Shown: positions 1-64,000 of the stretch, in pieces
Layout: the number at the start of each line of letters is the position of its first letter
Position numbering within the stretch: the first letter of the stretch is position 1
Assembly: GCA_035968315.1 (NCBI GenBank)
Contig: JAVYIN010000005.1
Coordinates: 868,001-932,000, forward strand
From: Nitrospira sp.
GTDB lineage: Bacteria; Nitrospirota; Nitrospiria; Nitrospirales; Nitrospiraceae
Direction of reading: 5' to 3'
DNA length: 64,000 nucleotides
Program-made: the position numbers and the translations under genes
Notes under the pieces: model-generated
Told to the model about the DNA's origin: nothing
Database searches by the model: none
What the model saw: the letters and a program-made list of their open reading frames with translations, nothing else

Positions 1-797
1 CCCAGCTGCACACCGAGAACACCGGCCAACGCCGCTTCCGGCCTTCCGCTATTCGGACTGGGATGGTTGCCGCCATCCCGCCAGAATATGCGCCACCCGT
101 TTCTCATCGGATCAATTTGTCCTGTGACCAGGCCAGACGCAAAGACCAGCAGCACAGCCGTCAGCCTGGCCGGAACCCAATTCGCAATGTCGTCAAGCCT
201 GGCGGAGGCCCACCCGAAATCGAGATGCCACTCATCCCGATGGCCGACCATCGAATCCAGCGTATTCACCGCTTTATACGCCAGCGCCAGCGGCGCGCCA
301 CCGATGGCCAGGTAGAAGAGCGGCGCGATCACCCCATCGGCGGTGCTCTCCGCCACCGTTTCCACCGCCGCGCGCACCACGCCGGATTCGGACAGCGGCT
401 CGGTGTCACGCCCGACGATCATCGCCACGGCCTGTCGGGCAGCGGGAAGATTGCCCTGCTGCAACGCGTCACGCACCGCCCGCACATGGTCCCATAAATC
501 CCGTCCCGCGAGTGTGGTGGAGGCCAGGACAATAGACACGGCCGTCCCACACCACAGGGATAGATCCGAGGCGGCGTCAATTGCCGCATACCCGACCGCA
601 TAGACAGCTCCGGGTAAACCAACGGCCAGCCCGATCCCGGCCAGACGAAGACCAGCCGGACTCTGGCACATCCCTCTGACATGCGCATCGCACCAGGCAA
701 TGACAGCCCCCATTCCGCGAACGGGATGCGGCAGCCATCGGGGATCACCGACAAGCGTATCAAGGCAGGCTGCCAGCAGGAGTTCGCGTCCCGTCAT
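1..797 (-). CDS. cobD: Adenosylcobinamide-phosphate synthase (CobD/CbiB), partial at window edge
   Basis: This integral membrane protein amidates adenosylcobyric acid with aminopropanol (phosphate) to give adenosylcobinamide (phosphate). The frame is open from an ATG at 797 to the window edge, about 265 codons. The family is usually about 310-320 residues, so the C-terminus is missing. Family blocks are visible at residues 13-30 (DTLVGDPRWLPHPVRGMG), 146-160 (ETVAESTADGVIAPL) and 174-187 (YKAVNTLDSMVGHR). Its ATG overlaps the cobS stop by four bases (ATGA), which indicates translational coupling in the B12 operon. It has no stop codon inside the window. Confidence 0.95.
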   Translation of the reverse strand, partial: MTGRELLLAACLDTLVGDPRWLPHPVRGMGAVIAWCDAHVRGMCQSPAGLRLAGIGLAVGLPGAVYAVGYAAIDAASDLSLWCGTAVSIVLASTTLAGRDLWDHVRAVRDALQQGNLPAARQAVAMIVGRDTEPLSESGVVRAAVETVAESTADGVIAPLFYLAIGGAPLALAYKAVNTLDSMVGHRDEWHLDFGWASARLDDIANWVPARLTAVLLVFASGLVTGQIDPMRNGWRIFWRDGGNHPSPNSGRPEAALAGVLGVQL

Positions 798-1558
798 AGG
801 AACCACAGCAGCAACGGCACGAGGAGCAGAAAGACGATTTCGATAAGTTCATTCGTGGCACCCAGCGTGTCTCCCGTAATGCCGCCGAACCAATGGCGGC
901 AACCGGCCCATACGGCGGCGACCAGCGCCGCCGCGCACAGCAGAACGACGAATGCGCTCTGTACGCCAAACGCCAAGCCCAGCCCGACGGAAAGCACCGC
1001 CGTCGAAATCAGCACTTGGAGGGACGACAGGTGCGTAAGAAATGGGGCAGCCAAGCCTCCCTCCGCCCGTGCGTAGGGTGAGGCCCAGGCCAGGGTCACC
1101 ATCGCCCACCGTCCAACCGCCGGCATACAGAGCAGGGCGGGCAGCCTGAGCGCCTGTGGCAAGGCCATCAGCCCGGCATAGCGCAACAGCAAGGAGAGAT
1201 ACAGTCCCGTGGCACCGACCGCGCCGATGCGCGGATCGCGCATGATCGGCAGCCGCTCCGCCGGCGTCCGGCCGCCGGCCAATCCATCCAGCGTGTCCGC
1301 CAACCCATCCTGATGCAACCCGCGCGTCACCAGCACCAGCAGCATGATCAACAGTGCATTCACTACGGTGGGGGCAAAGAGATGTGTCAGTGCCATGTCA
1401 ACAAGGGCGAGTCCGCCGCCGATGACCATCCCGACGAGAGGATACCAGGCCATCGACGCCGCCAATTCCGAGGCAGTCGGTTCATGATGCGCCCGGCTCA
1501 ACGGAATGGCTGTCAAAAAATGCCACGCAAAGACGAATGGACGGACAACCGCTCCCAT
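794..1558 (-). CDS. cobS: Adenosylcobinamide-GDP ribazoletransferase (cobalamin synthase)
   Basis: CobS joins adenosylcobinamide-GDP to alpha-ribazole (phosphate), the last assembly step of adenosylcobalamin, in the inner membrane. At 254 residues it has normal family length and is strongly hydrophobic. The metal-binding family motif DGLADTLDGLAGG is at residues 84-96. It lies three bases downstream of cobT and overlaps cobD by four bases, between the genes for its two substrate-supplying enzymes. Nothing is unusual about it. Confidence 0.96.
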   Translation of the reverse strand: MGAVVRPFVFAWHFLTAIPLSRAHHEPTASELAASMAWYPLVGMVIGGGLALVDMALTHLFAPTVVNALLIMLLVLVTRGLHQDGLADTLDGLAGGRTPAERLPIMRDPRIGAVGATGLYLSLLLRYAGLMALPQALRLPALLCMPAVGRWAMVTLAWASPYARAEGGLAAPFLTHLSSLQVLISTAVLSVGLGLAFGVQSAFVVLLCAAALVAAVWAGCRHWFGGITGDTLGATNELIEIVFLLLVPLLLWFL

Positions 1559-1561
1559 ATC

Positions 1562-2614
1562 CTAGGCTTTCTCCGCCACCCCGGCTTCATCAAATGTCGC
1601 CATCTCATTGTAGATCTTGATCGCGGCGCACACGAGACTCATGCCCAGACAAGCGCCCGTTCCCTCTCCAAGACGCAGATCCAGGTCCAGGAGCGGCTTG
1701 GCCCCCACATGATCCAAGATGGCTTGATGCCCGCGCTCAACCGAGCGATGCGAGGCGATGAGATACTCCCGGCACCGCGGCTGGAGACCGACCGCGATCA
1801 ATGCCGCAGCTCCGGCAATAAACCCATCCAAGACCACCGGCACTCGAGCCGCAGCCGCGCCGAGAATCAAACCGGCCAGCCCCCCGATTTCCAGCCCGCC
1901 CACTTTGGCCAAGACGTCGAGCGCGTCGGTTCGATCGGGACGGTGCAGATCCAGCGCGTGCTGGATCACGGTCACCTTCCGCGCATGTCCCGCCTCGTCG
2001 ATGCCGGCTCCTCGCCCGGTCACCTCCGCCACAGGCCGCCCGGTCATCACCGCCGTAATCGCGGCGCTCGGCGTCGTATTCCCGATCCCCATATCACCGG
2101 TGCCGATGAGACCGACCCCTTCCCTAGCGGCCTGCGTGGCGAGTTCCACGCCGACCAAGACAGACTGCTCCGCTTGCGCACGAGTCATGGCCGGTTCGGC
2201 CAGCAAGTTGCGCGTCCCCCTCATCACTTTCTTCGCGATCAGTCCCGGCACCGACCCAAAATCATGATCGACGCCGATATCCACCACGCGGACATCCACA
2301 CCGGCATGCCGAGCCAGCACATTCACCCCCGCCCCGCCGCGCAAAAAATTCAACACCATCTGCGGGGTCACTTCACGAGGATAGGCGCTGACGCCCTCTT
2401 TGGTCACCCCATGATCCGCCGCAAACGTGAACACGGCGCCGCGCGGGACTGATGGTTTTAGCTCGCCCGTGATCATCACATAGCGCGCCGCCATTTCCTC
2501 AAGCCGCCCCAGACTTCCCAACGGCTTGGTTAACCGATCCAGCCGCGCTTGCGCCTTCACCAGCAAATTCGGGTCAAGCGGCTGAATGCGACCGCACACT
2601 TCCTGTAATGACAT
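1562..2614 (-). CDS. cobT: Nicotinate-nucleotide--dimethylbenzimidazole phosphoribosyltransferase
   Basis: CobT transfers phosphoribose from nicotinate mononucleotide to 5,6-dimethylbenzimidazole, giving alpha-ribazole phosphate for the lower ligand of B12. The protein is 350 residues, normal for the family. It contains the loop [16 protein letters not shown] and near the C-terminus the LRLGEGTGA motif, whose glutamate falls at residue 317, the number of the catalytic glutamate in the Salmonella enzyme. It sits directly between cobU and cobS. BluB, encoded 1.1 kb upstream, would supply its base. Confidence 0.97.
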
Positions 2615-2629
2615 GGCCGGCTCCTTAGT

Positions 2630-3190
2630 TCACTTCATGCGCAGCGGGATCCCGCTGACGACCAGATACACTTCGTCCGCTGCGGCCGCAATCTGCTGAT
2701 TCACCCGCCCGGCCACATCACGAAACGCACGCGCCGATGGCTCCGCCGGCACCAGCCCCAGGCCTAACTCGTTACTGACAATCACCACTCTAGCCGAGGT
2801 CTTTCGGATCGCCTTGAGGAGTGCCGTGACACGCTTCGTGATGGCTGGCTCCGATACTCCCGAGCCGGTCAGATTGCTGAGCCACAGGGTCACGCAATCC
2901 AGGAGGATCGTCCGGTAGCGAGCACCCTCCTGCGAAAACCAGGACGCCAGTTCACGCGGCACTTCCGCCGTTTCCCAATCGGACGATCGCGTGGCTTGAT
3001 GCCGGGCAATGCGCGCAGCCATCTCATCATCAAGCCCTTGCCCCGTCGCCACAAACGCTTTCGGCGTTTGCTCTCCAGCGAGGGTGAGAGCCACGTCGCT
3101 TTTCCCTGAGGCCGCCCCGCCCAGGACGAAGATGATCTGCGCGGGCACCTTCGCCAGCGTTGCTCGTTTACTTGGTTTTGCCTGCGCCAT
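2630..3190 (-). CDS. cobU: Adenosylcobinamide kinase / adenosylcobinamide-phosphate guanylyltransferase
   Basis: This bifunctional enzyme phosphorylates adenosylcobinamide and then guanylylates it. The P-loop GGAASGKS is at residues 24-31, and the RIARHQ motif carries the likely guanylylated histidine (His64). I chose the ATG at 3190, giving 186 residues. The frame stays open to 3259, but the extra N-terminal residues lie inside the preceding adenosyltransferase gene and look non-homologous. The start at 3190 overlaps the 3' end of that gene by 23 bases. The product goes to CobS. Confidence 0.95.
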   Translation of the reverse strand: MAQAKPSKRATLAKVPAQIIFVLGGAASGKSDVALTLAGEQTPKAFVATGQGLDDEMAARIARHQATRSSDWETAEVPRELASWFSQEGARYRTILLDCVTLWLSNLTGSGVSEPAITKRVTALLKAIRKTSARVVIVSNELGLGLVPAEPSARAFRDVAGRVNQQIAAAADEVYLVVSGIPLRMK

Positions 3191-3764
3191 CCCGCTCCCA
3201 GAGAAATTCCGGTTCGCCCTGTGTTTTCGCCACCCACCGAGCCAACACGAACAAGGCATCGCTCAGCCGATTCACAAATTTGATGATGGTTGAGTCAACC
3301 GGCTCGACCTTCCCCAGCGCGACACAGAGCCGCTCCGCACGGCGGCACACGGTCCTGGCTTGATGGAGAAAGCCGGACACCTTTCCGCCTCCTGGCAGGA
3401 TAAACTCCTTGAGCGGCGCCAGATCTTTCTGGCACCGATCGATCAGCTTTTCCAATCTCGTGACATCCGCCGCCGTTACCTGCGGCATATTCTTGAACGT
3501 CTGCCCCGGCGCCGTCGCCAGCAGGCTGCCGACGTCGAACAGTTTGTTCTGCACCCAGCGCAATTCCTCTTCCAGAATCGCCGCCGCCGAATACTCATCG
3601 AGCACCTCGGCATTCATCACCCGCACCACCCCGACCGACGCATTGAGCTCATCGATCGTCCCATAGGCTTCGACCCGCAGGCTGTCTTTCCAGACCTGCT
3701 GCCCGCCGGCCAATCTGGTTTTTCCCGCGTCACCCGTTCTGGTATAGACCTTGGTAATGCGCAT
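3168..3764 (-). CDS. pduO: Cob(I)alamin adenosyltransferase, PduO type
   Basis: This enzyme adenosylates the cobalt of corrinoids using ATP. The N-terminal ATP-binding motif YTRTGDAGKTRL and a C-terminal RRAERLCVAL helix identify the PduO family, which is unrelated in fold to the BtuR/CobO enzyme encoded at 4833-5432. I chose the ATG at 3764 (198 residues) because a GGGGAGG ribosome site precedes it and because the family begins at MRITKVYTRTG. That ATG overlaps the bluB stop (TGATG). Having two adenosyltransferase families in one cluster is notable. Confidence 0.94.
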   Translation of the reverse strand: MRITKVYTRTGDAGKTRLAGGQQVWKDSLRVEAYGTIDELNASVGVVRVMNAEVLDEYSAAAILEEELRWVQNKLFDVGSLLATAPGQTFKNMPQVTAADVTRLEKLIDRCQKDLAPLKEFILPGGGKVSGFLHQARTVCRRAERLCVALGKVEPVDSTIIKFVNRLSDALFVLARWVAKTQGEPEFLWERDGAGKTK

Positions 3765-4447
3765 CACTGCCTCCCCTCGTGTCCGGCTGCGACATTGCCC
3801 CACGATTCATAGTGAATGAGGGATTCCACCGGAAGCCGTTCCCGCCATCCGGCTGTTTCCAAATCCGGTTTGGCGGCAAAATCCGATACGTACCCGAGAC
3901 AGAGATAGGCCAGCACTTTGACCGGCTTGGGCACGCCGAGCACCCGCTTCAACGCGCCGTGATCCAGAATGCTGACCCATCCGACGCCGATCCCCTCGGC
4001 GCGCGCGGCCAGCCAGAGATTTTGAATGGCGCAGCAGGTGCTATACAAATCCGTATTGCGCACGGTCGAACGGCCCAGCACGTGAGGGCCTCCCCGCTGC
4101 CGGCTGCAGGTCACCCCGATATTGATCGGCGCTTCTTCGATTCCCTCCAGCTTCAAACTTCTGTAGAGCGCGGCACGCTCCCCCTCATAACAGGCCGCTG
4201 CCTTCTCATTAGCCTGCCGGAATAACTCTTTCACCGCGCCCTTGGTCGTGCGATCGCGCACCACCACAAAATCCCAGGGCTGCATGAATCCTACCGACCC
4301 GGCATGGTGGGCTGCGGTCAACACACGCGTCAAGACCTGGTCTGGAATCGGCGCCGGCAGAAAATTCCGGCGGACATCGCGCCGTTCGAAGATTGCCCGA
4401 TACACAGCCTCCCGCTCCACGTCTGAAAATTGCCTATCGTCAGACAT
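3764..4447 (-). CDS. bluB: 5,6-dimethylbenzimidazole synthase BluB
   Basis: BluB is a flavin-destructase of the nitroreductase fold that converts reduced FMN and O2 into 5,6-dimethylbenzimidazole, the lower ligand base of B12. The 227-residue protein has the family start YRAIFERRDVRRNF (an FMN phosphate-binding Arg cluster) and the later WLAARAEGIGVGWVSIL segment. Its placement beside cobT, cobU and cobS supports this role over a generic nitroreductase. It implies that the organism makes true cobalamin by the oxygen-dependent route. Confidence 0.95.
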   Translation of the reverse strand: MSDDRQFSDVEREAVYRAIFERRDVRRNFLPAPIPDQVLTRVLTAAHHAGSVGFMQPWDFVVVRDRTTKGAVKELFRQANEKAAACYEGERAALYRSLKLEGIEEAPINIGVTCSRQRGGPHVLGRSTVRNTDLYSTCCAIQNLWLAARAEGIGVGWVSILDHGALKRVLGVPKPVKVLAYLCLGYVSDFAAKPDLETAGWRERLPVESLIHYESWGNVAAGHEGRQ

Positions 4448-4461
4448 TGCCGGCCTTGCTC

Positions 4462-4677
4462 CTATCTTGTTCGCTCGTGATGCGGCACGGATTGCGGACC
4501 CAACTCACCGGTTGCGATCTTCTCCAAACAACCGGGACAGAGACAATCCTTATACCGCTCGGCAATCCAGTCCATGTGGGACTCCGTGATCCCGATCTTC
4601 CCGCACCAGCATTGATACCCTCCGCACGAAAACGATTGGCCACAGTGCTCACACGTCTTGGTTACAGGACCTCGCAT
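4462..4677 (-). CDS. Small Cys-rich protein of the CWC type in the B12 operon
   Basis: This 71-residue protein has CEHCGQSFSC, CWC and CLCPGC cysteine groups, which suggest a zinc- or iron-binding knuckle. The spacing and the CWC triplet match the family known as cysteine-rich CWC proteins, whose function is unknown to me. I chose the ATG at 4677, which is preceded by GGGGAGT. A GTG four codons earlier overlaps that ribosome site. It lies 14 bases upstream of bluB, so a supporting role in corrinoid or metal handling is possible but is only inferred from position. Confidence 0.8.
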   Translation of the reverse strand: MRGPVTKTCEHCGQSFSCGGYQCWCGKIGITESHMDWIAERYKDCLCPGCLEKIATGELGPQSVPHHERTR

Positions 4678-4708
4678 CGTACTCCCCACCTCACGCTTCA
4701 GAACTCCT

Positions 4709-4831
4709 CAGGGTGTTCAAAAAGGCCGTCCAGCGAGGCCGCAGCAAGCGAAGAGGCGAGGCGTACTCCGTTTGTATGTTGAGCCTCTGAGCGACGCGAG
4801 AACAAAGCTGGCGGGCTTTTTCAACACCCTG
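4709..4831. repeat. Palindromic intergenic repeat, copy A
   Basis: This 123-base element is bounded by long inverted ends. CAGGGTGTT with an A-run and GGCC at the left answers a GGGC-T-run-CAACACCCTG at the right, about 25 bases with few mismatches. Its centre shares AGGCCGCAG, GGCGTA, TTGAG and GACGAGAAC-like blocks with the element at 59761-59884. It fills the whole gap between the BtuR gene and the Cys-rich protein gene, starting one base after the BtuR stop. It may act as a transcription or mRNA-stability structure. Mobility is an inference only. Confidence 0.8.
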
Positions 4832-4832
4832 A

Positions 4833-5432
4833 TCAAAATTCCACCCCCGGCTGCGCCTTAATCCCTTTGCGAAAGGGATGTTTGACCTGCTTCATCTCCG
4901 TCACCAGATCGGCCTCCTCGATCAAGGCTTCCTTGGCGCCGCGACCGGTCATCACCACATGCTGCATGGGAGGGCGAGTGCGCAGAACCGGAAGCACCTC
5001 GCCGAGTGACACATAGTCATGATGCAGCGCGATATTGAACTCATCGAGGATCACCATCGCATAGGAGGGATCGCGAAGAAACTCGCATACCTTCGCCCAG
5101 GCCTGTTGGGCATGCTGCGTGTCACGTTCACGATTCTGCGTTTCCCAGGTATACCCCTCGCCCATCCGCAGAAATGTTACCCGATCCCCGAACGACTTCA
5201 GCATCCGCTCTTCCGCCGTATCGATGGCGCCCTTGATAAACTGCACCACCGCCACCTTCTGGCCGTGCCCGATACAGCGCAGCGCCATCCCCAGCGCGGC
5301 CGTCGTCTTGCCCTTGCCGGCCCCGGTGTAGACGATCAAGAGCCCCTTCTCCTCTTGTGCCGCCTCGATGCGGCGGTCCACCGACGCCTTCAGCCGTTCC
5401 ATCCTCGCTTTATGCTCATCCTGCTCCGTCAT
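4833..5432 (-). CDS. cobO: Corrinoid adenosyltransferase, BtuR/CobO type
   Basis: This enzyme transfers the adenosyl group of ATP to cobalt in cob(I)yrinic acid a,c-diamide or salvaged corrinoids. The 199-residue protein has the P-loop TGAGKGKTTAALGMALR near residue 37 and the ILDEFNIALHHDYV block, both typical of BtuR/CobO/CobA. Its ATG overlaps the stop of cobB by four bases, so the two are probably co-translated. A second, unrelated adenosyltransferase (PduO type) lies about 1 kb downstream. Confidence 0.95.
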   Translation of the reverse strand: MTEQDEHKARMERLKASVDRRIEAAQEEKGLLIVYTGAGKGKTTAALGMALRCIGHGQKVAVVQFIKGAIDTAEERMLKSFGDRVTFLRMGEGYTWETQNRERDTQHAQQAWAKVCEFLRDPSYAMVILDEFNIALHHDYVSLGEVLPVLRTRPPMQHVVMTGRGAKEALIEEADLVTEMKQVKHPFRKGIKAQPGVEF

Positions 5433-6829
5433 CGCACTCCTTCCTGTTGCACCGATGCCCGGACCTTCATTCGACGAGCAGAGGCCACCAACGAAGCCGC
5501 AACCTGGGGCTGGCTGGAAAAATGAAGGTGCGTATAGAGCGCCACCACATTGTCGAGAGCCAGCCCATCCGGCCCCCTCGACTCCCCCCGCGCATCGGTG
5601 AGCCCACAGGCATAGGTCAATGGCCCTTTCGGAACCAGTGTGGAATAGTGAAATTCATGGCCGCGCGCCGTCACACCGGCCGCACCGAGAATGCATGGCT
5701 GTGCCAGTTCCACCGTCCGGTATCCCAGCGTCATCCCCGCCTTCCGCATGACGGCTTCGGCCGGAAACAGCCCGACCATCTCATGGGAGACGCCAGCAAA
5801 GTCACGAATCGCCTGCGTCAGATACATCATGCCGCCGCATTCCGCATAGATCGTCCCTCCCTGCCCGGCAAATGCGCTGATGGCCGTTCGCATGGCGGTA
5901 TTCCCAGCCAGCGCCGGTCCGTGTAGTTCCGGATAGCCGCCGCCCAAATACAGCATCGCCACATCATCCGGTAGAGACTGATCCCTGATTGGAGAAAACG
6001 GAACCAGCTCCGCGCCCTCCGCTTCCAGCAGTTCAAGATTTTCGGGATAGTAAAAACAAAAGGCCTGATCCTGCGCGATACCGATGCGAACCGAACGCGG
6101 CCGGGTCTCCGTCACATACGGAGATGGCCCCCTCAAGGCTCCGCACGAGCCGGCCAGGGATTCGACTTGATCCAGGTCAATCGTGTCAGCCGCGGCCTTC
6201 GCCAGCCGGTCATACAGCGCTCCGGTCCCCTGCTCCATGGCCATGACCAGTCCAAGATGGCGGTCGCCGATCGTCACGGCGGCATCAGGACGCAGATACC
6301 CGACCACCGCCACATCCGTCTCGTGTTCCACGGCTTCCTTGAGGAGCTTGTAGTGGCCCTCGCTGCCGACCCGATTAAACAGCACTCCCGCTATCCGCAA
6401 GGCCGGATCGAACCGCGCATAGCCCGACACCATTGCCGCAGCGGACCGCGCCATGGCGCTGCCGTCGATGACGAGCAGCACCGGCGCATCCAACTGCTTC
6501 GCCAATTCCGCTGTGCTGCCGATCTCATTCACCGGGGAACTGCTATCGAACAATCCCATCATCCCTTCGATGATCGAGATGTCCGCATCCGCCGCGGCCC
6601 GCGCAACAATCGCTCGATTGAGGTCCGCCCCCAGCATCCAGCCGTCCACATTGCGCGACGCACGTCCGGCCGCCGCCGTGTGATGGCCCGGATCGATGAA
6701 GTCCGGTCCTGCCTTGAACGGCTGCACCCGGCGGCCCCGCTGTCGCAGGGCTGCCAGGATCGCCAACGTCACCGTCGTCTTCCCGACATTGCTCGCGGTG
6801 CCGGCAATGACCAGCCTCGGACTAGTCAT
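5429..6829 (-). CDS. cobB: Cobyrinate a,c-diamide synthase (CobB/CbiA)
   Basis: This enzyme uses glutamine and ATP to amidate the a and c carboxylates of the corrin ring. The 466-residue protein has an N-terminal dethiobiotin-synthetase-like ATPase domain, with GTASNVGKTTVTLAI at 10-24. It also has a C-terminal class I glutamine amidotransferase domain, with YLGGGYPELHG at 294-304 and the nucleophile in YAECGGMMYL (Cys331). It begins eight bases after btuB. The family length is normal. Confidence 0.96.
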   Translation of the reverse strand: MTSPRLVIAGTASNVGKTTVTLAILAALRQRGRRVQPFKAGPDFIDPGHHTAAAGRASRNVDGWMLGADLNRAIVARAAADADISIIEGMMGLFDSSSPVNEIGSTAELAKQLDAPVLLVIDGSAMARSAAAMVSGYARFDPALRIAGVLFNRVGSEGHYKLLKEAVEHETDVAVVGYLRPDAAVTIGDRHLGLVMAMEQGTGALYDRLAKAAADTIDLDQVESLAGSCGALRGPSPYVTETRPRSVRIGIAQDQAFCFYYPENLELLEAEGAELVPFSPIRDQSLPDDVAMLYLGGGYPELHGPALAGNTAMRTAISAFAGQGGTIYAECGGMMYLTQAIRDFAGVSHEMVGLFPAEAVMRKAGMTLGYRTVELAQPCILGAAGVTARGHEFHYSTLVPKGPLTYACGLTDARGESRGPDGLALDNVVALYTHLHFSSQPQVAASLVASARRMKVRASVQQEGVR

Positions 6830-6837
6830 ACCATGCC

Positions 6838-8820
6838 CTATTTTGCATCGTAATTTACTCGCACGCCCGCAAAGATCGACCGAATCGGCGTCCCGTAAAA
6901 CCGAACCTCTTCGTACTTCTCGTTGAAGATATTATCGGCCCGCAGATAGGTCTGCACACGGCGCGTCACATCGTAGGTCGCGGAGAGATTCCAGACATCG
7001 AAGGCCTTCATGGTTTGCCGATTATTGACATCATCAAACCGTGACCCCACATACCGGCCTTCTAAATTCACCCGAACCGGTTCGATCGGCTGGCAACTGA
7101 CGATCAGGCTCCACTGATCCACCGGCATGCGAGGGGCCCGATTGCCGGGATACTCCTGAAGGTTTCTGGTCATCGTATTCGTATATTGCGCCTGAATATC
7201 CAAGCTCTTGATCCAGGAAGCATCTCTGACCACCGCGTATTTGACGCTCGCTTCCCATCCCTTCGTGCTCACGAGACCGATATTCTCCGCACAATAGCCG
7301 CCAGCCCCACAGACCGTCGAGGTCGAAACCGCGGCAATCATGTCGCGGAAGCGATTCCAAAAGTATCCCCCACTGAACGTCAGGCGCTTATCCAATAGAT
7401 ACTGGTCTATGCCGACATCCATGCTTTGGCTTCGTTCCGGCTTGAGGTTCGGATTGCCGAAATTGGGATAAAATAACTGATTGATCGTCGGCGCACGAAA
7501 ACCGGTGGCGTAACTCCCCCGCACCTTGGTGTCGGTCTCTGGATGAAGATAGCCGGCCGTCGTCCGATAGGTGGTGGAACTGCCATACACATTATAGTCG
7601 TCGTAGCGGATGCCGCCGGTGGCAAACACACGTTCCCACAGATTCAGTTGCGCTTGAGCAAATCCGGCATGACTGGACACGTTTTTTGTCGGAAAATCAT
7701 AATTATTCGTAAGCAGGTTTAGATTCTCCCCCTGCTGCTGGCGGAATTGATATCCCGCGCTGAGGAGCAGAGGCTTCCCAATCTGGACATTGTGCTGCCA
7801 CTCAGCGCGATTGGCCACGGTGTTAATCTGCGATCGATAGAGATACGGCGAATTTACCACTCCAGTTTGCAAATTGCGCTGGGTGGTTCCTGAAAAGGAC
7901 TCCGAGTCCTCCGTTTGGCGGGACAGCGTTATGGCCTGATTCCACCAGTCCGTGATCGGCTGAACATAGGTGGCGCTGTAGACAAATTGCTGGCTGTCGG
8001 TAAATGCGCCCAGTGTGTCGAACCCCGGAGAAGACCCATTGTCAAAATTGACCTTGCCTTGCAACAGCCGAAACGTGACATCAAGCCGGCCTTCATGAGG
8101 CAGCGCCACACCGAGCCTCGCCGACGTCTGCCAGTTATGAAAACCATCTCGTTCCGATGCGCCCCGTCGATAATTCACCGCCGAGAACCCGGCATAATCC
8201 CACCGCGACAGCGCCAGACTGTAATCCACAATCCCCGTCTTGCCGGACACTTGTCCGCCTTCCCGGATGGATGCAAATGACCCGTATTCGATAAATGCAC
8301 TTGCCGATGGCGCCCCACTGCCTCGTTTCGTCGTAATATTAATCACTCCGCCCATCGCATCCGCTCCCCACAACATGCTCTGCGCGCCGCGAAGGATTTC
8401 AATACGCTCGATGTTGTCGGTCGTCAGATTTGCAAAATTGAAGCTGCCCAGCGTTGCACTATTCATGATCGCGCCGTCGATAAGCACCAACACCTGATCG
8501 GCGTTACTGCCGCGAATCCGGACGCTCGTGCTCGTTCCTGGGCCGCCGTTTGAAAACACCGTCAACCCCTGGCTCAAGCGAAGAGCCTCCGCCACCGTCT
8601 TGATTTGCCGCCGCTTGAGATCGTCTTCGGTAAGCACTTCAACCGCACTCGTCACCTGCGCCACCGGAACAGGCGTCTTCGTGGCGCTCACGACGACCTC
8701 CGGCGTTTCAATGATATCGGCCGGATCGGCCATCGCGATCTCTTGCGCCAATACGACAGGAGCAGGAAGGAACCAGACCAGAACGCAGACAGACAACGCC
8801 CAGCGAACAAACCATGCCAT
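6838..8820 (-). CDS. btuB: TonB-dependent outer-membrane cobalamin receptor
   Basis: The 660-residue protein has a signal peptide ending near VVLAQE, a plug domain containing VLIDGAIMNSATLGSFNF and RGAQSMLWGADAMGGVINI, and a long beta-barrel with a C-terminal aromatic-rich strand. These are features of vitamin B12 receptors. I chose the ATG at 8820 because AAGGGAGA lies just upstream and the signal peptide begins there. The frame is open further upstream, but only through the riboswitch. Regulation by the riboswitch at 8861-9080 and the position next to btuD support B12 as the substrate. Confidence 0.93.
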   Translation of the reverse strand: MAWFVRWALSVCVLVWFLPAPVVLAQEIAMADPADIIETPEVVVSATKTPVPVAQVTSAVEVLTEDDLKRRQIKTVAEALRLSQGLTVFSNGGPGTSTSVRIRGSNADQVLVLIDGAIMNSATLGSFNFANLTTDNIERIEILRGAQSMLWGADAMGGVINITTKRGSGAPSASAFIEYGSFASIREGGQVSGKTGIVDYSLALSRWDYAGFSAVNYRRGASERDGFHNWQTSARLGVALPHEGRLDVTFRLLQGKVNFDNGSSPGFDTLGAFTDSQQFVYSATYVQPITDWWNQAITLSRQTEDSESFSGTTQRNLQTGVVNSPYLYRSQINTVANRAEWQHNVQIGKPLLLSAGYQFRQQQGENLNLLTNNYDFPTKNVSSHAGFAQAQLNLWERVFATGGIRYDDYNVYGSSTTYRTTAGYLHPETDTKVRGSYATGFRAPTINQLFYPNFGNPNLKPERSQSMDVGIDQYLLDKRLTFSGGYFWNRFRDMIAAVSTSTVCGAGGYCAENIGLVSTKGWEASVKYAVVRDASWIKSLDIQAQYTNTMTRNLQEYPGNRAPRMPVDQWSLIVSCQPIEPVRVNLEGRYVGSRFDDVNNRQTMKAFDVWNLSATYDVTRRVQTYLRADNIFNEKYEEVRFYGTPIRSIFAGVRVNYDAK

Positions 8821-8829
8821 GACACATCT

Positions 8830-8846
8830 CCCTTGTGCTCGAAGGG
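8830..8846 (-). promoter_or_regulatory. Hairpin that can hide the btuB ribosome-binding site
   Basis: CCCTT pairs with the AAGGG of the btuB ribosome site across a seven-base loop, between the riboswitch and the ATG. No T-run follows. This fits a translational rather than a transcriptional output for this riboswitch. Confidence 0.5.
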
Positions 8847-8860
8847 TTGAGTTGAATCGA

Positions 8861-9080
8861 CAGCTGGCTGGGTCTCCTGACTTGCGGATCGTCGTGTCTC
8901 TGCGCCTTCCCATCTGAAGCGTGATGGCGTAAAACGTGCCCCGTAAAAGGACTGACTGCTCCTCTTACGCTTTACGTTTCACCTTTCACGCTTCATGACA
9001 GTGGCATCTGCAGAATTACTCCCCGCTGACAGTGGCGGCACCGTGATGGATTTGCACCATCTTCCCCGACACCAACTACG
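8861..9080 (-). promoter_or_regulatory. Cobalamin riboswitch upstream of btuB
   Basis: Read on the minus strand, the segment has the ordered core of cobalamin riboswitches. GGTGCAAATCC comes first, then CCGCCACTGT, a second GCCACTG, GGGAAGGCGC, and at the 3' side AAGTCAGGAGACCCAGCC. A long peripheral arm (about 8915-8998) contains TGAAGCGTGA opposite TCACGCTTCA. That arm includes a run of five degenerate heptamers of the type TTYACGY. High adenosylcobalamin should repress btuB and the synthesis genes downstream. Confidence 0.93.
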
Positions 9081-9165
9081 TTTCTACAAAACGCCCTTTC
9101 ACGCTGAAATGATCGTCCCCCCTCATTCACACCCGCACGGCCGGGGACATGACCGTGGGAATATC

Positions 9166-10038
9166 CTATATCTGGCCGGAGCCAACCGGTATGGTCACAC
9201 GAGGCCGCCCGGTCTGCGGATGGGCATCGACCACGACCTCGCAGCCATAGACCATCCGCAACACATCCGGCATGATCGTGTCTTCGGGCGGCCCCATCCG
9301 GCAGAGCCGCCCGTCCCTCAACATCAACACGCGATCGCATAGTTGGCTCGCCACGTTCAGATCATGGGAAACCAGCACTACGGTGAGCTGCCGTTCCGCT
9401 TTGAGCCGGCTGATCAGCGTACAGATCTCGATCTGATGATTGATATCGAGAAAGGCCATCGGCTCATCGAGCAAGAGAATCGCCGGTTCCTGGGCGAGGG
9501 CTCGCGCAATGACCACCCGTTGCCGTTCTCCACCGGACAGATCTGACATCAACCGGTCGGCCAGAGGCACAACGTCGGTTGCACTCATGGCTTCTTGCAC
9601 ACAGGACACATCCTGTTCGGTTTCATCCCCGATCCCCATGCTCCACCAGGATGCGCGCCGGTGCGGGAACCGTCCCATGAGCACCGTTTCCGTGACCGTA
9701 AAGGGAAACACCTGCGCATATTCCTGCGGCACCACCGCCACCGAGCGTGCGATCTCTCGCGGTTCGAGCCGGCCGATGGAATAACCGCCGAGTCGAATAT
9801 CGCCATTGTAGGGACGTAACAACCCCGCCAGCAGCTTCAGCAGAGAGGACTTTCCGGATCCATTGGGTCCGACGATCCCCAGCACCTCTCCTGTCCGAAC
9901 GCCAAATGACACGCCCTCAATCGTCCAGGCCCGCCCCTGTTGGTCAGAACCGTACCGAAAAGACAGGTTTTCAACCTCCATGGCATGACGGGTCATGATC
10001 GGTTGGGAAGGCGGTTCTGCGGTCATCGATACGGCCAT
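9166..10038 (-). CDS. btuD: Cobalamin/corrinoid ABC transporter ATP-binding protein
   Basis: The 290-residue ATPase has Walker A GPNGSGKSS, signature LSGGERQRVV, Walker B ILLLDEPMAFLD and the switch VLVSHD. It is of the FecE/BtuD type and would power the BtuC channel at the cytoplasmic face. It begins right after the btuC stop, with possible ATG starts at 10038 and 10026. Riboswitches flank btuF-btuC-btuD on both sides, which favours B12 over iron-siderophore as the cargo. Confidence 0.92.
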   Translation of the reverse strand: MAVSMTAEPPSQPIMTRHAMEVENLSFRYGSDQQGRAWTIEGVSFGVRTGEVLGIVGPNGSGKSSLLKLLAGLLRPYNGDIRLGGYSIGRLEPREIARSVAVVPQEYAQVFPFTVTETVLMGRFPHRRASWWSMGIGDETEQDVSCVQEAMSATDVVPLADRLMSDLSGGERQRVVIARALAQEPAILLLDEPMAFLDINHQIEICTLISRLKAERQLTVVLVSHDLNVASQLCDRVLMLRDGRLCRMGPPEDTIMPDVLRMVYGCEVVVDAHPQTGRPRVTIPVGSGQI

Positions 10039-10039
10039 C

Positions 10040-11185
10040 TCACAACATCCGATCTTTTCGCCATAACAGCAGGTACAAGAAGAACGGGCCGCCGATCAGC
10101 GCCGTGACGATCCCCACGGGAATCTCGGCGGGCGCGAACAGCGTCCGTGCGATGGTATCCGCCGCAACCAGAAACATGCCTCCCACCAACACCGATGCCG
10201 GCAACAACAGCCGATGATCCGACCCTAGGACCAGACGAACCGCGTGCGGCACAACCATCCCGACAAACCCGATCATGCCGCTCACTGACACCACCGCGCC
10301 GGTGAGCAAGGCCGTCAGGACAAAGAGCTGTTTTTTCATACGCTCGGTATCGATCCCCAACGAACGGGCGGTCTCCTCTCCCAGCGTCAGCACATTCAGC
10401 ATCTGCGCCTTCTGCATCACGATCGCCAACACAAAGACCGCATAGCCGGCCAGAACACCCAGCGCCGGATAACCCGGCGCGATTAACGAGCCCATGAGCC
10501 AGGCCATCAGACCGGCGGATCGATTGGGCTCCATGATGGAAGTGATAAACATAATGAGCGCCGTGAGGATGGCATTGAGAATCACGCCGGCAAGCAACAG
10601 GCTGTGAATCGGCAGCCGGCCCTGCGACTGCGCCAAGCGATAGATCACCACCAGCGCCAGCAGCCCCCCGGCAAATCCGCACAGGGGCAGCACGGGCAAC
10701 AACGCCATCGTCGTGCCGATTCCCAACAACATGGTCACGGCCGCCCCTAACGCGGCGCCGCTTGACACGCCGAGCACATAGGGATCGGCCAGCGGATTTC
10801 TCAGCAGCGCCTGCAGCGTGACCCCCACCGCCGCGAGGCTGCCGCCGACCAGAAATCCCATCAGCACGCGCGGCAACCGGACTTGCATCAAAATCACGCC
10901 GGACGTGCCAATCGAGGACTGATCCCATTCCCCGGTCTTCAAGGCATGCACGAGTGCCGGGAACACATCTCCCCATGGCACCAACGCGGCTCCGAACCGG
11001 CTACAGAGCAGCACCACGCCCAGACTGGCGAGCAGAAGCCCGGACAGGATCAGGCCCCAGCGTCGGCTGCTCAGAATCGCCCCGGTCCGTTGCCACTGCC
11101 CTCTCATATCTGATGAGGCGGTCGCACCAATTGCCGGAGCGAGTGCAGCAGAAGCGGCTGGGGGCGTGGCCTGGCCGTTTGCCAT
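10040..11185 (-). CDS. btuC: Cobalamin/corrinoid ABC transporter permease
   Basis: This is a FecCD/BtuC-type permease with about ten hydrophobic segments. It carries the family block LPRVLMGFLVGGSLAAVGVT and the ATPase-contact region near TLGEETARSLGI. I chose the ATG at 11185 (381 residues). It stands four bases after the btuF stop and has GAGAGAGG upstream. The frame is open back to 11269, but only inside btuF. It should form the inner-membrane channel for the corrinoid delivered by BtuF. Confidence 0.92.
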   Translation of the reverse strand: MANGQATPPAASAALAPAIGATASSDMRGQWQRTGAILSSRRWGLILSGLLLASLGVVLLCSRFGAALVPWGDVFPALVHALKTGEWDQSSIGTSGVILMQVRLPRVLMGFLVGGSLAAVGVTLQALLRNPLADPYVLGVSSGAALGAAVTMLLGIGTTMALLPVLPLCGFAGGLLALVVIYRLAQSQGRLPIHSLLLAGVILNAILTALIMFITSIMEPNRSAGLMAWLMGSLIAPGYPALGVLAGYAVFVLAIVMQKAQMLNVLTLGEETARSLGIDTERMKKQLFVLTALLTGAVVSVSGMIGFVGMVVPHAVRLVLGSDHRLLLPASVLVGGMFLVAADTIARTLFAPAEIPVGIVTALIGGPFFLYLLLWRKDRML

Positions 11186-11189
11186 CGTC

Positions 11190-12191
11190 TTACGGCCTCT
11201 CTCCGGTCGCTGGCGATGCCGGAGGCGACGGATGCAGAATATCCGCCAACAACTCCAATCCCTTCCCAATCCGGGGGCCGGGCCGATTGAGCAGATCGGC
11301 GGGAATCTGCCGCAACCGGCCCTGCTTCACGGCCGTGAGCGTGGTCCATTGCCGCCAGGCTTGCTGTTCACTCTCCGAAATCCCCTCGGCCTTGCCGATC
11401 GGAAACACCAACACTTCCGGGTCCTCTTGCAATACCACTTCCATACTGAGCCGTGGATAGGGCGTCGCGCTCTTGGCCGCCACATTCACGCCGCCCACCA
11501 GACCGATAAGCTGATCGATAAAACTGCCAGGCCCGACGGTAATGAGCGGCTGGCTGTTCAAGACATACAGCACCCGCACAGGCGGCTGTCCCTGCGTCCG
11601 AGCTTTTAGGCGCGCAATCTCCTGGCGCAGATCCATCCCTAGCGCAACGGCCTCCGTAGAGCGATCCAACATGCGCCCCAGCGTCTGAATATGCGAAAAG
11701 ATATCCTCGACGCTCCGGTCGGCCAGGATAAAGACCGGGATTTTGAGTTGCTCCAGCTTTCCGAGGAGATCGAGCTTGAGAAATTGTTGCGGAGTAATGA
11801 TCAGGTCCGGCTGAAGCGCGACCAGCGATTCCAAATTGGGGTTGGCATATCCGACCTTCGGCTTCTGCGCCGCCTCCGGAGGGAAATCGCAAAACTGCGT
11901 CACCCCGACCACCTGTGAACCGGCACCGATGGCAAACAACGTTTCCGTCACACTCGGGGCCAGCGACACAATCCTGGTCGGCGCTTTGGCCAGATAGATC
12001 TTGCGGCCCATGTCATCGACAAACGACCGGGACGACACATGGGCCATAAACGGCATGCCCGTGAGAATACCCTGCTGTCGGCGTTTCATATCCGGCATCT
12101 CATCATGCGCAAACGCACCGCCCGCTGGCATCCCACCCAGACAGAGAAGCAGGACACAGGCTCCACTGACAATCGCGTTGAACAGGCCCAA
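11190..12191 (-). CDS. btuF: Periplasmic corrinoid-binding protein
   Basis: This is a solute-binding protein of the BtuF/FecB class with the start-of-domain block RIVSLAPSVTETLFAIGAG and PDLIITPQQF. An N-terminal signal peptide runs to about GGAFAHD. The only start that keeps the signal peptide is a TTG at 12191, preceded by GGGGA nine bases upstream. That ribosome site lies inside the 3' arm of the attenuator at 12191-12231. The gene is the first of the btuFCD operon under a cobalamin riboswitch. Confidence 0.9.
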   Translation of the reverse strand: MGLFNAIVSGACVLLLCLGGMPAGGAFAHDEMPDMKRRQQGILTGMPFMAHVSSRSFVDDMGRKIYLAKAPTRIVSLAPSVTETLFAIGAGSQVVGVTQFCDFPPEAAQKPKVGYANPNLESLVALQPDLIITPQQFLKLDLLGKLEQLKIPVFILADRSVEDIFSHIQTLGRMLDRSTEAVALGMDLRQEIARLKARTQGQPPVRVLYVLNSQPLITVGPGSFIDQLIGLVGGVNVAAKSATPYPRLSMEVVLQEDPEVLVFPIGKAEGISESEQQAWRQWTTLTAVKQGRLRQIPADLLNRPGPRIGKGLELLADILHPSPPASPATGERP

Positions 12192-12231
12192 AATAAAAAA
12201 TCCCCAAGGCCTACAATAGACCCTGAGGATT
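12191..12231 (-). terminator. Riboswitch-controlled attenuator before btuF
   Basis: On the minus strand AATCCTCAGGGTC pairs with GGCCTTGGGGATT (13 base pairs including G-U) around a seven-base loop. A T-rich run follows. GAGGAT at 12245-12250 can instead pair with ATCCTC of the left arm, giving a candidate antiterminator. The right arm also contains the GGGGA ribosome site of btuF. Confidence 0.75.
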
Positions 12232-12287
12232 GCCCCGCTTCTACATCCTCGCCTGTTCCCCAGCCCTCGAGGGAACGATGGTCAATT

Positions 12288-12440
12288 CTCCAGGGAGGTC
12301 TTCTGGCTCATGGTTCATCCTACTTCCCGCGCCTTCCCATCCAAACGGACAGTGGCCTTCACGGGTTTCGTCCCCATTCACAGCGGCGGGACCGCGAGGG
12401 AGTCACACCCTCTTCCCTTACCCCGGAGTTACGATATGGT
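12288..12440 (-). promoter_or_regulatory. Cobalamin riboswitch upstream of btuFCD
   Basis: The minus strand shows GGGAAGAGGGTGTGACTCCC, CCCGCCGCTGT, GGCCACTGTCC, GGGAAGGCGC and a 3' AGCCAGAAGACCTCCC in the order of the cobalamin aptamer. The core is more compact than the copy upstream of btuB and lacks that copy's long arm. It is followed within 60 bases by the attenuator, so ligand binding probably ends transcription. Confidence 0.9.
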
Positions 12441-12682
12441 GTTGGCACTCTAGGAGATGGAAGCAAAACTTGTCAAGTTCCATATTGTCCAACCACTGCA
12501 TCCTTGCTGTACATTGGTCTCTCCGTTACCGTCCCCTCATCGCTGAAAGTGCCCGTGATAGTGAGATTTTCTACGGACACCCTATGGGCATAAGGCTTGC
12601 TCAGATCTCCCATGAACGTTTCTGTCAATCCTACAGAACACCGATTCACAGCACGCGATACAAGAAAGGCCTCGAACGGGTC

Positions 12683-14074
12683 ATGCGCAATCTCATCATC
12701 AGTGCCTGTATCATTGGATTGTTTTTGGAACTCTCCGGCCTCCTGTGGTCACTGAAAAAAGACAACCCCAGCGACACCTTTATCTCTCTGACGGAACCGC
12801 CGGCTCGCGTGATTGAACATCCTCTGGAGAATGGCTACTTTCTCCTGCTCGGCATGGCCGCTGCAAGCGGACGAAACCCAATCCAAACCGGCTATGACAT
12901 CTGGCTCGAATCGGATGCGCGGCCGACCCAGGCCGGTTTTGACTTCAATCAAACAGGGCGATCCGAACTCCGCCTCCCCGTCGCAGTTGATCACGTCCTC
13001 CCCGAATGGTACGCGTCCAACCCGCTCGAGGCGTTACAAAAGAAAGATGCGCTGTATCGAATCTCCGCCGACCGATACCGTCCTCTGGTGGCTCGCTACG
13101 AACAATGGCTTCAGATGCCCTTTGAAGACTGGGGATACGCCCATCAGGGAGCCCCGCGCATCGAAGAATTGCTGGGCGCCCACCGGCTCTATGTTGCGGA
13201 AGGATTCTCACAACAGACCGCCAGCGGCCTTGCACGGCTCTCCCGCGACCTGGCCCAATGGCGCATGGTCCTGCGCGAAGCCCGCACACTCCCTATCAAA
13301 ATGATGGCCACCGTCATGATTGATGACGATGTGCAACTTCTATCCGGAATCCTGAGCCAAGATTCAGTGGACCGGACCATCCTGACGCGGAGCCTCGATC
13401 TGCTTCAACCGCTCACCACCGCCGAGTACTCGCTCCAATGGCCTGTTCAAAGCCATTTCACACTGACCTATTTACGCAACCGAACGACAGACCTGGCCCC
13501 ACTCCAGGTTCCCCAGACTGACTGGACATCCTATGAGTCCATCGCGCACAGTGCCCATCTCCCATCCGGAGCCTTTCAGAAAGTGGAACATCCTCAGAAC
13601 CGCCAGTCCCTGACCACCGCTTCGCAAAACCAGCAAACCTGGAATACCTATGCCGCGTATTACGATGCGCTCATCAAGACGGCTGACTCCGTTCATAGCC
13701 CGCTCCCCAAACTGCACGACATTGCCAAAAACTCAACCCGCACATTTTTTGAGCGCGTCGCCCATCCACTGGAATTTGAGCCGGAATGGACGCCGTTCAG
13801 CCAGCGACTCGTAGAAACTGATGCGCGCCTCCGGCTGGTCTCACTCCAGGTCTTGATGCGCAAACCGACCGCCACCGCCACCATTCCCACGCGGCTGGCC
13901 GAAGTCGGAGCGAAATACTACGACCCCTTTTCAGGCCTTCCCATGCTCTGGAGCCCCACACAGCGAAAACTCTATAGCGTCGGGAAAGATCATCTGGATG
14001 ATGGAGGCGATCCGAGCTTCGACATTAGCGTTCCCCTCTCAAGCGCCATGGCTCCACCCAGTCATTCCTTATAG
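12683..14074 (+). CDS. Unrecognised membrane-anchored protein
   Basis: I do not recognise this 463-residue protein. It has one N-terminal hydrophobic segment (about residues 4-24) and then a soluble, mostly helical region rich in Trp, Leu and Gln, presumably periplasmic. No catalytic motif is visible. The ATG at 12683 is chosen because the hydrophobic anchor starts there. The frame is open back to 12230, but that part is antisense to the cobalamin riboswitch. The ribosome site is weak (GAACGGG). It is transcribed divergently from btuFCD and is followed by a SemiSWEET gene on the other strand. Confidence 0.75.
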   Translation: MRNLIISACIIGLFLELSGLLWSLKKDNPSDTFISLTEPPARVIEHPLENGYFLLLGMAAASGRNPIQTGYDIWLESDARPTQAGFDFNQTGRSELRLPVAVDHVLPEWYASNPLEALQKKDALYRISADRYRPLVARYEQWLQMPFEDWGYAHQGAPRIEELLGAHRLYVAEGFSQQTASGLARLSRDLAQWRMVLREARTLPIKMMATVMIDDDVQLLSGILSQDSVDRTILTRSLDLLQPLTTAEYSLQWPVQSHFTLTYLRNRTTDLAPLQVPQTDWTSYESIAHSAHLPSGAFQKVEHPQNRQSLTTASQNQQTWNTYAAYYDALIKTADSVHSPLPKLHDIAKNSTRTFFERVAHPLEFEPEWTPFSQRLVETDARLRLVSLQVLMRKPTATATIPTRLAEVGAKYYDPFSGLPMLWSPTQRKLYSVGKDHLDDGGDPSFDISVPLSSAMAPPSHSL

Positions 14075-14157
14075 AGATCTCATTCTGCCTTAGGCAGCAC
14101 TTGCGCCCCAAGACCGGCAACCTGCTACGGCCTCTTGAACGTTCGTGGGAAGAATCG

Positions 14158-14415
14158 CTATTTTTGGAATTTCAGCTTGAGAACAAGAATTGCCAAAGTC
14201 AGCACGAATGTGATGGCATTAGTCACAATGATCGGCCAGGAGTGCAAAGAGAGCCCGTAAATAAACCAGAGCAACACACCAGTGGTAAAGGTCAGGAGCA
14301 TCGCCAAGGACACATCATTGGCTGACTTGGTCACCCAGGTCCGTTGAAGCTGCGGCCAGAACGCAATCGTCGTCAACGTGCCCGCCAGAAATCCTATCCA
14401 TGTGTCGAATTCCAT
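14158..14415 (-). CDS. SemiSWEET-type small sugar transporter
   Basis: This is an 85-residue protein with three membrane segments and the PQ-loop motif FWPQLQRTW, as in bacterial SemiSWEET proteins that dimerise to move sugars. The ATG at 14415 is preceded by GAGGAGAGC. It stands alone between two plus-strand genes. The substrate cannot be told from the sequence. Confidence 0.85.
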   Translation of the reverse strand: MEFDTWIGFLAGTLTTIAFWPQLQRTWVTKSANDVSLAMLLTFTTGVLLWFIYGLSLHSWPIIVTNAITFVLTLAILVLKLKFQK

Positions 14416-14546
14416 CGAAGCTCTCCTCGCGCTCACAGGCAAACCGCCCCCCGTTGAAAATCACGGCGTGACGCTTGTCATGCGCACTCTGTCTATGCTA
14501 CCATCCGACGTTCTTGAGAACGTGTTTCTTTACAAGGAGTCTTACC

Positions 14547-14738
14547 GTGGCATTTTCATGCGATCTCTGCAACAAACGCCGCCAATCCGGGAATAACGTC
14601 AGCCACGCCAACAATAAGACGAGACGGGTATTCAATCCCAATATTCAGTCCGTCCGCGCCGTTGTCGGTGGAACCACGTTGCGAATTCGGGTCTGCACGC
14701 GCTGCCTGCGTTCTGGGTTGGTCAAGAAGGCCGTCTAG
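14547..14738 (+). CDS. rpmB: 50S ribosomal protein L28
   Basis: The 63-residue product starts at a GTG with AAGGAG eight bases upstream. It carries two Cys pairs (CDLC and CTRC), which mark the zinc-binding form of L28, and the basic [14 protein letters not shown] region. L28 is needed for 70S assembly. The gene is monocistronic here, not next to rpmG. Confidence 0.93.
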
Positions 14739-14895
14739 TCCTCTTCTCCGCTCATTTTCCTGATCCCCTGCTGTATTGAGAGCAGCACCGGAATTGCGTC
14801 CTCCCGCACGATCCTCCTCGCCATATTGACGAGGCGCTCGGTCGCGCGTTCTCCACCTCACACGCCGCCCCCCCCCTCACTATCCGCTTTTCTCT

Positions 14896-15144
14896 TTATC
14901 GAACCGATTGGTGCCTGACTTCTATTTCTCGAAGACTTTGCGTATAGGCGGCGCAGATCTCTTTCGCCTTGGGTGGCTCATCCTGATATTTGGCCAGGCA
15001 TTGGCGGTAGGCGCTCAATAACTCCGCGTGCTCCTCCTGGACATCGGCCTTCGTTTTCAGCACGCGATACTCTTGATAATAGTGGCAGCCCGCTAATGCG
15101 TGCAGGACTGCAATGCCCCCAGCGATCGAAATGAACCGCCTCAT
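14896..15144 (-). CDS. Small lipoprotein of unknown function
   Basis: An 82-residue protein with a signal peptide ending in the lipobox LAGC (Cys20), followed by a Glu/Lys-rich, probably helical segment with two further cysteines. It should be lipid-anchored in the envelope. I recognise no family. It lies between rpmB and tRNA-Gly and seems to be a single-gene unit. Confidence 0.65.
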   Translation of the reverse strand: MRRFISIAGGIAVLHALAGCHYYQEYRVLKTKADVQEEHAELLSAYRQCLAKYQDEPPKAKEICAAYTQSLREIEVRHQSVR

Positions 15145-15248
15145 CCGCCATCCTCCGAAGGATACAAAAAAGGACTTGGAAGCAGATGCTTCTCAAGTCC
15201 TCTATCCCTTGCGCGTGACAATTCACGCCTCGCATTTCATATGTTATT

Positions 15249-15323
15249 TGGAGCGGGCGATGGGATTTGAACCCACGACAACTTGCTTGGGAAGCAAGGA
15301 CTCTACCACTGAGCTACGCCCGC
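15249..15323 (-). tRNA. tRNA-Gly (CCC)
   Basis: This is a full cloverleaf on the minus strand. The acceptor is GCGGGCG/CGCCCGC, the D stem GCTC/GAGT, the anticodon stem CTTGC/GCAAG with loop TTCCCAA, and the T loop TTCAAAT. The discriminator is T, and CCA is encoded at the 3' end. The anticodon is CCC, read from the loop. Confidence 0.95.
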
Positions 15324-15377
15324 TCGCTAAATCGCATCCTACGCGCGGCCTCTATGCCAAGTCAAGAAAGAGGTTGC

Positions 15378-16589
15378 TTACGGAGCCCGCTCGACCAATG
15401 CAAACTTGCGGCGGCCGACCTTCATGCGGTACTGACGGCCGGCGGCGAGGGTGATAACGGCCGCGGCATCGCTCTGTTTCTGTTGATCGAACTCCACACC
15501 GCCCTGAACGATCAGCCGGCGGGCTTCGCTCTTGCTCGGCACCAGCCCGGTCTTGGCCACGAGCTCGACCAGTCCGATCGACTGCCCGTCCTTGAGATCG
15601 TGCGCCGCCAGGACAAGCCGGACATCGGGTTCGTCCGGAAACTCGCGCTCGGAAAACTTGTGCTGAAACGCCGCCCGCGCCTGCCGCCCGGCGTCCTCGC
15701 CGTGGTAACGCGAGACGAGGAGCTGGGCGAGCGCCTGCTTCGCCTCCATAGGATGCAGGGCCTTCACACGCTCAAGATCTTCCGTCGTCAATAATTCATA
15801 GTACCGCGCCATCAGTGCATCGCTGATCGACATGACCTTGCCGAACATCTCTTCCGGCTTATCTTCGAGCGCGATGTAGTTTCCGACGCTCTTGCTCATT
15901 TTCTTCACGCCGTCGGTGCCTTCCAGCAACGGCATGGTGATCACGACCTGCGATTCCTGGCCGAAATCGCGCTGCAATTCCCGGCCGACCAATAGATTGA
16001 ACTTTTGATCGGTGCCTCCCAACTCGACGTCGGACTTCAAGGCCACCGAGTCGTACCCTTGCACGAGCGGATAGAGGAATTCGTGCACACTGATGGGCTT
16101 CTGATCATGGAACCGCTTATGAAAATCGTCCCGCTCCATCATCCGGGCCACGCGATAATGCGCGGCCAGCTGAATCAACCCTTCCGCCGTCATCGATCCC
16201 ATCCACCGGCTATTGAACTCGATGGTCGTTTTCTGCGGATCCAGAATCTTGAAAATCTGCCGCTGATACGTCTTGGCGTTGTCCTGCACCTGTTCTTTGG
16301 TGAGTGCTCGTCTGGTCTCCGACACGCCGGTGGGATCGCCGATCATCCCCGTAAAGTCGCCGATCAGAAACAGGACCTGATGTCCCAGATCTTGAAAATG
16401 CTTGAGCTTGTGGATCAGAACCGTATGGCCGAGATGCAAATCCGGCGCAGTCGGGTCGAATCCCGCCTTCACGCGCAGCGGCCGATTCTCTTTCAGCGAC
16501 CGGGTGAGCTTCGCTTCCAACTCCGTCTGTTGAATCACTTCCACCGTTCCGCGCAAAATCAAATCGAGCTGCCGACTCAGTTCGCTCAT
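15378..16589 (-). CDS. tyrS: Tyrosyl-tRNA synthetase
   Basis: This class I aminoacyl-tRNA synthetase charges tRNA-Tyr. The 403-residue protein has the HIGH-type motif HLGHT at 52-56, the KMSKS motif at 230-234, and a C-terminal S4 RNA-binding domain from about residue 340. The spacing of the motifs fits the TyrZ-like branch. Its start overlaps the 3' end of the ComEA-like gene by four bases. Confidence 0.96.
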
Positions 16590-17047
16590 ATGGGGGCCTT
16601 CTCTCCCTTGTCCGATGCGGCCGGCGATGCGACTGTAACCAACCGCCTCAAACGCTCCAGCTTCTTCTGCCCGATACCCTTGACTCCCCGCAACTCTTCA
16701 ACCGCATGAAATCTCCCTCTGGACTCGCGATAGGCCACCACTCGTCTGGCCAAGACAGGCCCCACGCCGGGAAGCTGCTCAAACTCCTCGACACTCGCGC
16801 GATTGAGATCGACCAGCCGCGGGTCTGTGGAAATGCGCTGTGGAGATTTGGCCGTGACAGGATCCTGGTTAGGGGCCGCACCGACCGGCGATGGTTCATC
16901 CAGCCCTTCAGCCTGCGCAAGTGGCGCGGGATGTGGAGACGCGGGCCGCTGCATGGTCTGCGGAACTTGCCAGCCAATCCAGAACACGACGCCCATCGTC
17001 AGGGCAAACATCCCGAGCTTGAGCAATATGGATCGCAGCAGACTCAT
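16586..17047 (-). CDS. ComEA-like helix-hairpin-helix protein
   Basis: This 153-residue protein has one N-terminal membrane segment (about 12-30), a Pro-rich linker, and a C-terminal pair of helix-hairpin-helix motifs. [20 protein letters not shown] and [15 protein letters not shown] mark the ComEA DNA-binding fold. It could bind incoming DNA at the outer face of the inner membrane. The comEC gene lies about 5.5 kb away, at 22507-25032. The start overlaps the lpdA stop by four bases. Confidence 0.85.
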
Positions 17048-18465
17048 GCTTTTTTCTTCACCTGATGAATGGCATGTCCCTCAAGGTCTTCAATCGCTTC
17101 CTGAAATCCTTCCGCCAGCGTGGGATGCGCGTGAATCATGTGCGCCACCTGCGACATCGTCGCGCCAGTCTCCATCGCCAATGCCGCTTCATGAATAAGA
17201 TCGGCCGCATGAGCCCCGACAATATGTGCGCCCAGCAATCTGCCGCTCGCCGCATCCGCAATCACTTTGAACAACCCCGTGACATCACCGGTAGCCTGCG
17301 CCTTTCCCAGCGCCGCATACCGGAACCGCCCGACCTTGATCGCCTGCTCCGGATCGCGACCAGCCGCCTGGGCCTGCTCTCGCGCCTGCCGCTCGGTCAG
17401 CCCGACACGCCCCACTTCAGGCAACGTAAAGATGCCGGCCGGAATCACATCATACCGAATCGTCACCGGATGCCCCTGAATATTCTCAACCGCCACCTTC
17501 CCCTGCGCCGAGGCGACATGGGCCAGCATCGCCTTGCCCACCACATCGCCGATCGCATACACGCCAGGCACGTTGGTCTGCATATGGTCATCGACCAGAA
17601 TTTCTCCACGCCGCCCCAACGCAACTCCCGCGTGCTCCGCACCGATATCGCGCGACTGAAATCCGCGTCCGATCGACACCAGGAGCCTCTCCGCTTCGAG
17701 CGTGCTCCCGTCTTTCAGCGTGGCCCTCACCACGCCGTCTTGCACGGCCACCTGCTCGATCGTCGTGCCGGTGTTCACCTCGACCCCGCGTTTTTTCAGC
17801 TCCCGCGCCATGAGCACGGAAACCTCCTCGTCTTCCAATGGGAGAACCGCCGACTGCAGCTCCACCATCGTGACCTGTGTGCCCAACCCGCTAAACAGCG
17901 ACGCACACTCACATCCTTCCACCCCGGCGCCAAGAATGATCATTCTCGGCGGCGCAGCGTCCAAATCCAACGCCTGTTTGCTGGTAATGATGGTGGTGCC
18001 ATCGATTGGGAACTGCGCAAGCTGGGGCCATGACGACCCCGTCGCAATCACAATGGCGTCTGCCTCGACCTGCCGCTGTGACCCGTCGCTCGACGTCACG
18101 GCAATCGTGCGCGCATCGACCAGGCGGCCGCGGCCTTCCACCACGTCGATATTCCAGGCCTTGAACAGCGTCGCGATGCCCTTCACCAGCGTCGCCACCA
18201 CCTTGTTCTTGCGTGCCACCATGCGCGCCAGGTCATAGCGCGCAGGGCCTGGAAGGAGGATCCCCAGATCCTCCGCCTTCTTCAATTTGTCGCCGAGTTC
18301 AATAACGGAGAGGAGGGCTTTGCTGGGAATGCAGCCCCAATTCAAACACACACCGCCAAGCGCCTGCTGCTCGATGACCGTTACACGGGCGCCCAGCTGA
18401 GCCGCCCGAATGGCCGCTACATATCCGCCCGGCCCGGCGCCCAGAATCGCGATGTGTGTCGCCAT
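17044..18465 (-). CDS. lpdA: Dihydrolipoyl dehydrogenase
   Basis: This flavoprotein reoxidises dihydrolipoyl groups of the pyruvate/2-oxoglutarate dehydrogenases or the glycine cleavage system with NAD. The 473 residues include the FAD-binding GAGPGGYVAA start, the redox disulfide in GGVCLNWGCIPSK (Cys40 and Cys45) and the C-terminal HAHPTLAE active-site motif. It is nine bases downstream of gcvH, so glycine cleavage is its most direct partner here. Confidence 0.95.
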   Translation of the reverse strand: MATHIAILGAGPGGYVAAIRAAQLGARVTVIEQQALGGVCLNWGCIPSKALLSVIELGDKLKKAEDLGILLPGPARYDLARMVARKNKVVATLVKGIATLFKAWNIDVVEGRGRLVDARTIAVTSSDGSQRQVEADAIVIATGSSWPQLAQFPIDGTTIITSKQALDLDAAPPRMIILGAGVEGCECASLFSGLGTQVTMVELQSAVLPLEDEEVSVLMARELKKRGVEVNTGTTIEQVAVQDGVVRATLKDGSTLEAERLLVSIGRGFQSRDIGAEHAGVALGRRGEILVDDHMQTNVPGVYAIGDVVGKAMLAHVASAQGKVAVENIQGHPVTIRYDVIPAGIFTLPEVGRVGLTERQAREQAQAAGRDPEQAIKVGRFRYAALGKAQATGDVTGLFKVIADAASGRLLGAHIVGAHAADLIHEAALAMETGATMSQVAHMIHAHPTLAEGFQEAIEDLEGHAIHQVKKKA

Positions 18466-18473
18466 GGAAGAAT

Positions 18474-18860
18474 TTAATGTTTCTGGCTGGCCAGAAACGC
18501 TTCGTACTGGGCTGCGGTCATCAGCTGATCCACCTCGGCCGGTTTGGAGAGCTCGATCACGATAATCCAGCCCTTCCCGTACGGATCGCTGTTCACCACT
18601 TCCGGATGATCTTTCAACTCTGTATTGATCGTGGTCACCGTGCCACTGACCGGCGTATAGATGGTCGAGGTGGTCTTCGTCGATTCCACTTCACCGATCT
18701 GCTGCCCGGACGACACCACCGCCCCGACCTTCGGCATATCGATGAACACAATATCGCCAAGGGCATCCTGGGCAAAGTGACTGATGCCGACCGTCGCCTG
18801 TGTCCCGCTGAGACGCACCCACTCATGTTCTTTGTGATACCGCAAATCTGTCGGAATCAT
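18474..18860 (-). CDS. gcvH: Glycine cleavage system H protein
   Basis: This lipoyl carrier shuttles the aminomethyl group in glycine cleavage. The 128-residue protein has the barrel-sandwich fold, with the lipoylated lysine in VESTKTTSTIYTP (Lys62). It is paired with lpdA. No gcvT or gcvP lies in the window, so the rest of the system must be elsewhere, or the protein serves as a lipoate carrier. Confidence 0.95.
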   Translation of the reverse strand: MIPTDLRYHKEHEWVRLSGTQATVGISHFAQDALGDIVFIDMPKVGAVVSSGQQIGEVESTKTTSTIYTPVSGTVTTINTELKDHPEVVNSDPYGKGWIIVIELSKPAEVDQLMTAAQYEAFLASQKH

Positions 18861-18936
18861 AGGTTCCCCATGCTCGTCAATTACTCATAACTCAACCGGA
18901 ATGTGACCGGATCGTAGTGGGCCAGACCGGCCTTTG

Positions 18937-20370
18937 TCAAGGAAATCGGGCCGGTTCGGGCACGCGAACAAGCACGTTCCAATTCCCTTGCTCCGGCACG
19001 GTGGCCAGCGCCGTTCCGACCCATTGCGCGATTGAGAGCGACTCAGAGTCTGGCATGGCCACACTAAGCCACCATCGATCCGGCGCCCCTGCATGCTGAG
19101 CCAATGGCTCAGGAAGAGACAGGGTTCCTGCGCCCTCACTCCGAACCACAATGGCCCCTCCGGTCCGCTGGAGCAGTTCGGCCACGTCCTCGCCGTACTG
19201 TTCCAATCCCGCAAGCGGTCCGTTCACCGTCTCACGATGCACCTCGATCAGCAACCGCCCGGTCGGATTCATATCGCGAAGACGCGCTCTGATGCGCGCA
19301 ACAAACGCGGCATATCCGCGCGCCTTCCAACCGACCCATCGCCAGTACTGCGCCTCACGCTCCGCATCCCACCCACCTCCGCCTCCCCCCTCTCCGAGCA
19401 ATTGCTGGGGAGAGAGGGCCACACTAAACGCAGAGGCAAATAGCCGGTACGAGATCTCTGAATACTCTTTGGCAAAACCCTGGCTGTCCCGTGCCTGCAA
19501 GAACACACCATCACAACCGGTTTGAAGCAATACCTTCACCCGTTCCTCGATCGCCGCTTGGTAGTCCGGATGCAGGATATCTGGATGACGCAAAATTTCC
19601 GGACCACCGGCACTCCCGTTGGATAAGCCCTGCCCCCTCCCAACCGTCGCCGTTATCCACTCTGGACGGACCGGCAAGCCTCGCCCCTGATGGGGATCAA
19701 GAGATACCCATACAGCAAGACCAGCCACATGCGCCGCTTCCACCAGCGCCCGCAGACGGTCCGTTTCCTCTCCCGCTGTCCCATCGGACAGGGCCGGATC
19801 AATCAACAACGACGTCACGTCGGCCTTCAGCAGCGACTCCAACCACGGGATCCATAGCGGGACAGGAGGAACTTGGGAGAGAGAGACCCCTATCGTCATC
19901 TGCCGGCGAGGCGCCGCTTGAGGCACAGTCGGCACCTGACGCAGTTCGTCCAAACGGCGGAGTGCATGGGCGCGATACAACGGTTGCTGCGGATCCGCTC
20001 CTGCCTCACCAACAGCCAACGTGCGGTATTCCGCCATGGCCGCCCGATAGTCGCCCAGCTGCTCGTAGGAGCGCCCCAACCACCAGCGCGCTTCCGCCAT
20101 CCTCGGCGCGCCACGATCAGCGGAATCGACAAAGCGCCGGAAAAATAACAGGGCCGTGGGATACCGCTCCTGGACAAACGCCCGATAGGCCTCTCGGAGT
20201 AATTTCAGGTGAGCGTCGCGAGCGGGATCATTGTGCACCTCCTCCACCGAGGATCGTGCAGGAAGCGAAGGATGCACGCGTGGAGAACAGGCCAGCAAGA
20301 ACCCGAGGGACAGCGCCAACGCTATCCCTCGGATCAGGCCTTGTGTCTGAATGAAGGGCAAAGAACCCAT
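18937..20370 (-). CDS. Lipoprotein with TPR-like region and glycosidase-like domain
   Basis: The 477-residue protein has a lipobox FLLACSP (Cys28). A repeat-like helical region at about 45-140 (YRAFVQERYPTALLFFRRFV, WWLGRSYEQLGDYRAAM) resembles tetratricopeptide units. The second half looks like a TIM-barrel glycoside-hydrolase-like domain, with LLIDPAL, VWVSLDPHQGR and a CDGVFLQARD strand. This recalls the C-terminal domain of PgaB-type proteins, but the match is by eye and catalytic residues are not assigned. GGAGG precedes the ATG. A role in envelope polysaccharide processing is a guess. Confidence 0.65.
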   Translation of the reverse strand: MGSLPFIQTQGLIRGIALALSLGFLLACSPRVHPSLPARSSVEEVHNDPARDAHLKLLREAYRAFVQERYPTALLFFRRFVDSADRGAPRMAEARWWLGRSYEQLGDYRAAMAEYRTLAVGEAGADPQQPLYRAHALRRLDELRQVPTVPQAAPRRQMTIGVSLSQVPPVPLWIPWLESLLKADVTSLLIDPALSDGTAGEETDRLRALVEAAHVAGLAVWVSLDPHQGRGLPVRPEWITATVGRGQGLSNGSAGGPEILRHPDILHPDYQAAIEERVKVLLQTGCDGVFLQARDSQGFAKEYSEISYRLFASAFSVALSPQQLLGEGGGGGGWDAEREAQYWRWVGWKARGYAAFVARIRARLRDMNPTGRLLIEVHRETVNGPLAGLEQYGEDVAELLQRTGGAIVVRSEGAGTLSLPEPLAQHAGAPDRWWLSVAMPDSESLSIAQWVGTALATVPEQGNWNVLVRVPEPARFP

Positions 20371-20389
20371 CGCCCTCCGGGAGGCATGC

Positions 20390-20809
20390 TTAACCGAAGA
20401 TTTCCATGCCGGGGAAAAAGTAGCTCACTTCGAAGGCCGCCGTTTCAGGGGAATCCGATCCGTGCACCGCGTTGAACTCGATATTCGCCCCATGGGCCTT
20501 GCGAATCGTGCCCGCTTCAGCCTTGGCAGGATCCGTGGCACCCATCAGTTCCCGGTTTTTCTTGATGGCGTTCTCACCCTGCAACACGATCACGACCGCA
20601 GGACCGGACGACATAAAGGTGCAGAGGCTATCAAAAAACGGCCGCGCCTTGTGGACAGCATAGAATCCCTCCGCCACCGGCTTCGACATCTGCATCAACT
20701 TCATCGCCACCGGCTTCAACCCCGCCTGCTCATAGCGGTTGATGATATCCCCAATGGCATTCTTCTTCACCGCATCTGGCTTGATAATCGCTAATGTCCG
20801 TTCGCTCAT
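20390..20809 (-). CDS. ndk: Nucleoside diphosphate kinase
   Basis: Ndk equilibrates nucleoside tri- and diphosphates. The 139-residue protein has the active-site motif NAVHGSDS with the phosphorylated His116 and the typical start [12 protein letters not shown]. The length is normal. It lies 20 bases upstream of the lipoprotein gene at 18937-20370, probably in one transcript. Confidence 0.97.
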
Positions 20810-20947
20810 TGTCGCTACGATTCCTCCACACAGTTAAAGGATAAATTCAACATCGTCGCCGCATTATAAGTGGCCAGGAAATAGCTTGCAACTGATAGAA
20901 ATGGCCGCTCCCATCCCGCAGATATCCTCGATGCGCTTCGATTCTGG

Positions 20948-21979
20948 TTAGAATGCGAACTGCCGAGCCAGCTCGCCCGGCTTAAAGACGCCCCGTTCAG
21001 TGATGATGCCGGTGATGAGTTCGGCGGGGGTCACGTCGAAGGCGGGATTGTAGACAGCGACCCCGGCTGGCGCGACAGGATGGCTGCCATGGATGGTGGT
21101 CACTTCGAGGGGGTTGCGCTGCTCGATGGGAATATCCGCTCCGGATTTCGTCTTGAGATCAATCGTCGAATAGGGAGCCGCGACATAGAAGGGAATTCCA
21201 TGCGCCTTGGCTAAGACGGCCACCGAGTACGTGCCGATCTTATTGGCCACATCCCCATTGGCAGCGATGCGGTCGGCACCGACGACGCACAACTGAATTT
21301 TCCCCTGGCGCATGAGCGAACCGGCCATGTTGTCCGTGATCAGGGTCACGGGAATCTTGTCCTGCATCAATTCCCACGCCGTCAGCCGCGCCCCCTGCAG
21401 GACCGGTCTGGTTTCATCGGCAATCACCTGAATCTTCTTCCCCTGCTCCCAGGCAGCCCGGATCACCCCAAGTGCCGTCCCATATCCCGCTGTCGCCAAC
21501 GCCCCGGCATTGCAATGGGTCAGGATGGTTTGCCCGTCTTTGATCAAGCCTGCACCGTGCTTCCCCATGGCTTTGCACAGGGCAATGTCCTCATCGAGAA
21601 TGGCTTGCGCTTCGGTGATCAGCGCGGCCTTGGCGAAGGCGATCGGCTGGGCAGCCAGTGACGCCAGCTTCTTCTTCATGCGATCGAGGGCCCAAAACAG
21701 ATTCACCGCTGTAGGCCTAGTCGCACCCAAATGGTCGCAAACAGCCTCAACGGCTTGAGAAAAGTGAGAGAAGTCTGCCGCCGAAACCGCCTGTGCCCCG
21801 AGCGCCACTCCGAGCGCCGCTGTGACTCCGATCGCAGGCGCGCCTCTGACCTTTAACTCACGAATCGCGTCGGCGACCGCCCGATAGTCCCGGCAATCGA
21901 GAAACTCAATCTGTTCCGGCAAGCGGCTTTGATCAAGCAGCCGAACAACGCCGTTTTTCCATTCAACAGTGGGAACCAT
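20948..21979 (-). CDS. mtnA: Methylthioribose-1-phosphate isomerase
   Basis: This enzyme isomerises 5-methylthioribose-1-phosphate to the ribulose form in methionine salvage. It is 343 residues long, with the family motifs [14 protein letters not shown] (catalytic Cys) and [18 protein letters not shown] (catalytic Asp). No other methionine-salvage gene is adjacent. Confidence 0.95.
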
Positions 21980-22075
21980 GGTGACCTTGTACCGAGATTG
22001 ACACAGAAGTGCAAGACGTGAGGAACCTCATCCGAACCGAGGGGGTCGAACCGGATTTCGTGCGCGATCCGCGAA

Positions 22076-22270
22076 TTACGCCCGCGCAACTCGCTTCTTG
22101 GGTGGGACAACCTGCAGCACCGGAGGCTGGGCCGGAGCATGTTTGGGCAGTTCCCGCTCAAGCATTGCGCGGATAAATCCACTGGCTGTGTAGCCCTGTT
22201 GCCTGAGAGCATCCAGCTGCTGTTTCAGCTCTTCCGGAAGTTGGATGACGATGCGAACGAGATTGGCCAT
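22076..22270 (-). CDS. Small ribbon-helix-helix protein
   Basis: The 64-residue protein begins with a strand RIVIQLPEEL followed by two helices (QLDALRQQGYTASGFIRAML), as in CopG/Arc DNA-binding domains, and ends in a basic tail KKRVARA. It could be a regulator or an orphan antitoxin. No toxin gene is next to it. The 235 bases upstream (22271-22506) hold no gene that I can support. Confidence 0.7.
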   Translation of the reverse strand: MANLVRIVIQLPEELKQQLDALRQQGYTASGFIRAMLERELPKHAPAQPPVLQVVPPKKRVARA

Positions 22271-22506
22271 GATGTGCCACTCCTCCAGTATTCAATCCCT
22301 AGAGAGTGATTGATGTGCACAGGCTATGCCCTGCACAGGCCATAGCCAGCCGACAGCAATGGTGAGGAAACACACACACTTAGGCGTGAGAACCGCCGCC
22401 GCAGAATGAAAGCTGGACAAACTTTGCCACAAGCCTTTCACCACTGTACAGAAAACCCATTTCCAACATTCCATTAGTTAGGGACACAATCTTATTGGCG
22501 CACACG

Positions 22507-25032
22507 CTACGCCCCGCTCCACTGAGACCAGAGCCGCTGCCAATTCTCCCATTCACTTTGCCACACATGGCGTCCCGGATTGGCAGGGCGCAGCCTCATA
22601 TCACTCGTGCGCTGCACATGAACCGCAGATGATGAAACCCGTCCGGTCACCACCACCGCGCCATCGACATCTGTGCGAAAGATCTCGCTCCCTTCCCCCG
22701 CATAGGCGTCGAGCACAGCTTGAACCGGATGGCCATAGGCATTGTGCCGGCCGACCGAAATCACGGCATGGCGCGGATGAACGCGCCTCACCCAGGCTTG
22801 ATCCAGCGAACTTCGGCCGCCATGATGCGGGACCTTGAGCACCGTCACCGGAGCCTGCCCTTCTGCCGCCAAACGGCGAATCCCCGCCGCCTCGACATCC
22901 GCCGCAAACAACACCGCATGGGCTCCACACTCAAGCTGAGTAACAATTGATTCATTGTTCAGCTGCGAACCGCTGAGCGGCAACGAGACCGGCTTTCCCA
23001 CATCCGCATCAAAGGGATTCATCACCGTGAGCCGGCACCCGCCGGAGGACACAATCTCCTGGCCACGGTGCGCTCGGCGATCGCGTACCGTCCGCTCCAG
23101 AACGGCTCGGCGAAGATCCTCAAACAGCGGCTCATGCCGCTCGACACCGGCATGCCAATATTCTTGAACCGCAAAATGGCGAAGAATCCAGGGCAAGCCC
23201 CCGACATGATCCAGCTGAGGATGCGTGGCAATGACTGCATCGAGGCGGCGAATGCCATGATTCCAGAGAAAAGGCCCGACGACTCCACGCCCGACATCGA
23301 AACGCTCATACTTGCCACCCCCGTCGATCAGGACGGCCTTTCCATCCGGCCATTCAATCACGGCACTGTCTCCCTGGCCGACATCCAGAAAGGTGACTCG
23401 CCACCGATCCCCATCAACGAAAGAACCCGCCTCCCAGCCCCACAGGCCTATCGAAGAACACAGCAACACCGCACCAACCAGACGCCAGCGGAGTCTGACT
23501 GAAATCCCCACTGCGATCAGGAGTCCGGCATACAACATTCCCATGACGAACACGGATGGCGCGGATACGCGCCAGTCGGCCGCGGACCATGAAGCGATCC
23601 CATGCAGCCCTCCCACCAGCCATTCGATCAGCCGTTGCTGCACCGTGGCGAGCGAGAGCCCGTCAAGCCCAAGCGCCACGGTCCAACCGGCCGTCAACAA
23701 GCCCAGCGGGACGACCACAAATCCCGTGACCGGCACCGCGATCATATTGGTCAGCACGCCGGCCCACGGAATTTGATTGAAATACCAGGCGACCAGCGGA
23801 GTCGTCACGATGGTGACCGCGAGGCTGAGGATCATCGCTTCATGCGCGGCTCGACGATACCGCTTCCACCTGGTGGCCTCTTGCTGATCCTCCTCAGCCG
23901 ATCGAGACGCATGCCAGTCCGCAACCCATACGATCGCCAGCACAGAGAGAAAGGACAACTGGAAGGAAATATCACCGATGGCGCGGGGATCGTGAAGGAC
24001 GATCACGACAGCAGCCCCAGCCAACGCGTGCGCAAGATGCCGTTCGGACCCGATCCAGACCGCCGCCAGTCCCGCGGTAATCATCATGGCCGCCCGCAAC
24101 GTGGCGATCTCTGCGCCTGCCAGCAGCGCATACAGCATCACTCCGGCCCACGTCACAAGAATGGCGCAGCGCGTGGGCGTCAGGCGTCTCGACAGAGCCA
24201 GCAACATCGGGGCCGGCAATTGCACCGCCATCTCCCTCACCAGGCCAAACAGGACGATCGCGATCAAACCCAGGTGCGACCCTGAGATCGATAGCAGATG
24301 CACGGTCCCCGTGATCATGAACCATTCCTGGACATCCTCCTGTAAATACCCCCGTTCCCCAATGATCATCCCCAGAAAAATCCCGAGCGCCGGCTGGCTC
24401 AGCGACCGGATCGCTGCGTCGCGAATCGCGCCCCGCCACCGATCGACCTCTCCCCATCCGGCCCACCACCAACTGCTCATCGCCGGTTCCAGTACCTGGA
24501 TCGCCTCAGGCCCCGTCACCGTGGCGACCGCCTCGACCCCTTGACGTTCCACATAGGACGCGTAATCGAAGCCCCTGGGGTTCAAGGACCCCGTCGGCGC
24601 TCGTAGCTTGGCGCGAAACGTAATCCGATCGCCATGCCATACCTCTCTTCCCGGGTCCCGCCAGGTCAGTCGAATCGTGTGCGGTACGGCAGGGGATTCC
24701 CGCGGGGACTCGGTTTTCACCAGTAGCGTGAGACGGTGCGGGGCATGCTGCACCGGGCCAATAATTCGCCCAGCCCGCAGATCGACAGGAGCCTCCTCGA
24801 ACGCGTGAAACGCCCCAGGTGGCGGCACGACCGACGCCCAATAGACGATCCCCAACAACAGGGCCGCATACCCCGTCGTCGCCCGCAAGGGATCCAGGCC
24901 GCCGGCCCGTTCGGCAATCCACAGGGCCGGAATCAACAGGCCTAGCAGCACACTAATCGTGACGGGAAAGAACGGAAGAAGAGATCCGAGCGCGAGACCG
25001 GCAAGAAAGACCGCAGAGAGGGACGGCAGCAT
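22507..25032 (-). CDS. comEC: DNA internalization/competence protein ComEC/Rec2
   Basis: This inner-membrane channel protein takes up single-stranded DNA. The 841-residue protein has N-terminal membrane segments, an OB-like region, the competence domain (LLSISGSHLGLIAIVLFGLV near 250) and a C-terminal metallo-beta-lactamase domain with VIATHPQLDHVGG. The full length is kept with no frameshift, so natural transformation may be functional together with the ComEA-like protein. Confidence 0.94.
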   Translation of the reverse strand: MLPSLSAVFLAGLALGSLLPFFPVTISVLLGLLIPALWIAERAGGLDPLRATTGYAALLLGIVYWASVVPPPGAFHAFEEAPVDLRAGRIIGPVQHAPHRLTLLVKTESPRESPAVPHTIRLTWRDPGREVWHGDRITFRAKLRAPTGSLNPRGFDYASYVERQGVEAVATVTGPEAIQVLEPAMSSWWWAGWGEVDRWRGAIRDAAIRSLSQPALGIFLGMIIGERGYLQEDVQEWFMITGTVHLLSISGSHLGLIAIVLFGLVREMAVQLPAPMLLALSRRLTPTRCAILVTWAGVMLYALLAGAEIATLRAAMMITAGLAAVWIGSERHLAHALAGAAVVIVLHDPRAIGDISFQLSFLSVLAIVWVADWHASRSAEEDQQEATRWKRYRRAAHEAMILSLAVTIVTTPLVAWYFNQIPWAGVLTNMIAVPVTGFVVVPLGLLTAGWTVALGLDGLSLATVQQRLIEWLVGGLHGIASWSAADWRVSAPSVFVMGMLYAGLLIAVGISVRLRWRLVGAVLLCSSIGLWGWEAGSFVDGDRWRVTFLDVGQGDSAVIEWPDGKAVLIDGGGKYERFDVGRGVVGPFLWNHGIRRLDAVIATHPQLDHVGGLPWILRHFAVQEYWHAGVERHEPLFEDLRRAVLERTVRDRRAHRGQEIVSSGGCRLTVMNPFDADVGKPVSLPLSGSQLNNESIVTQLECGAHAVLFAADVEAAGIRRLAAEGQAPVTVLKVPHHGGRSSLDQAWVRRVHPRHAVISVGRHNAYGHPVQAVLDAYAGEGSEIFRTDVDGAVVVTGRVSSSAVHVQRTSDMRLRPANPGRHVWQSEWENWQRLWSQWSGA

Positions 25033-25062
25033 GAGCCTTCCCGTAGCAAGAAGACAGGAGCG

Positions 25063-26412
25063 TCAGCAGAGATGTTTGCGCACGAGACGGGCGAGATCCT
25101 CCGCCACTTCCTTAATCTCGGCATCCCGTTCACCCTCGACCATGATGCGAAGCAGCGGCTCAGTCCCTGAATAGCGCACCACAATGCGGCCACTCCCATT
25201 CAGCCGGCGCTCGTTGTCCCGGATCGCCCGGTCGATATCCGGCACCGACTCCAGATTGGGTTTCTGCTTGACGGTCACATTGAGCAGAATCTGAGGAACC
25301 GCCGACATCGCCGACGCCAGCTCCGACAGCGGCTTGCCCGTCCGCTTCATCAGAGAAATCATTTGCAGCGCCGAAATCAGCCCGTCACCGGTCGTATTGT
25401 GGTCCAAGAAAATAAAGTGGCCCGATTGCTCGCCGCCAAAATTATACCCATCCGCCAGCATCCGCTCGAGCAGATAGCGGTCCCCCACCGGCGTCCTAAG
25501 CAGCGTGATGCCGGCTTTCGCCATCGACAACTCCAGTCCGAAGTTGCTCATGACGGTCCCGACCATGGTCTGCTTGGCCAAGAGCCCGTTGCGGTGCAGG
25601 TCGAGCCCCAAGGCGGCCATCACATGGTCGCCATCGATGATCCGCCCTTGCTCGGACACAAAAATCGCCCGGTCGGCATCGCCATCCAGCGCAATCCCGA
25701 TATCCGCCTGATGGTGGCGCACCGCCTCCTGCAACCGTTCCGGATGCACCGCGCCGCACCCGGCATTGATGTTCATGCCGTTCGGCTCATTCCCGATGAC
25801 CTCGACCTTGGCTCCAAGCTCGCGCAAGACCTTTGGCGCCAGCTTGTACGCGGCCCCGTTCGCGCAATCGACCACCAGCTTGATGCCTTGAAAATCGAGG
25901 TCCTTCGGCAGCGACCGTTTGGCGAACTCGATGTAGCGCCCCTCCGCATCGTCGATGCGAAAGGCCTTGCCGATCAGATCGGCCGTCGGACGGAGGTGGC
26001 TGATCTCATTGGAGACGATCAATTCCTCAATGCGCGCCTCCATCTCATCAGGCAGCTTGAACCCATCCTTGGAGAAGAATTTAATGCCGTTGTCCTGATA
26101 GGCATTGTGCGAGGCGGAGATGACCACTCCCGCGTCCGCGCGCAAGCTTCTGGTCAGAAAGGCAATGGCCGGCGTGGGCATGGGGCCGACCAGCAGCACA
26201 TCGACACCCATCGAGCAGATCCCCGCCGTCAGCGCCGACTCCAGCATATACCCAGAAATTCTGGTGTCCTTCCCGATGATGATTTGATGGCGGCCGGCGC
26301 GGCGCATAAACAAATGGGCCGCGGCCCGCCCCAACTGCATCGCCATCTCGCTGGTCATCGGCTCAAGATTGGCGACCCCGCGGACACCGTCGGTTCCAAA
26401 TAATTTACGCAT
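25063..26412 (-). CDS. glmM: Phosphoglucosamine mutase
   Basis: GlmM converts glucosamine-6-phosphate to glucosamine-1-phosphate for peptidoglycan and lipopolysaccharide precursors. The 449-residue protein starts [12 protein letters not shown]. Its phosphoserine loop [14 protein letters not shown] has the catalytic Ser at 101, the metal loop is DGDADR, and the C-terminal phosphate site [10 protein letters not shown]. It overlaps folP by eight bases, a common glmM-folP pairing. Confidence 0.97.
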
Positions 26413-27289
26413 AGTCTTCCTGTCTCAATGGGGCCGCCGATGCCTTCAGCGCAGCGGCCACCTTCACGACGTCCAACATTTCCGCCACATCATGCACCCG
26501 GAGAATAGCCGCGCCTCGATCCACGGCCAAGGCCACAGCCGCGGCGGTTCCCCACATTCGCTCCTGCACAGGACGGTCCAGTATCTTTCCGAGAAACGCT
26601 TTGCGCGACAGCCCGACGAGAATCGGGAGGTTCAACGCGCTGAATACCGACAACCGATTAAGTAATTCCACATTATGTTCCTGCAGCTTACCAAATCCAA
26701 TACCCGGATCAAGCACGATCTGGCTTTTGGAAATGCCGGCCTGCTCGGCGGCAATGAGCCGCTCTTTAAAAAATGCGCACACCTCCGTCGCCACATCCTC
26801 ATACTGCGGCGCCTGCTGCATGCCCTCCGGCATCCCCTGCATATGCATCAGCACCAGGCCGGCCTCCGTCCGGGCGACAATGGATGCCATCTCCGGATCG
26901 AACCGCAAGCCCGACACATCGTTCACAATCGACGCACCCGCGTCGATTGCCGCCTGGGCGACCCGCGCCTTCATCGTATCGACTGAAATGGGAATCGCAA
27001 CCCGTTTGGCCAGACTCGCAACCAGAGGAACGATCCGCTTCAGCTCCACCTCAACATCGACGGGAGAAGCACCGGGCCTCGTAGACTCCGCTCCGAGATC
27101 GACAATATCCGCGCCCTGCTCGGCCAGATCCATCGCGTGGGCCAAGGCTTTTTCCGGATCGAGAAACTGTCCGCCATCGGAAAAGGAGTCCGGCGTCACA
27201 TTGACAATCCCCATAATGAGAGGGCGCGCGCCGATGTGCATGTGCCGTCCTCTCGCCAGCCACACATGGCCTTCCACGATGTTCTCCAT
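26405..27289 (-). CDS. folP: Dihydropteroate synthase
   Basis: FolP joins p-aminobenzoate to hydroxymethyl-dihydropterin diphosphate in folate synthesis. The 294-residue protein has [29 protein letters not shown] and the C-terminal RVHDVAE motifs of the family. It precedes glmM in the same transcript and lies downstream of ftsH, the usual order ftsH-folP-glmM. Confidence 0.96.
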
Positions 27290-27411
27290 TCAATGCCTGA
27301 CGCCGGTAAATTTGGTTGAGTCTATCCTGAGCAACGCTGCGCCTAGTCAGAGTCCCTGACACAGGAGAAGACCCCAAGAGATCTTCCGCTTGATACTGGA
27401 TCACACGGTAC

Positions 27412-27453
27412 GGTCACCGCGCTTCAGGTGCCCACCGGTGAAGCGCGGCGACC
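27412..27453 (-). terminator. Strong hairpin between ftsH and folP
   Basis: GGTC-CCGCGCTTCA pairs with TGAAGCGCGG-GACC (about 14 pairs, one mismatch) around a 12-base loop, 13 bases after the ftsH stop. There is no T-run, so it may be a weak or Rho-dependent terminator or an mRNA-stabilising structure that partly separates ftsH from folP-glmM. Confidence 0.45.
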
Positions 27454-27466
27454 ATTGAGAGAGCAC

Positions 27467-29278
27467 TTAGGCAGGAACGGTCTGCGAAGTCGCTTGCAAG
27501 AGAATCTGGTCGATCTCCGGCGCATCGAGCACTTCTTTTTCAAGCAAGGCTTCGGCGAGCGCTTTGAGGCTCGTCATATGCTCGGTCAACAGGCGTTTGG
27601 CGCGTTCATAGTTTTCCGTCACCAGCCGGCTGACTTCATGATCAATCTCCAACGCAACCTGGTCGCTGAAATCACGCTTTGTCGCGATTTCACGCCCCAG
27701 GAAAATCTCTTCTTCCTTGCGGCCAAACGTCAAGGGACCCAATTTCTCACTCATGCCCCACTCGCACACCATCTTGCGGGCCAAATCGGTGGCCCGCTCA
27801 AGATCGTTGCCGGCACCGGTCGTGATGTGATGCAGGACCAGTTCTTCCGCAACCCGCCCGCCCATCAGGATGGCCAGATTGTTATAGAGAAAGTCCTTGG
27901 AATAATTGTGACGGTCATCCGTCGGCAATTGCATCGTCACGCCCAAGGCGCGGCCGCGGGGAATAATGGTGACTTTATGAACCGGATCCGTCCCTGGCAA
28001 CAGCTTCGCCATCAGCGCGTGACCGGCCTCGTGATAGGCCGTCGTCCGCTTTTCCTCGTCGGTGAGCACCAGGCTCTTCCGCTCGGCGCCCATCAAGACC
28101 TTATCCTTGGCCATTTCAAAGTCGATCACTTCGACTTCTTTTTTATTCAAACGGGCGGCCCACAAGGCCGCTTCATTCACCAGATTTTCCAGGTCGGCAC
28201 CGGAGAATCCGGGCGTCCCTCGCGCAATCTTTTCCAGCTCGACATTCGCCGCAACCGGTACTTTCTTCGTGTGCACCTTGAGAATTTCCGTGCGGCCGCG
28301 AAGGTCCGGGCGGTTGACCACCACTTGCCGGTCAAACCGGCCAGGACGCAGCAAGGCGGGATCCAGGACGTCAGGCCGGTTGGTTGCCGCGATCAGGATG
28401 ACGCCTTCCGTCGTGTCGAAACCGTCCATTTCGACCAGGAGCTGGTTCAGCGTCTGCTCGCGCTCATCGTGTCCGCCGCCCAATCCGGCTCCGCGCAGAC
28501 GCCCGACCGCGTCGATTTCGTCGATAAAGATAATGCAGGGGGCATGTTTCTTCCCCTGCTCGAAGAGATCGCGCACACGTGACGCACCGACCCCCACAAA
28601 CATTTCGACAAAGTCCGAGCCGCTGATGCTGAAGAAAGGCACACCCGCCTCTCCGGCGATGGCCTTGGCCAGCAAGGTCTTTCCCGTTCCCGGAGGCCCG
28701 ACAATCAATACGCCTTTTGGAATCCGGCCGCCGAGTTTCTGGAACTTTCTGGGATCCTTCAGAAACTCGATGATCTCCAGCACTTCTTCCTTCGCCTCTT
28801 CGACCCCGGCGACGTCCGAAAATGTGACCTTTTTTCGTTCTTCCGTCAGCAACCGGGCGCGGCTCTTGCCGAACGACAGAGCCTTGTTCCCCCCGACTTG
28901 CATCTGACGCATGAGGAAAAACCAGAGCCCGAGGAACAGAATAAACGGTCCCCACGTCACCAAGAACGTGATGTACCATGGGCTTTCATCCAGCGGCTTC
29001 ACCTCAATCTGCACATCCTTCTCGCGCAGGACTTTGACCAGGTCGGGATAATCCGGCGAGAAGGTGCGGATCCTCGTCTTATCCTTCAGCACCGCGCTGA
29101 TATGGCTCCCCTTGATAATGGCCCGCTCCACGTCGCCCTTATCAATCTTGGCCATGAAATCGCTGAATATCACATCTTCTTCAGGGGCATGTGTCGGGAC
29201 GCTGAACAGGTTGAACAGCAAAATCATGAACAACCCGACGACCACCCAAAAGAGCAGGTTTTTCACCCTGGAATTCAT
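27467..29278 (-). CDS. ftsH: ATP-dependent zinc metalloprotease FtsH
   Basis: This membrane-bound AAA protease degrades misfolded membrane proteins and regulators. The 603 residues comprise two membrane segments (about 8-26 and 103-123), Walker A GPPGTGKT (194-201), Walker B IIFIDEID (249-256), the second region of homology up to RPGRFDR, and the zinc site HEAGH at 416-420. AAGGAG precedes the ATG. A 14-base palindrome lies 44 bases upstream of the start. Confidence 0.97.
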
Positions 29279-29321
29279 CCAGATCTCCTTGTGGGAACGT
29301 TAAAAAAACGGGCACCACTCG

Positions 29322-29335
29322 CACAATCGATTGTG
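29322..29335. promoter_or_regulatory. Perfect 14-base palindrome upstream of ftsH
   Basis: CACAATCGATTGTG is a perfect palindrome between hpt and ftsH, with further CACC/GGTG symmetry outside it. It could be an operator for ftsH or part of the end of the hpt transcript. There is no direct evidence for either. Confidence 0.35.
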
Positions 29336-29384
29336 GGTGATGTTAACACAGGCCTGTCAAAACTGACAATATCGCGAGAAAAGC

Positions 29385-29924
29385 CTACGCCTCTTCGTCC
29401 ACCTGATCCAGCACGGCCAGATAGGGCAGATTCCGGTATTTTTGCTGGTAGTCCAACCCATACCCCACCACATACTTATTAGGAATTTTGAACCCTTCAT
29501 AGTCGATCTGCACCTCGACCTCCCGGCGCTCCGGCTTGCTCAGGAGCGTACAGACCTTGATCGACCGCGGCTTCTTTTTGGACAGGGTCTTCACGAGATA
29601 TTGAACGGTCAGGCCGGAATCGACGATATCCTCGACGAGCAGCACATCCTTCCCTTTGATCTCCTCGGTCAGCTCGGTGATGAGCTTTACTTTCCCCGAG
29701 GTCTTCGCCTTCGATCCATAACTGGTGACAATGATGAAATCCACCCTGATCGGGATGCGGATCGCCCGGGCCAAATCGGCATAAAAGGCATAGGCCCCCT
29801 TGAGCACTCCCACAAGGACCAGATCCTTTCCCGCATAGTCGGCGCTAATCTGCTTCCCCATTTCGCGAATACGGGCACGCATTTGTTCCTGAGTCACAAC
29901 CGGGCGGCCAAACACACGTTCCAT
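29385..29924 (-). CDS. hpt: Hypoxanthine phosphoribosyltransferase
   Basis: Hpt salvages hypoxanthine/guanine to nucleotides. The 179-residue protein has the PRPP-binding motif LLVEDIVDSGLTVQYL and the C-terminal base-recognition FKIPNKYVVGYGLDY. It lies one base after the tilS stop, the widespread tilS-hpt-ftsH order. Confidence 0.96.
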   Translation of the reverse strand: MERVFGRPVVTQEQMRARIREMGKQISADYAGKDLVLVGVLKGAYAFYADLARAIRIPIRVDFIIVTSYGSKAKTSGKVKLITELTEEIKGKDVLLVEDIVDSGLTVQYLVKTLSKKKPRSIKVCTLLSKPERREVEVQIDYEGFKIPNKYVVGYGLDYQQKYRNLPYLAVLDQVDEEA

Positions 29925-29925
29925 C

Positions 29926-31404
29926 CTACAGCGCTCCTTCTTTCACCAATGCACCACTCACATGCACGACAAGACAATGCCGCGTTGAAGCCCCCACCCC
30001 AAACCGTTCATCCTGCCGATAGCCCAACACGCCGGCAATGCCTTCCCGTGAAACCAGGAGAGGAATCCTGCCCCGAATCGCTTTCGGCACTTTCAGATCG
30101 GTGAAGAAATCCTGCACCTTCTTCGAACGGCCCTTCATCCCGGAAGGACAAAACCGATCGCCCTGTTGCCACGAACGAAGCATCAAGGGGTCTGACACGC
30201 GATCGGCATCCAGCACCATTGACCAATCCGGCAACGGCTGCAGCTGACGCAATCGTTCGACCGGCACCAGTTGTACCCGAATTTGCTGTCCTGTTCCAGC
30301 CCACTGGATATGCGAAGGAACGGCCAGGGAAAGTTCACTCCCGACATCTGCCCCTTCAGCCTGCTTGGGATCATGAGCACGCGGAGCCAGGCGCAGATAC
30401 CGTCCGGATACCGTCATCACAACCGATGGCAACGATCGCACAGCGGCTGATGGCGTCTTGGCAAGCATCCCCCTCACCGCCTCAACCGCCACGGAGCTGG
30501 GTGCCCGATGAAACGGATGGCACCGGCGCAAGGCTTCCCGAAGCAGCCGCCGCTGAATGGCCGGGGGCAACGCCTGCACCAGTCCGCGCTCGACCCAATA
30601 GCCGCCCTGCCCGTCTTCTTGAAGCATGGACGATGCCAACCCGGCAACCTGCGTCTCAAGATACCCCTCGTCTTCACGACAGAGATCGGCCATCCGACAG
30701 AGGGCATCGACTGCCGAAGGCGCAATCCGATTCATCGCCGGAATCAATTCATGACGGATGCGATTCCGGGTATAGATCGGCTTGGCATTGCTGGAATCCT
30801 GCCGATACGACTGCCCCATCCGGACGAGATAGTCCACAATGTTCTGCCGCCGCACATCGTATAAGGGGCGCACAATCAGGCCCTCTCGCACAGCCGGCAT
30901 CCCCGCCAGCCCCGCAAGACCTGCCCCCCGCAAGAGCCACAACAACACCGTCTCGGCCTGATCGTCAGCCGTATGGCCCAGCACGATACGATCGGCCCCG
31001 CACTCCGTGGCCAGCGCCGTCATGGCCTGGTAGCGGCGTGTGCGCGCCTCCGCCTGCAATGAATGCCCCCGGACCTTGGTCCGAACATCCACCGTCTGGC
31101 AATGCAGCGGAATCGCGAGCCGCTCGCACAAAGAGACCACAAAGGCCTGATCCTCATCCGACTCTTTCCCCCGCAGCCCATAATTGAAATGGACCGCCGT
31201 CAGTCGTAACCGCCATCGTGGCGCGAGCCGATGCAGCAGCGCCAGCAGGGCCACCGAATCCGGCCCCCCCGATACCGCCACGAGAAGGTGCTGGCCGGGT
31301 TCAAACAGATGGCGAGACCGGACCGTCTTCACCACCTTATGAAGAAGCGGCGGCCATGGAGTCCGAGCCGCCCGTTGTTCGATCGTCGCCATCGCCGTCA
31401 TCAT
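29926..31404 (-). CDS. tilS: tRNA(Ile)-lysidine synthase
   Basis: TilS converts C34 of the CAU-anticodon tRNA-Ile to lysidine. The 492-residue protein has the PP-loop AVSGGPDSVALLAL near 43-56 and a long C-terminal region with the TilS C-domain (WQQGDRFCPSGMKGRSKKVQ). The start ATG at 31404 overlaps the ribF stop as ATGA. A second ATG follows directly. Confidence 0.95.
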   Translation of the reverse strand: MMTAMATIEQRAARTPWPPLLHKVVKTVRSRHLFEPGQHLLVAVSGGPDSVALLALLHRLAPRWRLRLTAVHFNYGLRGKESDEDQAFVVSLCERLAIPLHCQTVDVRTKVRGHSLQAEARTRRYQAMTALATECGADRIVLGHTADDQAETVLLWLLRGAGLAGLAGMPAVREGLIVRPLYDVRRQNIVDYLVRMGQSYRQDSSNAKPIYTRNRIRHELIPAMNRIAPSAVDALCRMADLCREDEGYLETQVAGLASSMLQEDGQGGYWVERGLVQALPPAIQRRLLREALRRCHPFHRAPSSVAVEAVRGMLAKTPSAAVRSLPSVVMTVSGRYLRLAPRAHDPKQAEGADVGSELSLAVPSHIQWAGTGQQIRVQLVPVERLRQLQPLPDWSMVLDADRVSDPLMLRSWQQGDRFCPSGMKGRSKKVQDFFTDLKVPKAIRGRIPLLVSREGIAGVLGYRQDERFGVGASTRHCLVVHVSGALVKEGAL

Positions 31405-32348
31405 CCTGCCTGTCCGACATTGCGGTGCGCCTGCAAGATCGCATTGGCGCGTTCGACATCGATCGCAATCTGCCGGCTGAGCTCGTCCCCGCTCGCGAAC
31501 TGGACGTCCCCGCGCAATCGCTGGAGAAACCGCACCTCGATGCGTTCTCCATAAAGATCCTGCCGCTCATTGAGCAGATATACTTCCAGCAACCGCTCTC
31601 CGGCATCGAACGTCGGCCTGGTCCCAATGTAGGCCACCGAATCGAACCGGCGCTGATTCCAGACCGTCACCGTCGCGTAGACCCCGTCCGGCGGGATCAC
31701 TCGCTCGGCTGGCAGTCGAAGATTCGCCGTCGGCCACCCCATTTCCTGTCCCCGCCGGGCCCCCGATATGACGATGCCGGCCACCGCATACTGCCGTCCC
31801 AACAAGCGCGCCGCCAGATCGACCTGACCGTCTTGCACGAGCTTCCGCACGCGCGTCGAACTGACCACCGATCCGTCAGCGACCACCGGCTCAACCGGAT
31901 CGACGGCAAAACCGAATCGCTGCCCAAACGCCACAAGGTCCGCAACCGTTCCAGCCCGGCCCTTCCCGAAGGCAAAATGCCGCCCCACGAAAATCTGCCG
32001 GATCCCAAGCCCCTGGCTCAACACCTGCCCGGCAAACGCCTCGGCCGAGAGGCTCGCAAAGGCATGGCTGAACTCCAGCAACACGACTTCGTCGATCCCC
32101 GCCGCTTCAAAATGCTGGAGTTTTTCTTCCGGGCTCGTCAGAAACTTCAAATCCACATGCGGCGCGAGAATCTTGACCGGGTGCGGGTCGAAAGTCAGCG
32201 CCAGGGCCGTGCCATTCATCCGGCGAGCCGTCTCCACCACCGTGCCAAGCAATCGCCGGTGGCCGAGATGGTGCCCGTCGAAATTGCCGATGGTGGCCAC
32301 CGGGTAGGGCCGCGCCACGCCGTCAGAATATCCGCGCGTCACCTTCAT
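31401..32348 (-). CDS. ribF: Bifunctional riboflavin kinase / FAD synthetase
   Basis: RibF makes FMN and then FAD from riboflavin. The 315-residue protein shows the N-terminal nucleotidyltransferase motif GNFDGHHLGHR (about 22-32) and the C-terminal kinase region with GRRGQEMGWPTANL and YIGTRPTFD. FMN from this enzyme would also be the substrate of BluB. It is eight bases from hemB. Confidence 0.96.
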   Translation of the reverse strand: MKVTRGYSDGVARPYPVATIGNFDGHHLGHRRLLGTVVETARRMNGTALALTFDPHPVKILAPHVDLKFLTSPEEKLQHFEAAGIDEVVLLEFSHAFASLSAEAFAGQVLSQGLGIRQIFVGRHFAFGKGRAGTVADLVAFGQRFGFAVDPVEPVVADGSVVSSTRVRKLVQDGQVDLAARLLGRQYAVAGIVISGARRGQEMGWPTANLRLPAERVIPPDGVYATVTVWNQRRFDSVAYIGTRPTFDAGERLLEVYLLNERQDLYGERIEVRFLQRLRGDVQFASGDELSRQIAIDVERANAILQAHRNVGQAG

Positions 32349-32355
32349 CGCGATC

Positions 32356-33327
32356 TCAATGAAGCTGCCGGACGGCGTCCTTGGCGAAATAGGTCAGGAT
32401 CAGATCGGCGCCCGCGCGCTTGATCGACAGCAGCGATTCCATCATGGCCCGGCTGTCGTCCAGCCAGCCTGCGCGGCCCGCCGCTTTGATCATGCTGTAC
32501 TCACCGCTGACTTGATACGCCGCGATGGGCAGCAGGGTTCTGGTGCGCGCCTTGGCGATGATATCGAGATAGGGCATGGCCGGTTTCACCATGACAATGT
32601 CCGCCCCCTCTTCGACATCCAGATCGATCTCACGCAGCGCTTCCCGTCCGTTGGCCGGATCCATCTGATAGGACTGCCGATCGCCGAATTGCGGACTCGA
32701 ATACGCGGCATCGCGAAAGGGCGCGTAAAAGCAGGAGGAGAATTTGGCCGCATAGGCCATGATAGGGAGTTCGGAAAACCCGGCCTGATCCAGCTCTGCT
32801 CGGATGGCCGCCACCCGCCCATCCATCATATCGGACGGGGCCACCATGTCAGCCCCGGCCTCCGCATGGGTTCTGGCCATCGTCCGCAAACAGTCCAGCG
32901 TTTCATCGTTGAGAATCTTGCCGTCCTTCACGATCCCGCAATGGCCGTGGTCGGTATATTCGTCGATACAGACGTCCGTGATCACCGCCAGGCCCGGGAC
33001 ATGATCCTTCACCGCCTTGATCGCCCGCTGCACAATGCCATTGGGATCGTAGCCGGAAGTCCCCCGTTCATCCTTCTTGTCGGGAATCCCGAACAAAATG
33101 ATCGCGGGAATGCCCAGCGCCTTGATCTCAGCGGCTTCCTTGGTCAGCAGATCGATCGAGAGCCGGAACTGGCCCGGCATGGAGGCGATTTCCTCTCTGC
33201 GGCCGCGGCCCTCGACCACAAAGAGCGGGTAAATAAAATCGGCGGGGGACAGCGCTGTCTCCCGCACCATTCGCCGCAACGCCTCGTGCTGCCGCAGACG
33301 CCTGAGCCGCTGAATCGGAAACGCCAT
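32356..33327 (-). CDS. hemB: Delta-aminolevulinic acid dehydratase (porphobilinogen synthase)
   Basis: HemB condenses two aminolevulinates to porphobilinogen. The 323 residues include the Schiff-base lysines in [16 protein letters not shown] and [11 protein letters not shown], and [14 protein letters not shown]. The metal-site region [14 protein letters not shown] has one Cys, one His and one Asp in place of a full Cys triad, so metal use cannot be settled by eye. AGGA precedes the ATG. Confidence 0.96.
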
Positions 33328-33333
33328 GGGGTC

Positions 33334-33726
33334 CTACTTTCTCGGAAGATTCGTCAAGAACACGACGAGGTCGCGCACGGAAATGACCCCGACCAATTTC
33401 CCATCGCGCGTCACGCCCAAATGGCGCACATGGGCCTGCGCCATGAGATCGTTGGCATCCAGCAGCGTCTTGTTCTCTTCGATCGTCATAATGGGCGCCG
33501 ACATAATCTGTTCGACCGTCGTCTTCGTGGCGTCAGATCCCGAGGCCACCACCCGGCGCATCATATCGGTATCGGTCAGGATGCCGATAATTTCTTTGTC
33601 ATTCGTGATGAACAGACTCCCGATCCCATGATCGCGCATAATCCGCGCCGCCGTCTGGGCATCCGTATCCCGGGCCACGGTCACAAACTTCTCTCGAGGA
33701 ATCATGAACGATTTCACCGGAACCAT
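33334..33726 (-). CDS. Two-CBS-domain protein
   Basis: The 130-residue protein consists of two CBS modules in tandem. ARDTDAQTAARIMRDHGIGS and TIEENKTLLDANDLMAQAHV begin the two helices. Such stand-alone pairs bind adenine nucleotides and regulate partners. It sits inside the heme operon between cobA-hemD and hemB, so an energy-sensing role there is possible but unproven. GGAGGAGC precedes the ATG. Confidence 0.9.
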   Translation of the reverse strand: MVPVKSFMIPREKFVTVARDTDAQTAARIMRDHGIGSLFITNDKEIIGILTDTDMMRRVVASGSDATKTTVEQIMSAPIMTIEENKTLLDANDLMAQAHVRHLGVTRDGKLVGVISVRDLVVFLTNLPRK

Positions 33727-33770
33727 GCTGTGCTCCTCCCTTTACAATTCATCTATCCACCGACTTCGCA

Positions 33771-35336
33771 TTACGAACGCCCCGTCGCCGTGGCGACCCG
33801 GACGCCTCCTCTAAAATACTGTGCCATCACCTCTACCAACGCCGGCATCGTATTCTCTTCCGGCATGATCGCCACCGTCAGCCCCGACTCGCGCGCCGTC
33901 TGCGCGGTGATCGGACCGATGCAGGCCACCGCCACCGATTGTAACAGGAGGCGGGCCTGGGCTTCACCCCCCAACAGCTCCATGCAATTGCGCACTGTCG
34001 ACGAACTCGTAAACGTAATGGCATCGATCTGCCGGTCTTCCAACTGCCGCCGCCAACCCTCCACGGCATCCCGGGGCATCTCGGTTCGATAGACCGGAAC
34101 GACATCCACCGTGGCTCCGCGGGCACGCAATTCATCGGGCAGCAGCTCCCGGGCGACTTCCGCGCGCGGGATGAGCATGCGACAGCGCGCCAGATCGGTT
34201 CCAGCCAATGCGGCCAACAGGCCCTCCGCTTGAAACTCGGCCGGCACCACATCGGCGGTGATCCCATATTTCGCCAGTTCCTCTGCCGTGCGCGGACCGA
34301 TACAACAGATCCGGCGGCCGGCAAAACTGCGCGCATCACGCCCTTTCCCCCAACACCGCTTCATAAAGCGCGCGACGCCGTTCACGCTCGTCAAGATGAC
34401 CCATTCATACGTCTCCAGGCGGTCAATCGCCTGATCGACTTGTATCCAGTCTTTGGGATCGACGATCTGAATGGTCGGCGCTTCAACCGGCTCCGCCCCC
34501 TGGGCCGCGAGGAGATTCGCCAGCTCCGCAGCCTGCTCTTTCGCCCGCGTCATCAGCACGCGCTTCCCAAAAAGCGGACGGCGTTCGAACCAGTTCAACT
34601 GCTCGCGCAACCGCACGACTTCGCCGACCACAATCACCGTCGGCGGTTCCAGATGCGCCCGGGCGGCCTTCTCGGCGATATCCGACAAGGTCCCCACCAC
34701 CGTGATCTGCGTCGGCCTGGTTCCCCAGCGAATGAGCGCCACCGGCGTTGTGGCAGGACGCCCTTCCGCCATCAGGTTTGCCACGATCGAAGGAAGATTC
34801 TTCATCCCCATCAGGAAGACGAGCGTGCCATGACTGCTGGCCAGCTTCGGCCACTCAATCGCCGAGCGTTTCTTGTCCGGATCTTCGTGACCCGTCACAA
34901 AGGTCACCGTGGACGCCATCGTCCGATGGGTCACTGGAATGCCGGCATAGGCAGGAGCCGCCACGGCGGCCGTCACACCCGGCACCACTTCAAATGCCAC
35001 CCCGGCCGCCGCGAGCGCTTCGGCCTCTTCTCCGCCTCGGCCGAACACGAACGGATCGCCGCCCTTCAGCCGCACCACGATGCGGCCCTGCTGCGCCGCC
35101 TCAACCAGCCGGCGATTGATTGCATCCTGCGCCTGATACTGTCCTGTTCCCCGCCGCCCCACATACACCCGTTCCGCCTGAACCGGAGCATGAGAGAGCA
35201 AGGCAGGATTCGCGAGATAATCGTACACCACGACATCGGCCAGCTCGAGACATTCCTTCCCGCGCAGGGTCAGCAGCTTCGGGTCACCAGGCCCTGCCCC
35301 GACCAAATACACGATGCCGTGCCGTGTCTTCTTCAC
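33771..35336 (-). CDS. cobA-hemD: Uroporphyrinogen-III C-methyltransferase / uroporphyrinogen-III synthase fusion
   Basis: This is one 521-residue polypeptide with an N-terminal SAM-dependent methyltransferase (1-245) and a C-terminal HemD synthase (about 260-510). The methyltransferase shows VYLVGAGPGDPKLLTLRG, VVRLKGGDPFVFGRGGEE and a GIPVTHR-type block, and it makes precorrin-2. HemD makes uroporphyrinogen III. The start is a GTG at 35336, one base after the hemC stop, with CGGAG upstream. The frame is open further back, but only inside hemC. The fusion links the heme branch to the siroheme/B12 branch. Confidence 0.94.
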   Translation of the reverse strand: MKKTRHGIVYLVGAGPGDPKLLTLRGKECLELADVVVYDYLANPALLSHAPVQAERVYVGRRGTGQYQAQDAINRRLVEAAQQGRIVVRLKGGDPFVFGRGGEEAEALAAAGVAFEVVPGVTAAVAAPAYAGIPVTHRTMASTVTFVTGHEDPDKKRSAIEWPKLASSHGTLVFLMGMKNLPSIVANLMAEGRPATTPVALIRWGTRPTQITVVGTLSDIAEKAARAHLEPPTVIVVGEVVRLREQLNWFERRPLFGKRVLMTRAKEQAAELANLLAAQGAEPVEAPTIQIVDPKDWIQVDQAIDRLETYEWVILTSVNGVARFMKRCWGKGRDARSFAGRRICCIGPRTAEELAKYGITADVVPAEFQAEGLLAALAGTDLARCRMLIPRAEVARELLPDELRARGATVDVVPVYRTEMPRDAVEGWRRQLEDRQIDAITFTSSSTVRNCMELLGGEAQARLLLQSVAVACIGPITAQTARESGLTVAIMPEENTMPALVEVMAQYFRGGVRVATATGRS

Positions 35337-35337
35337 C

Positions 35338-36285
35338 CTAGGCCGCTCCGTAAATCGCGCGGAGAATGCTGTCCGCCCCCCGCAATAACAACCGCTCTGC
35401 CAGCTGTGTGCCCAAGGCCTGGGCCTCGGCGATCCTGCCTCGGATCGCCTCGCGAATAATGGTCTTGCCGTCCACGCTCGCCACCAGCCCCTCCATCTGA
35501 ATCTCATCACCGGCCAGAGTCGCATAGGCTGCAATCGGCACCTGGCACCCGCCTTCCAATCGATGGAGCAACGCCCGTTCAGCGGTGACCGCCACCCTGG
35601 TCGGCGGATGATTGAGCCGGCTCAGAATGTCTCGCACGAAACCATCGTTCGACCGTCCCTCGATGCCCAAGGCCCCTTGGCCGATGGCCGGAAGACTGAG
35701 CTGCGGATCCAGGTATTCGGTAATTTCCTGCGTCCAACCCAACCGCCGCAGCCCGGCGGCAGCCAGCACAATGGCGTCGAATTGCCCCTCTTTCAATTTC
35801 CTCAAGCGGGTGTCGAGATTCCCGCGCAACATGTCGATCCGCAAATCCGGCCGCGCATGGAGGAACTGCGACTGCCGCCGCAAGCTGCTCGTCCCAACCC
35901 GCGCGCCAGACGGCAGATCCTTGAACAGGCGCCCCTCGCGACTGATCAGGGCGTCACGCGCATCCTCGCGCTGCGGCACACAGAGGATCTCCAGCCCTTC
36001 CGGCAACTGCGTCGGCACATCTTTCATGCTGTGCACGGCAAAATCGATCTCGCCGTTGAGCAGCGCATCCTCGATTTCCTTTACAAACAGCCCCTTGCCG
36101 CCGATTTTCGCCAGCGGCACATCGACGATCTTGTCGCCGGATGTTTGAATGCGCTTCAACGTGACCGTCACCCCTGGGGCCGCTTCCTGCACTCGCGCCT
36201 GAAACATTTCGCTCTGCTGCAGCGCCAGCTTGCTCGCTCTCGTTCCCAACACCAATGTGGATCGTTGACCGGTTGATATCGCCAC
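35338..36285 (-). CDS. hemC: Hydroxymethylbilane synthase (porphobilinogen deaminase)
   Basis: HemC polymerises four porphobilinogens to hydroxymethylbilane. The 315-residue protein starts at a GTG (36285) with GGGGG eight bases upstream. It has LVLGTRASKLALQQ, the SSLRRQSQ block and the dipyrromethane cofactor cysteine in LEGGCQVPIAAYA. It feeds the HemD half of the next gene directly. Confidence 0.96.
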   Translation of the reverse strand: MAISTGQRSTLVLGTRASKLALQQSEMFQARVQEAAPGVTVTLKRIQTSGDKIVDVPLAKIGGKGLFVKEIEDALLNGEIDFAVHSMKDVPTQLPEGLEILCVPQREDARDALISREGRLFKDLPSGARVGTSSLRRQSQFLHARPDLRIDMLRGNLDTRLRKLKEGQFDAIVLAAAGLRRLGWTQEITEYLDPQLSLPAIGQGALGIEGRSNDGFVRDILSRLNHPPTRVAVTAERALLHRLEGGCQVPIAAYATLAGDEIQMEGLVASVDGKTIIREAIRGRIAEAQALGTQLAERLLLRGADSILRAIYGAA

Positions 36286-36324
36286 CCTTCATGCCCCCAT
36301 CGTTATCGTGAACTGACTCTGCGA

Positions 36325-37707
36325 TTAGCTCGTTCGTTTGCGGCTGGCGGTGTGAGACGCGGCCTCTTCGCCCGGCAACTCCTGCGATTGAGGATCCGGC
36401 TGGCTTGCGGCCTCACCGCTCCGAGCCTCGGCTGGCGGCTGGCTGTCCAAGCTGTAGAAGCGGCGGGCCGCCTCGACAAACGCCGCCCCGCTCGATGAAT
36501 TGACTTCGGATTTCAGCGTCACCATCGTATTGTGAATCAGCTTGTTCACGATGGCGGAGGCAAGCCCTTCGACGATCTCGCGATCCTGCGCGGAGAGATG
36601 AGCCAGACGGCTCATGGTTTTCTCCACCTCGCTCCGCTTGATGTCGTCGGCCCGATTCTTCAAGGCCACAATCGTCGGCGTGACCTCAAGTGATTTCATC
36701 CACTCCAGCACCACGCCGACCTCTTCGACCACCATCCGCTCGGCCTTTTCCGCTTCCTGCAGACGCTCGGCGCGATTCTGCTCGACCCGCTGCTTGAGAT
36801 CGTCAATATCGAATAAGAAGGCGTTGTCCACATGGCGTACCGCGGGATCGATGTTGCGGGGCACCGAAATATCGATGAGGAACATAGGCCGGTTCCGGCG
36901 CACGTTGACGGCCCGCTGCACATCGTCGGCGCTGATCAGATAGTGCGAGGCCCCGGTGGAGACCAGGACGATATCCGCCGACGCCATATCATCCTTGAAC
37001 TGCTCGAATGGCACCGGAGTCCCGCCAAATTGCTCCGCCAGCTCAACCGCGTGCTGCGGCGTGCGGGTCGTAATCCGAACCTGTCCGACCCCCTGGGCAA
37101 TGAGATGCTGGGCCGCCAGCTTCGCCATTTCTCCTGCGCCGACCAACAGCACAGTCCGCTGGGCAAGGTCCGAAAAAATCTTCTTGGCCAGTTCGACCGC
37201 CGCATAGCTCACCGACACGGCCATCTCGGCGATTTTCGTTTCGGTACGGACGCGCTTGGCCACCGAAATGGCTTTTTTCACGACCTTGTTCATGATCACG
37301 CCGGTCGTCTTGTGCGCCAGCGCCACTTCAAACGCGTCTTTCAACTGGCCCAGAATCTGAGACTCGCCGATAATCATCGAATCCAGACTGGCGGCGACTC
37401 TGAACAAATGCGCGATAGCCCGATCGCCGGTATGCCAATACAAATGCGGCGTCAGCTGCTCCGAGGACAATGACAGATGGGTATCGGCAAGAAATTCTTG
37501 AATCCGCCCGTAGCCGTGATCGATATCGTCCACCACCGAGTAGACTTCAACCCGGTTGCAGGTGGACAACAGCAGCCCTTCCTTCACGCCCTGATAGGTG
37601 CACAGGCGGTTCAAGGCTTCGCCGATCCGGCTTTCCGGCACCGCGAGTTTTTCACGAATCTCGACCGGAGCGGTCTTGTGGCTGAGCCCGACGACAATCA
37701 GATGCAT
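36325..37707 (-). CDS. hemA: Glutamyl-tRNA reductase
   Basis: HemA makes glutamate-1-semialdehyde, the first committed step of tetrapyrrole synthesis by the C5 route. The 460-residue protein has the nucleophile in STCNRVEVY (Cys50), the NADPH domain (VLLVGAGEMAKLAAQHL) and a C-terminal dimerisation helix. The last 50 residues form a low-complexity Ser/Glu/Ala tail beyond the usual family end. It begins one base after ccsA ends. No hemL is in the window. Confidence 0.96.
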   Translation of the reverse strand: MHLIVVGLSHKTAPVEIREKLAVPESRIGEALNRLCTYQGVKEGLLLSTCNRVEVYSVVDDIDHGYGRIQEFLADTHLSLSSEQLTPHLYWHTGDRAIAHLFRVAASLDSMIIGESQILGQLKDAFEVALAHKTTGVIMNKVVKKAISVAKRVRTETKIAEMAVSVSYAAVELAKKIFSDLAQRTVLLVGAGEMAKLAAQHLIAQGVGQVRITTRTPQHAVELAEQFGGTPVPFEQFKDDMASADIVLVSTGASHYLISADDVQRAVNVRRNRPMFLIDISVPRNIDPAVRHVDNAFLFDIDDLKQRVEQNRAERLQEAEKAERMVVEEVGVVLEWMKSLEVTPTIVALKNRADDIKRSEVEKTMSRLAHLSAQDREIVEGLASAIVNKLIHNTMVTLKSEVNSSSGAAFVEAARRFYSLDSQPPAEARSGEAASQPDPQSQELPGEEAASHTASRKRTS

Positions 37708-37708
37708 C

Positions 37709-38512
37709 TCACGACACCGTCCCGTAGCTCTTGAGCACCACTCCCACCAACGTCAAAATAACTCCGGCAAATCCAATCACGGTCAAATAGGCCGCCCGCT
37801 TGGCACGCCAGCCCACCGTCAACCGTCCCAGCAGCACCACGAAATAAAACAGCCATGTGACCAAGGCCCAGGTCTGCTCAGGATTCCAGCTCAGATACGC
37901 CCCCTTGGCAAACTCAGCCGAAATCGCGCCAGTGACGATGCCGAGCGTCAGCAGCGGAAACCCCATGACAATGGACTGCTGATTAAGGTGATCCAAAAAA
38001 TCCAGGGCCGGCAGCTTGGCATACAACACATTGAATCGCTTCGACTTGAGAAGGCGGTCCTGAATGAGATACATCACACCCGCGACGAACGCGATGGCAA
38101 AGCCGACAGTCCCTAACATGCTCAGCGTGACATGCAGCCACAACGTCCGAAAGACCGGCTGCAAGGTGGGAACGGTATCCGGCAGCGCGGCGGCGGAAAC
38201 GAGCGAAACCAGCGCCAGCGGCACGATGAACGATCCCAGCACATGGATGCGATGGCGGAATTCGACGGCCAAAAACACAAGGATCAGCATCCAGGAGAAA
38301 AAGGACAGCGCCTCATGGACGCTGGGCGGAGACGGAGCTGAACTCGCGAACATCCGCGCCACTAGCGCAATGGTATGCACCACGAATCCGGCCGCGGTAA
38401 TCCCAAGCGACACCTTTGACAAGGCCTCAGAGCGTCGGAGAAGATAGGCAAGAAACGAAATGGTGGCAATGAAATAGATCCCCATTGTCACCATGAAGCA
38501 GACGACTGCCAT
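37709..38512 (-). CDS. ccsA: CcsA/HemX-type cytochrome c assembly membrane protein
   Basis: A 267-residue protein with about eight membrane segments and the tryptophan-rich block AYLSWNPEQTWALVTWLFY, which is a variant of the WWD heme-handling motif. Proteins of this type next to hemA are often called HemX. They either move heme for cytochrome c maturation (CcsA) or influence HemA levels. The motif favours the CcsA-like family, but the exact role is open. Confidence 0.85.
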   Translation of the reverse strand: MAVVCFMVTMGIYFIATISFLAYLLRRSEALSKVSLGITAAGFVVHTIALVARMFASSAPSPPSVHEALSFFSWMLILVFLAVEFRHRIHVLGSFIVPLALVSLVSAAALPDTVPTLQPVFRTLWLHVTLSMLGTVGFAIAFVAGVMYLIQDRLLKSKRFNVLYAKLPALDFLDHLNQQSIVMGFPLLTLGIVTGAISAEFAKGAYLSWNPEQTWALVTWLFYFVVLLGRLTVGWRAKRAAYLTVIGFAGVILTLVGVVLKSYGTVS

Positions 38513-38579
38513 ATGGGTCTTCCCTCACTCTCGACAGATTTCAGACCGTATATTGCGGGATTAGCGGGAAATTATAACG

Positions 38580-39362
38580 ATGCGACGAGAAGGGAGTCAA
38601 CCAAACACGAGTCCCATGGTGGAAAAGAACAGGCCACGTCAGCAGCCAGGAATCCTGTTTATCGTCGGCGTTCCCATCGGACATCCCGACGACATCACCG
38701 TCCGTGCGCTCCAGACTCTCCGCCGCGCCGACATCGTGGCATCCGAGGACCCGGCCGCCACACAAATCCTCCTGCAGCACCACGGCCTCTCGGCCAATCT
38801 GACAAGCTACGGCCCCAGGCATCTACAGGAAAAAATCTCCGTCCTTCTTGATCGGCTCCGGCAAGGAAACAATGTGGCCTTCGTCTCGGATTGCGGTTCT
38901 CCCGTCATATCCGACCCCGGTTCTCTCCTGGTCGACGCCGCACACCGTCAACACCTCCCCGTACAATCAGTGCCCGGTCCTTCGGCGGTCACGGCCGCGA
39001 TGGCCGCATCCGGCTGGCCTGGAGATGCCTTTTATTTCCACGGGCAGCTTCCGGATGGCGCAGGCCCCCTCAAACAATGGCTCGCCTCCATCCTCACTCA
39101 CACCGGGCCCAGCATCTTCTTCTGCCCATCACAGTCCCTGCCGGCTGCCGTAGGAACACTCGCCCAACTCAATCCGAACCGGCCCATGACCGTGGCCTGC
39201 GACCTTACAACGCCACGAGAACTGATTCTCAGAGGGACCGCACCGAAGATATGCGCAATGATTCAAGAGATGAATCCGCCAGAAGCCGTGACGATCATCC
39301 TGGGAGAGCAACCAGCGGGAAAGAAGCAGAGAGCGGCCGCACGCAAACACCTGACTCGCTAG
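38580..39362 (+). CDS. rsmI: RsmI-like tetrapyrrole-methylase-family rRNA methyltransferase
   Basis: The 260-residue protein has the order of RsmI motifs. LFIVGVPIGHPDDITVRAL, FVSDCGSPVISDPG and VPGPSAVTAAMAASG should bind SAM and methylate the 2'-OH of C1402 of 16S rRNA. It is divergent: the usual AEDTR segment reads ASEDPA, and the C-terminal part is atypical. Another member of the methylase family is possible. The start at 38580 lies 67 bases from the divergent ccsA start. Confidence 0.7.
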   Translation: MRREGSQPNTSPMVEKNRPRQQPGILFIVGVPIGHPDDITVRALQTLRRADIVASEDPAATQILLQHHGLSANLTSYGPRHLQEKISVLLDRLRQGNNVAFVSDCGSPVISDPGSLLVDAAHRQHLPVQSVPGPSAVTAAMAASGWPGDAFYFHGQLPDGAGPLKQWLASILTHTGPSIFFCPSQSLPAAVGTLAQLNPNRPMTVACDLTTPRELILRGTAPKICAMIQEMNPPEAVTIILGEQPAGKKQRAAARKHLTR

Positions 39363-39625
39363 TCGGTCTCCTCCCGGCGAATCAGTACTCGAAATGCCTG
39401 CTCAACGCGCTCTTGAATGAGCACCGTGTGCCCCTCATTCTCCACGCTTCGCGGAACATTCCTGATGGGATCTCCATCGTCGAGCAAGACCGACAACACT
39501 TGCCCCTCACTCATCGTTTCCAGCTTGAGCTTTGTCTTGACGAAATTATAGGGACAAATCACCCCACGCAGATCAAGCTCAGCATCCGACGTTGACGCCA
39601 ATTCCGATTGCCGTAGCTCATCCAT
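39359..39625 (-). CDS. TusA-like sulfur-carrier family protein
   Basis: The 88-residue protein has the TusA fold pattern LDLRGVICPYNFVKTKLKLE with the conserved cysteine. The second proline of the CPxP motif is Asn here. Relatives carry sulfur for tRNA thiolation, molybdenum cofactor or sulfur oxidation. It ends convergent with rsmI, sharing four bases. Its partner is not visible. Confidence 0.85.
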   Translation of the reverse strand: MDELRQSELASTSDAELDLRGVICPYNFVKTKLKLETMSEGQVLSVLLDDGDPIRNVPRSVENEGHTVLIQERVEQAFRVLIRREETD

Positions 39626-39730
39626 CGCTCACCTTCGATATTCGCCCATTGAATAAGGAGGATCGTACTGAACTCGCGAATCAGCCTACCAAACAAGGCA
39701 TGCAGTCGACAAGGAGTCATGACTTTCACG

Positions 39731-39767
39731 CCTCAAAATAAAAAGGGGCAGCCGAAGCTGCCCCTTT
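39731..39767 (-). terminator. Rho-independent terminator of the exported-protein gene
   Basis: On the minus strand AAAGGGGCAGC-TTCG-GCTGCCCCTTT is followed by TTATTTT. The stem is perfect and has a UUCG tetraloop. It lies 26 bases after the stop codon of the gene at 39793-40539. Confidence 0.92.
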
Positions 39768-39792
39768 CCAAAAACGAATGCAGGATTCAGAT

Positions 39793-40539
39793 CTAGTTCA
39801 GCCCCTTTACGAGATTGGGCTTGGCTGCATCTGTCCCATAGTCAGACTTGTTCGAAGAACCATAACCCCAGCCTGGCTGCGGTTCGCAGTTCCAGCAGGG
39901 AGCCGCACCGGTGAACTCACTGATGCCGGTATCGACAGTGCCCTTGACTTGGCCGGGAAGCACTGCCCCAGCCACGCCGCCGGTGGTGCTGCCGCTGTTG
40001 GTTTCAATCGCACGCTCGGTCGAAGGATTCGGGCGCTGGCCCAATCCACCGAAGCCGGCAAGCTTCTCGTTGCCGCGAAGCACGGTTATTTCACGAACAA
40101 GCTTCCGGCCCACTCCAAACTGCTGGGCATTGGACGTCGCTTCGACCACCTGCAATGTAACATCATCGCCAGAGTTGATCGTCTTGAGCTGATCCATGTT
40201 GGTCTTGTCGTCAAGAAACACAATAAGGGAATTCATTGACCCGGCACCAGCGCGCCCTTCGTCATGCGAGCTTCCGCCCGTTTCCAGGTGCAACTTCCCG
40301 CCAGGCAAATCGATCGCCAACACGCGACCATAAATCGTCTCTGGCTGAGAGAGCCGATCAAGGAAGCTGTTCCGATCAAAAGCTGAAACACGATTCGCGC
40401 TTCCGGACACGTCGCCGACTCCGGTGCCAACGCCCATAGCAGACCCACCAGATGACTGCTGCAGCCGCTCTTGAGCCACTGCAACACTCACAGAGCCTAC
40501 GATGATAACCGCAGCTCCTAGTGCCAACACCTTACGCAT
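39793..40539 (-). CDS. Exported protein of unknown function
   Basis: The 248-residue protein has a signal peptide ending SVAVAQE (about residue 23). A Ser/Gly-rich region follows. A central beta-rich domain starts ETIYGRVLAIDLPGGKLHLE and resembles small OB-like domains that track a tunable surface, and the C-terminal tail is Gly/Pro-rich with a CWNC pair. I recognise no family. It is monocistronic with its own strong terminator, which suggests independent and possibly high expression. Confidence 0.75.
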   Translation of the reverse strand: MRKVLALGAAVIIVGSVSVAVAQERLQQSSGGSAMGVGTGVGDVSGSANRVSAFDRNSFLDRLSQPETIYGRVLAIDLPGGKLHLETGGSSHDEGRAGAGSMNSLIVFLDDKTNMDQLKTINSGDDVTLQVVEATSNAQQFGVGRKLVREITVLRGNEKLAGFGGLGQRPNPSTERAIETNSGSTTGGVAGAVLPGQVKGTVDTGISEFTGAAPCWNCEPQPGWGYGSSNKSDYGTDAAKPNLVKGLN

Positions 40540-40764
40540 GTGCTGCCTCCTTGTGAGTTAAATGATGAAGTGTAGGGATGATGGTGATGAACAACGAGAT
40601 TCCTTGAATAACCGTGTGCATGAGTCTTTTTTAATGAACGGGCGCACTATAGGCCAATATCCAGGGCCTGTCAAGTGGGCTCCCCCCAATAAATTGAGTC
40701 GTTAGCACACTCGACAGCAAAACCAACTTCATGAAGTACCCACGCCTTCCATCGTATTATCTGG

Positions 40765-40851
40765 TGGTGCCCAGAGGGAGGGTCGAACTCCCACTCTCTT
40801 GCGAGAACCGGATTTTGAGTCCGGCGCGTCTGCCAGTTCCGCCATCCGGGC
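40765..40851 (-). tRNA. tRNA-Leu (CAA)
   Basis: This is a class II tRNA on the minus strand. The acceptor is GCCCGGA/TCTGGGC with discriminator A and an encoded CCA. The anticodon stem CCGGA/TCCGG encloses CTCAAAA, so the anticodon is CAA. A long variable arm (TTCTCGCAAGAGAG) and T loop TTCGACC follow. Confidence 0.95.
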
Positions 40852-41053
40852 TCGTCCCAGCGAATGGAATAGCGCGGGAATTCTTCTATCACGACCAATC
40901 ACCGGGGTCAATCATGCAAGCCTCTTTTCTTCATCGGAAATTGAATGCTAAGATGGCCATCGAATTCTTTTCGCTCTGTTTTCATCATCACACAAGGCCA
41001 CGCTGAACGAACCACAATCGATTCACCACACTGAGAAGGAGCCCGATACATTC

Positions 41054-41335
41054 ATGGCAGACGTAGCATGCATTACCTGCGGACAAACCGGCGAAGCCAT
41101 TACCGCCCCTCTCTTCCTTGGCAAACTCGAAACCGAAATTAAAGCCAAAGTCTGCACGAGCTGCTGGAAGAAATGGGAAGGAATGAGAGTGATGGTCATC
41201 AATGAGTACCAGGTCAACCTGGGCGACGAAAGCGGACGCGAGCTCGTGCGCAAACAGATGAAGGCCTTCCTGAAGCTGGGCGAGCAGGCGGATACGTCAA
41301 AGATTGCCGAAAACTTCCGGCCGCAGGGCCAATGA
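41054..41335 (+). CDS. YggX-like Fe(II)-trafficking family protein
   Basis: This 93-residue protein resembles YggX. It has a Cys-containing N-terminus (ACITCGQTGEAI), a WKKWEGMRVMVINEYQVNLG block and a short helical C-terminus. YggX proteins protect iron-sulfur clusters from oxidation. The extra CxxC and CxxCW cysteines at 6-9 and 35-38 are not in classical YggX and could bind metal. GAAGGAG lies upstream of the ATG. Confidence 0.75.
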   Translation: MADVACITCGQTGEAITAPLFLGKLETEIKAKVCTSCWKKWEGMRVMVINEYQVNLGDESGRELVRKQMKAFLKLGEQADTSKIAENFRPQGQ

Positions 41336-41534
41336 GCGCAGCCGGCAACCGAATCAAATAGTGTCGTCACACGCCATCAGCCTCGCGTCGCTGCAAACCC
41401 GGCCGAGACGAGGCCAGTGATTCTTCAGTCTTGTCGCCAACTTCGTTGACAGGACTGTTAATGAAGTGCTAGATTCCTCCATTCTCCTCCGTTCTCTGTT
41501 GCATCAATTGACCGAGAGCGCGGTGAATTTTGCC

Positions 41535-41990
41535 ATGATTACCCAAATGCACGTAAAGGGGTTGATGTTCGACCCCTACAACAACGCCTATATAGTTGTC
41601 CTTCGCGATGAAGATCAGGCGGAGATGCTGCCGATTTGGGTTGGCAAGTCAGAGGCCAGCGCCATTAGCCTGGCGCTGGAAAATGTGGCGCCGCCACGTC
41701 CGATGACGCACGATTTCATGAAATCCTTTTTGGACGCCTATAACGCGAAAGTGATCAGCACCGTTATTACGGACTTGAACGAACATACCTATTTTGCCAA
41801 AGTCCATTTGATGTACGAAGATTCCGAATACGCCATCGATTCCAGGCCGAGTGACGCCATCGCGCTCGCCATCCGGTCCGATGCCCCGATTTTCGCCAGC
41901 GATTCGGTCATTCGCAAACAAAGCTCGGAAGAACTGGAGCAATGGCTGGAGAACCTCAAACCGGAAGATTTCGGCAAGCTGGACTCGTAG
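41535..41990 (+). CDS. Bifunctional nuclease family (DUF151) protein, first copy
   Basis: The 151-residue protein carries the family features VVLRDEDQAEMLPIWVGKSEA and SRPSDAIALAIRSDAPIF. Plant and mycobacterial relatives have been reported as RNase/DNase bifunctional nucleases. I chose the ATG at 41535. The frame is open from a GTG at 41466, but no ribosome site is clear for either. It is directly followed by a paralogue, 17 bases away. Confidence 0.85.
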   Translation: MITQMHVKGLMFDPYNNAYIVVLRDEDQAEMLPIWVGKSEASAISLALENVAPPRPMTHDFMKSFLDAYNAKVISTVITDLNEHTYFAKVHLMYEDSEYAIDSRPSDAIALAIRSDAPIFASDSVIRKQSSEELEQWLENLKPEDFGKLDS

Positions 41991-42007
41991 CCGCGACGAC
42001 ATTGATC

Positions 42008-42493
42008 ATGACCACCACGCCACACTATTCTCTCGACGACCTGATCCCGCTCACGGTGAATCGCGTGGTCGAGGACTCCAATACCGACACGAGAATCGTG
42101 GTGCTCACGAGACCCGACGAAACCGAAACCTTCATGATCTGGGTCGGTGCACCGGAAGGCGACTCCATCCGCCGCGCCCTGGATTCGACACTCCCGCCGC
42201 GCCCGATGAGCCATGACTTGATCAAGAACTTCGGGGAGCACTTCGGCATCAAAACCCAGCGGGTCATCTTGACCGATGTGAAAAGCAGCACGTACTACGC
42301 GACCGTCTACCTGGAAAATAAAGGGGTCGAGCGGATGATCGACGCCCGGCCAAGCGATGCCATCGCGCTGGCCCTTCGGACCCACGCCCCCATCTACACG
42401 ACACCGGATGTGTGGAAACGACGCAGCGGGCAACACCTAGATGCCTGGCTGACGAAGCTCGATACAAAAAATATCGGCACACAAGAAGTCTAG
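42008..42493 (+). CDS. Bifunctional nuclease family (DUF151) protein, second copy
   Basis: This 161-residue paralogue of the preceding gene shares the core layout (IWVGAPEGDSIRRALD, LPPRPMSHDLIKNF, ARPSDAIALALRTHAPIY). It differs in the first active block (VLTRPDETETFMIWVG). I chose the ATG at 42008, the first after the neighbour's stop. The pair precedes rplM-rpsI by 40 bases and may be co-transcribed with them. Confidence 0.85.
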   Translation: MTTTPHYSLDDLIPLTVNRVVEDSNTDTRIVVLTRPDETETFMIWVGAPEGDSIRRALDSTLPPRPMSHDLIKNFGEHFGIKTQRVILTDVKSSTYYATVYLENKGVERMIDARPSDAIALALRTHAPIYTTPDVWKRRSGQHLDAWLTKLDTKNIGTQEV

Positions 42494-42533
42494 GACACGC
42501 AGTTTGACTTATTGCGAGGAGTAGAAGACGACC

Positions 42534-42962
42534 ATGATGACCTATCTCGAAAAACCAGCCGACGTCAAAGAACAGTGGCACCTCGTCAATGCCGAAGGCC
42601 ACACATTGGGACGCCTGGCGGCCAAGGTTGCCAGCATTCTCAGAGGAAAGCACCGCCCCACCTTCACGCCGAATGTGGATATGGGCGACCATGTCGTCAT
42701 CATCAATGCCGAAAAGGTGCATCTAACCGGCAATAAGATGGAAGACAAGCTGTACATCCATCACTCCGGATTTCCGGGCGGACTGAAGACAACCACGGCC
42801 AAGCATCTTTTCCAAAAAGACCCGACGGAATTGCTGGTCCGGGCGATCGAGGGCATGCTCCCGAAGAATCCCCTGGGCAACCATATGGCCAAGAAACTCC
42901 GTGTCTATGCGGGCCCCAACCACCCGCACCAGGCTCAAGATCCCAAACTTATTACTCTCTAG
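42534..42962 (+). CDS. rplM: 50S ribosomal protein L13
   Basis: A 142-residue protein with the L13 core ([51 protein letters not shown]). Two ATGs stand in tandem at 42534 and 42537, with GAGGAG upstream. It pairs with rpsI, as in most bacteria. Confidence 0.97.
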
Positions 42963-42990
42963 GCATTAGGTTAGAAGGAGGCGTAATCGC

Positions 42991-43383
42991 ATGGCAGTGG
43001 TCACACAGTACGCAACAGGCAGACGTAAATGCGCGGTCGCACGGGCCTGGGTTACCGGCACGGCGGGCGACATCACCGTGAACGAGAAGCCCCTTGAAAA
43101 GGCCTTCCCGCGGCTCACCCTCCGGCAAATTATCCAGCTTCCGCTGGAAATGGCCGGCATGATGGGCAAATACTCAATCAATGCGACCGTCTACGGCGGC
43201 GGCCCGACCGGCCAAGCCGGCGCCCTTCGCCATGCGATCGCGCGAGCCCTCGTAACCATGACCCCGGCCTTCCGCACGCCTTTGAAGAAAGAAGGCCTCT
43301 TGACGCGCGACTCACGCGTGAAGGAACGGAAGAAGTACGGTCAGAAGGGTGCTCGTAAGCGCTTCCAGTACTCCAAGCGCTAA
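42991..43383 (+). CDS. rpsI: 30S ribosomal protein S9
   Basis: A 130-residue protein with ATGRRKCAVARAWV at the start and the invariant C-terminal RKRFQYSKR tail that reaches the decoding centre. AGAAGGAGG precedes the ATG. A strong terminator follows 21 bases after the stop. Confidence 0.97.
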   Translation: MAVVTQYATGRRKCAVARAWVTGTAGDITVNEKPLEKAFPRLTLRQIIQLPLEMAGMMGKYSINATVYGGGPTGQAGALRHAIARALVTMTPAFRTPLKKEGLLTRDSRVKERKKYGQKGARKRFQYSKR

Positions 43384-43403
43384 ACAACGAAGCCGACATC
43401 CGG

Positions 43404-43438
43404 AAAGGGGAAGGCTTCTCGCCTTCCCCTTTTTTTAT
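43404..43438 (+). terminator. Rho-independent terminator after rpsI
   Basis: AAGGGGAAGGC-TTCTC-GCCTTCCCCTT is a perfect stem followed by a run of T. It ends the L13-S9 transcript before argC. Confidence 0.92.
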
Positions 43439-43485
43439 GCCTGGCGGCACCTCTTACACTTCACCAGCTTGATGAGCAGGTCGTC

Positions 43486-44550
43486 ATGACGAAAACCCTT
43501 CGCGTCGCAATTGCCGGAGCCAGCGGCTATGCCGGAGCAGAGCTGGTTCGCCTCGCGGCCGCCCATCCGGCCTACGAGATCACCGCCGTGACGTCGGAAA
43601 AATCATCCGGACAGAAAGTCGCGGCGGTCTTCCCCAGCCTCGCCGGGCTGGTATCGCATACGTTTGAAGCCTTGGCACCAGAAGCACTGGCAGAACGCGC
43701 CGATGCCATCTTCCTGGCGCTTCCCCACACGAAATCGCAGGACCCGGTGGCGCTGTGCCGGAAGGCTGGAAAGCTCGTGGTCGATCTCAGCGCCGATTAC
43801 CGGCTCAAAGACGTGACGGCCTACGAACAGTGGTATCAGGCGCCGCATACCCATCCCGAGATGCTGAACGATGCGGTCTACGGACTTCCGGAACTGCACC
43901 GCGAGGCGATCGCCAAGGCGCGGCTGGTGGCCTCTCCCGGCTGCTATCCAACGGCCGCCATCCTCCAGCTGGCCCCGCTCTTCGCGAAAGGCTTGGTCCA
44001 GCCAGGCACCGTGGTGATCGACGCCAAGTCCGGCATTTCAGGCGCAGGACGCAGTCCGGCCCTGCCCTACCACTTTCCCGAAGCCCACGAATCGCTGGAG
44101 CCCTACAAGATCGGCCAGCACCGGCACATTCCTGAAATCGAACAGGAATTGTCCGGCCTCCTGGCTAAAACGGGAGGGAACGCCGGTGCCGTGACGATCG
44201 CCTTCACACCCCATCTCGTCCCGATGAATCGAGGGATCCTGAGCACGGCCTATTGCAAATTGCACAAGCCGATGTCCCTTCCGGACTTGCGCGCGCTCTA
44301 CCGAGACTTCTACAGCGGCGAACGGTTTGTCCGCCTGCATGAAGAGTCCGTGCCCAACCCCCGGTATATCAAGGGATCGAACTACTGCGATATCGGGGTC
44401 TATGCCGATCAGCGGGCCGGGTGGGTCGTCACGGTTGCAGCCGTCGATAATCTGGTCAAAGGCGCGGCGGGCCAAGCGATTCAAGCCATGAATCTCATGA
44501 TGGGCATCGCCGAAGAAACCGGCTTGACGGCTCCGGGTGCATACCCCTAA
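43486..44550 (+). CDS. argC: N-acetyl-gamma-glutamyl-phosphate reductase
   Basis: ArgC reduces N-acetylglutamyl phosphate to the semialdehyde in arginine synthesis. The 354-residue protein has the NADP site VAIAGASGYAGAELVRL and the active-site cysteine in VASPGCYPTAA. It starts 48 bases after the rpsI terminator and is followed by argJ. Confidence 0.96.
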   Translation: MTKTLRVAIAGASGYAGAELVRLAAAHPAYEITAVTSEKSSGQKVAAVFPSLAGLVSHTFEALAPEALAERADAIFLALPHTKSQDPVALCRKAGKLVVDLSADYRLKDVTAYEQWYQAPHTHPEMLNDAVYGLPELHREAIAKARLVASPGCYPTAAILQLAPLFAKGLVQPGTVVIDAKSGISGAGRSPALPYHFPEAHESLEPYKIGQHRHIPEIEQELSGLLAKTGGNAGAVTIAFTPHLVPMNRGILSTAYCKLHKPMSLPDLRALYRDFYSGERFVRLHEESVPNPRYIKGSNYCDIGVYADQRAGWVVTVAAVDNLVKGAAGQAIQAMNLMMGIAEETGLTAPGAYP

Positions 44551-44596
44551 GCCATCAAGCCCGATCATCACCTCAATCACCTATACCGAGCTGACC

Positions 44597-45808
44597 ATGA
44601 CGACATCCTCGCACACAACAGGCGTCACCGCGCCGCAAGGCTTTCAAGCCGCTGGCATTCATTGCGGAATCAAAAAACCTGCCATTCTTGACCTGGCGTT
44701 ATTGGTGTCCGACGTACGCGGACCGATCGCCGGGGTCTTCACGAAAAACCAGGTGGCCGCCGCTCCAGTCATCCTCGATCGCGAGCATCTGAAGCAGCGC
44801 ATCGGACGAGCCATTCTCGTCAACAGCGGCAATGCCAATGCCTGCACCGGAAAGCCGGGAATGGCCGCTGCGCTCACGATGGCCCAACTGGTGGCACAGC
44901 GACTGGACATCCCCACGCACGAAGTCTTTGTCGGATCGACCGGAGTCATTGGCCGGCGCCTGCCCATCGACTGCGTGAAGTCCGGCATTCCCATGCTCTT
45001 CGCTCAATTGAGCGCCAGAGGCGGGCACAAGGCGGCCCAGGCGATCCTGACAACCGACCTGCGCCCGAAAGAATGCGCAGTGCGCGGAACAATCGGCGGA
45101 CGGATCGTGACGATCGGCGGCATGGCCAAAGGATCCGGCATGATTCATCCCAATATGGCCACGATGCTGGGCTATCTCACGACGGACGCCGCCATTGCGC
45201 CGGCGGCGCTCCAGCGAGCCTTAGCATCCGCCGTCAACGAATCGTTCAATTGCATCAGCGTCGACGGCGACACCAGCACCAACGACACCGTGCTCTGCCT
45301 GGCCAATGGCCTGGCGAAAAATAAGACGATTACCTACGGCACAGCAGCCTATCGGCAGTTTGTCGCCCTGTTGACAGCCGTGTCTCAGACCCTGGCCCTC
45401 TCCATTTGCCGCGACGGAGAAGGGGTCACCAAAGTCGTCAAAATCGCGGTCGACGGGGCCAAAACACCAGCGGACGCCAGGCAGGTGGCGCAAACCATCG
45501 CCACATCCAATCTGGTGAAGACCGCCCTCTTCGGCGAAGATGCCAACTGGGGGCGGGTCATGGGTGCTATCGGCCGGGCCGGTGTTCCGATTGAGCAGAG
45601 CAAAGTCAGCGTCCATTTTGACAATGTCCTCATGGTGCAGCGAGGCATGGGCGTGGGCCTGGCCGCCGAACGGCGCATTGCCAAGGTCTTCAAGAAGAAG
45701 GAATTCACCATTCGTGTGCGGCTGGGACAGGGTTCCGCCTCATCCCACATGTGGACCACCGACCTGTCCTACGACTATGTCAGGATCAACGCAAGCTATC
45801 GATCCTAA
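44597..45808 (+). CDS. argJ: Glutamate N-acetyltransferase / amino-acid acetyltransferase
   Basis: ArgJ recycles the acetyl group between ornithine and glutamate (and may use acetyl-CoA). The 403-residue precursor has the self-cleavage site MATMLGYL, with the nucleophilic threonine at 189. I chose the ATG at 44597. An in-frame GTG at 44537 lies inside argC and gives an atypical N-terminus. It follows argC by 46 bases. Confidence 0.95.
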   Translation: MTTSSHTTGVTAPQGFQAAGIHCGIKKPAILDLALLVSDVRGPIAGVFTKNQVAAAPVILDREHLKQRIGRAILVNSGNANACTGKPGMAAALTMAQLVAQRLDIPTHEVFVGSTGVIGRRLPIDCVKSGIPMLFAQLSARGGHKAAQAILTTDLRPKECAVRGTIGGRIVTIGGMAKGSGMIHPNMATMLGYLTTDAAIAPAALQRALASAVNESFNCISVDGDTSTNDTVLCLANGLAKNKTITYGTAAYRQFVALLTAVSQTLALSICRDGEGVTKVVKIAVDGAKTPADARQVAQTIATSNLVKTALFGEDANWGRVMGAIGRAGVPIEQSKVSVHFDNVLMVQRGMGVGLAAERRIAKVFKKKEFTIRVRLGQGSASSHMWTTDLSYDYVRINASYRS

Positions 45809-45967
45809 AATGGAATTCAAGCCGGTGGCTTGAAAACCAGCCGTGACTATGATAGCGTGCCGAGGCTTTACGGGTTATACAAGACAGCCCGGTGTCGAGC
45901 TTTGTGCTTGAACCGGATTCTTATCAAAATCCACATCAGCGCATGGACGCTGCTTGGCTTGAGACAA

Positions 45968-46028
45968 GGGGGCCAGTCCCCCTCACCCATGATCGGTCAT
46001 GGGTGTTCTGCAAGCCCTGAGGGGAGGT
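45968..46028 (+). promoter_or_regulatory. Structured leader of rpsB
   Basis: Three hairpins in a row precede the rpsB start: GGGGG-CCAGT-CCCCC, then CACCCATGA-TCGG-TCATGGGTG, then CCC-TGA-GGG, whose right side is part of the ribosome site. No T-run follows, so the leader may be a binding site for S2 autoregulation rather than a terminator. That role is inferred. Confidence 0.45.
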
Positions 46029-46034
46029 GAAGGC

Positions 46035-46808
46035 ATGGGAGTGGTCGCGATTAAGGAATTATTGGAAGCAGGGGTGCACTTCGGACACCAGACGAACCGG
46101 TGGAATCCGAAGATGAAGCGCTTTCTCTTCGGCGAACGCAACGGGATCTACATCATCGACTTGCAGCAGACGCTGACGCGGATGGAGCAAGCCTATGCCT
46201 TCGTCCGGGATACCGTCGCCGCAGGCGAATCCGTCCTCTTTGTCGGCACCAAGCGGCAGGCCGCTGAAATTCTTGAAGAAGAAGCCAAGCGCGCCAACAT
46301 GTTTTTCGTGAACCAGCGGTGGCTGGGCGGCATGCTGACGAACTTCAAGACCATTCGGCTCAGCATCGAAAAAATGAAGAAGATGGAAGCCATCCTGGCG
46401 AACCCCAGCGAGCACGGCCTGAAGAAGAAGGAAATCCTTCTGATGCAGAAGGACATCGTCAAGCTGCAAAAGTATCTGTCGGGCATTAAGACCATGCGGG
46501 GCGTCCCCGGCGCCGTGTTCATCCTCGATACGAGAATCGAGCACATCGCGGTTCAGGAAGCGACCCGCTTGGGCATTCCGGTCATCGCTATCCTGGACAG
46601 CAACTGCGATCCCGATCACATCACCTACCCGATTCCCGGGAACGATGACGCCATTCGCTCGATCAAGCTCATCACGTCAAAAATTGCGGACGCCTGCATC
46701 GAGGGCGCGCATCTGAAGTCGCAGCGGGAAGAAGCCGATTTCCAGGCCGCGCCGGCAGGAGCCGACAAGCAGGCGGCCTTGAGCGCACAGGGTGCCCCCG
46801 CATCCTAA
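46035..46808 (+). CDS. rpsB: 30S ribosomal protein S2
   Basis: The 257-residue protein has the S2 pattern [33 protein letters not shown] and [21 protein letters not shown] chose the ATG at 46035 because GGGGAGGTG lies directly upstream. It begins the classic rpsB-tsf-pyrH-frr order. Confidence 0.97.
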
Positions 46809-46866
46809 TCGCCGATACGTGGCAGTGCAGACGATTTGTTCATCATAACGGTAAGGATATTGGATC

Positions 46867-47463
46867 ATGGCAGGATCAAGTCAGTTAGTGAAAGAACTCC
46901 GGGAAAAGACCGGCGCAGGCATTCTCGATTGCCAAAAAGCGCTCACAGAAAACGGCAACGATATCGATAAAGCCGTCGACTATCTCCGTCAAAAAGGCCT
47001 GGCCGCCGCCGCGAAGAAAGCCGGCCGGGAAACGAATCAGGGGTTGATCCACGCCTATATCCACATGGGCGGGAAAATCGGCGTGCTCATCGAGGTCAAT
47101 TGCGAAACGGACTTCGTCGCGCGCAATGAGGAATTCAAAGCCTTTGTCAACGATCTGGCCCTCCAGATTGCCGCCGCCAAGCCGTCCTATGTGAAGCGTG
47201 AGGACATCCCCGCGGATCTCGTCGCAAAAGAGAAGGAGATCTACGAAGGACAGGCGAAGGAACTGGGGAAGCCCCCGGCGGCCTGGCCCAAAATCGTGGA
47301 AGGCAAATTGGAAAAGTTCTATCAGGAAAGCTGCCTGATGGAGCAGTCGTTCATCAAGGATCCCGCCGTCACCATCAAGGATCTGCTCTCGCAAAAGATC
47401 TCCAAGATTGGCGAGAACATGAACATCAGGCGTTTCACCCGCTATCAACTAGGCGAAGCATGA
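46867..47463 (+). CDS. tsf: Elongation factor Ts
   Basis: EF-Ts exchanges nucleotide on EF-Tu. At 198 residues this is the short form found in Thermus and many non-proteobacteria, with [16 protein letters not shown] and [19 protein letters not shown]. It overlaps pyrH by four bases. Confidence 0.97.
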
Positions 47464-48185
47464 GCTCTGCGAAATACCGGCGCCTCCTTCTGAAAGTCAG
47501 CGGGGAGATGTTGGCCGGTGAGCAGGGATATGGTATTCAGCCCTCCATCCTCGAAGGCTTGGCCGAAGAAATTGCCTCCGTCGTCGCGCTCGACATTCAA
47601 GTCGCCGTGGTGATCGGCGGAGGCAACATCTTCCGCGGCCTGGCCGCCAGCGCATCCGGCATGGAACGAGCGTCAGCCGACTACATGGGCATGCTGGCCA
47701 CCGTCATGAACGCCCTGGCCCTTCAGAACGCCCTGGAACGCCTGGGCATCATTACCAGAGTGCAATCGGCGATTGAAATGCGCCAGCTCGCGGAAGGCTA
47801 TATCCGCCGGCGGGCCATCCGGCATCTGGAGAAAAAGCGCGTCGTCATCTTCGCCGGCGGCACCGGCAATCCCTACTTCTCGACCGATACCGCCGCGGCC
47901 CTCCGCGCCATGGAAATCGGGGCGCAAGTCATCATGAAAGGGACCAAGGTTGACGGAATTTACGATGCCGATCCGGTGAAAAATCCGTCCGCCAAGAAAT
48001 ACACAGAGATCCCGTTCCTCTCCATTTTGAACCAGAACCTCAAGGTCATGGACGCTACGGCGATCAGCCTCTGCATGGACAACCAGCTGCCGCTGATCGT
48101 GTTCAATCTGAAAGAAAAAGGAAACTTCAAACGGGTTGCGCTCGGCGAACCGATCGGCACTTTGGTGACGACCAGCCCGCGCTAG
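47460..48185 (+). CDS. pyrH: UMP kinase
   Basis: PyrH phosphorylates UMP in pyrimidine synthesis. The 241-residue protein has [11 protein letters not shown] at the start, the GGGNIFRG loop and the [17 protein letters not shown] block of the amino-acid-kinase fold. It is translationally coupled to tsf. Confidence 0.97.
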
Positions 48186-48206
48186 CCCATTGCATGGAGT
48201 GATGTC

Positions 48207-48770
48207 ATGTCCAACGCCGGCCCCATTCACCAGAAACTGACCGAAAAAATGGACCATGCCCTGGAACATCTGAAGCGTGATCTGGCGGGGCTGCGCACCG
48301 GCCGCGCCTCGGTGGCCCTCCTCGACGGCGTGCGGGTGGACTACTACGGCACCATGACCCCCCTCAAGCAAGTCTCGAACATTTCCACGCCGGAAGCCAG
48401 GCTCATCACGATCCAGCCGTGGGAGCCCCAGCTCATTAAAGAAATCGAAAAAGCGATCTCCAATTCTGGACTCGGCGTCAATCCCTCGAATGACGGCAAG
48501 CTGATCCGCGTCCCCCTCCCGCCGCTCACCGAAGAGCGCCGGAAAGAACTCGGCAAGATTTGCAAAAAGCACGGAGAGGACGCGAAGGTGCAAATCCGCG
48601 GATTTCGCCGGGACGCCAACGAAGAATTGAAGAAACTGCAGAAAGACAGCAAGCTGACCGAAGATGAGCTCCGGAAAGCGGAACAGGACACCCAGAAACT
48701 GACCGACAACTATGTGCAGAAAATCGACGACGTGATCAAGAAAAAGGAACAGGAAATCCTGGAGGTCTGA
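48207..48770 (+). CDS. frr: Ribosome recycling factor
   Basis: Frr splits post-termination ribosomes with EF-G. The 187-residue protein has the LRTGRASVALLDGVRVDYYG block and the three-helix-bundle C-terminus ending in a Lys/Glu-rich helix. It ends the translation-factor cluster. Confidence 0.97.
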   Translation: MSNAGPIHQKLTEKMDHALEHLKRDLAGLRTGRASVALLDGVRVDYYGTMTPLKQVSNISTPEARLITIQPWEPQLIKEIEKAISNSGLGVNPSNDGKLIRVPLPPLTEERRKELGKICKKHGEDAKVQIRGFRRDANEELKKLQKDSKLTEDELRKAEQDTQKLTDNYVQKIDDVIKKKEQEILEV

Positions 48771-48799
48771 CATCGGCCTTCAGGAATCTGGCCTATCAG

Positions 48800-49966
48800 G
48801 TGTCCACTACTTCACCCGGCTCCCCCACTTCCGCGACGATCGATCTCGCCGCCCTCGCGCATAATGTCACACAATTCAGCCGGTTCCTCTCGCCGGGATG
48901 CGCGATCATGGCCGTCGTCAAAGCCAATGCCTATGGCCATGGGGCCGTCGAGGTCTCCCGCGCACTGATTCGGCAGGGCATCGCCCGCCTGGCGGTCGTC
49001 TCCCTCGATGAAGGCATCGCGCTCCGGCAGGCCGGCATCACCGTGCCCATCGTGGTACTGGGTCCGCTCTTTCCACACCAAACAGACGACCTCTTCGCCC
49101 ACCGGCTGACGCCCGTAATCAGCGATAGAGCCATCCTCCCGGCGCTCGCCAAACGCGCCGCCGTGCTCCAGACTCCCTACCCTGTCCATCTGAAGGTTGA
49201 GACAGGCATGGGCCGCCTGGGATTGGCCGCCGATGACGCGATTGCACTTGTGACAACAGAGCCATGGCCGTCAGGCTTGCACCTCGAAGGATTGATGACG
49301 CATTTTGCGGATGCCGATGGCGCAACCAACGACCAGACCCAACAGCAGCTGACCCTCTTCACACGCGTGCTCACGACACTCGCGGCACAAGGCATCACGG
49401 CGCCACTCATCCATGCGGCCAATAGCGGCGGCGCCGTGCGTGTTCCTGGCGCGCAGTTCTCGCTGGTCCGGCCCGGCATCATGCTCTATGGCTATCACAC
49501 CCTGCCTCACACCGTACCAGCCCCTGATCTACAGCCGGTCCTGACCCTCAAAACCTGCATAGCGCAACTGCGCACGGTTCCACCAGGCGGCACCGTCAGC
49601 TACAACGCCACCTTCATTGCGAAGAGAGCCACGCGCGTCGCCGTCCTGCCGATCGGCTATGCCGACGGATACAGCCGCCGCCTCTCGAACCGCGGAGAAG
49701 TCCTCGTGCAAAGCCGGCGCGCCCGCGTAATCGGCACGGTCTGCATGGATATGATCATGGTCGATGTGACCGACATCCCCGGTGTGGCCGTGGGGGATGA
49801 GGTCGTGCTAATCGGCCGGCAAGGACAGGACGCCATCAGCGCGGCCGACGTGGCAGATTGGACAGGAACGATCCCCTACGAAGTGCTCTGTGCCATTGGC
49901 CCCCGCGTGCCTCGTGTCTATCAGCACGAGGCTGCGGCGCCATCCCGCTCGATTCGTATCGGTTAG
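48800..49966 (+). CDS. alr: Alanine racemase
   Basis: Alr makes D-alanine for peptidoglycan. The 388-residue protein has the PLP lysine in AVVKANAYGHG (Lys41) and a C-terminal domain with VGDEVVLIGRQG. The first usable start is a GTG at 48800. The gene follows frr by 29 bases and overlaps the convergent gene at 49963 by four bases. Confidence 0.95.
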   Translation: MSTTSPGSPTSATIDLAALAHNVTQFSRFLSPGCAIMAVVKANAYGHGAVEVSRALIRQGIARLAVVSLDEGIALRQAGITVPIVVLGPLFPHQTDDLFAHRLTPVISDRAILPALAKRAAVLQTPYPVHLKVETGMGRLGLAADDAIALVTTEPWPSGLHLEGLMTHFADADGATNDQTQQQLTLFTRVLTTLAAQGITAPLIHAANSGGAVRVPGAQFSLVRPGIMLYGYHTLPHTVPAPDLQPVLTLKTCIAQLRTVPPGGTVSYNATFIAKRATRVAVLPIGYADGYSRRLSNRGEVLVQSRRARVIGTVCMDMIMVDVTDIPGVAVGDEVVLIGRQGQDAISAADVADWTGTIPYEVLCAIGPRVPRVYQHEAAAPSRSIRIG

Positions 49967-51372
49967 AAATTCATTCGGATAGATACCCCGCCCGTGTGAT
50001 ACGTCGTCTGATAGCGCCCGTTGACCACAGACAAGGCACAGCCGCACGTCACCGTTCGCTGCTCGTAGAGCGAGGCCTGGTAAGAGAGATCCAGCGCGAT
50101 CGCTTTGGGCTTCACCGGCCCAAAGCCAATGTCACCACAGCGAATGCCAAAGATCGTCCCCCCTTCTTTGCACAACGCTCCAAACCCAACCGAGAGGATA
50201 TGCACATCAGCTGAGGGCAACGCTGGATCGAAGGAAGAATCCGGCACCTGCGTGGGGGAATTGGTATAGCCCGCCCGCAGCGCCAACTCCCACTCCGGCA
50301 GCGCCTCCACTTTGAGCCACCGGTACTCTGTCCCAACCATCATTGTATAGGTGCTGCGCCAATTCTGCGATTGAGGGATTGTCGTTCCGCTGGGAAGATG
50401 GATGTCCAGATCCCGAACCGACTTCCACCCGACATAATCCACATCCAATTCCAGCTTCCATTCGCGCTCTGCCGTTCTGGTCGGCCAAATCGCGACGGCA
50501 CCGGAGAAGATTTGCGGGAGCACAAAGGTCGTCGAGGCATCCGAGGTCTTGACCCCATTGGCCAATATGCCTCCATTCAGCGGCAAGCCGACCTGGCTCC
50601 GATACACCAGCCCGATATTGGCAATCGGTTTTCCCTCGGCATTCCGCAAGGCCGTATAGAGCAGGCTGACGTTGTATCCGACAGCGGTTCCCTTGCCATA
50701 GAGCTCCGCTTTCGATCCGGAAGAACCAAACGCAGATACTGCCCCGGTTGAAATAAACTGCTTCTCGAAATGCCCTTCCCCCAACAAACCGGAGAAGGTA
50801 TAAATATCCATTCCCAGCCCCAGCGAAAGATCCGGCAGCGCCTGATACGCCAGGGTGGGCTTGATGTCGATCAACGGCATGGCCGTGAAGGTGCTCTTGA
50901 AGCGAAGCGGGCCATTATCCGGATAGTGGCTCAGAGAGCCGAGCGGCGCCGTCATTCCGACGCCCACACTGAATCCGCTCAGAGCGCTCAGCCCAAGGTC
51001 GCCAAGATTTCCGACAATGAACAGATGGCCTGGCGGCGGCATTGCCCAGGCCCCATTGCGGTCGCCTGTGGAATTCACACCGGACGTGCTGGTGAAACTG
51101 GTCGTCCCGCCTGACAATAATCCACCGGCCATCACTTGCAGACCATGTAGTTGCGTCATCCCGGCGGGGTTGTAGTGCAGCGCCGACGGATCGTCCGCCT
51201 GGGCGGCAAAGGCGTTGCCTTGCCCGGATGCGGCGGTCCCCTGCCCTTGAATACGAGGAACCTGTGCCAGAAGATCAGAGGGAAAGAATGCCCCGTACAG
51301 CAAACTGACGATCAGAAACACACCGGCACAAATCGACCCTGCCGCCACCTGACGGAACCGAATATTGACCAC
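49963..51372 (-). CDS. FadL/OmpP1-type outer-membrane channel
   Basis: The 469-residue protein has a signal peptide ending in DLLAQ, then the FadL start pattern QGTAASGQGNAFAAQADDPSA with HYNPAGMTQL, and many alternating beta segments ending in RMNF. FadL family members move fatty acids or other hydrophobic compounds across the outer membrane. I chose the GTG at 51372 because AAGGAG lies upstream. It is 61 bases downstream of the histidine-kinase gene of the fatty-acid-oxygenase block, which makes a lipid substrate attractive but unproven. Confidence 0.85.
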   Translation of the reverse strand: MVNIRFRQVAAGSICAGVFLIVSLLYGAFFPSDLLAQVPRIQGQGTAASGQGNAFAAQADDPSALHYNPAGMTQLHGLQVMAGGLLSGGTTSFTSTSGVNSTGDRNGAWAMPPPGHLFIVGNLGDLGLSALSGFSVGVGMTAPLGSLSHYPDNGPLRFKSTFTAMPLIDIKPTLAYQALPDLSLGLGMDIYTFSGLLGEGHFEKQFISTGAVSAFGSSGSKAELYGKGTAVGYNVSLLYTALRNAEGKPIANIGLVYRSQVGLPLNGGILANGVKTSDASTTFVLPQIFSGAVAIWPTRTAEREWKLELDVDYVGWKSVRDLDIHLPSGTTIPQSQNWRSTYTMMVGTEYRWLKVEALPEWELALRAGYTNSPTQVPDSSFDPALPSADVHILSVGFGALCKEGGTIFGIRCGDIGFGPVKPKAIALDLSYQASLYEQRTVTCGCALSVVNGRYQTTYHTGGVSIRMNF

Positions 51373-51433
51373 GCCGCCACCGCTCCTTCTCTCCGGCATC
51401 CCTAGCAGCCAGAGGCTATGAAATGGCGGCATT

Positions 51434-54094
51434 CTACCCGGGTCGAAACCAATAGTCTATGAGACGCTGCACCTCTCCAGATTCAAACGGCTTGAGCAAC
51501 GTGGCTTGCGCTCCTAACCCCATGGCTCTCGCCGCGACTGCCTGAGAGTCGGCCGTACAGAGCAGCAGAATCGGAATCCGCTGGTTGCACAGCCTGATCT
51601 CTCGCACCAGCTCCACGCGATCGGCCAGCGCCGCATCCACTTCAAGCAGCACCCCGGCATAGGGTTCGGCTTGCAGCCTCTCCATCGCCATCTCCCTGTC
51701 CATGACCAGATGCGGATACAGGCCATTCGCCCGCAACCGATCCGCCAGCAATTGCTGGATGTCGGCATCCCCCTCGATCACCAATATCTGCCGCCCAGCC
51801 GACAGGCCGGAGGAGGCAGGAGGGTCCAACGTAGGCAATAACGGAACGGTAAATAAAACCTCTGCTCCGCCGTCCGGATGATTGCGCGCCATGACGGCCC
51901 CACCCTGCAACTCAACCAGGGTCTTCACAATCGACAACCCCAGGCCCAATCCCTTCGGACCGCTCCGCTGACCATGCTGGACGCGGAAAAAGGGGTCGAA
52001 GATTTTGTCTAAAAACTCAGATGGAACACCAGGCCCCGTGTCCCGCACCACAATACGGGCCGATCGTGGCGTTTCCGATTGCACACGCACGGCAATCTGG
52101 CCATCCTCGGGAGTAAATTTGATGCTGTTTTGCACGAGATTCACGACCACCTGAGTCAGCCGATCCCGATCCGCCCAGGCAATCATCGTAGCGGCCGGAT
52201 ACACCAGCTCGATCTTCTGCCGCTTGGCCTGCGCCAGCGGACGCAGTTGCTCGATCGCGTCCGCCAGGCAGGCCTCCAAATCCACCTCGGCCGGCAGCAC
52301 CTCCAGCCGGCCGGTTTCAATGCGTGTCCGGTCCAGCAAATCTTCAATCATGCGAATCAGACGATCGGAATTCTCCAGCATCCTGGAGAGATAGCGGAAC
52401 TGTTTGTCGTTCAACGGGCCCGTCAGCCCATCCAGCAAATTCTGGATAAACCCTTTAATCGACGTCAGCGGCGTCTTCAACTCGTGCGAGACATGGGACA
52501 AGAACTGCGACCGCAGCCGGTCGGCCTGTTCCAGCGCCGCCGTCCGCTCGCGCACCTTGACCTCCAGGCGCATGTTCCACTCCTCGATCTGCTGATAGGC
52601 CGCGGCATTGTCCAAGGCAATCGCCACTTGGTTCGCCAGCGTTGTCATCAGTTCAAGGTCATCGTGCGTCAAACTGTGTTCCTGCATCCGGTCTACCATC
52701 AGGGTCCCAAGTATTCGATCTTTGGCCTTGAGGGGAACCGCAATGAGCGCTTTGGTATTGATCATCTCGATCAGCTGCTGATTGATGGGATGGAGCCGGT
52801 CCCACACCTCTCGCACATCCCCGATCAACAGAGACTTTCCTTGCAACACGACCATTCCCTCCGGGCTCTCCGAATCGGTGAGCGAAATTTCTCGTGCCCG
52901 AACAAAGGCCTGGATTTCCGGCGACACCCCTAGCGCCCGCGCGTTGCCGATCACCTGCCGCACCGGGTCGTAAAACGAAATCATGGCGCGATCGTAGTTC
53001 AAATCGCGAATCAGCGTTTCCAATACCTGCTGCAGCAAGGCCTCCCGGTCGAGCGTCGAGCTGAACAGCAACCCGGACCGATGGAGCGCCGTCAGCTGGT
53101 TGACCTTCCGGCGCAGCTCCACGCGTGTCTGCTCCTGCTCAAGATAGGCTTCGCGCAATTCCTCATGGCGCGCCTCGACGAACGCGACTTGTTCCTGAAT
53201 CAAGGCCTCCCGCTTCCGTGTTTCGGATTGAATCCTCCGGCTGGTAATCATGCCGGCCACGAGCGTCGGCACCAGGGCCACCGCCAAGGCCTCCACCGCG
53301 CTGATCTCCGGATGCACGACGGACAGATAGGTAAACGCCGCCAGACCGGCCGTCGCCCCCCAGTAGGGCCAGACCGGCTGCGACTGCTCGGGCTTCCACC
53401 GCACGTCCCATTCGCAATAGGCATCGCCCCGCACGATGCAGGCACGATCGATCACCGTCGAGGGCGGCAGTCCATGCAAGCGCACCGGCACCATCGCAAT
53501 GCGCCCCTTGGAGGATTCGCAGGTCTGGGCAGCACAGGCCCGCCGATAGGGGCCGAATTGCTCGACCACTTTGTCAGAAAACTGGAGCCGCAACACGGCC
53601 GACCGGTCCGTCACCTCGACCACCGTGCATTCGAGCCCCCGCGCAAACTTCTGCGCAAAATAGGGATACATGCGGTGGATCTGCGAAAGGCGAAACGGAC
53701 GGCCCAGCGTCTGAATCAAGGGCGAGATATGTTTCTCTTTTCCCACATCATAATGAAACGTCGGACAGCCCGAGAGCTGGCGGCAGAACTCCCGCAGATA
53801 GGAACTGAACTCATACGAATAGCTATTCCAGACCGTCTTCAAGAATGCGGGCGTCACATGGTAGGCGGAATCGCGGATGCGCCCGTTCAACAGTCCGCAC
53901 AGCTCGTCGGCGACCGTCTCCGCCGCCGCCGCGCCGCGGCTCTTGCGCACGCACTCTTCGAGATATTCGACATTGTCGCGAATGATCATGCCGCCGAAGT
54001 CTTGAATCCGCTCGCCCCGTTCATCGACGCCGAACGGGCGATAGGCCATGAAAGGCCGTTCAAGGATGGTATGGTCGGGAGGCAACACGTCCAT
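51434..54094 (-). CDS. Hybrid histidine kinase with V4R-like input and GAF domain
   Basis: About 886 residues from the ATG at 54094. The frame is open back to a TTG at 54142, and neither start has a good ribosome site. In order there is a V4R-like ligand domain (to about 225, ending RACIVRGDAYCEWDVRW), two hydrophobic segments (about 230-275), a coiled coil, a GAF domain (about 345-495), and a HisKA domain with SHELKTPL (His537). A HATPase domain follows (NLVQNSIKF, DTGPGVP, GLGLGLSIV), then a C-terminal receiver. In the receiver the expected phospho-Asp position reads LLEVD, so it is probably Glu818 or shifted. It lies directly downstream of the lipoxygenase-like gene. Its response partner is not visible. 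Confidence 0.88.
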   Translation of the reverse strand: MDVLPPDHTILERPFMAYRPFGVDERGERIQDFGGMIIRDNVEYLEECVRKSRGAAAAETVADELCGLLNGRIRDSAYHVTPAFLKTVWNSYSYEFSSYLREFCRQLSGCPTFHYDVGKEKHISPLIQTLGRPFRLSQIHRMYPYFAQKFARGLECTVVEVTDRSAVLRLQFSDKVVEQFGPYRRACAAQTCESSKGRIAMVPVRLHGLPPSTVIDRACIVRGDAYCEWDVRWKPEQSQPVWPYWGATAGLAAFTYLSVVHPEISAVEALAVALVPTLVAGMITSRRIQSETRKREALIQEQVAFVEARHEELREAYLEQEQTRVELRRKVNQLTALHRSGLLFSSTLDREALLQQVLETLIRDLNYDRAMISFYDPVRQVIGNARALGVSPEIQAFVRAREISLTDSESPEGMVVLQGKSLLIGDVREVWDRLHPINQQLIEMINTKALIAVPLKAKDRILGTLMVDRMQEHSLTHDDLELMTTLANQVAIALDNAAAYQQIEEWNMRLEVKVRERTAALEQADRLRSQFLSHVSHELKTPLTSIKGFIQNLLDGLTGPLNDKQFRYLSRMLENSDRLIRMIEDLLDRTRIETGRLEVLPAEVDLEACLADAIEQLRPLAQAKRQKIELVYPAATMIAWADRDRLTQVVVNLVQNSIKFTPEDGQIAVRVQSETPRSARIVVRDTGPGVPSEFLDKIFDPFFRVQHGQRSGPKGLGLGLSIVKTLVELQGGAVMARNHPDGGAEVLFTVPLLPTLDPPASSGLSAGRQILVIEGDADIQQLLADRLRANGLYPHLVMDREMAMERLQAEPYAGVLLEVDAALADRVELVREIRLCNQRIPILLLCTADSQAVAARAMGLGAQATLLKPFESGEVQRLIDYWFRPG

Positions 54095-54181
54095 CGTCAC
54101 CGTCGCCCGGATCCCGGACGGGATATCGCACACATCACCCAAGCCGCGCCGCGCGCGCTGATGCGAATCCGCCCGCCGTGA

Positions 54182-55798
54182 TCACGCATTGATATTCACT
54201 TCAAGCATCCTGGGGTGCAGCTTCCAGAGGCCGGGCGGCTCCATATCCATCGTCTGCTGGAGCGCCTCCAATTCTGCGCGAAAGGTTCGAAAGGCCCCCT
54301 TCGCCAGTGCTGTCCGCTGGGGATTCGTGGGCTCCTCCAACGCCACGCCCGAATAGTCGGCCATCAAGGGAGCCCGCACCACTTGCAACAGATAGTTCGT
54401 ATTGACCATCCTTTGATAGACATCCAGCGGCTCCCGGCGGGAATCCCGATAGACGCGGATCGGATGCGGCGCCGTCCACATCTGGTAGTTCCAGAGCTGC
54501 GCGCCGACCGACTCGTGATAGGCCGTAACCAGAAAGATCATCCGGGCCAGCATATCCGCCAGCCCGGCCGCCGACAGCGGCCACAACCCGCCGATACCCG
54601 CATGCGGCAGCAACCGGTGCAGCCCCTCCACCCAGGCGCGCAAGGCCTCATCCGCCTGCACCTCGGCATCCTGGCTGTAATACAGCCCGACATACCGCTG
54701 CGCATGACGATGCATGACGCGAAAGAGCGTTTCGAGATTGGCCTGCGTCGGCAACTCAATGCCGCAATCGGCCAGCCCGCGCCGCATGGCATCCAGCCGC
54801 GGATTGCCCATCTCCAGGAGAAACTCCCTGGCGGACGACTCCAGCAGCGCGCACAGCCCTTCGTGGGTGACACTGTAGGTCTGCTCGAAATCTCCGCGCG
54901 GGACCAGTTGGGCCGCGTTCCCAAACCGGTTGCTCTGCTGCGTTCCGTAGAGATGCGGCCAGAGCAGGCGGCAGATGGGGTGATGCGGACGAAAGGCATT
55001 CCGCGTCGCCAGCGCCAGCGATTCGCCGGCCATCAAGTGCAGCCAGTTCCAATGGCGCACCAAGCCGGTATGCGTCGTCGCCGCGCACAGCGCGATCCGC
55101 TCCGCCAGCGGCCAGGCCGCATCGCCAGGCCGCGCCACCCCCAACTCCGTATGAATCTCGACTGCCCGAATCGTCCTGGCGCCAGGATCGCGCCGGAACC
55201 GTACCTGCGCCCAGGGCTGATAGAGCCCTTCATGGCAGACCACGGCGCGGGCCTTCAATTGCTGCAGGTTCCATTCATACACATCGTCGGTCACGCGCTG
55301 GAGATAGGCGGCATAGGGGCCGCGCACCGCGAGCAAACCGAGATCCGGCTTGCCGCAGAGCTCCGACGGGAGCACCGGAGGGTGCAGCACCAGCTCCCGT
55401 GACACACGCGCGTTTTTCGCCGCCGCCTTGGCCGCGCGGTCATGGCGTGAGCGATAGCCCTGAGCCAGCGCCGCATGCATGTCGGAGGCGATCATGGGGA
55501 GGCCGCGCTGCATGGGCGGGAAGATCCGGTACAGCACCCGCTGCGCGCCGAACATCAGCCGTTTTTTGAGATACTGCCCGTACGGGCGCTTTTCATCGGC
55601 GGGAATGGCACTCGCTACACACAACGAGGGAATCACCACGCCGGGAAACACCCGGCAAAAGGGCACCGGCACCAGCGGTTCAAACGCCCGTGGGACCGGC
55701 AGAATCGCGAGCGGCTGATTTTTTGTGAATTTCGTCCGCGCGATCCAGTTCCAGATCCCCCGGCGAATCCTCCAGCACAGCCGTCCCCAGATCCCCAT
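54182..55798 (-). CDS. Lipoxygenase-family protein
   Basis: This 538-residue protein carries the lipoxygenase iron-site pattern. HWNWLH holds two histidines four residues apart (His249, His254), followed by HHPICRLLWPHLYGT. A third histidine is in VTAYHESVG (His428). Lipoxygenases insert O2 into polyunsaturated fatty acids. The usual Asn four residues after the third His is Gly here, and the C-terminus ends NINA where the usual terminal iron-ligating Ile stands. It is shorter than known bacterial lipoxygenases. I chose the ATG at 55798 (AAAGGA upstream) over a GTG at 55816. It lies 78 bases after the alpha-dioxygenase-like gene. Confidence 0.82.
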   Translation of the reverse strand: MGIWGRLCWRIRRGIWNWIARTKFTKNQPLAILPVPRAFEPLVPVPFCRVFPGVVIPSLCVASAIPADEKRPYGQYLKKRLMFGAQRVLYRIFPPMQRGLPMIASDMHAALAQGYRSRHDRAAKAAAKNARVSRELVLHPPVLPSELCGKPDLGLLAVRGPYAAYLQRVTDDVYEWNLQQLKARAVVCHEGLYQPWAQVRFRRDPGARTIRAVEIHTELGVARPGDAAWPLAERIALCAATTHTGLVRHWNWLHLMAGESLALATRNAFRPHHPICRLLWPHLYGTQQSNRFGNAAQLVPRGDFEQTYSVTHEGLCALLESSAREFLLEMGNPRLDAMRRGLADCGIELPTQANLETLFRVMHRHAQRYVGLYYSQDAEVQADEALRAWVEGLHRLLPHAGIGGLWPLSAAGLADMLARMIFLVTAYHESVGAQLWNYQMWTAPHPIRVYRDSRREPLDVYQRMVNTNYLLQVVRAPLMADYSGVALEEPTNPQRTALAKGAFRTFRAELEALQQTMDMEPPGLWKLHPRMLEVNINA

Positions 55799-55876
55799 CC
55801 CCACAGATCCTTTCACACAACCCGCAATCCCGCCGCCCGCGTCAGCATCCGCCGGACCGTTCCAGTCCGGGAGGGT

Positions 55877-57772
55877 TTACGGCATGGGCCGCACGGGCAC
55901 ATGCACATTGCGCCAGGGCGCAAACGGATTGGCCACCCCGGCCAGCGCAGGAGCCAGGCGCGGATGGTGCCGCAACAAGACCGACGTCATCGTATTCGCG
56001 CGAATCCACTCCATGCCCGCCGGCGTATAGACCTCGGGCCGGTAATCCTTCGTGAAAAACCGGTCGCTCTTCAAACGCCGCGACGCCATCAAAATAAAAA
56101 TGCGAAACGCCGTATCGCTGAACCCGAACCCCGCCGGCGGCTTCTCCGCAAACAATCCCACCTGGGTATCCACCAGCTCGATATCGCCCCCATAGAGCAC
56201 CGCCATCTCATCGGCCCACTCCGGATTCAACGCCTTGAAAGACGTCACGGGCTTCAACCGCAGCATGCGGCGGAAGTCGTTATACCGCGGCACGCCCCGC
56301 TCGCGGTCGCGCAAGATATCCAGCGCGGCCAAATCCAGAAACTCCGCCTGTCCCTGCAACGGCTTGATCCGTTTGAAGTGCTGCAAGCCACGTGGAAAGT
56401 TGCCCAGCGTGATGGCGCCGGGGTGCATCAGGCCGAACGAATAGAGCGCATTGTCCATCCCGATCGCGGGATCCAGCAGCACCGCGCGCGTCCCGTTGCC
56501 CTGCACCTCGGCAAAATCCTTGTAGACCGCCAGCCCCGGATCCGTCAGCGACGAGAAGCGGTACTCATCAGGAATCAACGGATGCAACCGGTACACCGCG
56601 GTAAACTCCTCCGTCAGACAGTAGGACGCGCCATGGTGATCCGTCGGCGTGCCGGGGATGCCCCACACCTCTTCGCTCTCCCCGACCGGTTCCAACAAGT
56701 TGTGCAGCCGTTCGCCAATCCCGCCCCACCAATTGCCGTTCATGCCGATTTGCAGCGAGGGCCGCGCCAGAATCCCCGGCGTCCATTCCACGGTGTGGAT
56801 CTTGGCGATCAGCACCGCATTGATGAGCCGGGCCTTTTGAAACAGCTGCTCATCGCTCCACTCCGGATAGTCCCGCTTCAAGCGGGCCGCGATCGCATTG
56901 TGCTCCCGCGCAAACAGGGTGTGGAGCAGGCTCAACCCCACCCAGTAATTGTCATTCATGCCCGTCAAATCCACACCCGGCAACAGAGGGTCGGTTTCCT
57001 GGGGCAGGACCTGATTCCCGCCCACCGCCTCGATCCGCATCAGCCCGTCCCGGTGCAGGCGGAGCGCGTCGCACCGCTCCTTCGAACTCCCATAAATTTG
57101 CGACGCATCCCACCAGTGGGTTTCGACATTCAAGAACGTCGGCGGTCCGGCCATGCAGTGCCTGGGTCTGGTGCGGTCCGGAAGCGTCTTTCGAATCTTC
57201 ATCGGATTGCGCCGGTCTGCGTCGTTGGGCCACACATCGTCCGGCCGGAGAGGCACCTCGTGAAACTCCTCCTCGCTCAATTCGTGCCGGACCCAGTCAT
57301 GCACCTGAAATTGAATCCACGCCGCCGCCAGAAGATTCAGGCTCGCCGCCGGAGTAAACTGCCGGCGCGTCATCAGGCGCAGGCTCACCTCGCGAGGATT
57401 CGGCGTCATCAGATGAAGCTGGTCGGGCCAGCCTTTATCGAGCGGAAGATTCCGTCCGAAGCGCGTGCCCGCGCTCCCCATCGCCGGATCCGCCAGGTCA
57501 TTGTGCGTGCCGTCTTCCCGGCGAGCCGCCAAATCGCTCTCGTGGAACGGACAGACCGGCGGTTCAGACACCGCCGGCAGCGTTCTCGTATCATGCAGAT
57601 TCCAGCGGCGCAGATCGTGGCGCAGCATCGGCAGATTGACCACCTGAGGGCTCAGGGCCGCCAGCAGATGAATCCGGCTATTGATGAACGGGAGTTTGTA
57701 CCAGGGCAAGATCCGATTGATCAGGCGAAAGAGCCAGGCCAGTCCATCCATCAGCCGCTGCGAGCGTGTCAT
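55877..57772 (-). CDS. Alpha-dioxygenase-like heme peroxidase (animal peroxidase/PIOX family)
   Basis: This 631-residue heme protein matches plant fatty-acid alpha-dioxygenases at every functional site that I can place. The distal heme His is in HDWVRHE (His158). The carboxylate-anchoring His and Thr are in KIHTVEWT (His326, Thr331). The radical Tyr and proximal His are in VYRLHPLIPDEY (Tyr394, His397), and the anchoring Arg is in MASRRLKSDRFF. Such enzymes make 2-hydroperoxy fatty acids. I chose the ATG at 57772 (AGGTAGG upstream). The frame is open to a GTG at 57817. It is the first gene of the block with the lipoxygenase-like protein and the kinase. Confidence 0.9.
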   Translation of the reverse strand: MTRSQRLMDGLAWLFRLINRILPWYKLPFINSRIHLLAALSPQVVNLPMLRHDLRRWNLHDTRTLPAVSEPPVCPFHESDLAARREDGTHNDLADPAMGSAGTRFGRNLPLDKGWPDQLHLMTPNPREVSLRLMTRRQFTPAASLNLLAAAWIQFQVHDWVRHELSEEEFHEVPLRPDDVWPNDADRRNPMKIRKTLPDRTRPRHCMAGPPTFLNVETHWWDASQIYGSSKERCDALRLHRDGLMRIEAVGGNQVLPQETDPLLPGVDLTGMNDNYWVGLSLLHTLFAREHNAIAARLKRDYPEWSDEQLFQKARLINAVLIAKIHTVEWTPGILARPSLQIGMNGNWWGGIGERLHNLLEPVGESEEVWGIPGTPTDHHGASYCLTEEFTAVYRLHPLIPDEYRFSSLTDPGLAVYKDFAEVQGNGTRAVLLDPAIGMDNALYSFGLMHPGAITLGNFPRGLQHFKRIKPLQGQAEFLDLAALDILRDRERGVPRYNDFRRMLRLKPVTSFKALNPEWADEMAVLYGGDIELVDTQVGLFAEKPPAGFGFSDTAFRIFILMASRRLKSDRFFTKDYRPEVYTPAGMEWIRANTMTSVLLRHHPRLAPALAGVANPFAPWRNVHVPVRPMP

Positions 57773-58140
57773 TGTGCGCCTACCTTTATCCGGCCTAGTG
57801 CCTAGGTCCTCAAACACGACAGGCCTGCCAAATCATCGATTCGGCAAGCCTGTTCATGAACCACGGAAGAATGAATATTCGGTCACATACCGTTCCGTCT
57901 GCACGTCAACTCCGCTCAATCTTCCGCGCAGCCTCAAAGCGGCCGCACACGGATCAGAAATTACGGGAGTGCTAGCAAGATACGCGCCCTCACCTCGTCA
58001 AAGTCCCCACGATCAGTTCCTAAATAAAGCCTCATAAACCAGCCGAAAAATACAATCAAACCATAGTTTTCAGTATTAATTCAGATACGCACACGTATAA
58101 AGACTGATACACTGACCGGCCTCCAAAGGCCCTGCGCGTG
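57773..58140. other. Intergenic region with an inverted repeat upstream of the alpha-dioxygenase gene
   Basis: ACAGGCCTGCC at 57819-57829 faces GGCAAGCCTGT at 57843-57853 (one mismatch, 13-base loop), 47 bases upstream of the alpha-dioxygenase start. It could be an operator for that gene or a terminator for the thiamine-binding-protein transcript, but no T-run follows. I see no gene in the remaining 280 bases, which are rather AT-rich near 58030-58090. Confidence 0.4.
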
Positions 58141-58449
58141 CTACTGTTTCACGCGCCGCTTCAATTGCTTTTCGACGGAAGCCACCTTGCTCACCAGCCG
58201 TCCGGAGTGGCCCTTGCGATAATCGACTTTGATCGTGCAGGAAATGCGGCCACAGTCTTTCCGCATCCGGTCGTAGCACTTCTTGACGACGCCGAACACC
58301 TCGTCCCATTCGCCTTCCAGCACCGTCCCCATCGGGTTGAGCCGATACTCCACGCCACTCTTATCGATGATGTCGAGCGACCGGGACACATACTTCCCTA
58401 CGCTCTCACCTTTCCCCAACGGAGACATGCTGAATTCCAATAAGACCAT
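58141..58449 (-). CDS. MTH1187-family thiamine-binding protein
   Basis: The 102-residue protein has the family features LLEFSMSPLGKGESVGKYV and YRLNPMGTVLEGEWDEVF. Relatives (also called DUF77/YqgV) bind thiamine or its HMP part and have a ferredoxin-like fold. It lies 14 bases downstream of the siroheme-synthase N-domain gene, probably in the same transcript. Confidence 0.88.
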   Translation of the reverse strand: MVLLEFSMSPLGKGESVGKYVSRSLDIIDKSGVEYRLNPMGTVLEGEWDEVFGVVKKCYDRMRKDCGRISCTIKVDYRKGHSGRLVSKVASVEKQLKRRVKQ

Positions 58450-58463
58450 CGTCGCGCTCTCCT

Positions 58464-59123
58464 CTATGTCGTTTTCGCCGCGGAAGCAGCCGCTCCCTGA
58501 CGAGCTCGCTCTTCCTGCCAGACCTTCGGATATTGCACTTTGCCCAACAGCCGGAACCCATCGAGCGCCTCACGAAGCAGCGTCCGGCGCTTCTCCGCAT
58601 CCGGTTCGTTCGCCTTGGCCTGCTCCCGGAGCTGCCCCAGCCATTCGACAAAAGCGGCAAACTCACTATCGAGAATCCGCTCCAAATCTTCTTTCATAAA
58701 TCCCGACAAGGCCGGCGCCATGCCGCTCGTACTGATCGCCACCCGGGCATGCCCGGAGGCCACCACAGCGGGCATCGTGACACTCGACGCCTCAGGCAAG
58801 TCCACCGACCAGAGAAGAAACCCTTTCTCGCGGGCCTTCGCCAGCAACATCTTGGCAAACTCCCGATCCCCTCGAATCATATTGAGGACCAGAATCGTCT
58901 GCTCCAAATCGGTTTCACGGAAATGCCGCCCGCGATGGATGACCTTCGCCGAGGCCGCCAATTGTTTCAGGGATTCATGCAACGTTGGGCTGATCACCGT
59001 CACCTTCGCACCGGACTCCAGCAGCCGCTGCGATTTCTCAGCCGCCTCTTCATCGCCGCCAATAACGACGACCGACCAGCCTTTCACATCAAGCACCAAG
59101 GGAAAACCAGGATTCGGGGCCAT
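58464..59123 (-). CDS. Precorrin-2 dehydrogenase / sirohydrochlorin ferrochelatase
   Basis: This is a Met8/CysG-N type protein of 219 residues with the NAD-binding start FPLVLDVKGWSVVVIGGDEEAAEK and the ISTSGMAPALSGFMKEDLE block. It oxidises precorrin-2 to sirohydrochlorin and may insert iron to make siroheme. The methyltransferase that makes precorrin-2 is encoded in the cobA-hemD fusion 23 kb away, so the CysG functions are split over two loci. Confidence 0.93.
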   Translation of the reverse strand: MAPNPGFPLVLDVKGWSVVVIGGDEEAAEKSQRLLESGAKVTVISPTLHESLKQLAASAKVIHRGRHFRETDLEQTILVLNMIRGDREFAKMLLAKAREKGFLLWSVDLPEASSVTMPAVVASGHARVAISTSGMAPALSGFMKEDLERILDSEFAAFVEWLGQLREQAKANEPDAEKRRTLLREALDGFRLLGKVQYPKVWQEERARQGAAASAAKTT

Positions 59124-59287
59124 ATCCTATTCCTCCATCCCGCACATCGCGCGTCAATCGTCCGTTCTCAACTCACTTGCCGCAAACGCCGTATCATACA
59201 ATAGGGCTTTCAGACCCGTAAACCGTGCCTTCCCTTTTTCTTTTTGATCTCTCTATAATGACGTCTTTCTTATGGCATGGAGGAACA

Positions 59288-59740
59288 ATGGCCGGCATGT
59301 CGGGCAAAGCAGTAGGAATGGCGGGGGGCATCATCGGCTTGGCGGCCATGGCCGCGTGGCTGGGCTTGGCGCACAGTTGCGATCCGCCGGCGGGAGAAGG
59401 CGTCATCGCCGGACGCGTCACCATCGCCTCGAATCTCGCCGATCAAGTGAAACCGACCGATGTCCTCTTCGTCATCGTGAAACGGCCCCAAGGCCCGCCA
59501 AGGCCCATCGCCGCCAAACGCATCGAGCATCCGACCTTTCCCGTCTCATTCGAAATTACCAACGCCGATGTCATGGTGGAGGGCTCGGAACTGCGGGGCA
59601 TGGTGGACGTGATCGCCAGACTCGATCGGGACGGACAAGCCGGCCCAGCTCAACCCGGCGACATCGAAGGACGCTACGCCAAGAACCCCACCCTCTCAGG
59701 CGGGCGCGATCTGGAAATCGTCTTAGACTCCGTCCACTGA
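59288..59740 (+). CDS. Exported stand-alone CcmI C-terminal-like domain protein
   Basis: The 150-residue protein has an N-terminal membrane or signal segment (about 8-27). A single beta-rich domain follows, with GEGVIAGRVTIASNLADQVK, DVLFVIVKRPQGPPRPIAAK and PGDIEGRYAKNP. That layout resembles the last domain of the cytochrome c maturation protein CcmI, without its TPR region. I chose the ATG at 59288 for the GGAGG just upstream. A TATAAT at 59254-59259 could be its -10 box. Function in heme or copper handling is a guess. Confidence 0.75.
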   Translation: MAGMSGKAVGMAGGIIGLAAMAAWLGLAHSCDPPAGEGVIAGRVTIASNLADQVKPTDVLFVIVKRPQGPPRPIAAKRIEHPTFPVSFEITNADVMVEGSELRGMVDVIARLDRDGQAGPAQPGDIEGRYAKNPTLSGGRDLEIVLDSVH

Positions 59741-59760
59741 GATAGCAGAAAATAAGCTTA

Positions 59761-59884
59761 CAGTCTGTTCAAACGCGTTTTCAGCAAGGCCGCAGGCGAG
59801 GCAAAACCGGAGGCGTAGCCTCTCGGCTACGTTGAGGATTTTGACGAGACGAGAACGCAGCTGAAGACGTGTTTCAACAGCCTG
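59761..59884. repeat. Palindromic intergenic repeat, copy B
   Basis: A 124-base element with inverted ends (CAG-CTGTT-AAAC at the left against GTTT-AACAG-CTG at the right) and a central GTAGCC-TCTC-GGCTAC hairpin. It shares the block order AGGCCGCAG, GGAGGCGTA, ACGTTGAG and GACGAGAACG-AGCTG with copy A at 4709-4831. It stops one base before the HNH-gene stop codon and again fills almost the whole gap between genes. Confidence 0.8.
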
Positions 59885-59885
59885 A

Positions 59886-60431
59886 TTAGGGTTCGGCGGG
59901 ATCGGCGTCCAACTCCATATTCCAATACAGATAGTCGCGCCAGCTTTCCGGCGTGTTGCGGATACCGATCGTGATCGTGATGACCGGACTCCAGCGCGGC
60001 TTCATCGGCCTCTTCTTCAACCGCATCCCGGCCTCTTCAGGCGTGCGCCCGCTCTTGCGGTTGTTGCAGCGCCAGCAAGCCGTGGTGATATTCTCCCAGG
60101 TCTTCTTCCCGCCTTTGGCAATCGGCACCACGTGATCGAAGGTGAGTTCTTCCGTCCTGAACTTCCGGTTGCAATACTGGCAGGTATAGCCGTCGCGCGT
60201 GAAAATGTTGATGCGGGAAAACTTCACCGCCCGGTGGCTGTCTTTTATCCGCACCAGCTTGAGCAGGCGCATGACCGCGGGCAGTTTGATCGAGAGGGAA
60301 ATACCGTGGATTTCACGGTCGTAGACTTCAAGGACTTCGACTTTACCCTGCCAGAGCAGAGCAATCGCTTTTTGCCAATGCACAACCCGCAGGGGTTCGT
60401 ACGTCGAGTTGAGCAGGAGCGTCATTTCCAT
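59886..60431 (-). CDS. HNH endonuclease family protein
   Basis: The 181-residue protein has a C-terminal HNH site: CQYCNRKF, LTFDHVVPIAKGG, and NITTACWRCNNRKSGRTPEEA with its second Cys pair. The N-terminal LLNSTYEPLRVVHWQKAIAL is typical of a widespread chromosomal HNH family of unknown role, distinct from restriction enzymes. It stands alone. Confidence 0.9.
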   Translation of the reverse strand: MEMTLLLNSTYEPLRVVHWQKAIALLWQGKVEVLEVYDREIHGISLSIKLPAVMRLLKLVRIKDSHRAVKFSRINIFTRDGYTCQYCNRKFRTEELTFDHVVPIAKGGKKTWENITTACWRCNNRKSGRTPEEAGMRLKKRPMKPRWSPVITITIGIRNTPESWRDYLYWNMELDADPAEP

Positions 60432-60592
60432 GCAACAACCTCATTCCTAACTGGACTCCTCAGCCGAACAGGCATCGAGAGGGTCAGGGGCATATTTCTT
60501 CCTTCTATGCCATAAGCACTGGGTGAAATCAAGCAACCCCGTATCCCGCGCCATCTGGACGCGAGGGCCATTTTTTTGAGACACTGCGCCGC

Positions 60593-60913
60593 ATGAGTGA
60601 ATTCGTGACAGTCGCCCCATTGGCCGACCTCCCGCCAGGAACCGGACGCACCGTGGACGTGAAGGGCATTTGGATCGCCCTCTATAACGTGGACGGAACC
60701 CTCTACGCCGTCGATAACACCTGCCCGCATGCAGGCGGGCCGCTCGGCGAAGGAAAGATGAAAGAGGGCATCGTGGAATGCCCCTGGCACGGCTGGAAAT
60801 TCGATGTGCGGACCGGACAGCGCGTCAACAATCCCAACTTCACCGTGGCCTGCTGCGACGTGCGCGTCGTCGAGGGCCAGATCCAGATCAAGCTCCCGGC
60901 AGACCTGGCATAG
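60593..60913 (+). CDS. Rieske [2Fe-2S] protein (NirD-like)
   Basis: A 106-residue soluble ferredoxin with the Rieske ligands CPHAGG (Cys44, His46) and CPWHGW (Cys63, His66). It resembles the small subunit of nitrite reductase and single-domain Rieske ferredoxins. It could pass electrons to an oxygenase or reductase not present here. A 3' fragment of a related gene lies at 61899-62030. Confidence 0.92.
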   Translation: MSEFVTVAPLADLPPGTGRTVDVKGIWIALYNVDGTLYAVDNTCPHAGGPLGEGKMKEGIVECPWHGWKFDVRTGQRVNNPNFTVACCDVRVVEGQIQIKLPADLA

Positions 60914-61029
60914 CTCGCACGCCACTCCACACGCCCGCCATCAGTGACCGAGAAGGTCACTTGATAGCTGGCACCGCTCTAATCCTCCGTAAGTATCGAA
61001 CCCTCTCCCGCAACGCCATTTTTCTTTCG

Positions 61030-61449
61030 TCACGCAAATCTTTTCACACCCGCCTTCCTTGCAGCTTTCTGCAAATCTTCATCGAGTGTGGCCAGTGGAA
61101 GGCCCAATCGCAAGGCAAGTTCGAGGTATGACGCATCATATGAGGACAGCTTGTACCGGCGCGCCAGCTGAAGCGTATGAGACAACGCATGGACAAACGT
61201 GGCTGAGTCCGCCTCGATATCCACATCTTCCAACATCTCAAGGAATGCCCCACTCCGGGCTTCCGTCACCAAGGCCTTCTCTTCCGCCTTGGCAATGACA
61301 TTCGCCACCTCCAAGCCCCAGGTCGCAGGGACAAGTGCTTGGGCCTCTTGCATCATATCCAACACTTTGCCGGCGTACGCGAGGTCTTGTGGCTTGCCAT
61401 CGCCGAAAAACCACCGCATGGTCACCGAATTATCAAGCACAAACCTCAC
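61030..61449 (-). CDS. PIN-domain toxin (VapC-like)
   Basis: The 139-residue PIN protein starts MRFVLDNSVTMRWFF with the first acidic metal ligand (Asp6). Further acidic sites are in LEVANVI and SSYDASYLELAL, and LATLDEDL follows. VapC toxins cut tRNA or rRNA. Its ATG overlaps the antitoxin stop by four bases. Confidence 0.9.
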   Translation of the reverse strand: MRFVLDNSVTMRWFFGDGKPQDLAYAGKVLDMMQEAQALVPATWGLEVANVIAKAEEKALVTEARSGAFLEMLEDVDIEADSATFVHALSHTLQLARRYKLSSYDASYLELALRLGLPLATLDEDLQKAARKAGVKRFA

Positions 61450-61688
61450 GCGCGCCCCTCCTCAAGAAGGGCCTTGATATCGACCCCACGCACCGGATCA
61501 GCCAGCATGAAAGCCTTCAGTTTTGCGGCTGCTGAAACTTTATCCTTGGCTCTTGCGCCCGCACTCGGCACGAGGTCCGCAATAGCTTCTCCTCGATTGG
61601 TAATCGTAAAACTCTTACCCGCCTTGACCTGCCGGAGCAATTCAGGAAGCTTCGTCTTCGCTTCATACGAACCAATTTCTGTCCTCAT
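61446..61688 (-). CDS. Phd/YefM-type antitoxin
   Basis: The 80-residue protein begins EIGSYEAKTKLPELLRQV, then GKSFTITNRGEAIADLVP, the DNA-binding domain of Phd/VapB-like antitoxins. The C-terminal part should neutralise the PIN toxin encoded downstream. GGAGGAG precedes the ATG at 61688. The frame is open further upstream only through the promoter. Confidence 0.9.
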   Translation of the reverse strand: MRTEIGSYEAKTKLPELLRQVKAGKSFTITNRGEAIADLVPSAGARAKDKVSAAAKLKAFMLADPVRGVDIKALLEEGRA

Positions 61689-61719
61689 GCGCTCCTCCTC
61701 TCGCCCCCATTTTCTACAG

Positions 61720-61751
61720 ACCAGTATATAGACCAGTCTGATACTGGTCAA
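61720..61751 (-). promoter_or_regulatory. Promoter with overlapping operator of the antitoxin-toxin pair
   Basis: On the minus strand TTGACC (61746-61751) and TATACT (61723-61728) are separated by 17 bases, close to the sigma-70 consensus. Three half-sites of the form ACCAGTMT overlap it: 61720-61727 and 61732-61739 on the plus strand and their inverse at 61741-61748. This fits autorepression by the antitoxin. Confidence 0.75.
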
Positions 61752-61835
61752 CAGCCACGCCAACGGAATAATGGGACCAGGCATGAGTGTTGACTTGTTT
61801 CGGCCTTGGATGGAGCAGCCTCACCGCTGACTCGC

Positions 61836-61860
61836 CACCCTCGCATTGACTTCGAGGGTG
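61836..61860 (+). other. Hairpin in the gap before the Rieske fragment
   Basis: CACCCTCG and CGAGGGTG form an eight-base stem around nine bases, followed by AGATTTATTT. It may be a remnant terminator. Nothing else is recognised from 61752 to 61890, and a run of nine G ends the stretch at 61899. Confidence 0.3.
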
Positions 61861-61898
61861 AGATTTATTTGAGGTCCTAAATACGTATCAGGGGGGGG

Positions 61899-62030
61899 GC
61901 TTGGCACGGCTGGAAATTCGATGTGCGAACCGGGCAGCGCGTCAACAATCCCAACTTCACCGTGACCTGCTACGAGGCACGCGTCGTCGAGGGCCAGATT
62001 CAGATCAAACTCCCGGAACATTTAGAATAA
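61899..62030 (+). pseudogene. 5'-truncated Rieske gene fragment
   Basis: From TGG at 61902 to a TAA at 62030 the frame reads WHGWKFDVRTGQRVNNPNF, then TVTCYEARVVEGQIQIKLP and EHLE. This is the C-terminal 42 residues of a protein very close to the Rieske protein at 60593-60913, differing in the last third. The first cluster motif (CPH) and the second Cys are missing, and a G9 run stands at the break. It is a remnant of a paralogue, not an exact copy. Confidence 0.85.
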
Positions 62031-62065
62031 CCGCATCTCTCGCCCCAAAAGCTCACCGCCATATC

Positions 62066-63345
62066 AAGGCCGGTGCTTGGATCAATCGAGGCTCCAACCG
62101 GGGCGTTTGACCCGAGGCTAAAGCTGAGCACGTTGGACTCCGGCCCAATGTTGGAGTCGTCCGGATCGGTGGCCGGAACCGTGAGGGTCAGCGTTCTCCC
62201 CTGCTCGACCGACTGGGCGGGAATCCCTGCAATCACCGGGGCATCATTCGTCGGGGTGATCGTGAAGGAGACCGTGGCGAGATTCGAGAAAGTGATCCCG
62301 TCGCTCACGCGATAGGTGAAGGAGTCGCTCAGCGTCTCGCTGCCGTTGTGGACGTAGGTAAAGCTACCGTCGGCGTTGAGTCTCAGCGTGCCATATAAAG
62401 GACTGCTGACAAGAGCGGCTGACAAGCCTGTTGGGGCCGTATCGGGGTCAGAATCGTTCTGCAGAAGGCCAGAGGCGAGAGACACGAGGCGAGTGGAACC
62501 TTCGGCGACAGAATAGGAGTCGTTGACGGCAACCGGTGCGACGGTCGGTGTGCCATCCGTGAGTAGCACGTTGTCGATGGTCACCGTGGAGGTCCGGTCG
62601 CCGAAGCCGAGCAGGTCGAACGAGAGCCGTGCCCCCGCCCCTGCCATGATGCCGGTCAGATCGATATTAACGACCCAGGCACGAGACGAGGGGCTAGAGG
62701 TGAGCAGCGTCACAGTCACACCCGGAGCCAAGAACATAGTGCCGTCGGCTTGGATGTTGAGCAACGAGTCGGTGTGATCCAGACCTCTAATGGTGAATGG
62801 TCGGAGTCGATTGACGTCCCCGAACCAGATAGACCAGACAGACCAAATAGACCTACATCGAGTGATGATGGGAGCCGGCGAATACCGGGGTCAATGGAGC
62901 CAGCCATGAGACGCGTGCCATCCACCGCGGAACTCACATGGCCCAAGCCCATCACGTGCCCGAGTTCATGCATGAGCACGGTCATGAGGTCGATCTTGCC
63001 TGCAGCGGCACCATTTGGGTCGGCTGATAGCTGATGGCTGATAGCAAGAATTCTTCACTCGTGAATGGCGTCGGATCCACGAACCACCCATACCCGGCGG
63101 CATCGGTATCCAGCGTGATCGTTGTGCCGGACGTGAGCGCCAGATACCCATCAGCCAGATCGGCAATAGTAATGGTGGCCTGGTTGAGCAGCGTGAGTTG
63201 ATCAAAAGAAAGTGACGAGTGACGCGTGAACAGTGATGGGTTCGATGCCTCAGGACTAGATAGACTAGACAGACCGAACAGACCAGACAGACCATTTCCC
63301 ACAGAAGGATTGACCACATTCCGATCAGGCGGTACAGTTTGGTTA
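62066..63345 (-). pseudogene. Decayed giant surface protein with metzincin-like HELGH motif and cadherin/VCBS-like repeats
   Basis: Three reading frames must be joined to follow the protein. The first (to about 63043) has ADLADGYLALTSGTTITLD and AAGYGWFVDPTPF. The second has LMTVLMHELGHVMGLGH, a zinc-binding motif as in serralysin-type proteins. The third (to 62066) has a beta-sandwich region and the VCBS/cadherin-type blocks DSYSVAEGSTRLV and PVIAGIPAQSVEQGRTL. Frame changes fall at a heptamer repeat (63023-63043) and at a C4/G4 run (62818-62821). The 3' end stops abruptly beside the Rieske fragment, and the 5' end stops at the FKBP-like gene. No start codon is visible. Confidence 0.8.
63023..63043. 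repeat. Three tandem heptamers at a frameshift site
   Basis: GCTGATA, GCTGATG, GCTGATA stand in tandem. A fourth unit would join the upstream frame to the HELGH frame without a stop, reading LLSAISYQLSADPNG. Loss of one unit by slippage explains the frameshift. Confidence 0.75.
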
Positions 63346-63359
63346 CCGAATGAGAGACT

Positions 63360-64000
63360 ATGCTGAAGCGTGTTCTGATTATCCTGGTCCTCGTTCTGAC
63401 TCAGACCGGGTGTGATGCCAAATATGGGGAGGATCTGTCCCCTTTTGTCCGAGGTAAGCTGGACGCTCAGGGACAACTCGACCTCGAGCGGCAGAAGCGG
63501 GAACTGCTTCAGATTGAGGACATCAAGGTTGGAACTGGTCCCGTCGCCGCTTGGGGACGACGTCTCTCCGCCGATTTGACTGTTCGGTACACCGACGGCA
63601 CTCTGATCTATCAAGGCCCGATCTACACTTACGTTGGATTCGTCGACATTACCGGCATCGAAAATGATATCCGAAGCGGTCCATTTCTCACGGGAATCAA
63701 CGGAGGCATTCAGTTGGCGCTGAACGGCATGGCCGTTGGTGGTCAACGCCGATTCACTGTCGACAGGAGTTTGGTCTGTTTGAATATCAAGATGGATGCC
63801 GGTCCCAACGCTACTTGTGGCCTGATTGAGCGAATCAAAGTCCGAAAAGATAAATTGATTGCGGAGGCCGCTCTCACCGAATCCTGCATTCCCTTGAGCT
63901 TCCGCGCCATCTATATGAATGGGGAATACCTGCTGCATTTCCGAGCCGGTTGCCGCAATTCCGATCTGCCTCGACTCGCCCCCAACGGTCCCATTTGGCA
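63360..64000 (+). CDS. FKBP-like lipoprotein, partial at window edge
   Basis: The frame runs from an ATG at 63360 to the window end, 213 codons without a stop. It encodes a signal peptide with the lipobox TQTGC (Cys19). A central domain follows with LQIEDIKVGTGPVAAWGRRL, ADLTVRYTDGTLIYQG and INGGIQLALNGMAVGGQRRF, matching the FKBP-type peptidyl-prolyl isomerase pattern. Several active-site aromatics of true FKBPs are not obvious, so enzyme activity is uncertain. The C-terminal part has four cysteines and is unrecognised. The long frame on the opposite strand here is its antisense shadow. Confidence 0.8.
   Translation, partial: MLKRVLIILVLVLTQTGCDAKYGEDLSPFVRGKLDAQGQLDLERQKRELLQIEDIKVGTGPVAAWGRRLSADLTVRYTDGTLIYQGPIYTYVGFVDITGIENDIRSGPFLTGINGGIQLALNGMAVGGQRRFTVDRSLVCLNIKMDAGPNATCGLIERIKVRKDKLIAEAALTESCIPLSFRAIYMNGEYLLHFRAGCRNSDLPRLAPNGPIW

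Follow-up and report, generated by a model that had tools for sequence, protein, structure and literature searches.

A lipoxygenase-fold protein family with a remodelled metal site, encoded beside fatty-acid dioxygenase and sensor-kinase genes in Nitrospirota

We describe a family of lipoxygenase-like proteins, found in 22 Nitrospirota genomes, in which the metal site of the fold appears to have been rebuilt. According to our alignments, two of the five classical ligands are lost (His to Thr, Leu, Ile or Met, and Asn to Gly), the terminal Ile has become Ala, and the ligands that are clearly kept are H249 and H428. The member examined here, P0001, is encoded in a 64,000-nucleotide stretch of a Nitrospira sp. 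contig (JAVYIN010000005.1, assembly GCA_035968315.1), hereafter the window. Its gene sits between those of a fatty-acid oxygenase and a sensor kinase, and for this reason a pathway for sensing oxidised lipids is suggested. We tentatively propose, as an account that is plausible if short of probable, that this is a lipoxygenase-fold family with a rebuilt iron site that works in a module for fatty-acid oxidation and sensing.

Fold and metal-ligand positions of P0001

A preliminary description of this DNA, made from the sequence itself, had proposed a compact lipoxygenase, either non-classical or inactive, at the P0001 reading frame. The 538-aa frame is present, its strand is minus, and homologues begin at the same Met (Table 1). 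PF00305 is the one Pfam family that it matches (44.6 bits, against a cut-off of 23.6); the search of Pfam returned no further domain, such as an N-terminal PLAT domain, and that of NCBIfam returned no match. P0001 is also the sole PF00305 match in the 3.11 Mb host genome. An AlphaFold2 model was built from nine sequences (mean pLDDT 64, pTM 0.67). Lipoxygenases were on top in a Foldseek search with this model (E 5.5e-13), and VIA-align matched it to 5-lipoxygenase over 398 residues (Z 30.0, rmsd 2.6 Å), with the fold match spanning residues 34-538. Having both a PF00305 score above the curated cut-off and a lipoxygenase fold, P0001 belongs to the lipoxygenase superfamily. The different fold that the preliminary description had named as counter-evidence is ruled out by Foldseek and VIA-align, and its view of a compact, non-classical or inactive lipoxygenase is supported by the fold, by the lack of PLAT or other Pfam domains and by the altered ligands.

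Table 1. Coordinates of P0001, its ligand positions and the neighbouring genes in the window.
Feature	Position	Strand	Evidence
FadL/TodX-type outer-membrane transporter	49963..51432	minus	PF03349, 120.6 bits
Hybrid histidine kinase (N-terminal sensor, GAF, HisKA, HATPase, receiver)	51434..54142	minus	domain matches
Lipoxygenase-fold protein P0001, remodelled metal site	54182..55798	minus	538 aa; PF00305 and fold match
Ala538, terminal residue replacing the classical Ile	54185..54187	minus	N-A at 22/22 chain ends
Gly432, site of the classical Asn ligand (soybean Asn694)	54503..54505	minus	22/22 in-frame sequences
His428, classical third iron His (soybean His690)	54515..54517	minus	22/22 in-frame sequences
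His254, third motif His, not a classical ligand	55037..55039	minus	21/21; phmmer, hhalign
His249, classical second iron His (soybean His504)	55052..55054	minus	21/21
Thr244, site of the classical first iron His (soybean His499)	55067..55069	minus	T/L/I/M in 21/21 with the residue
His243, one residue ahead of the lost ligand, possible substitute ligand	55070..55072	minus	His 20/21, Asp 1/21
Alpha-dioxygenase-like haem enzyme, directly upstream of the P0001 gene	55877..57817	minus	PF03098, 356 bits

In PMC4415952 the lipoxygenase motif is given as His-(X)4-His-(X)4-His-(X)17-His-(X)8-His, with His499, His504, His690, Asn694 and Ile839 as the classical ligand set. The register of P0001 was taken from three methods: phmmer against solved lipoxygenases, MAFFT with three classical bacterial lipoxygenases (from Nostoc, Rhodococcus and Pantoea plasmids), and hhalign between two alignments. 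The MAFFT ligand columns hold 24 family segments together with the three classical sequences. All three methods concur that T244 stands at ligand 1, H249 at ligand 2 and H254 at the third motif His, and the common register puts H428 at the third iron His and G432 at the Asn ligand; the P0001 motif reads T244-x4-H249-x4-H254-x18-H273-x8-H282, and of the motif histidines only the first is missing. The third motif His corresponds to soybean His509, which is not a ligand.

The preliminary description had assigned His249, His254 and His428 to the iron site. These residues are all present, but the register was off by one motif step: H254 is the third motif His, the classical ligands left are H249 and H428, and the first is a Thr. 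An iron triad of H249, H254 and H428 is ruled out by the phmmer, MAFFT and hhalign alignments. The Gly reported at the Asn ligand position was confirmed as Gly432. The change at the metal site exceeds the earlier account, in which the loss of the first His, the most important change, was missed. As a whole, the description was partly confirmed in its observations and partly supported in its interpretation. The neighbouring genes, which carry the most weight for function, did not enter into it.

Across the family, position 244 is T in 17, L in two, I in one and M in one of the 21 sequences that bear the ligand helix; in the MAFFT columns ligand 1 is never His in these 21 and is His in all three classical bacterial lipoxygenases. 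The second and third His ligands (His504 and His690) are kept throughout. The changes at ligand 1 and at the Asn position are common to every family member having the residue, which puts them beyond chance. Position 429, immediately after H428, is Glu in 21 and Asp in one of the 22 in-frame sequences with the second cluster. The sole exception at position 243 has Asp there, a residue that also commonly binds metals. In some animal lipoxygenases the Asn694 ligand is replaced by His or Ser. The out-of-frame tail of the first L041 fragment was left out of the ligand counts, and the C-terminal columns leave out this fragment and L057, both of which are without that region. In the L041 assembly the lipoxygenase-like gene reads as two pieces in different frames (L041:256-1883). 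One of the three classical sequences, the Nostoc plasmid lipoxygenase (L060:5248-7089), likewise carries Gly in place of the Asn ligand, and its chain end lacks the classical Ile.

At the chain end, the replacement of the terminal Ile and the ending N-I-N-A were as described earlier. When the homologue ends were aligned, a check proposed at that stage, all 22 finished exactly in N-A, with no further letters in the 18 near-full sequences. A538 is in register with the classical terminal Ile by MAFFT, and by hhalign this register extends as far as the penultimate residue. The last ten residues of the model score below pLDDT 50, and VIA-align of this low-confidence end places A538 opposite a residue that lies a few positions short of the terminal Ile in solved lipoxygenases. 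The Ala538 carboxylate may reach the iron.

Among the nearest known counterparts are the bacterial and cyanobacterial mini-lipoxygenases of Cyanothece (CspLOX2, 5med), P. aeruginosa (LoxA, 4g32) and Enhygromyxa salina (8x8f). They share with the P0001 family a lipoxygenase fold without a recognised PLAT domain, the His-rich helix motif, the second and third His ligands and a ..xINx-type chain end. The family differs from them in having Thr, Leu, Ile or Met for the first His, Gly for Asn, Ala for the terminal Ile and Glu or Asp after H428, and identity between P0001 and these enzymes is about 16-18% in structural alignments.

Distribution and sequence constraint

The 22 genomes are the union of hits in 5 of 59 relatives, 14 of 395 genomes of the phylum and 20 of 175 genomes of the family; those that bear names are assemblies of Nitrospira and Nitrospiraceae, Nitrospira sp. 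UBC2 and LK70 among them. When 295 genomes of the phylum were searched for PF00305, 12 gave matches, and because all 12 also came up in the family search, no classical lipoxygenase was seen in this sample. No match was obtained when a genome-contig collection was scanned with a single protein as query. A two-peptide-pattern scan of 84,980 species, with patterns that would miss divergent members, found nine loci, all in Nitrospirota, and a plasmid collection yielded distant lipoxygenases only, in six records.

The family recurs and is not a one-off. It is under purifying selection, with dN/dS of about 0.12-0.31 in nine pairs, and a sequencing or annotation artefact is ruled out by these values and by recurrence in 22 genomes. 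Invariance was counted in 12 sequences of <90% identity, drawn from the 18 near-full sequences after removal of fragments. Of the 538 positions, 83 do not vary, among them H243, H249, H254, H428, G432, N537 and A538.

Dioxygenase, kinase and transporter genes at the locus

In the window, the dioxygenase gene, the lipoxygenase-like gene, the hybrid kinase gene and the gene for a FadL-type porin follow one another in this order on one strand, tightly packed. The best solved relatives of the dioxygenase are 4kvj (E 6e-105) and 4hhr (E 1.1e-102). It retains the motifs VHDW and VYRLH, in which we take the distal His, the catalytic Tyr and the proximal His to lie; the deposit 4kvl has Phe in place of the Tyr of the VYRxH motif. 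With PF03098 and these three residue motifs the upstream protein qualifies as an alpha-dioxygenase, and by sequence and motifs it belongs with the plant and cyanobacterial enzymes (4kvj, 4hhr; Calothrix PCC 6303 homologue, 49%). The product of this enzyme family is, we assume, 2-hydroperoxy fatty acids. Unlike the window, three alpha-dioxygenase plasmid loci, of Calothrix, Rhizobium and Streptomyces, have no lipoxygenase or histidine kinase annotated nearby.

A dioxygenase gene is adjacent to or fused with the lipoxygenase-like gene in 13 of the 22 genomes, the window included. Five genomes (G355, G137, G199, G443 and G449) have none beside it, the first three of them with a distinct dioxygenase homologue in another place (E about 1e-22), and at four loci (G035, G397, G462 and G455) a contig edge keeps the dioxygenase out of view. 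Of the 175 family genomes, 14 have an orthologue of the dioxygenase in the window (E <= 1e-60), and 12 of these also have the lipoxygenase-like gene; the other two are G014, in which the dioxygenase is truncated, and G384, in which a contig edge intervenes. The dioxygenase gene of G257 is interrupted by a stop.

Two loci encode both proteins as a single-frame fusion, L040:8610-13835 (minus strand, 1753 aa stop to stop) and L054:5634-10433 (plus strand, 1600 aa stop to stop), each laid out as dioxygenase, about ten hydrophobic segments and then the lipoxygenase-like domain. Comparable two-enzyme oxylipin fusions include the catalase-lipoxygenase of Acaryochloris (PMC11719350) and fungal dioxygenase-P450 proteins, in which, as in L040 and L054, one chain unites a haem enzyme with another enzyme of oxylipin metabolism. 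The present fusions differ in that the partner is an alpha-dioxygenase, the lipoxygenase domain is remodelled and the linker is long, with many hydrophobic segments.

Directly downstream of the lipoxygenase-like gene, at 4-226 bp, lies the gene for a GAF hybrid kinase in 20 of the 21 other genomes. The exception is L040, in which the kinase is 1.6 kb off, separated by an ORF of 511 aa that has two CxxCH motifs and that we read as cytochrome c-like from its sequence. A gene of this kind stands beside the dioxygenase gene in two phyla, as the CxxCH gene L040:7022-8557 in Nitrospirota and as an annotated cytochrome c, L077:6817-8475, in Rhizobium. A FadL gene follows the kinase in six other loci having the lipoxygenase-like gene.

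A locus bounded by an alanine racemase gene and by thiamine-binding/sirohaem genes could be compared across genomes. L074 and L075 have kinase and FadL genes there and neither oxygenase, L037 and L038 have the lipoxygenase-like gene in addition, the window has all four genes, and L072 (G014) keeps the truncated dioxygenase but has none of the other three genes. Given these gene sets, the oxygenase genes seem to have been added to a pair made up of kinase and FadL. Their staged occurrence supports one shared lipid theme, while the kinase can exist without the oxygenases. The truncated dioxygenase (L072:6484-8247), from a close relative of the host and 87% identical to that of the window, abuts the racemase gene.

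The sensor domain of the kinase is widespread in the family (137 of 175 genomes), also where no lipoxygenase occurs, and L074 and L075 lack the oxygenases, so linkage to the kinase is no proof of joint function; a kinase dedicated solely to the lipoxygenase-like protein is ruled out on the same grounds. With a model of the sensor (pLDDT 61), the top Foldseek rows were H-NOX proteins, with TRAPPC3-palmitate and PoxR/MopR lower, all at E >= 1.1e-3, and VIA-align gave mixed folds with a best Z of 7.7; a sensor of H-NOX/V4R/Bet3 type is a lead only. Single long frames with tandem sensor-like domains were also observed, three domains in L055:1599-4394 and four in G318 (contig C20:46515-49892).

Possible functions of the remodelled protein

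In the mechanism that we tentatively favour, the dioxygenase would produce 2-hydroperoxy fatty acids, and H249, H428, the free carboxylate of Ala538 and probably the shifted H243 would hold a metal in a site of two or three His and a carboxylate. The lipoxygenase-like protein would not carry out classical lipoxygenation of polyunsaturated fatty acids; it may instead handle fatty acids or the 2-hydroperoxides of the dioxygenase, and the adjoining histidine kinase might read the product or the loaded protein. Retention of a metal is favoured because H249, H428, the shifted His/Asp at 243 and the exact chain end are strictly held. Several observations run against it: invariance extends to the non-ligand H254 and to 70-odd other residues, two of five ligands are gone, the ligand helix of the model is interrupted at residue 245, and the low-confidence chain end of the model stops some residues before the point where classical chains terminate. 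Against a shared module stand the five genomes that have the lipoxygenase-like protein without an adjacent dioxygenase. A bolder version, which we regard as doubtful, is that the fold has been reduced to a 2-His-1-carboxylate centre (H249, H428 and Ala538, with H243 or Asp as an optional fourth ligand) that turns alpha-dioxygenase hydroperoxides into a signal for the hybrid kinase, making up a complete operon for oxylipin synthesis, uptake and sensing in bacteria of a nitrifying lineage. In P. aeruginosa, a role in sensing the environment has been proposed for the oxygenation of fatty acids by the diol synthase system (PMC5155153); its enzymes differ from those of the window, and the text of that paper is without the words FadL, transport and sensor.

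Nearly as likely as the metal-retaining reading is a non-catalytic lipid binder: a pseudo-lipoxygenase with a dead metal site, whose fold would bind a fatty acid or hydroperoxide and present the ligand to the kinase or scaffold the dioxygenase at the membrane, the remaining His and the chain end serving core packing. The loss of ligand 1 and of the Asn ligand in all sequences with the residue speaks for it, as does the drift of position 244 among T, L, I and M, in the manner of a residue that is no ligand. Of the neighbouring genes, that of the kinase is the most closely linked, and some genomes have the lipoxygenase-like protein, kinase and FadL without an adjacent dioxygenase. However, packing offers no ready explanation for the strict constraint on H249, H428 and the exact chain end, and H243 changes to Asp only.

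We consider it improbable that P0001 is an ordinary lipoxygenase that tolerates its substitutions and has kept the ability to oxygenate polyunsaturated fatty acids. Known enzymes may accommodate Gly for Asn and an altered terminus, each of them a single change; for the soybean enzyme an N694G structure has been deposited (1y4k), the Nostoc plasmid enzyme has the same Gly, and P0001 exceeds the PF00305 cut-off. The genome also has four PF00487 matches, so that desaturated substrates are possible, and we dropped the argument that the host is without unsaturated substrates. However, the first His ligand is missing too, unlike in all three classical bacterial sequences. In PMC6612559, true lipoxygenases are tested by a His+His cluster and a His+Asn cluster; classical activity in the P0001 family seems unlikely on sequence grounds because this two-cluster criterion fails in both clusters.

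Least probable is a decaying gene hitch-hiking in a dioxygenase-kinase operon, to which the split frame in L041, the stop in the G257 dioxygenase and the truncated dioxygenase of G014 (with no lipoxygenase-like, kinase or FadL gene beside it) might point, but which is already weakened by the dN/dS values and is opposed by the 18 near-full sequences that run stop-free to the same chain end and by the intact domain in both fusions.

In the open-licence literature we found no paper on a remodelled lipoxygenase-like family of Nitrospira and no lipoxygenase or oxylipin study for Nitrospira relatives, and the oxidised-lipid sensing pathway around the lipoxygenase-like gene seems not to have been described by anyone. 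To our knowledge, few natural relatives of lipoxygenases with lost His ligands are known, so the family amounts to a test, set up by nature, of which ligands the fold requires. Should the metal be retained, the family would be a bridge between lipoxygenases and 2-His-1-carboxylate enzymes; if it is lost, the lipoxygenase fold would have been reused as a lipid binder or sensor. Under either reading, our findings suggest a signalling role for oxidised fatty acids in relatives of Nitrospira.
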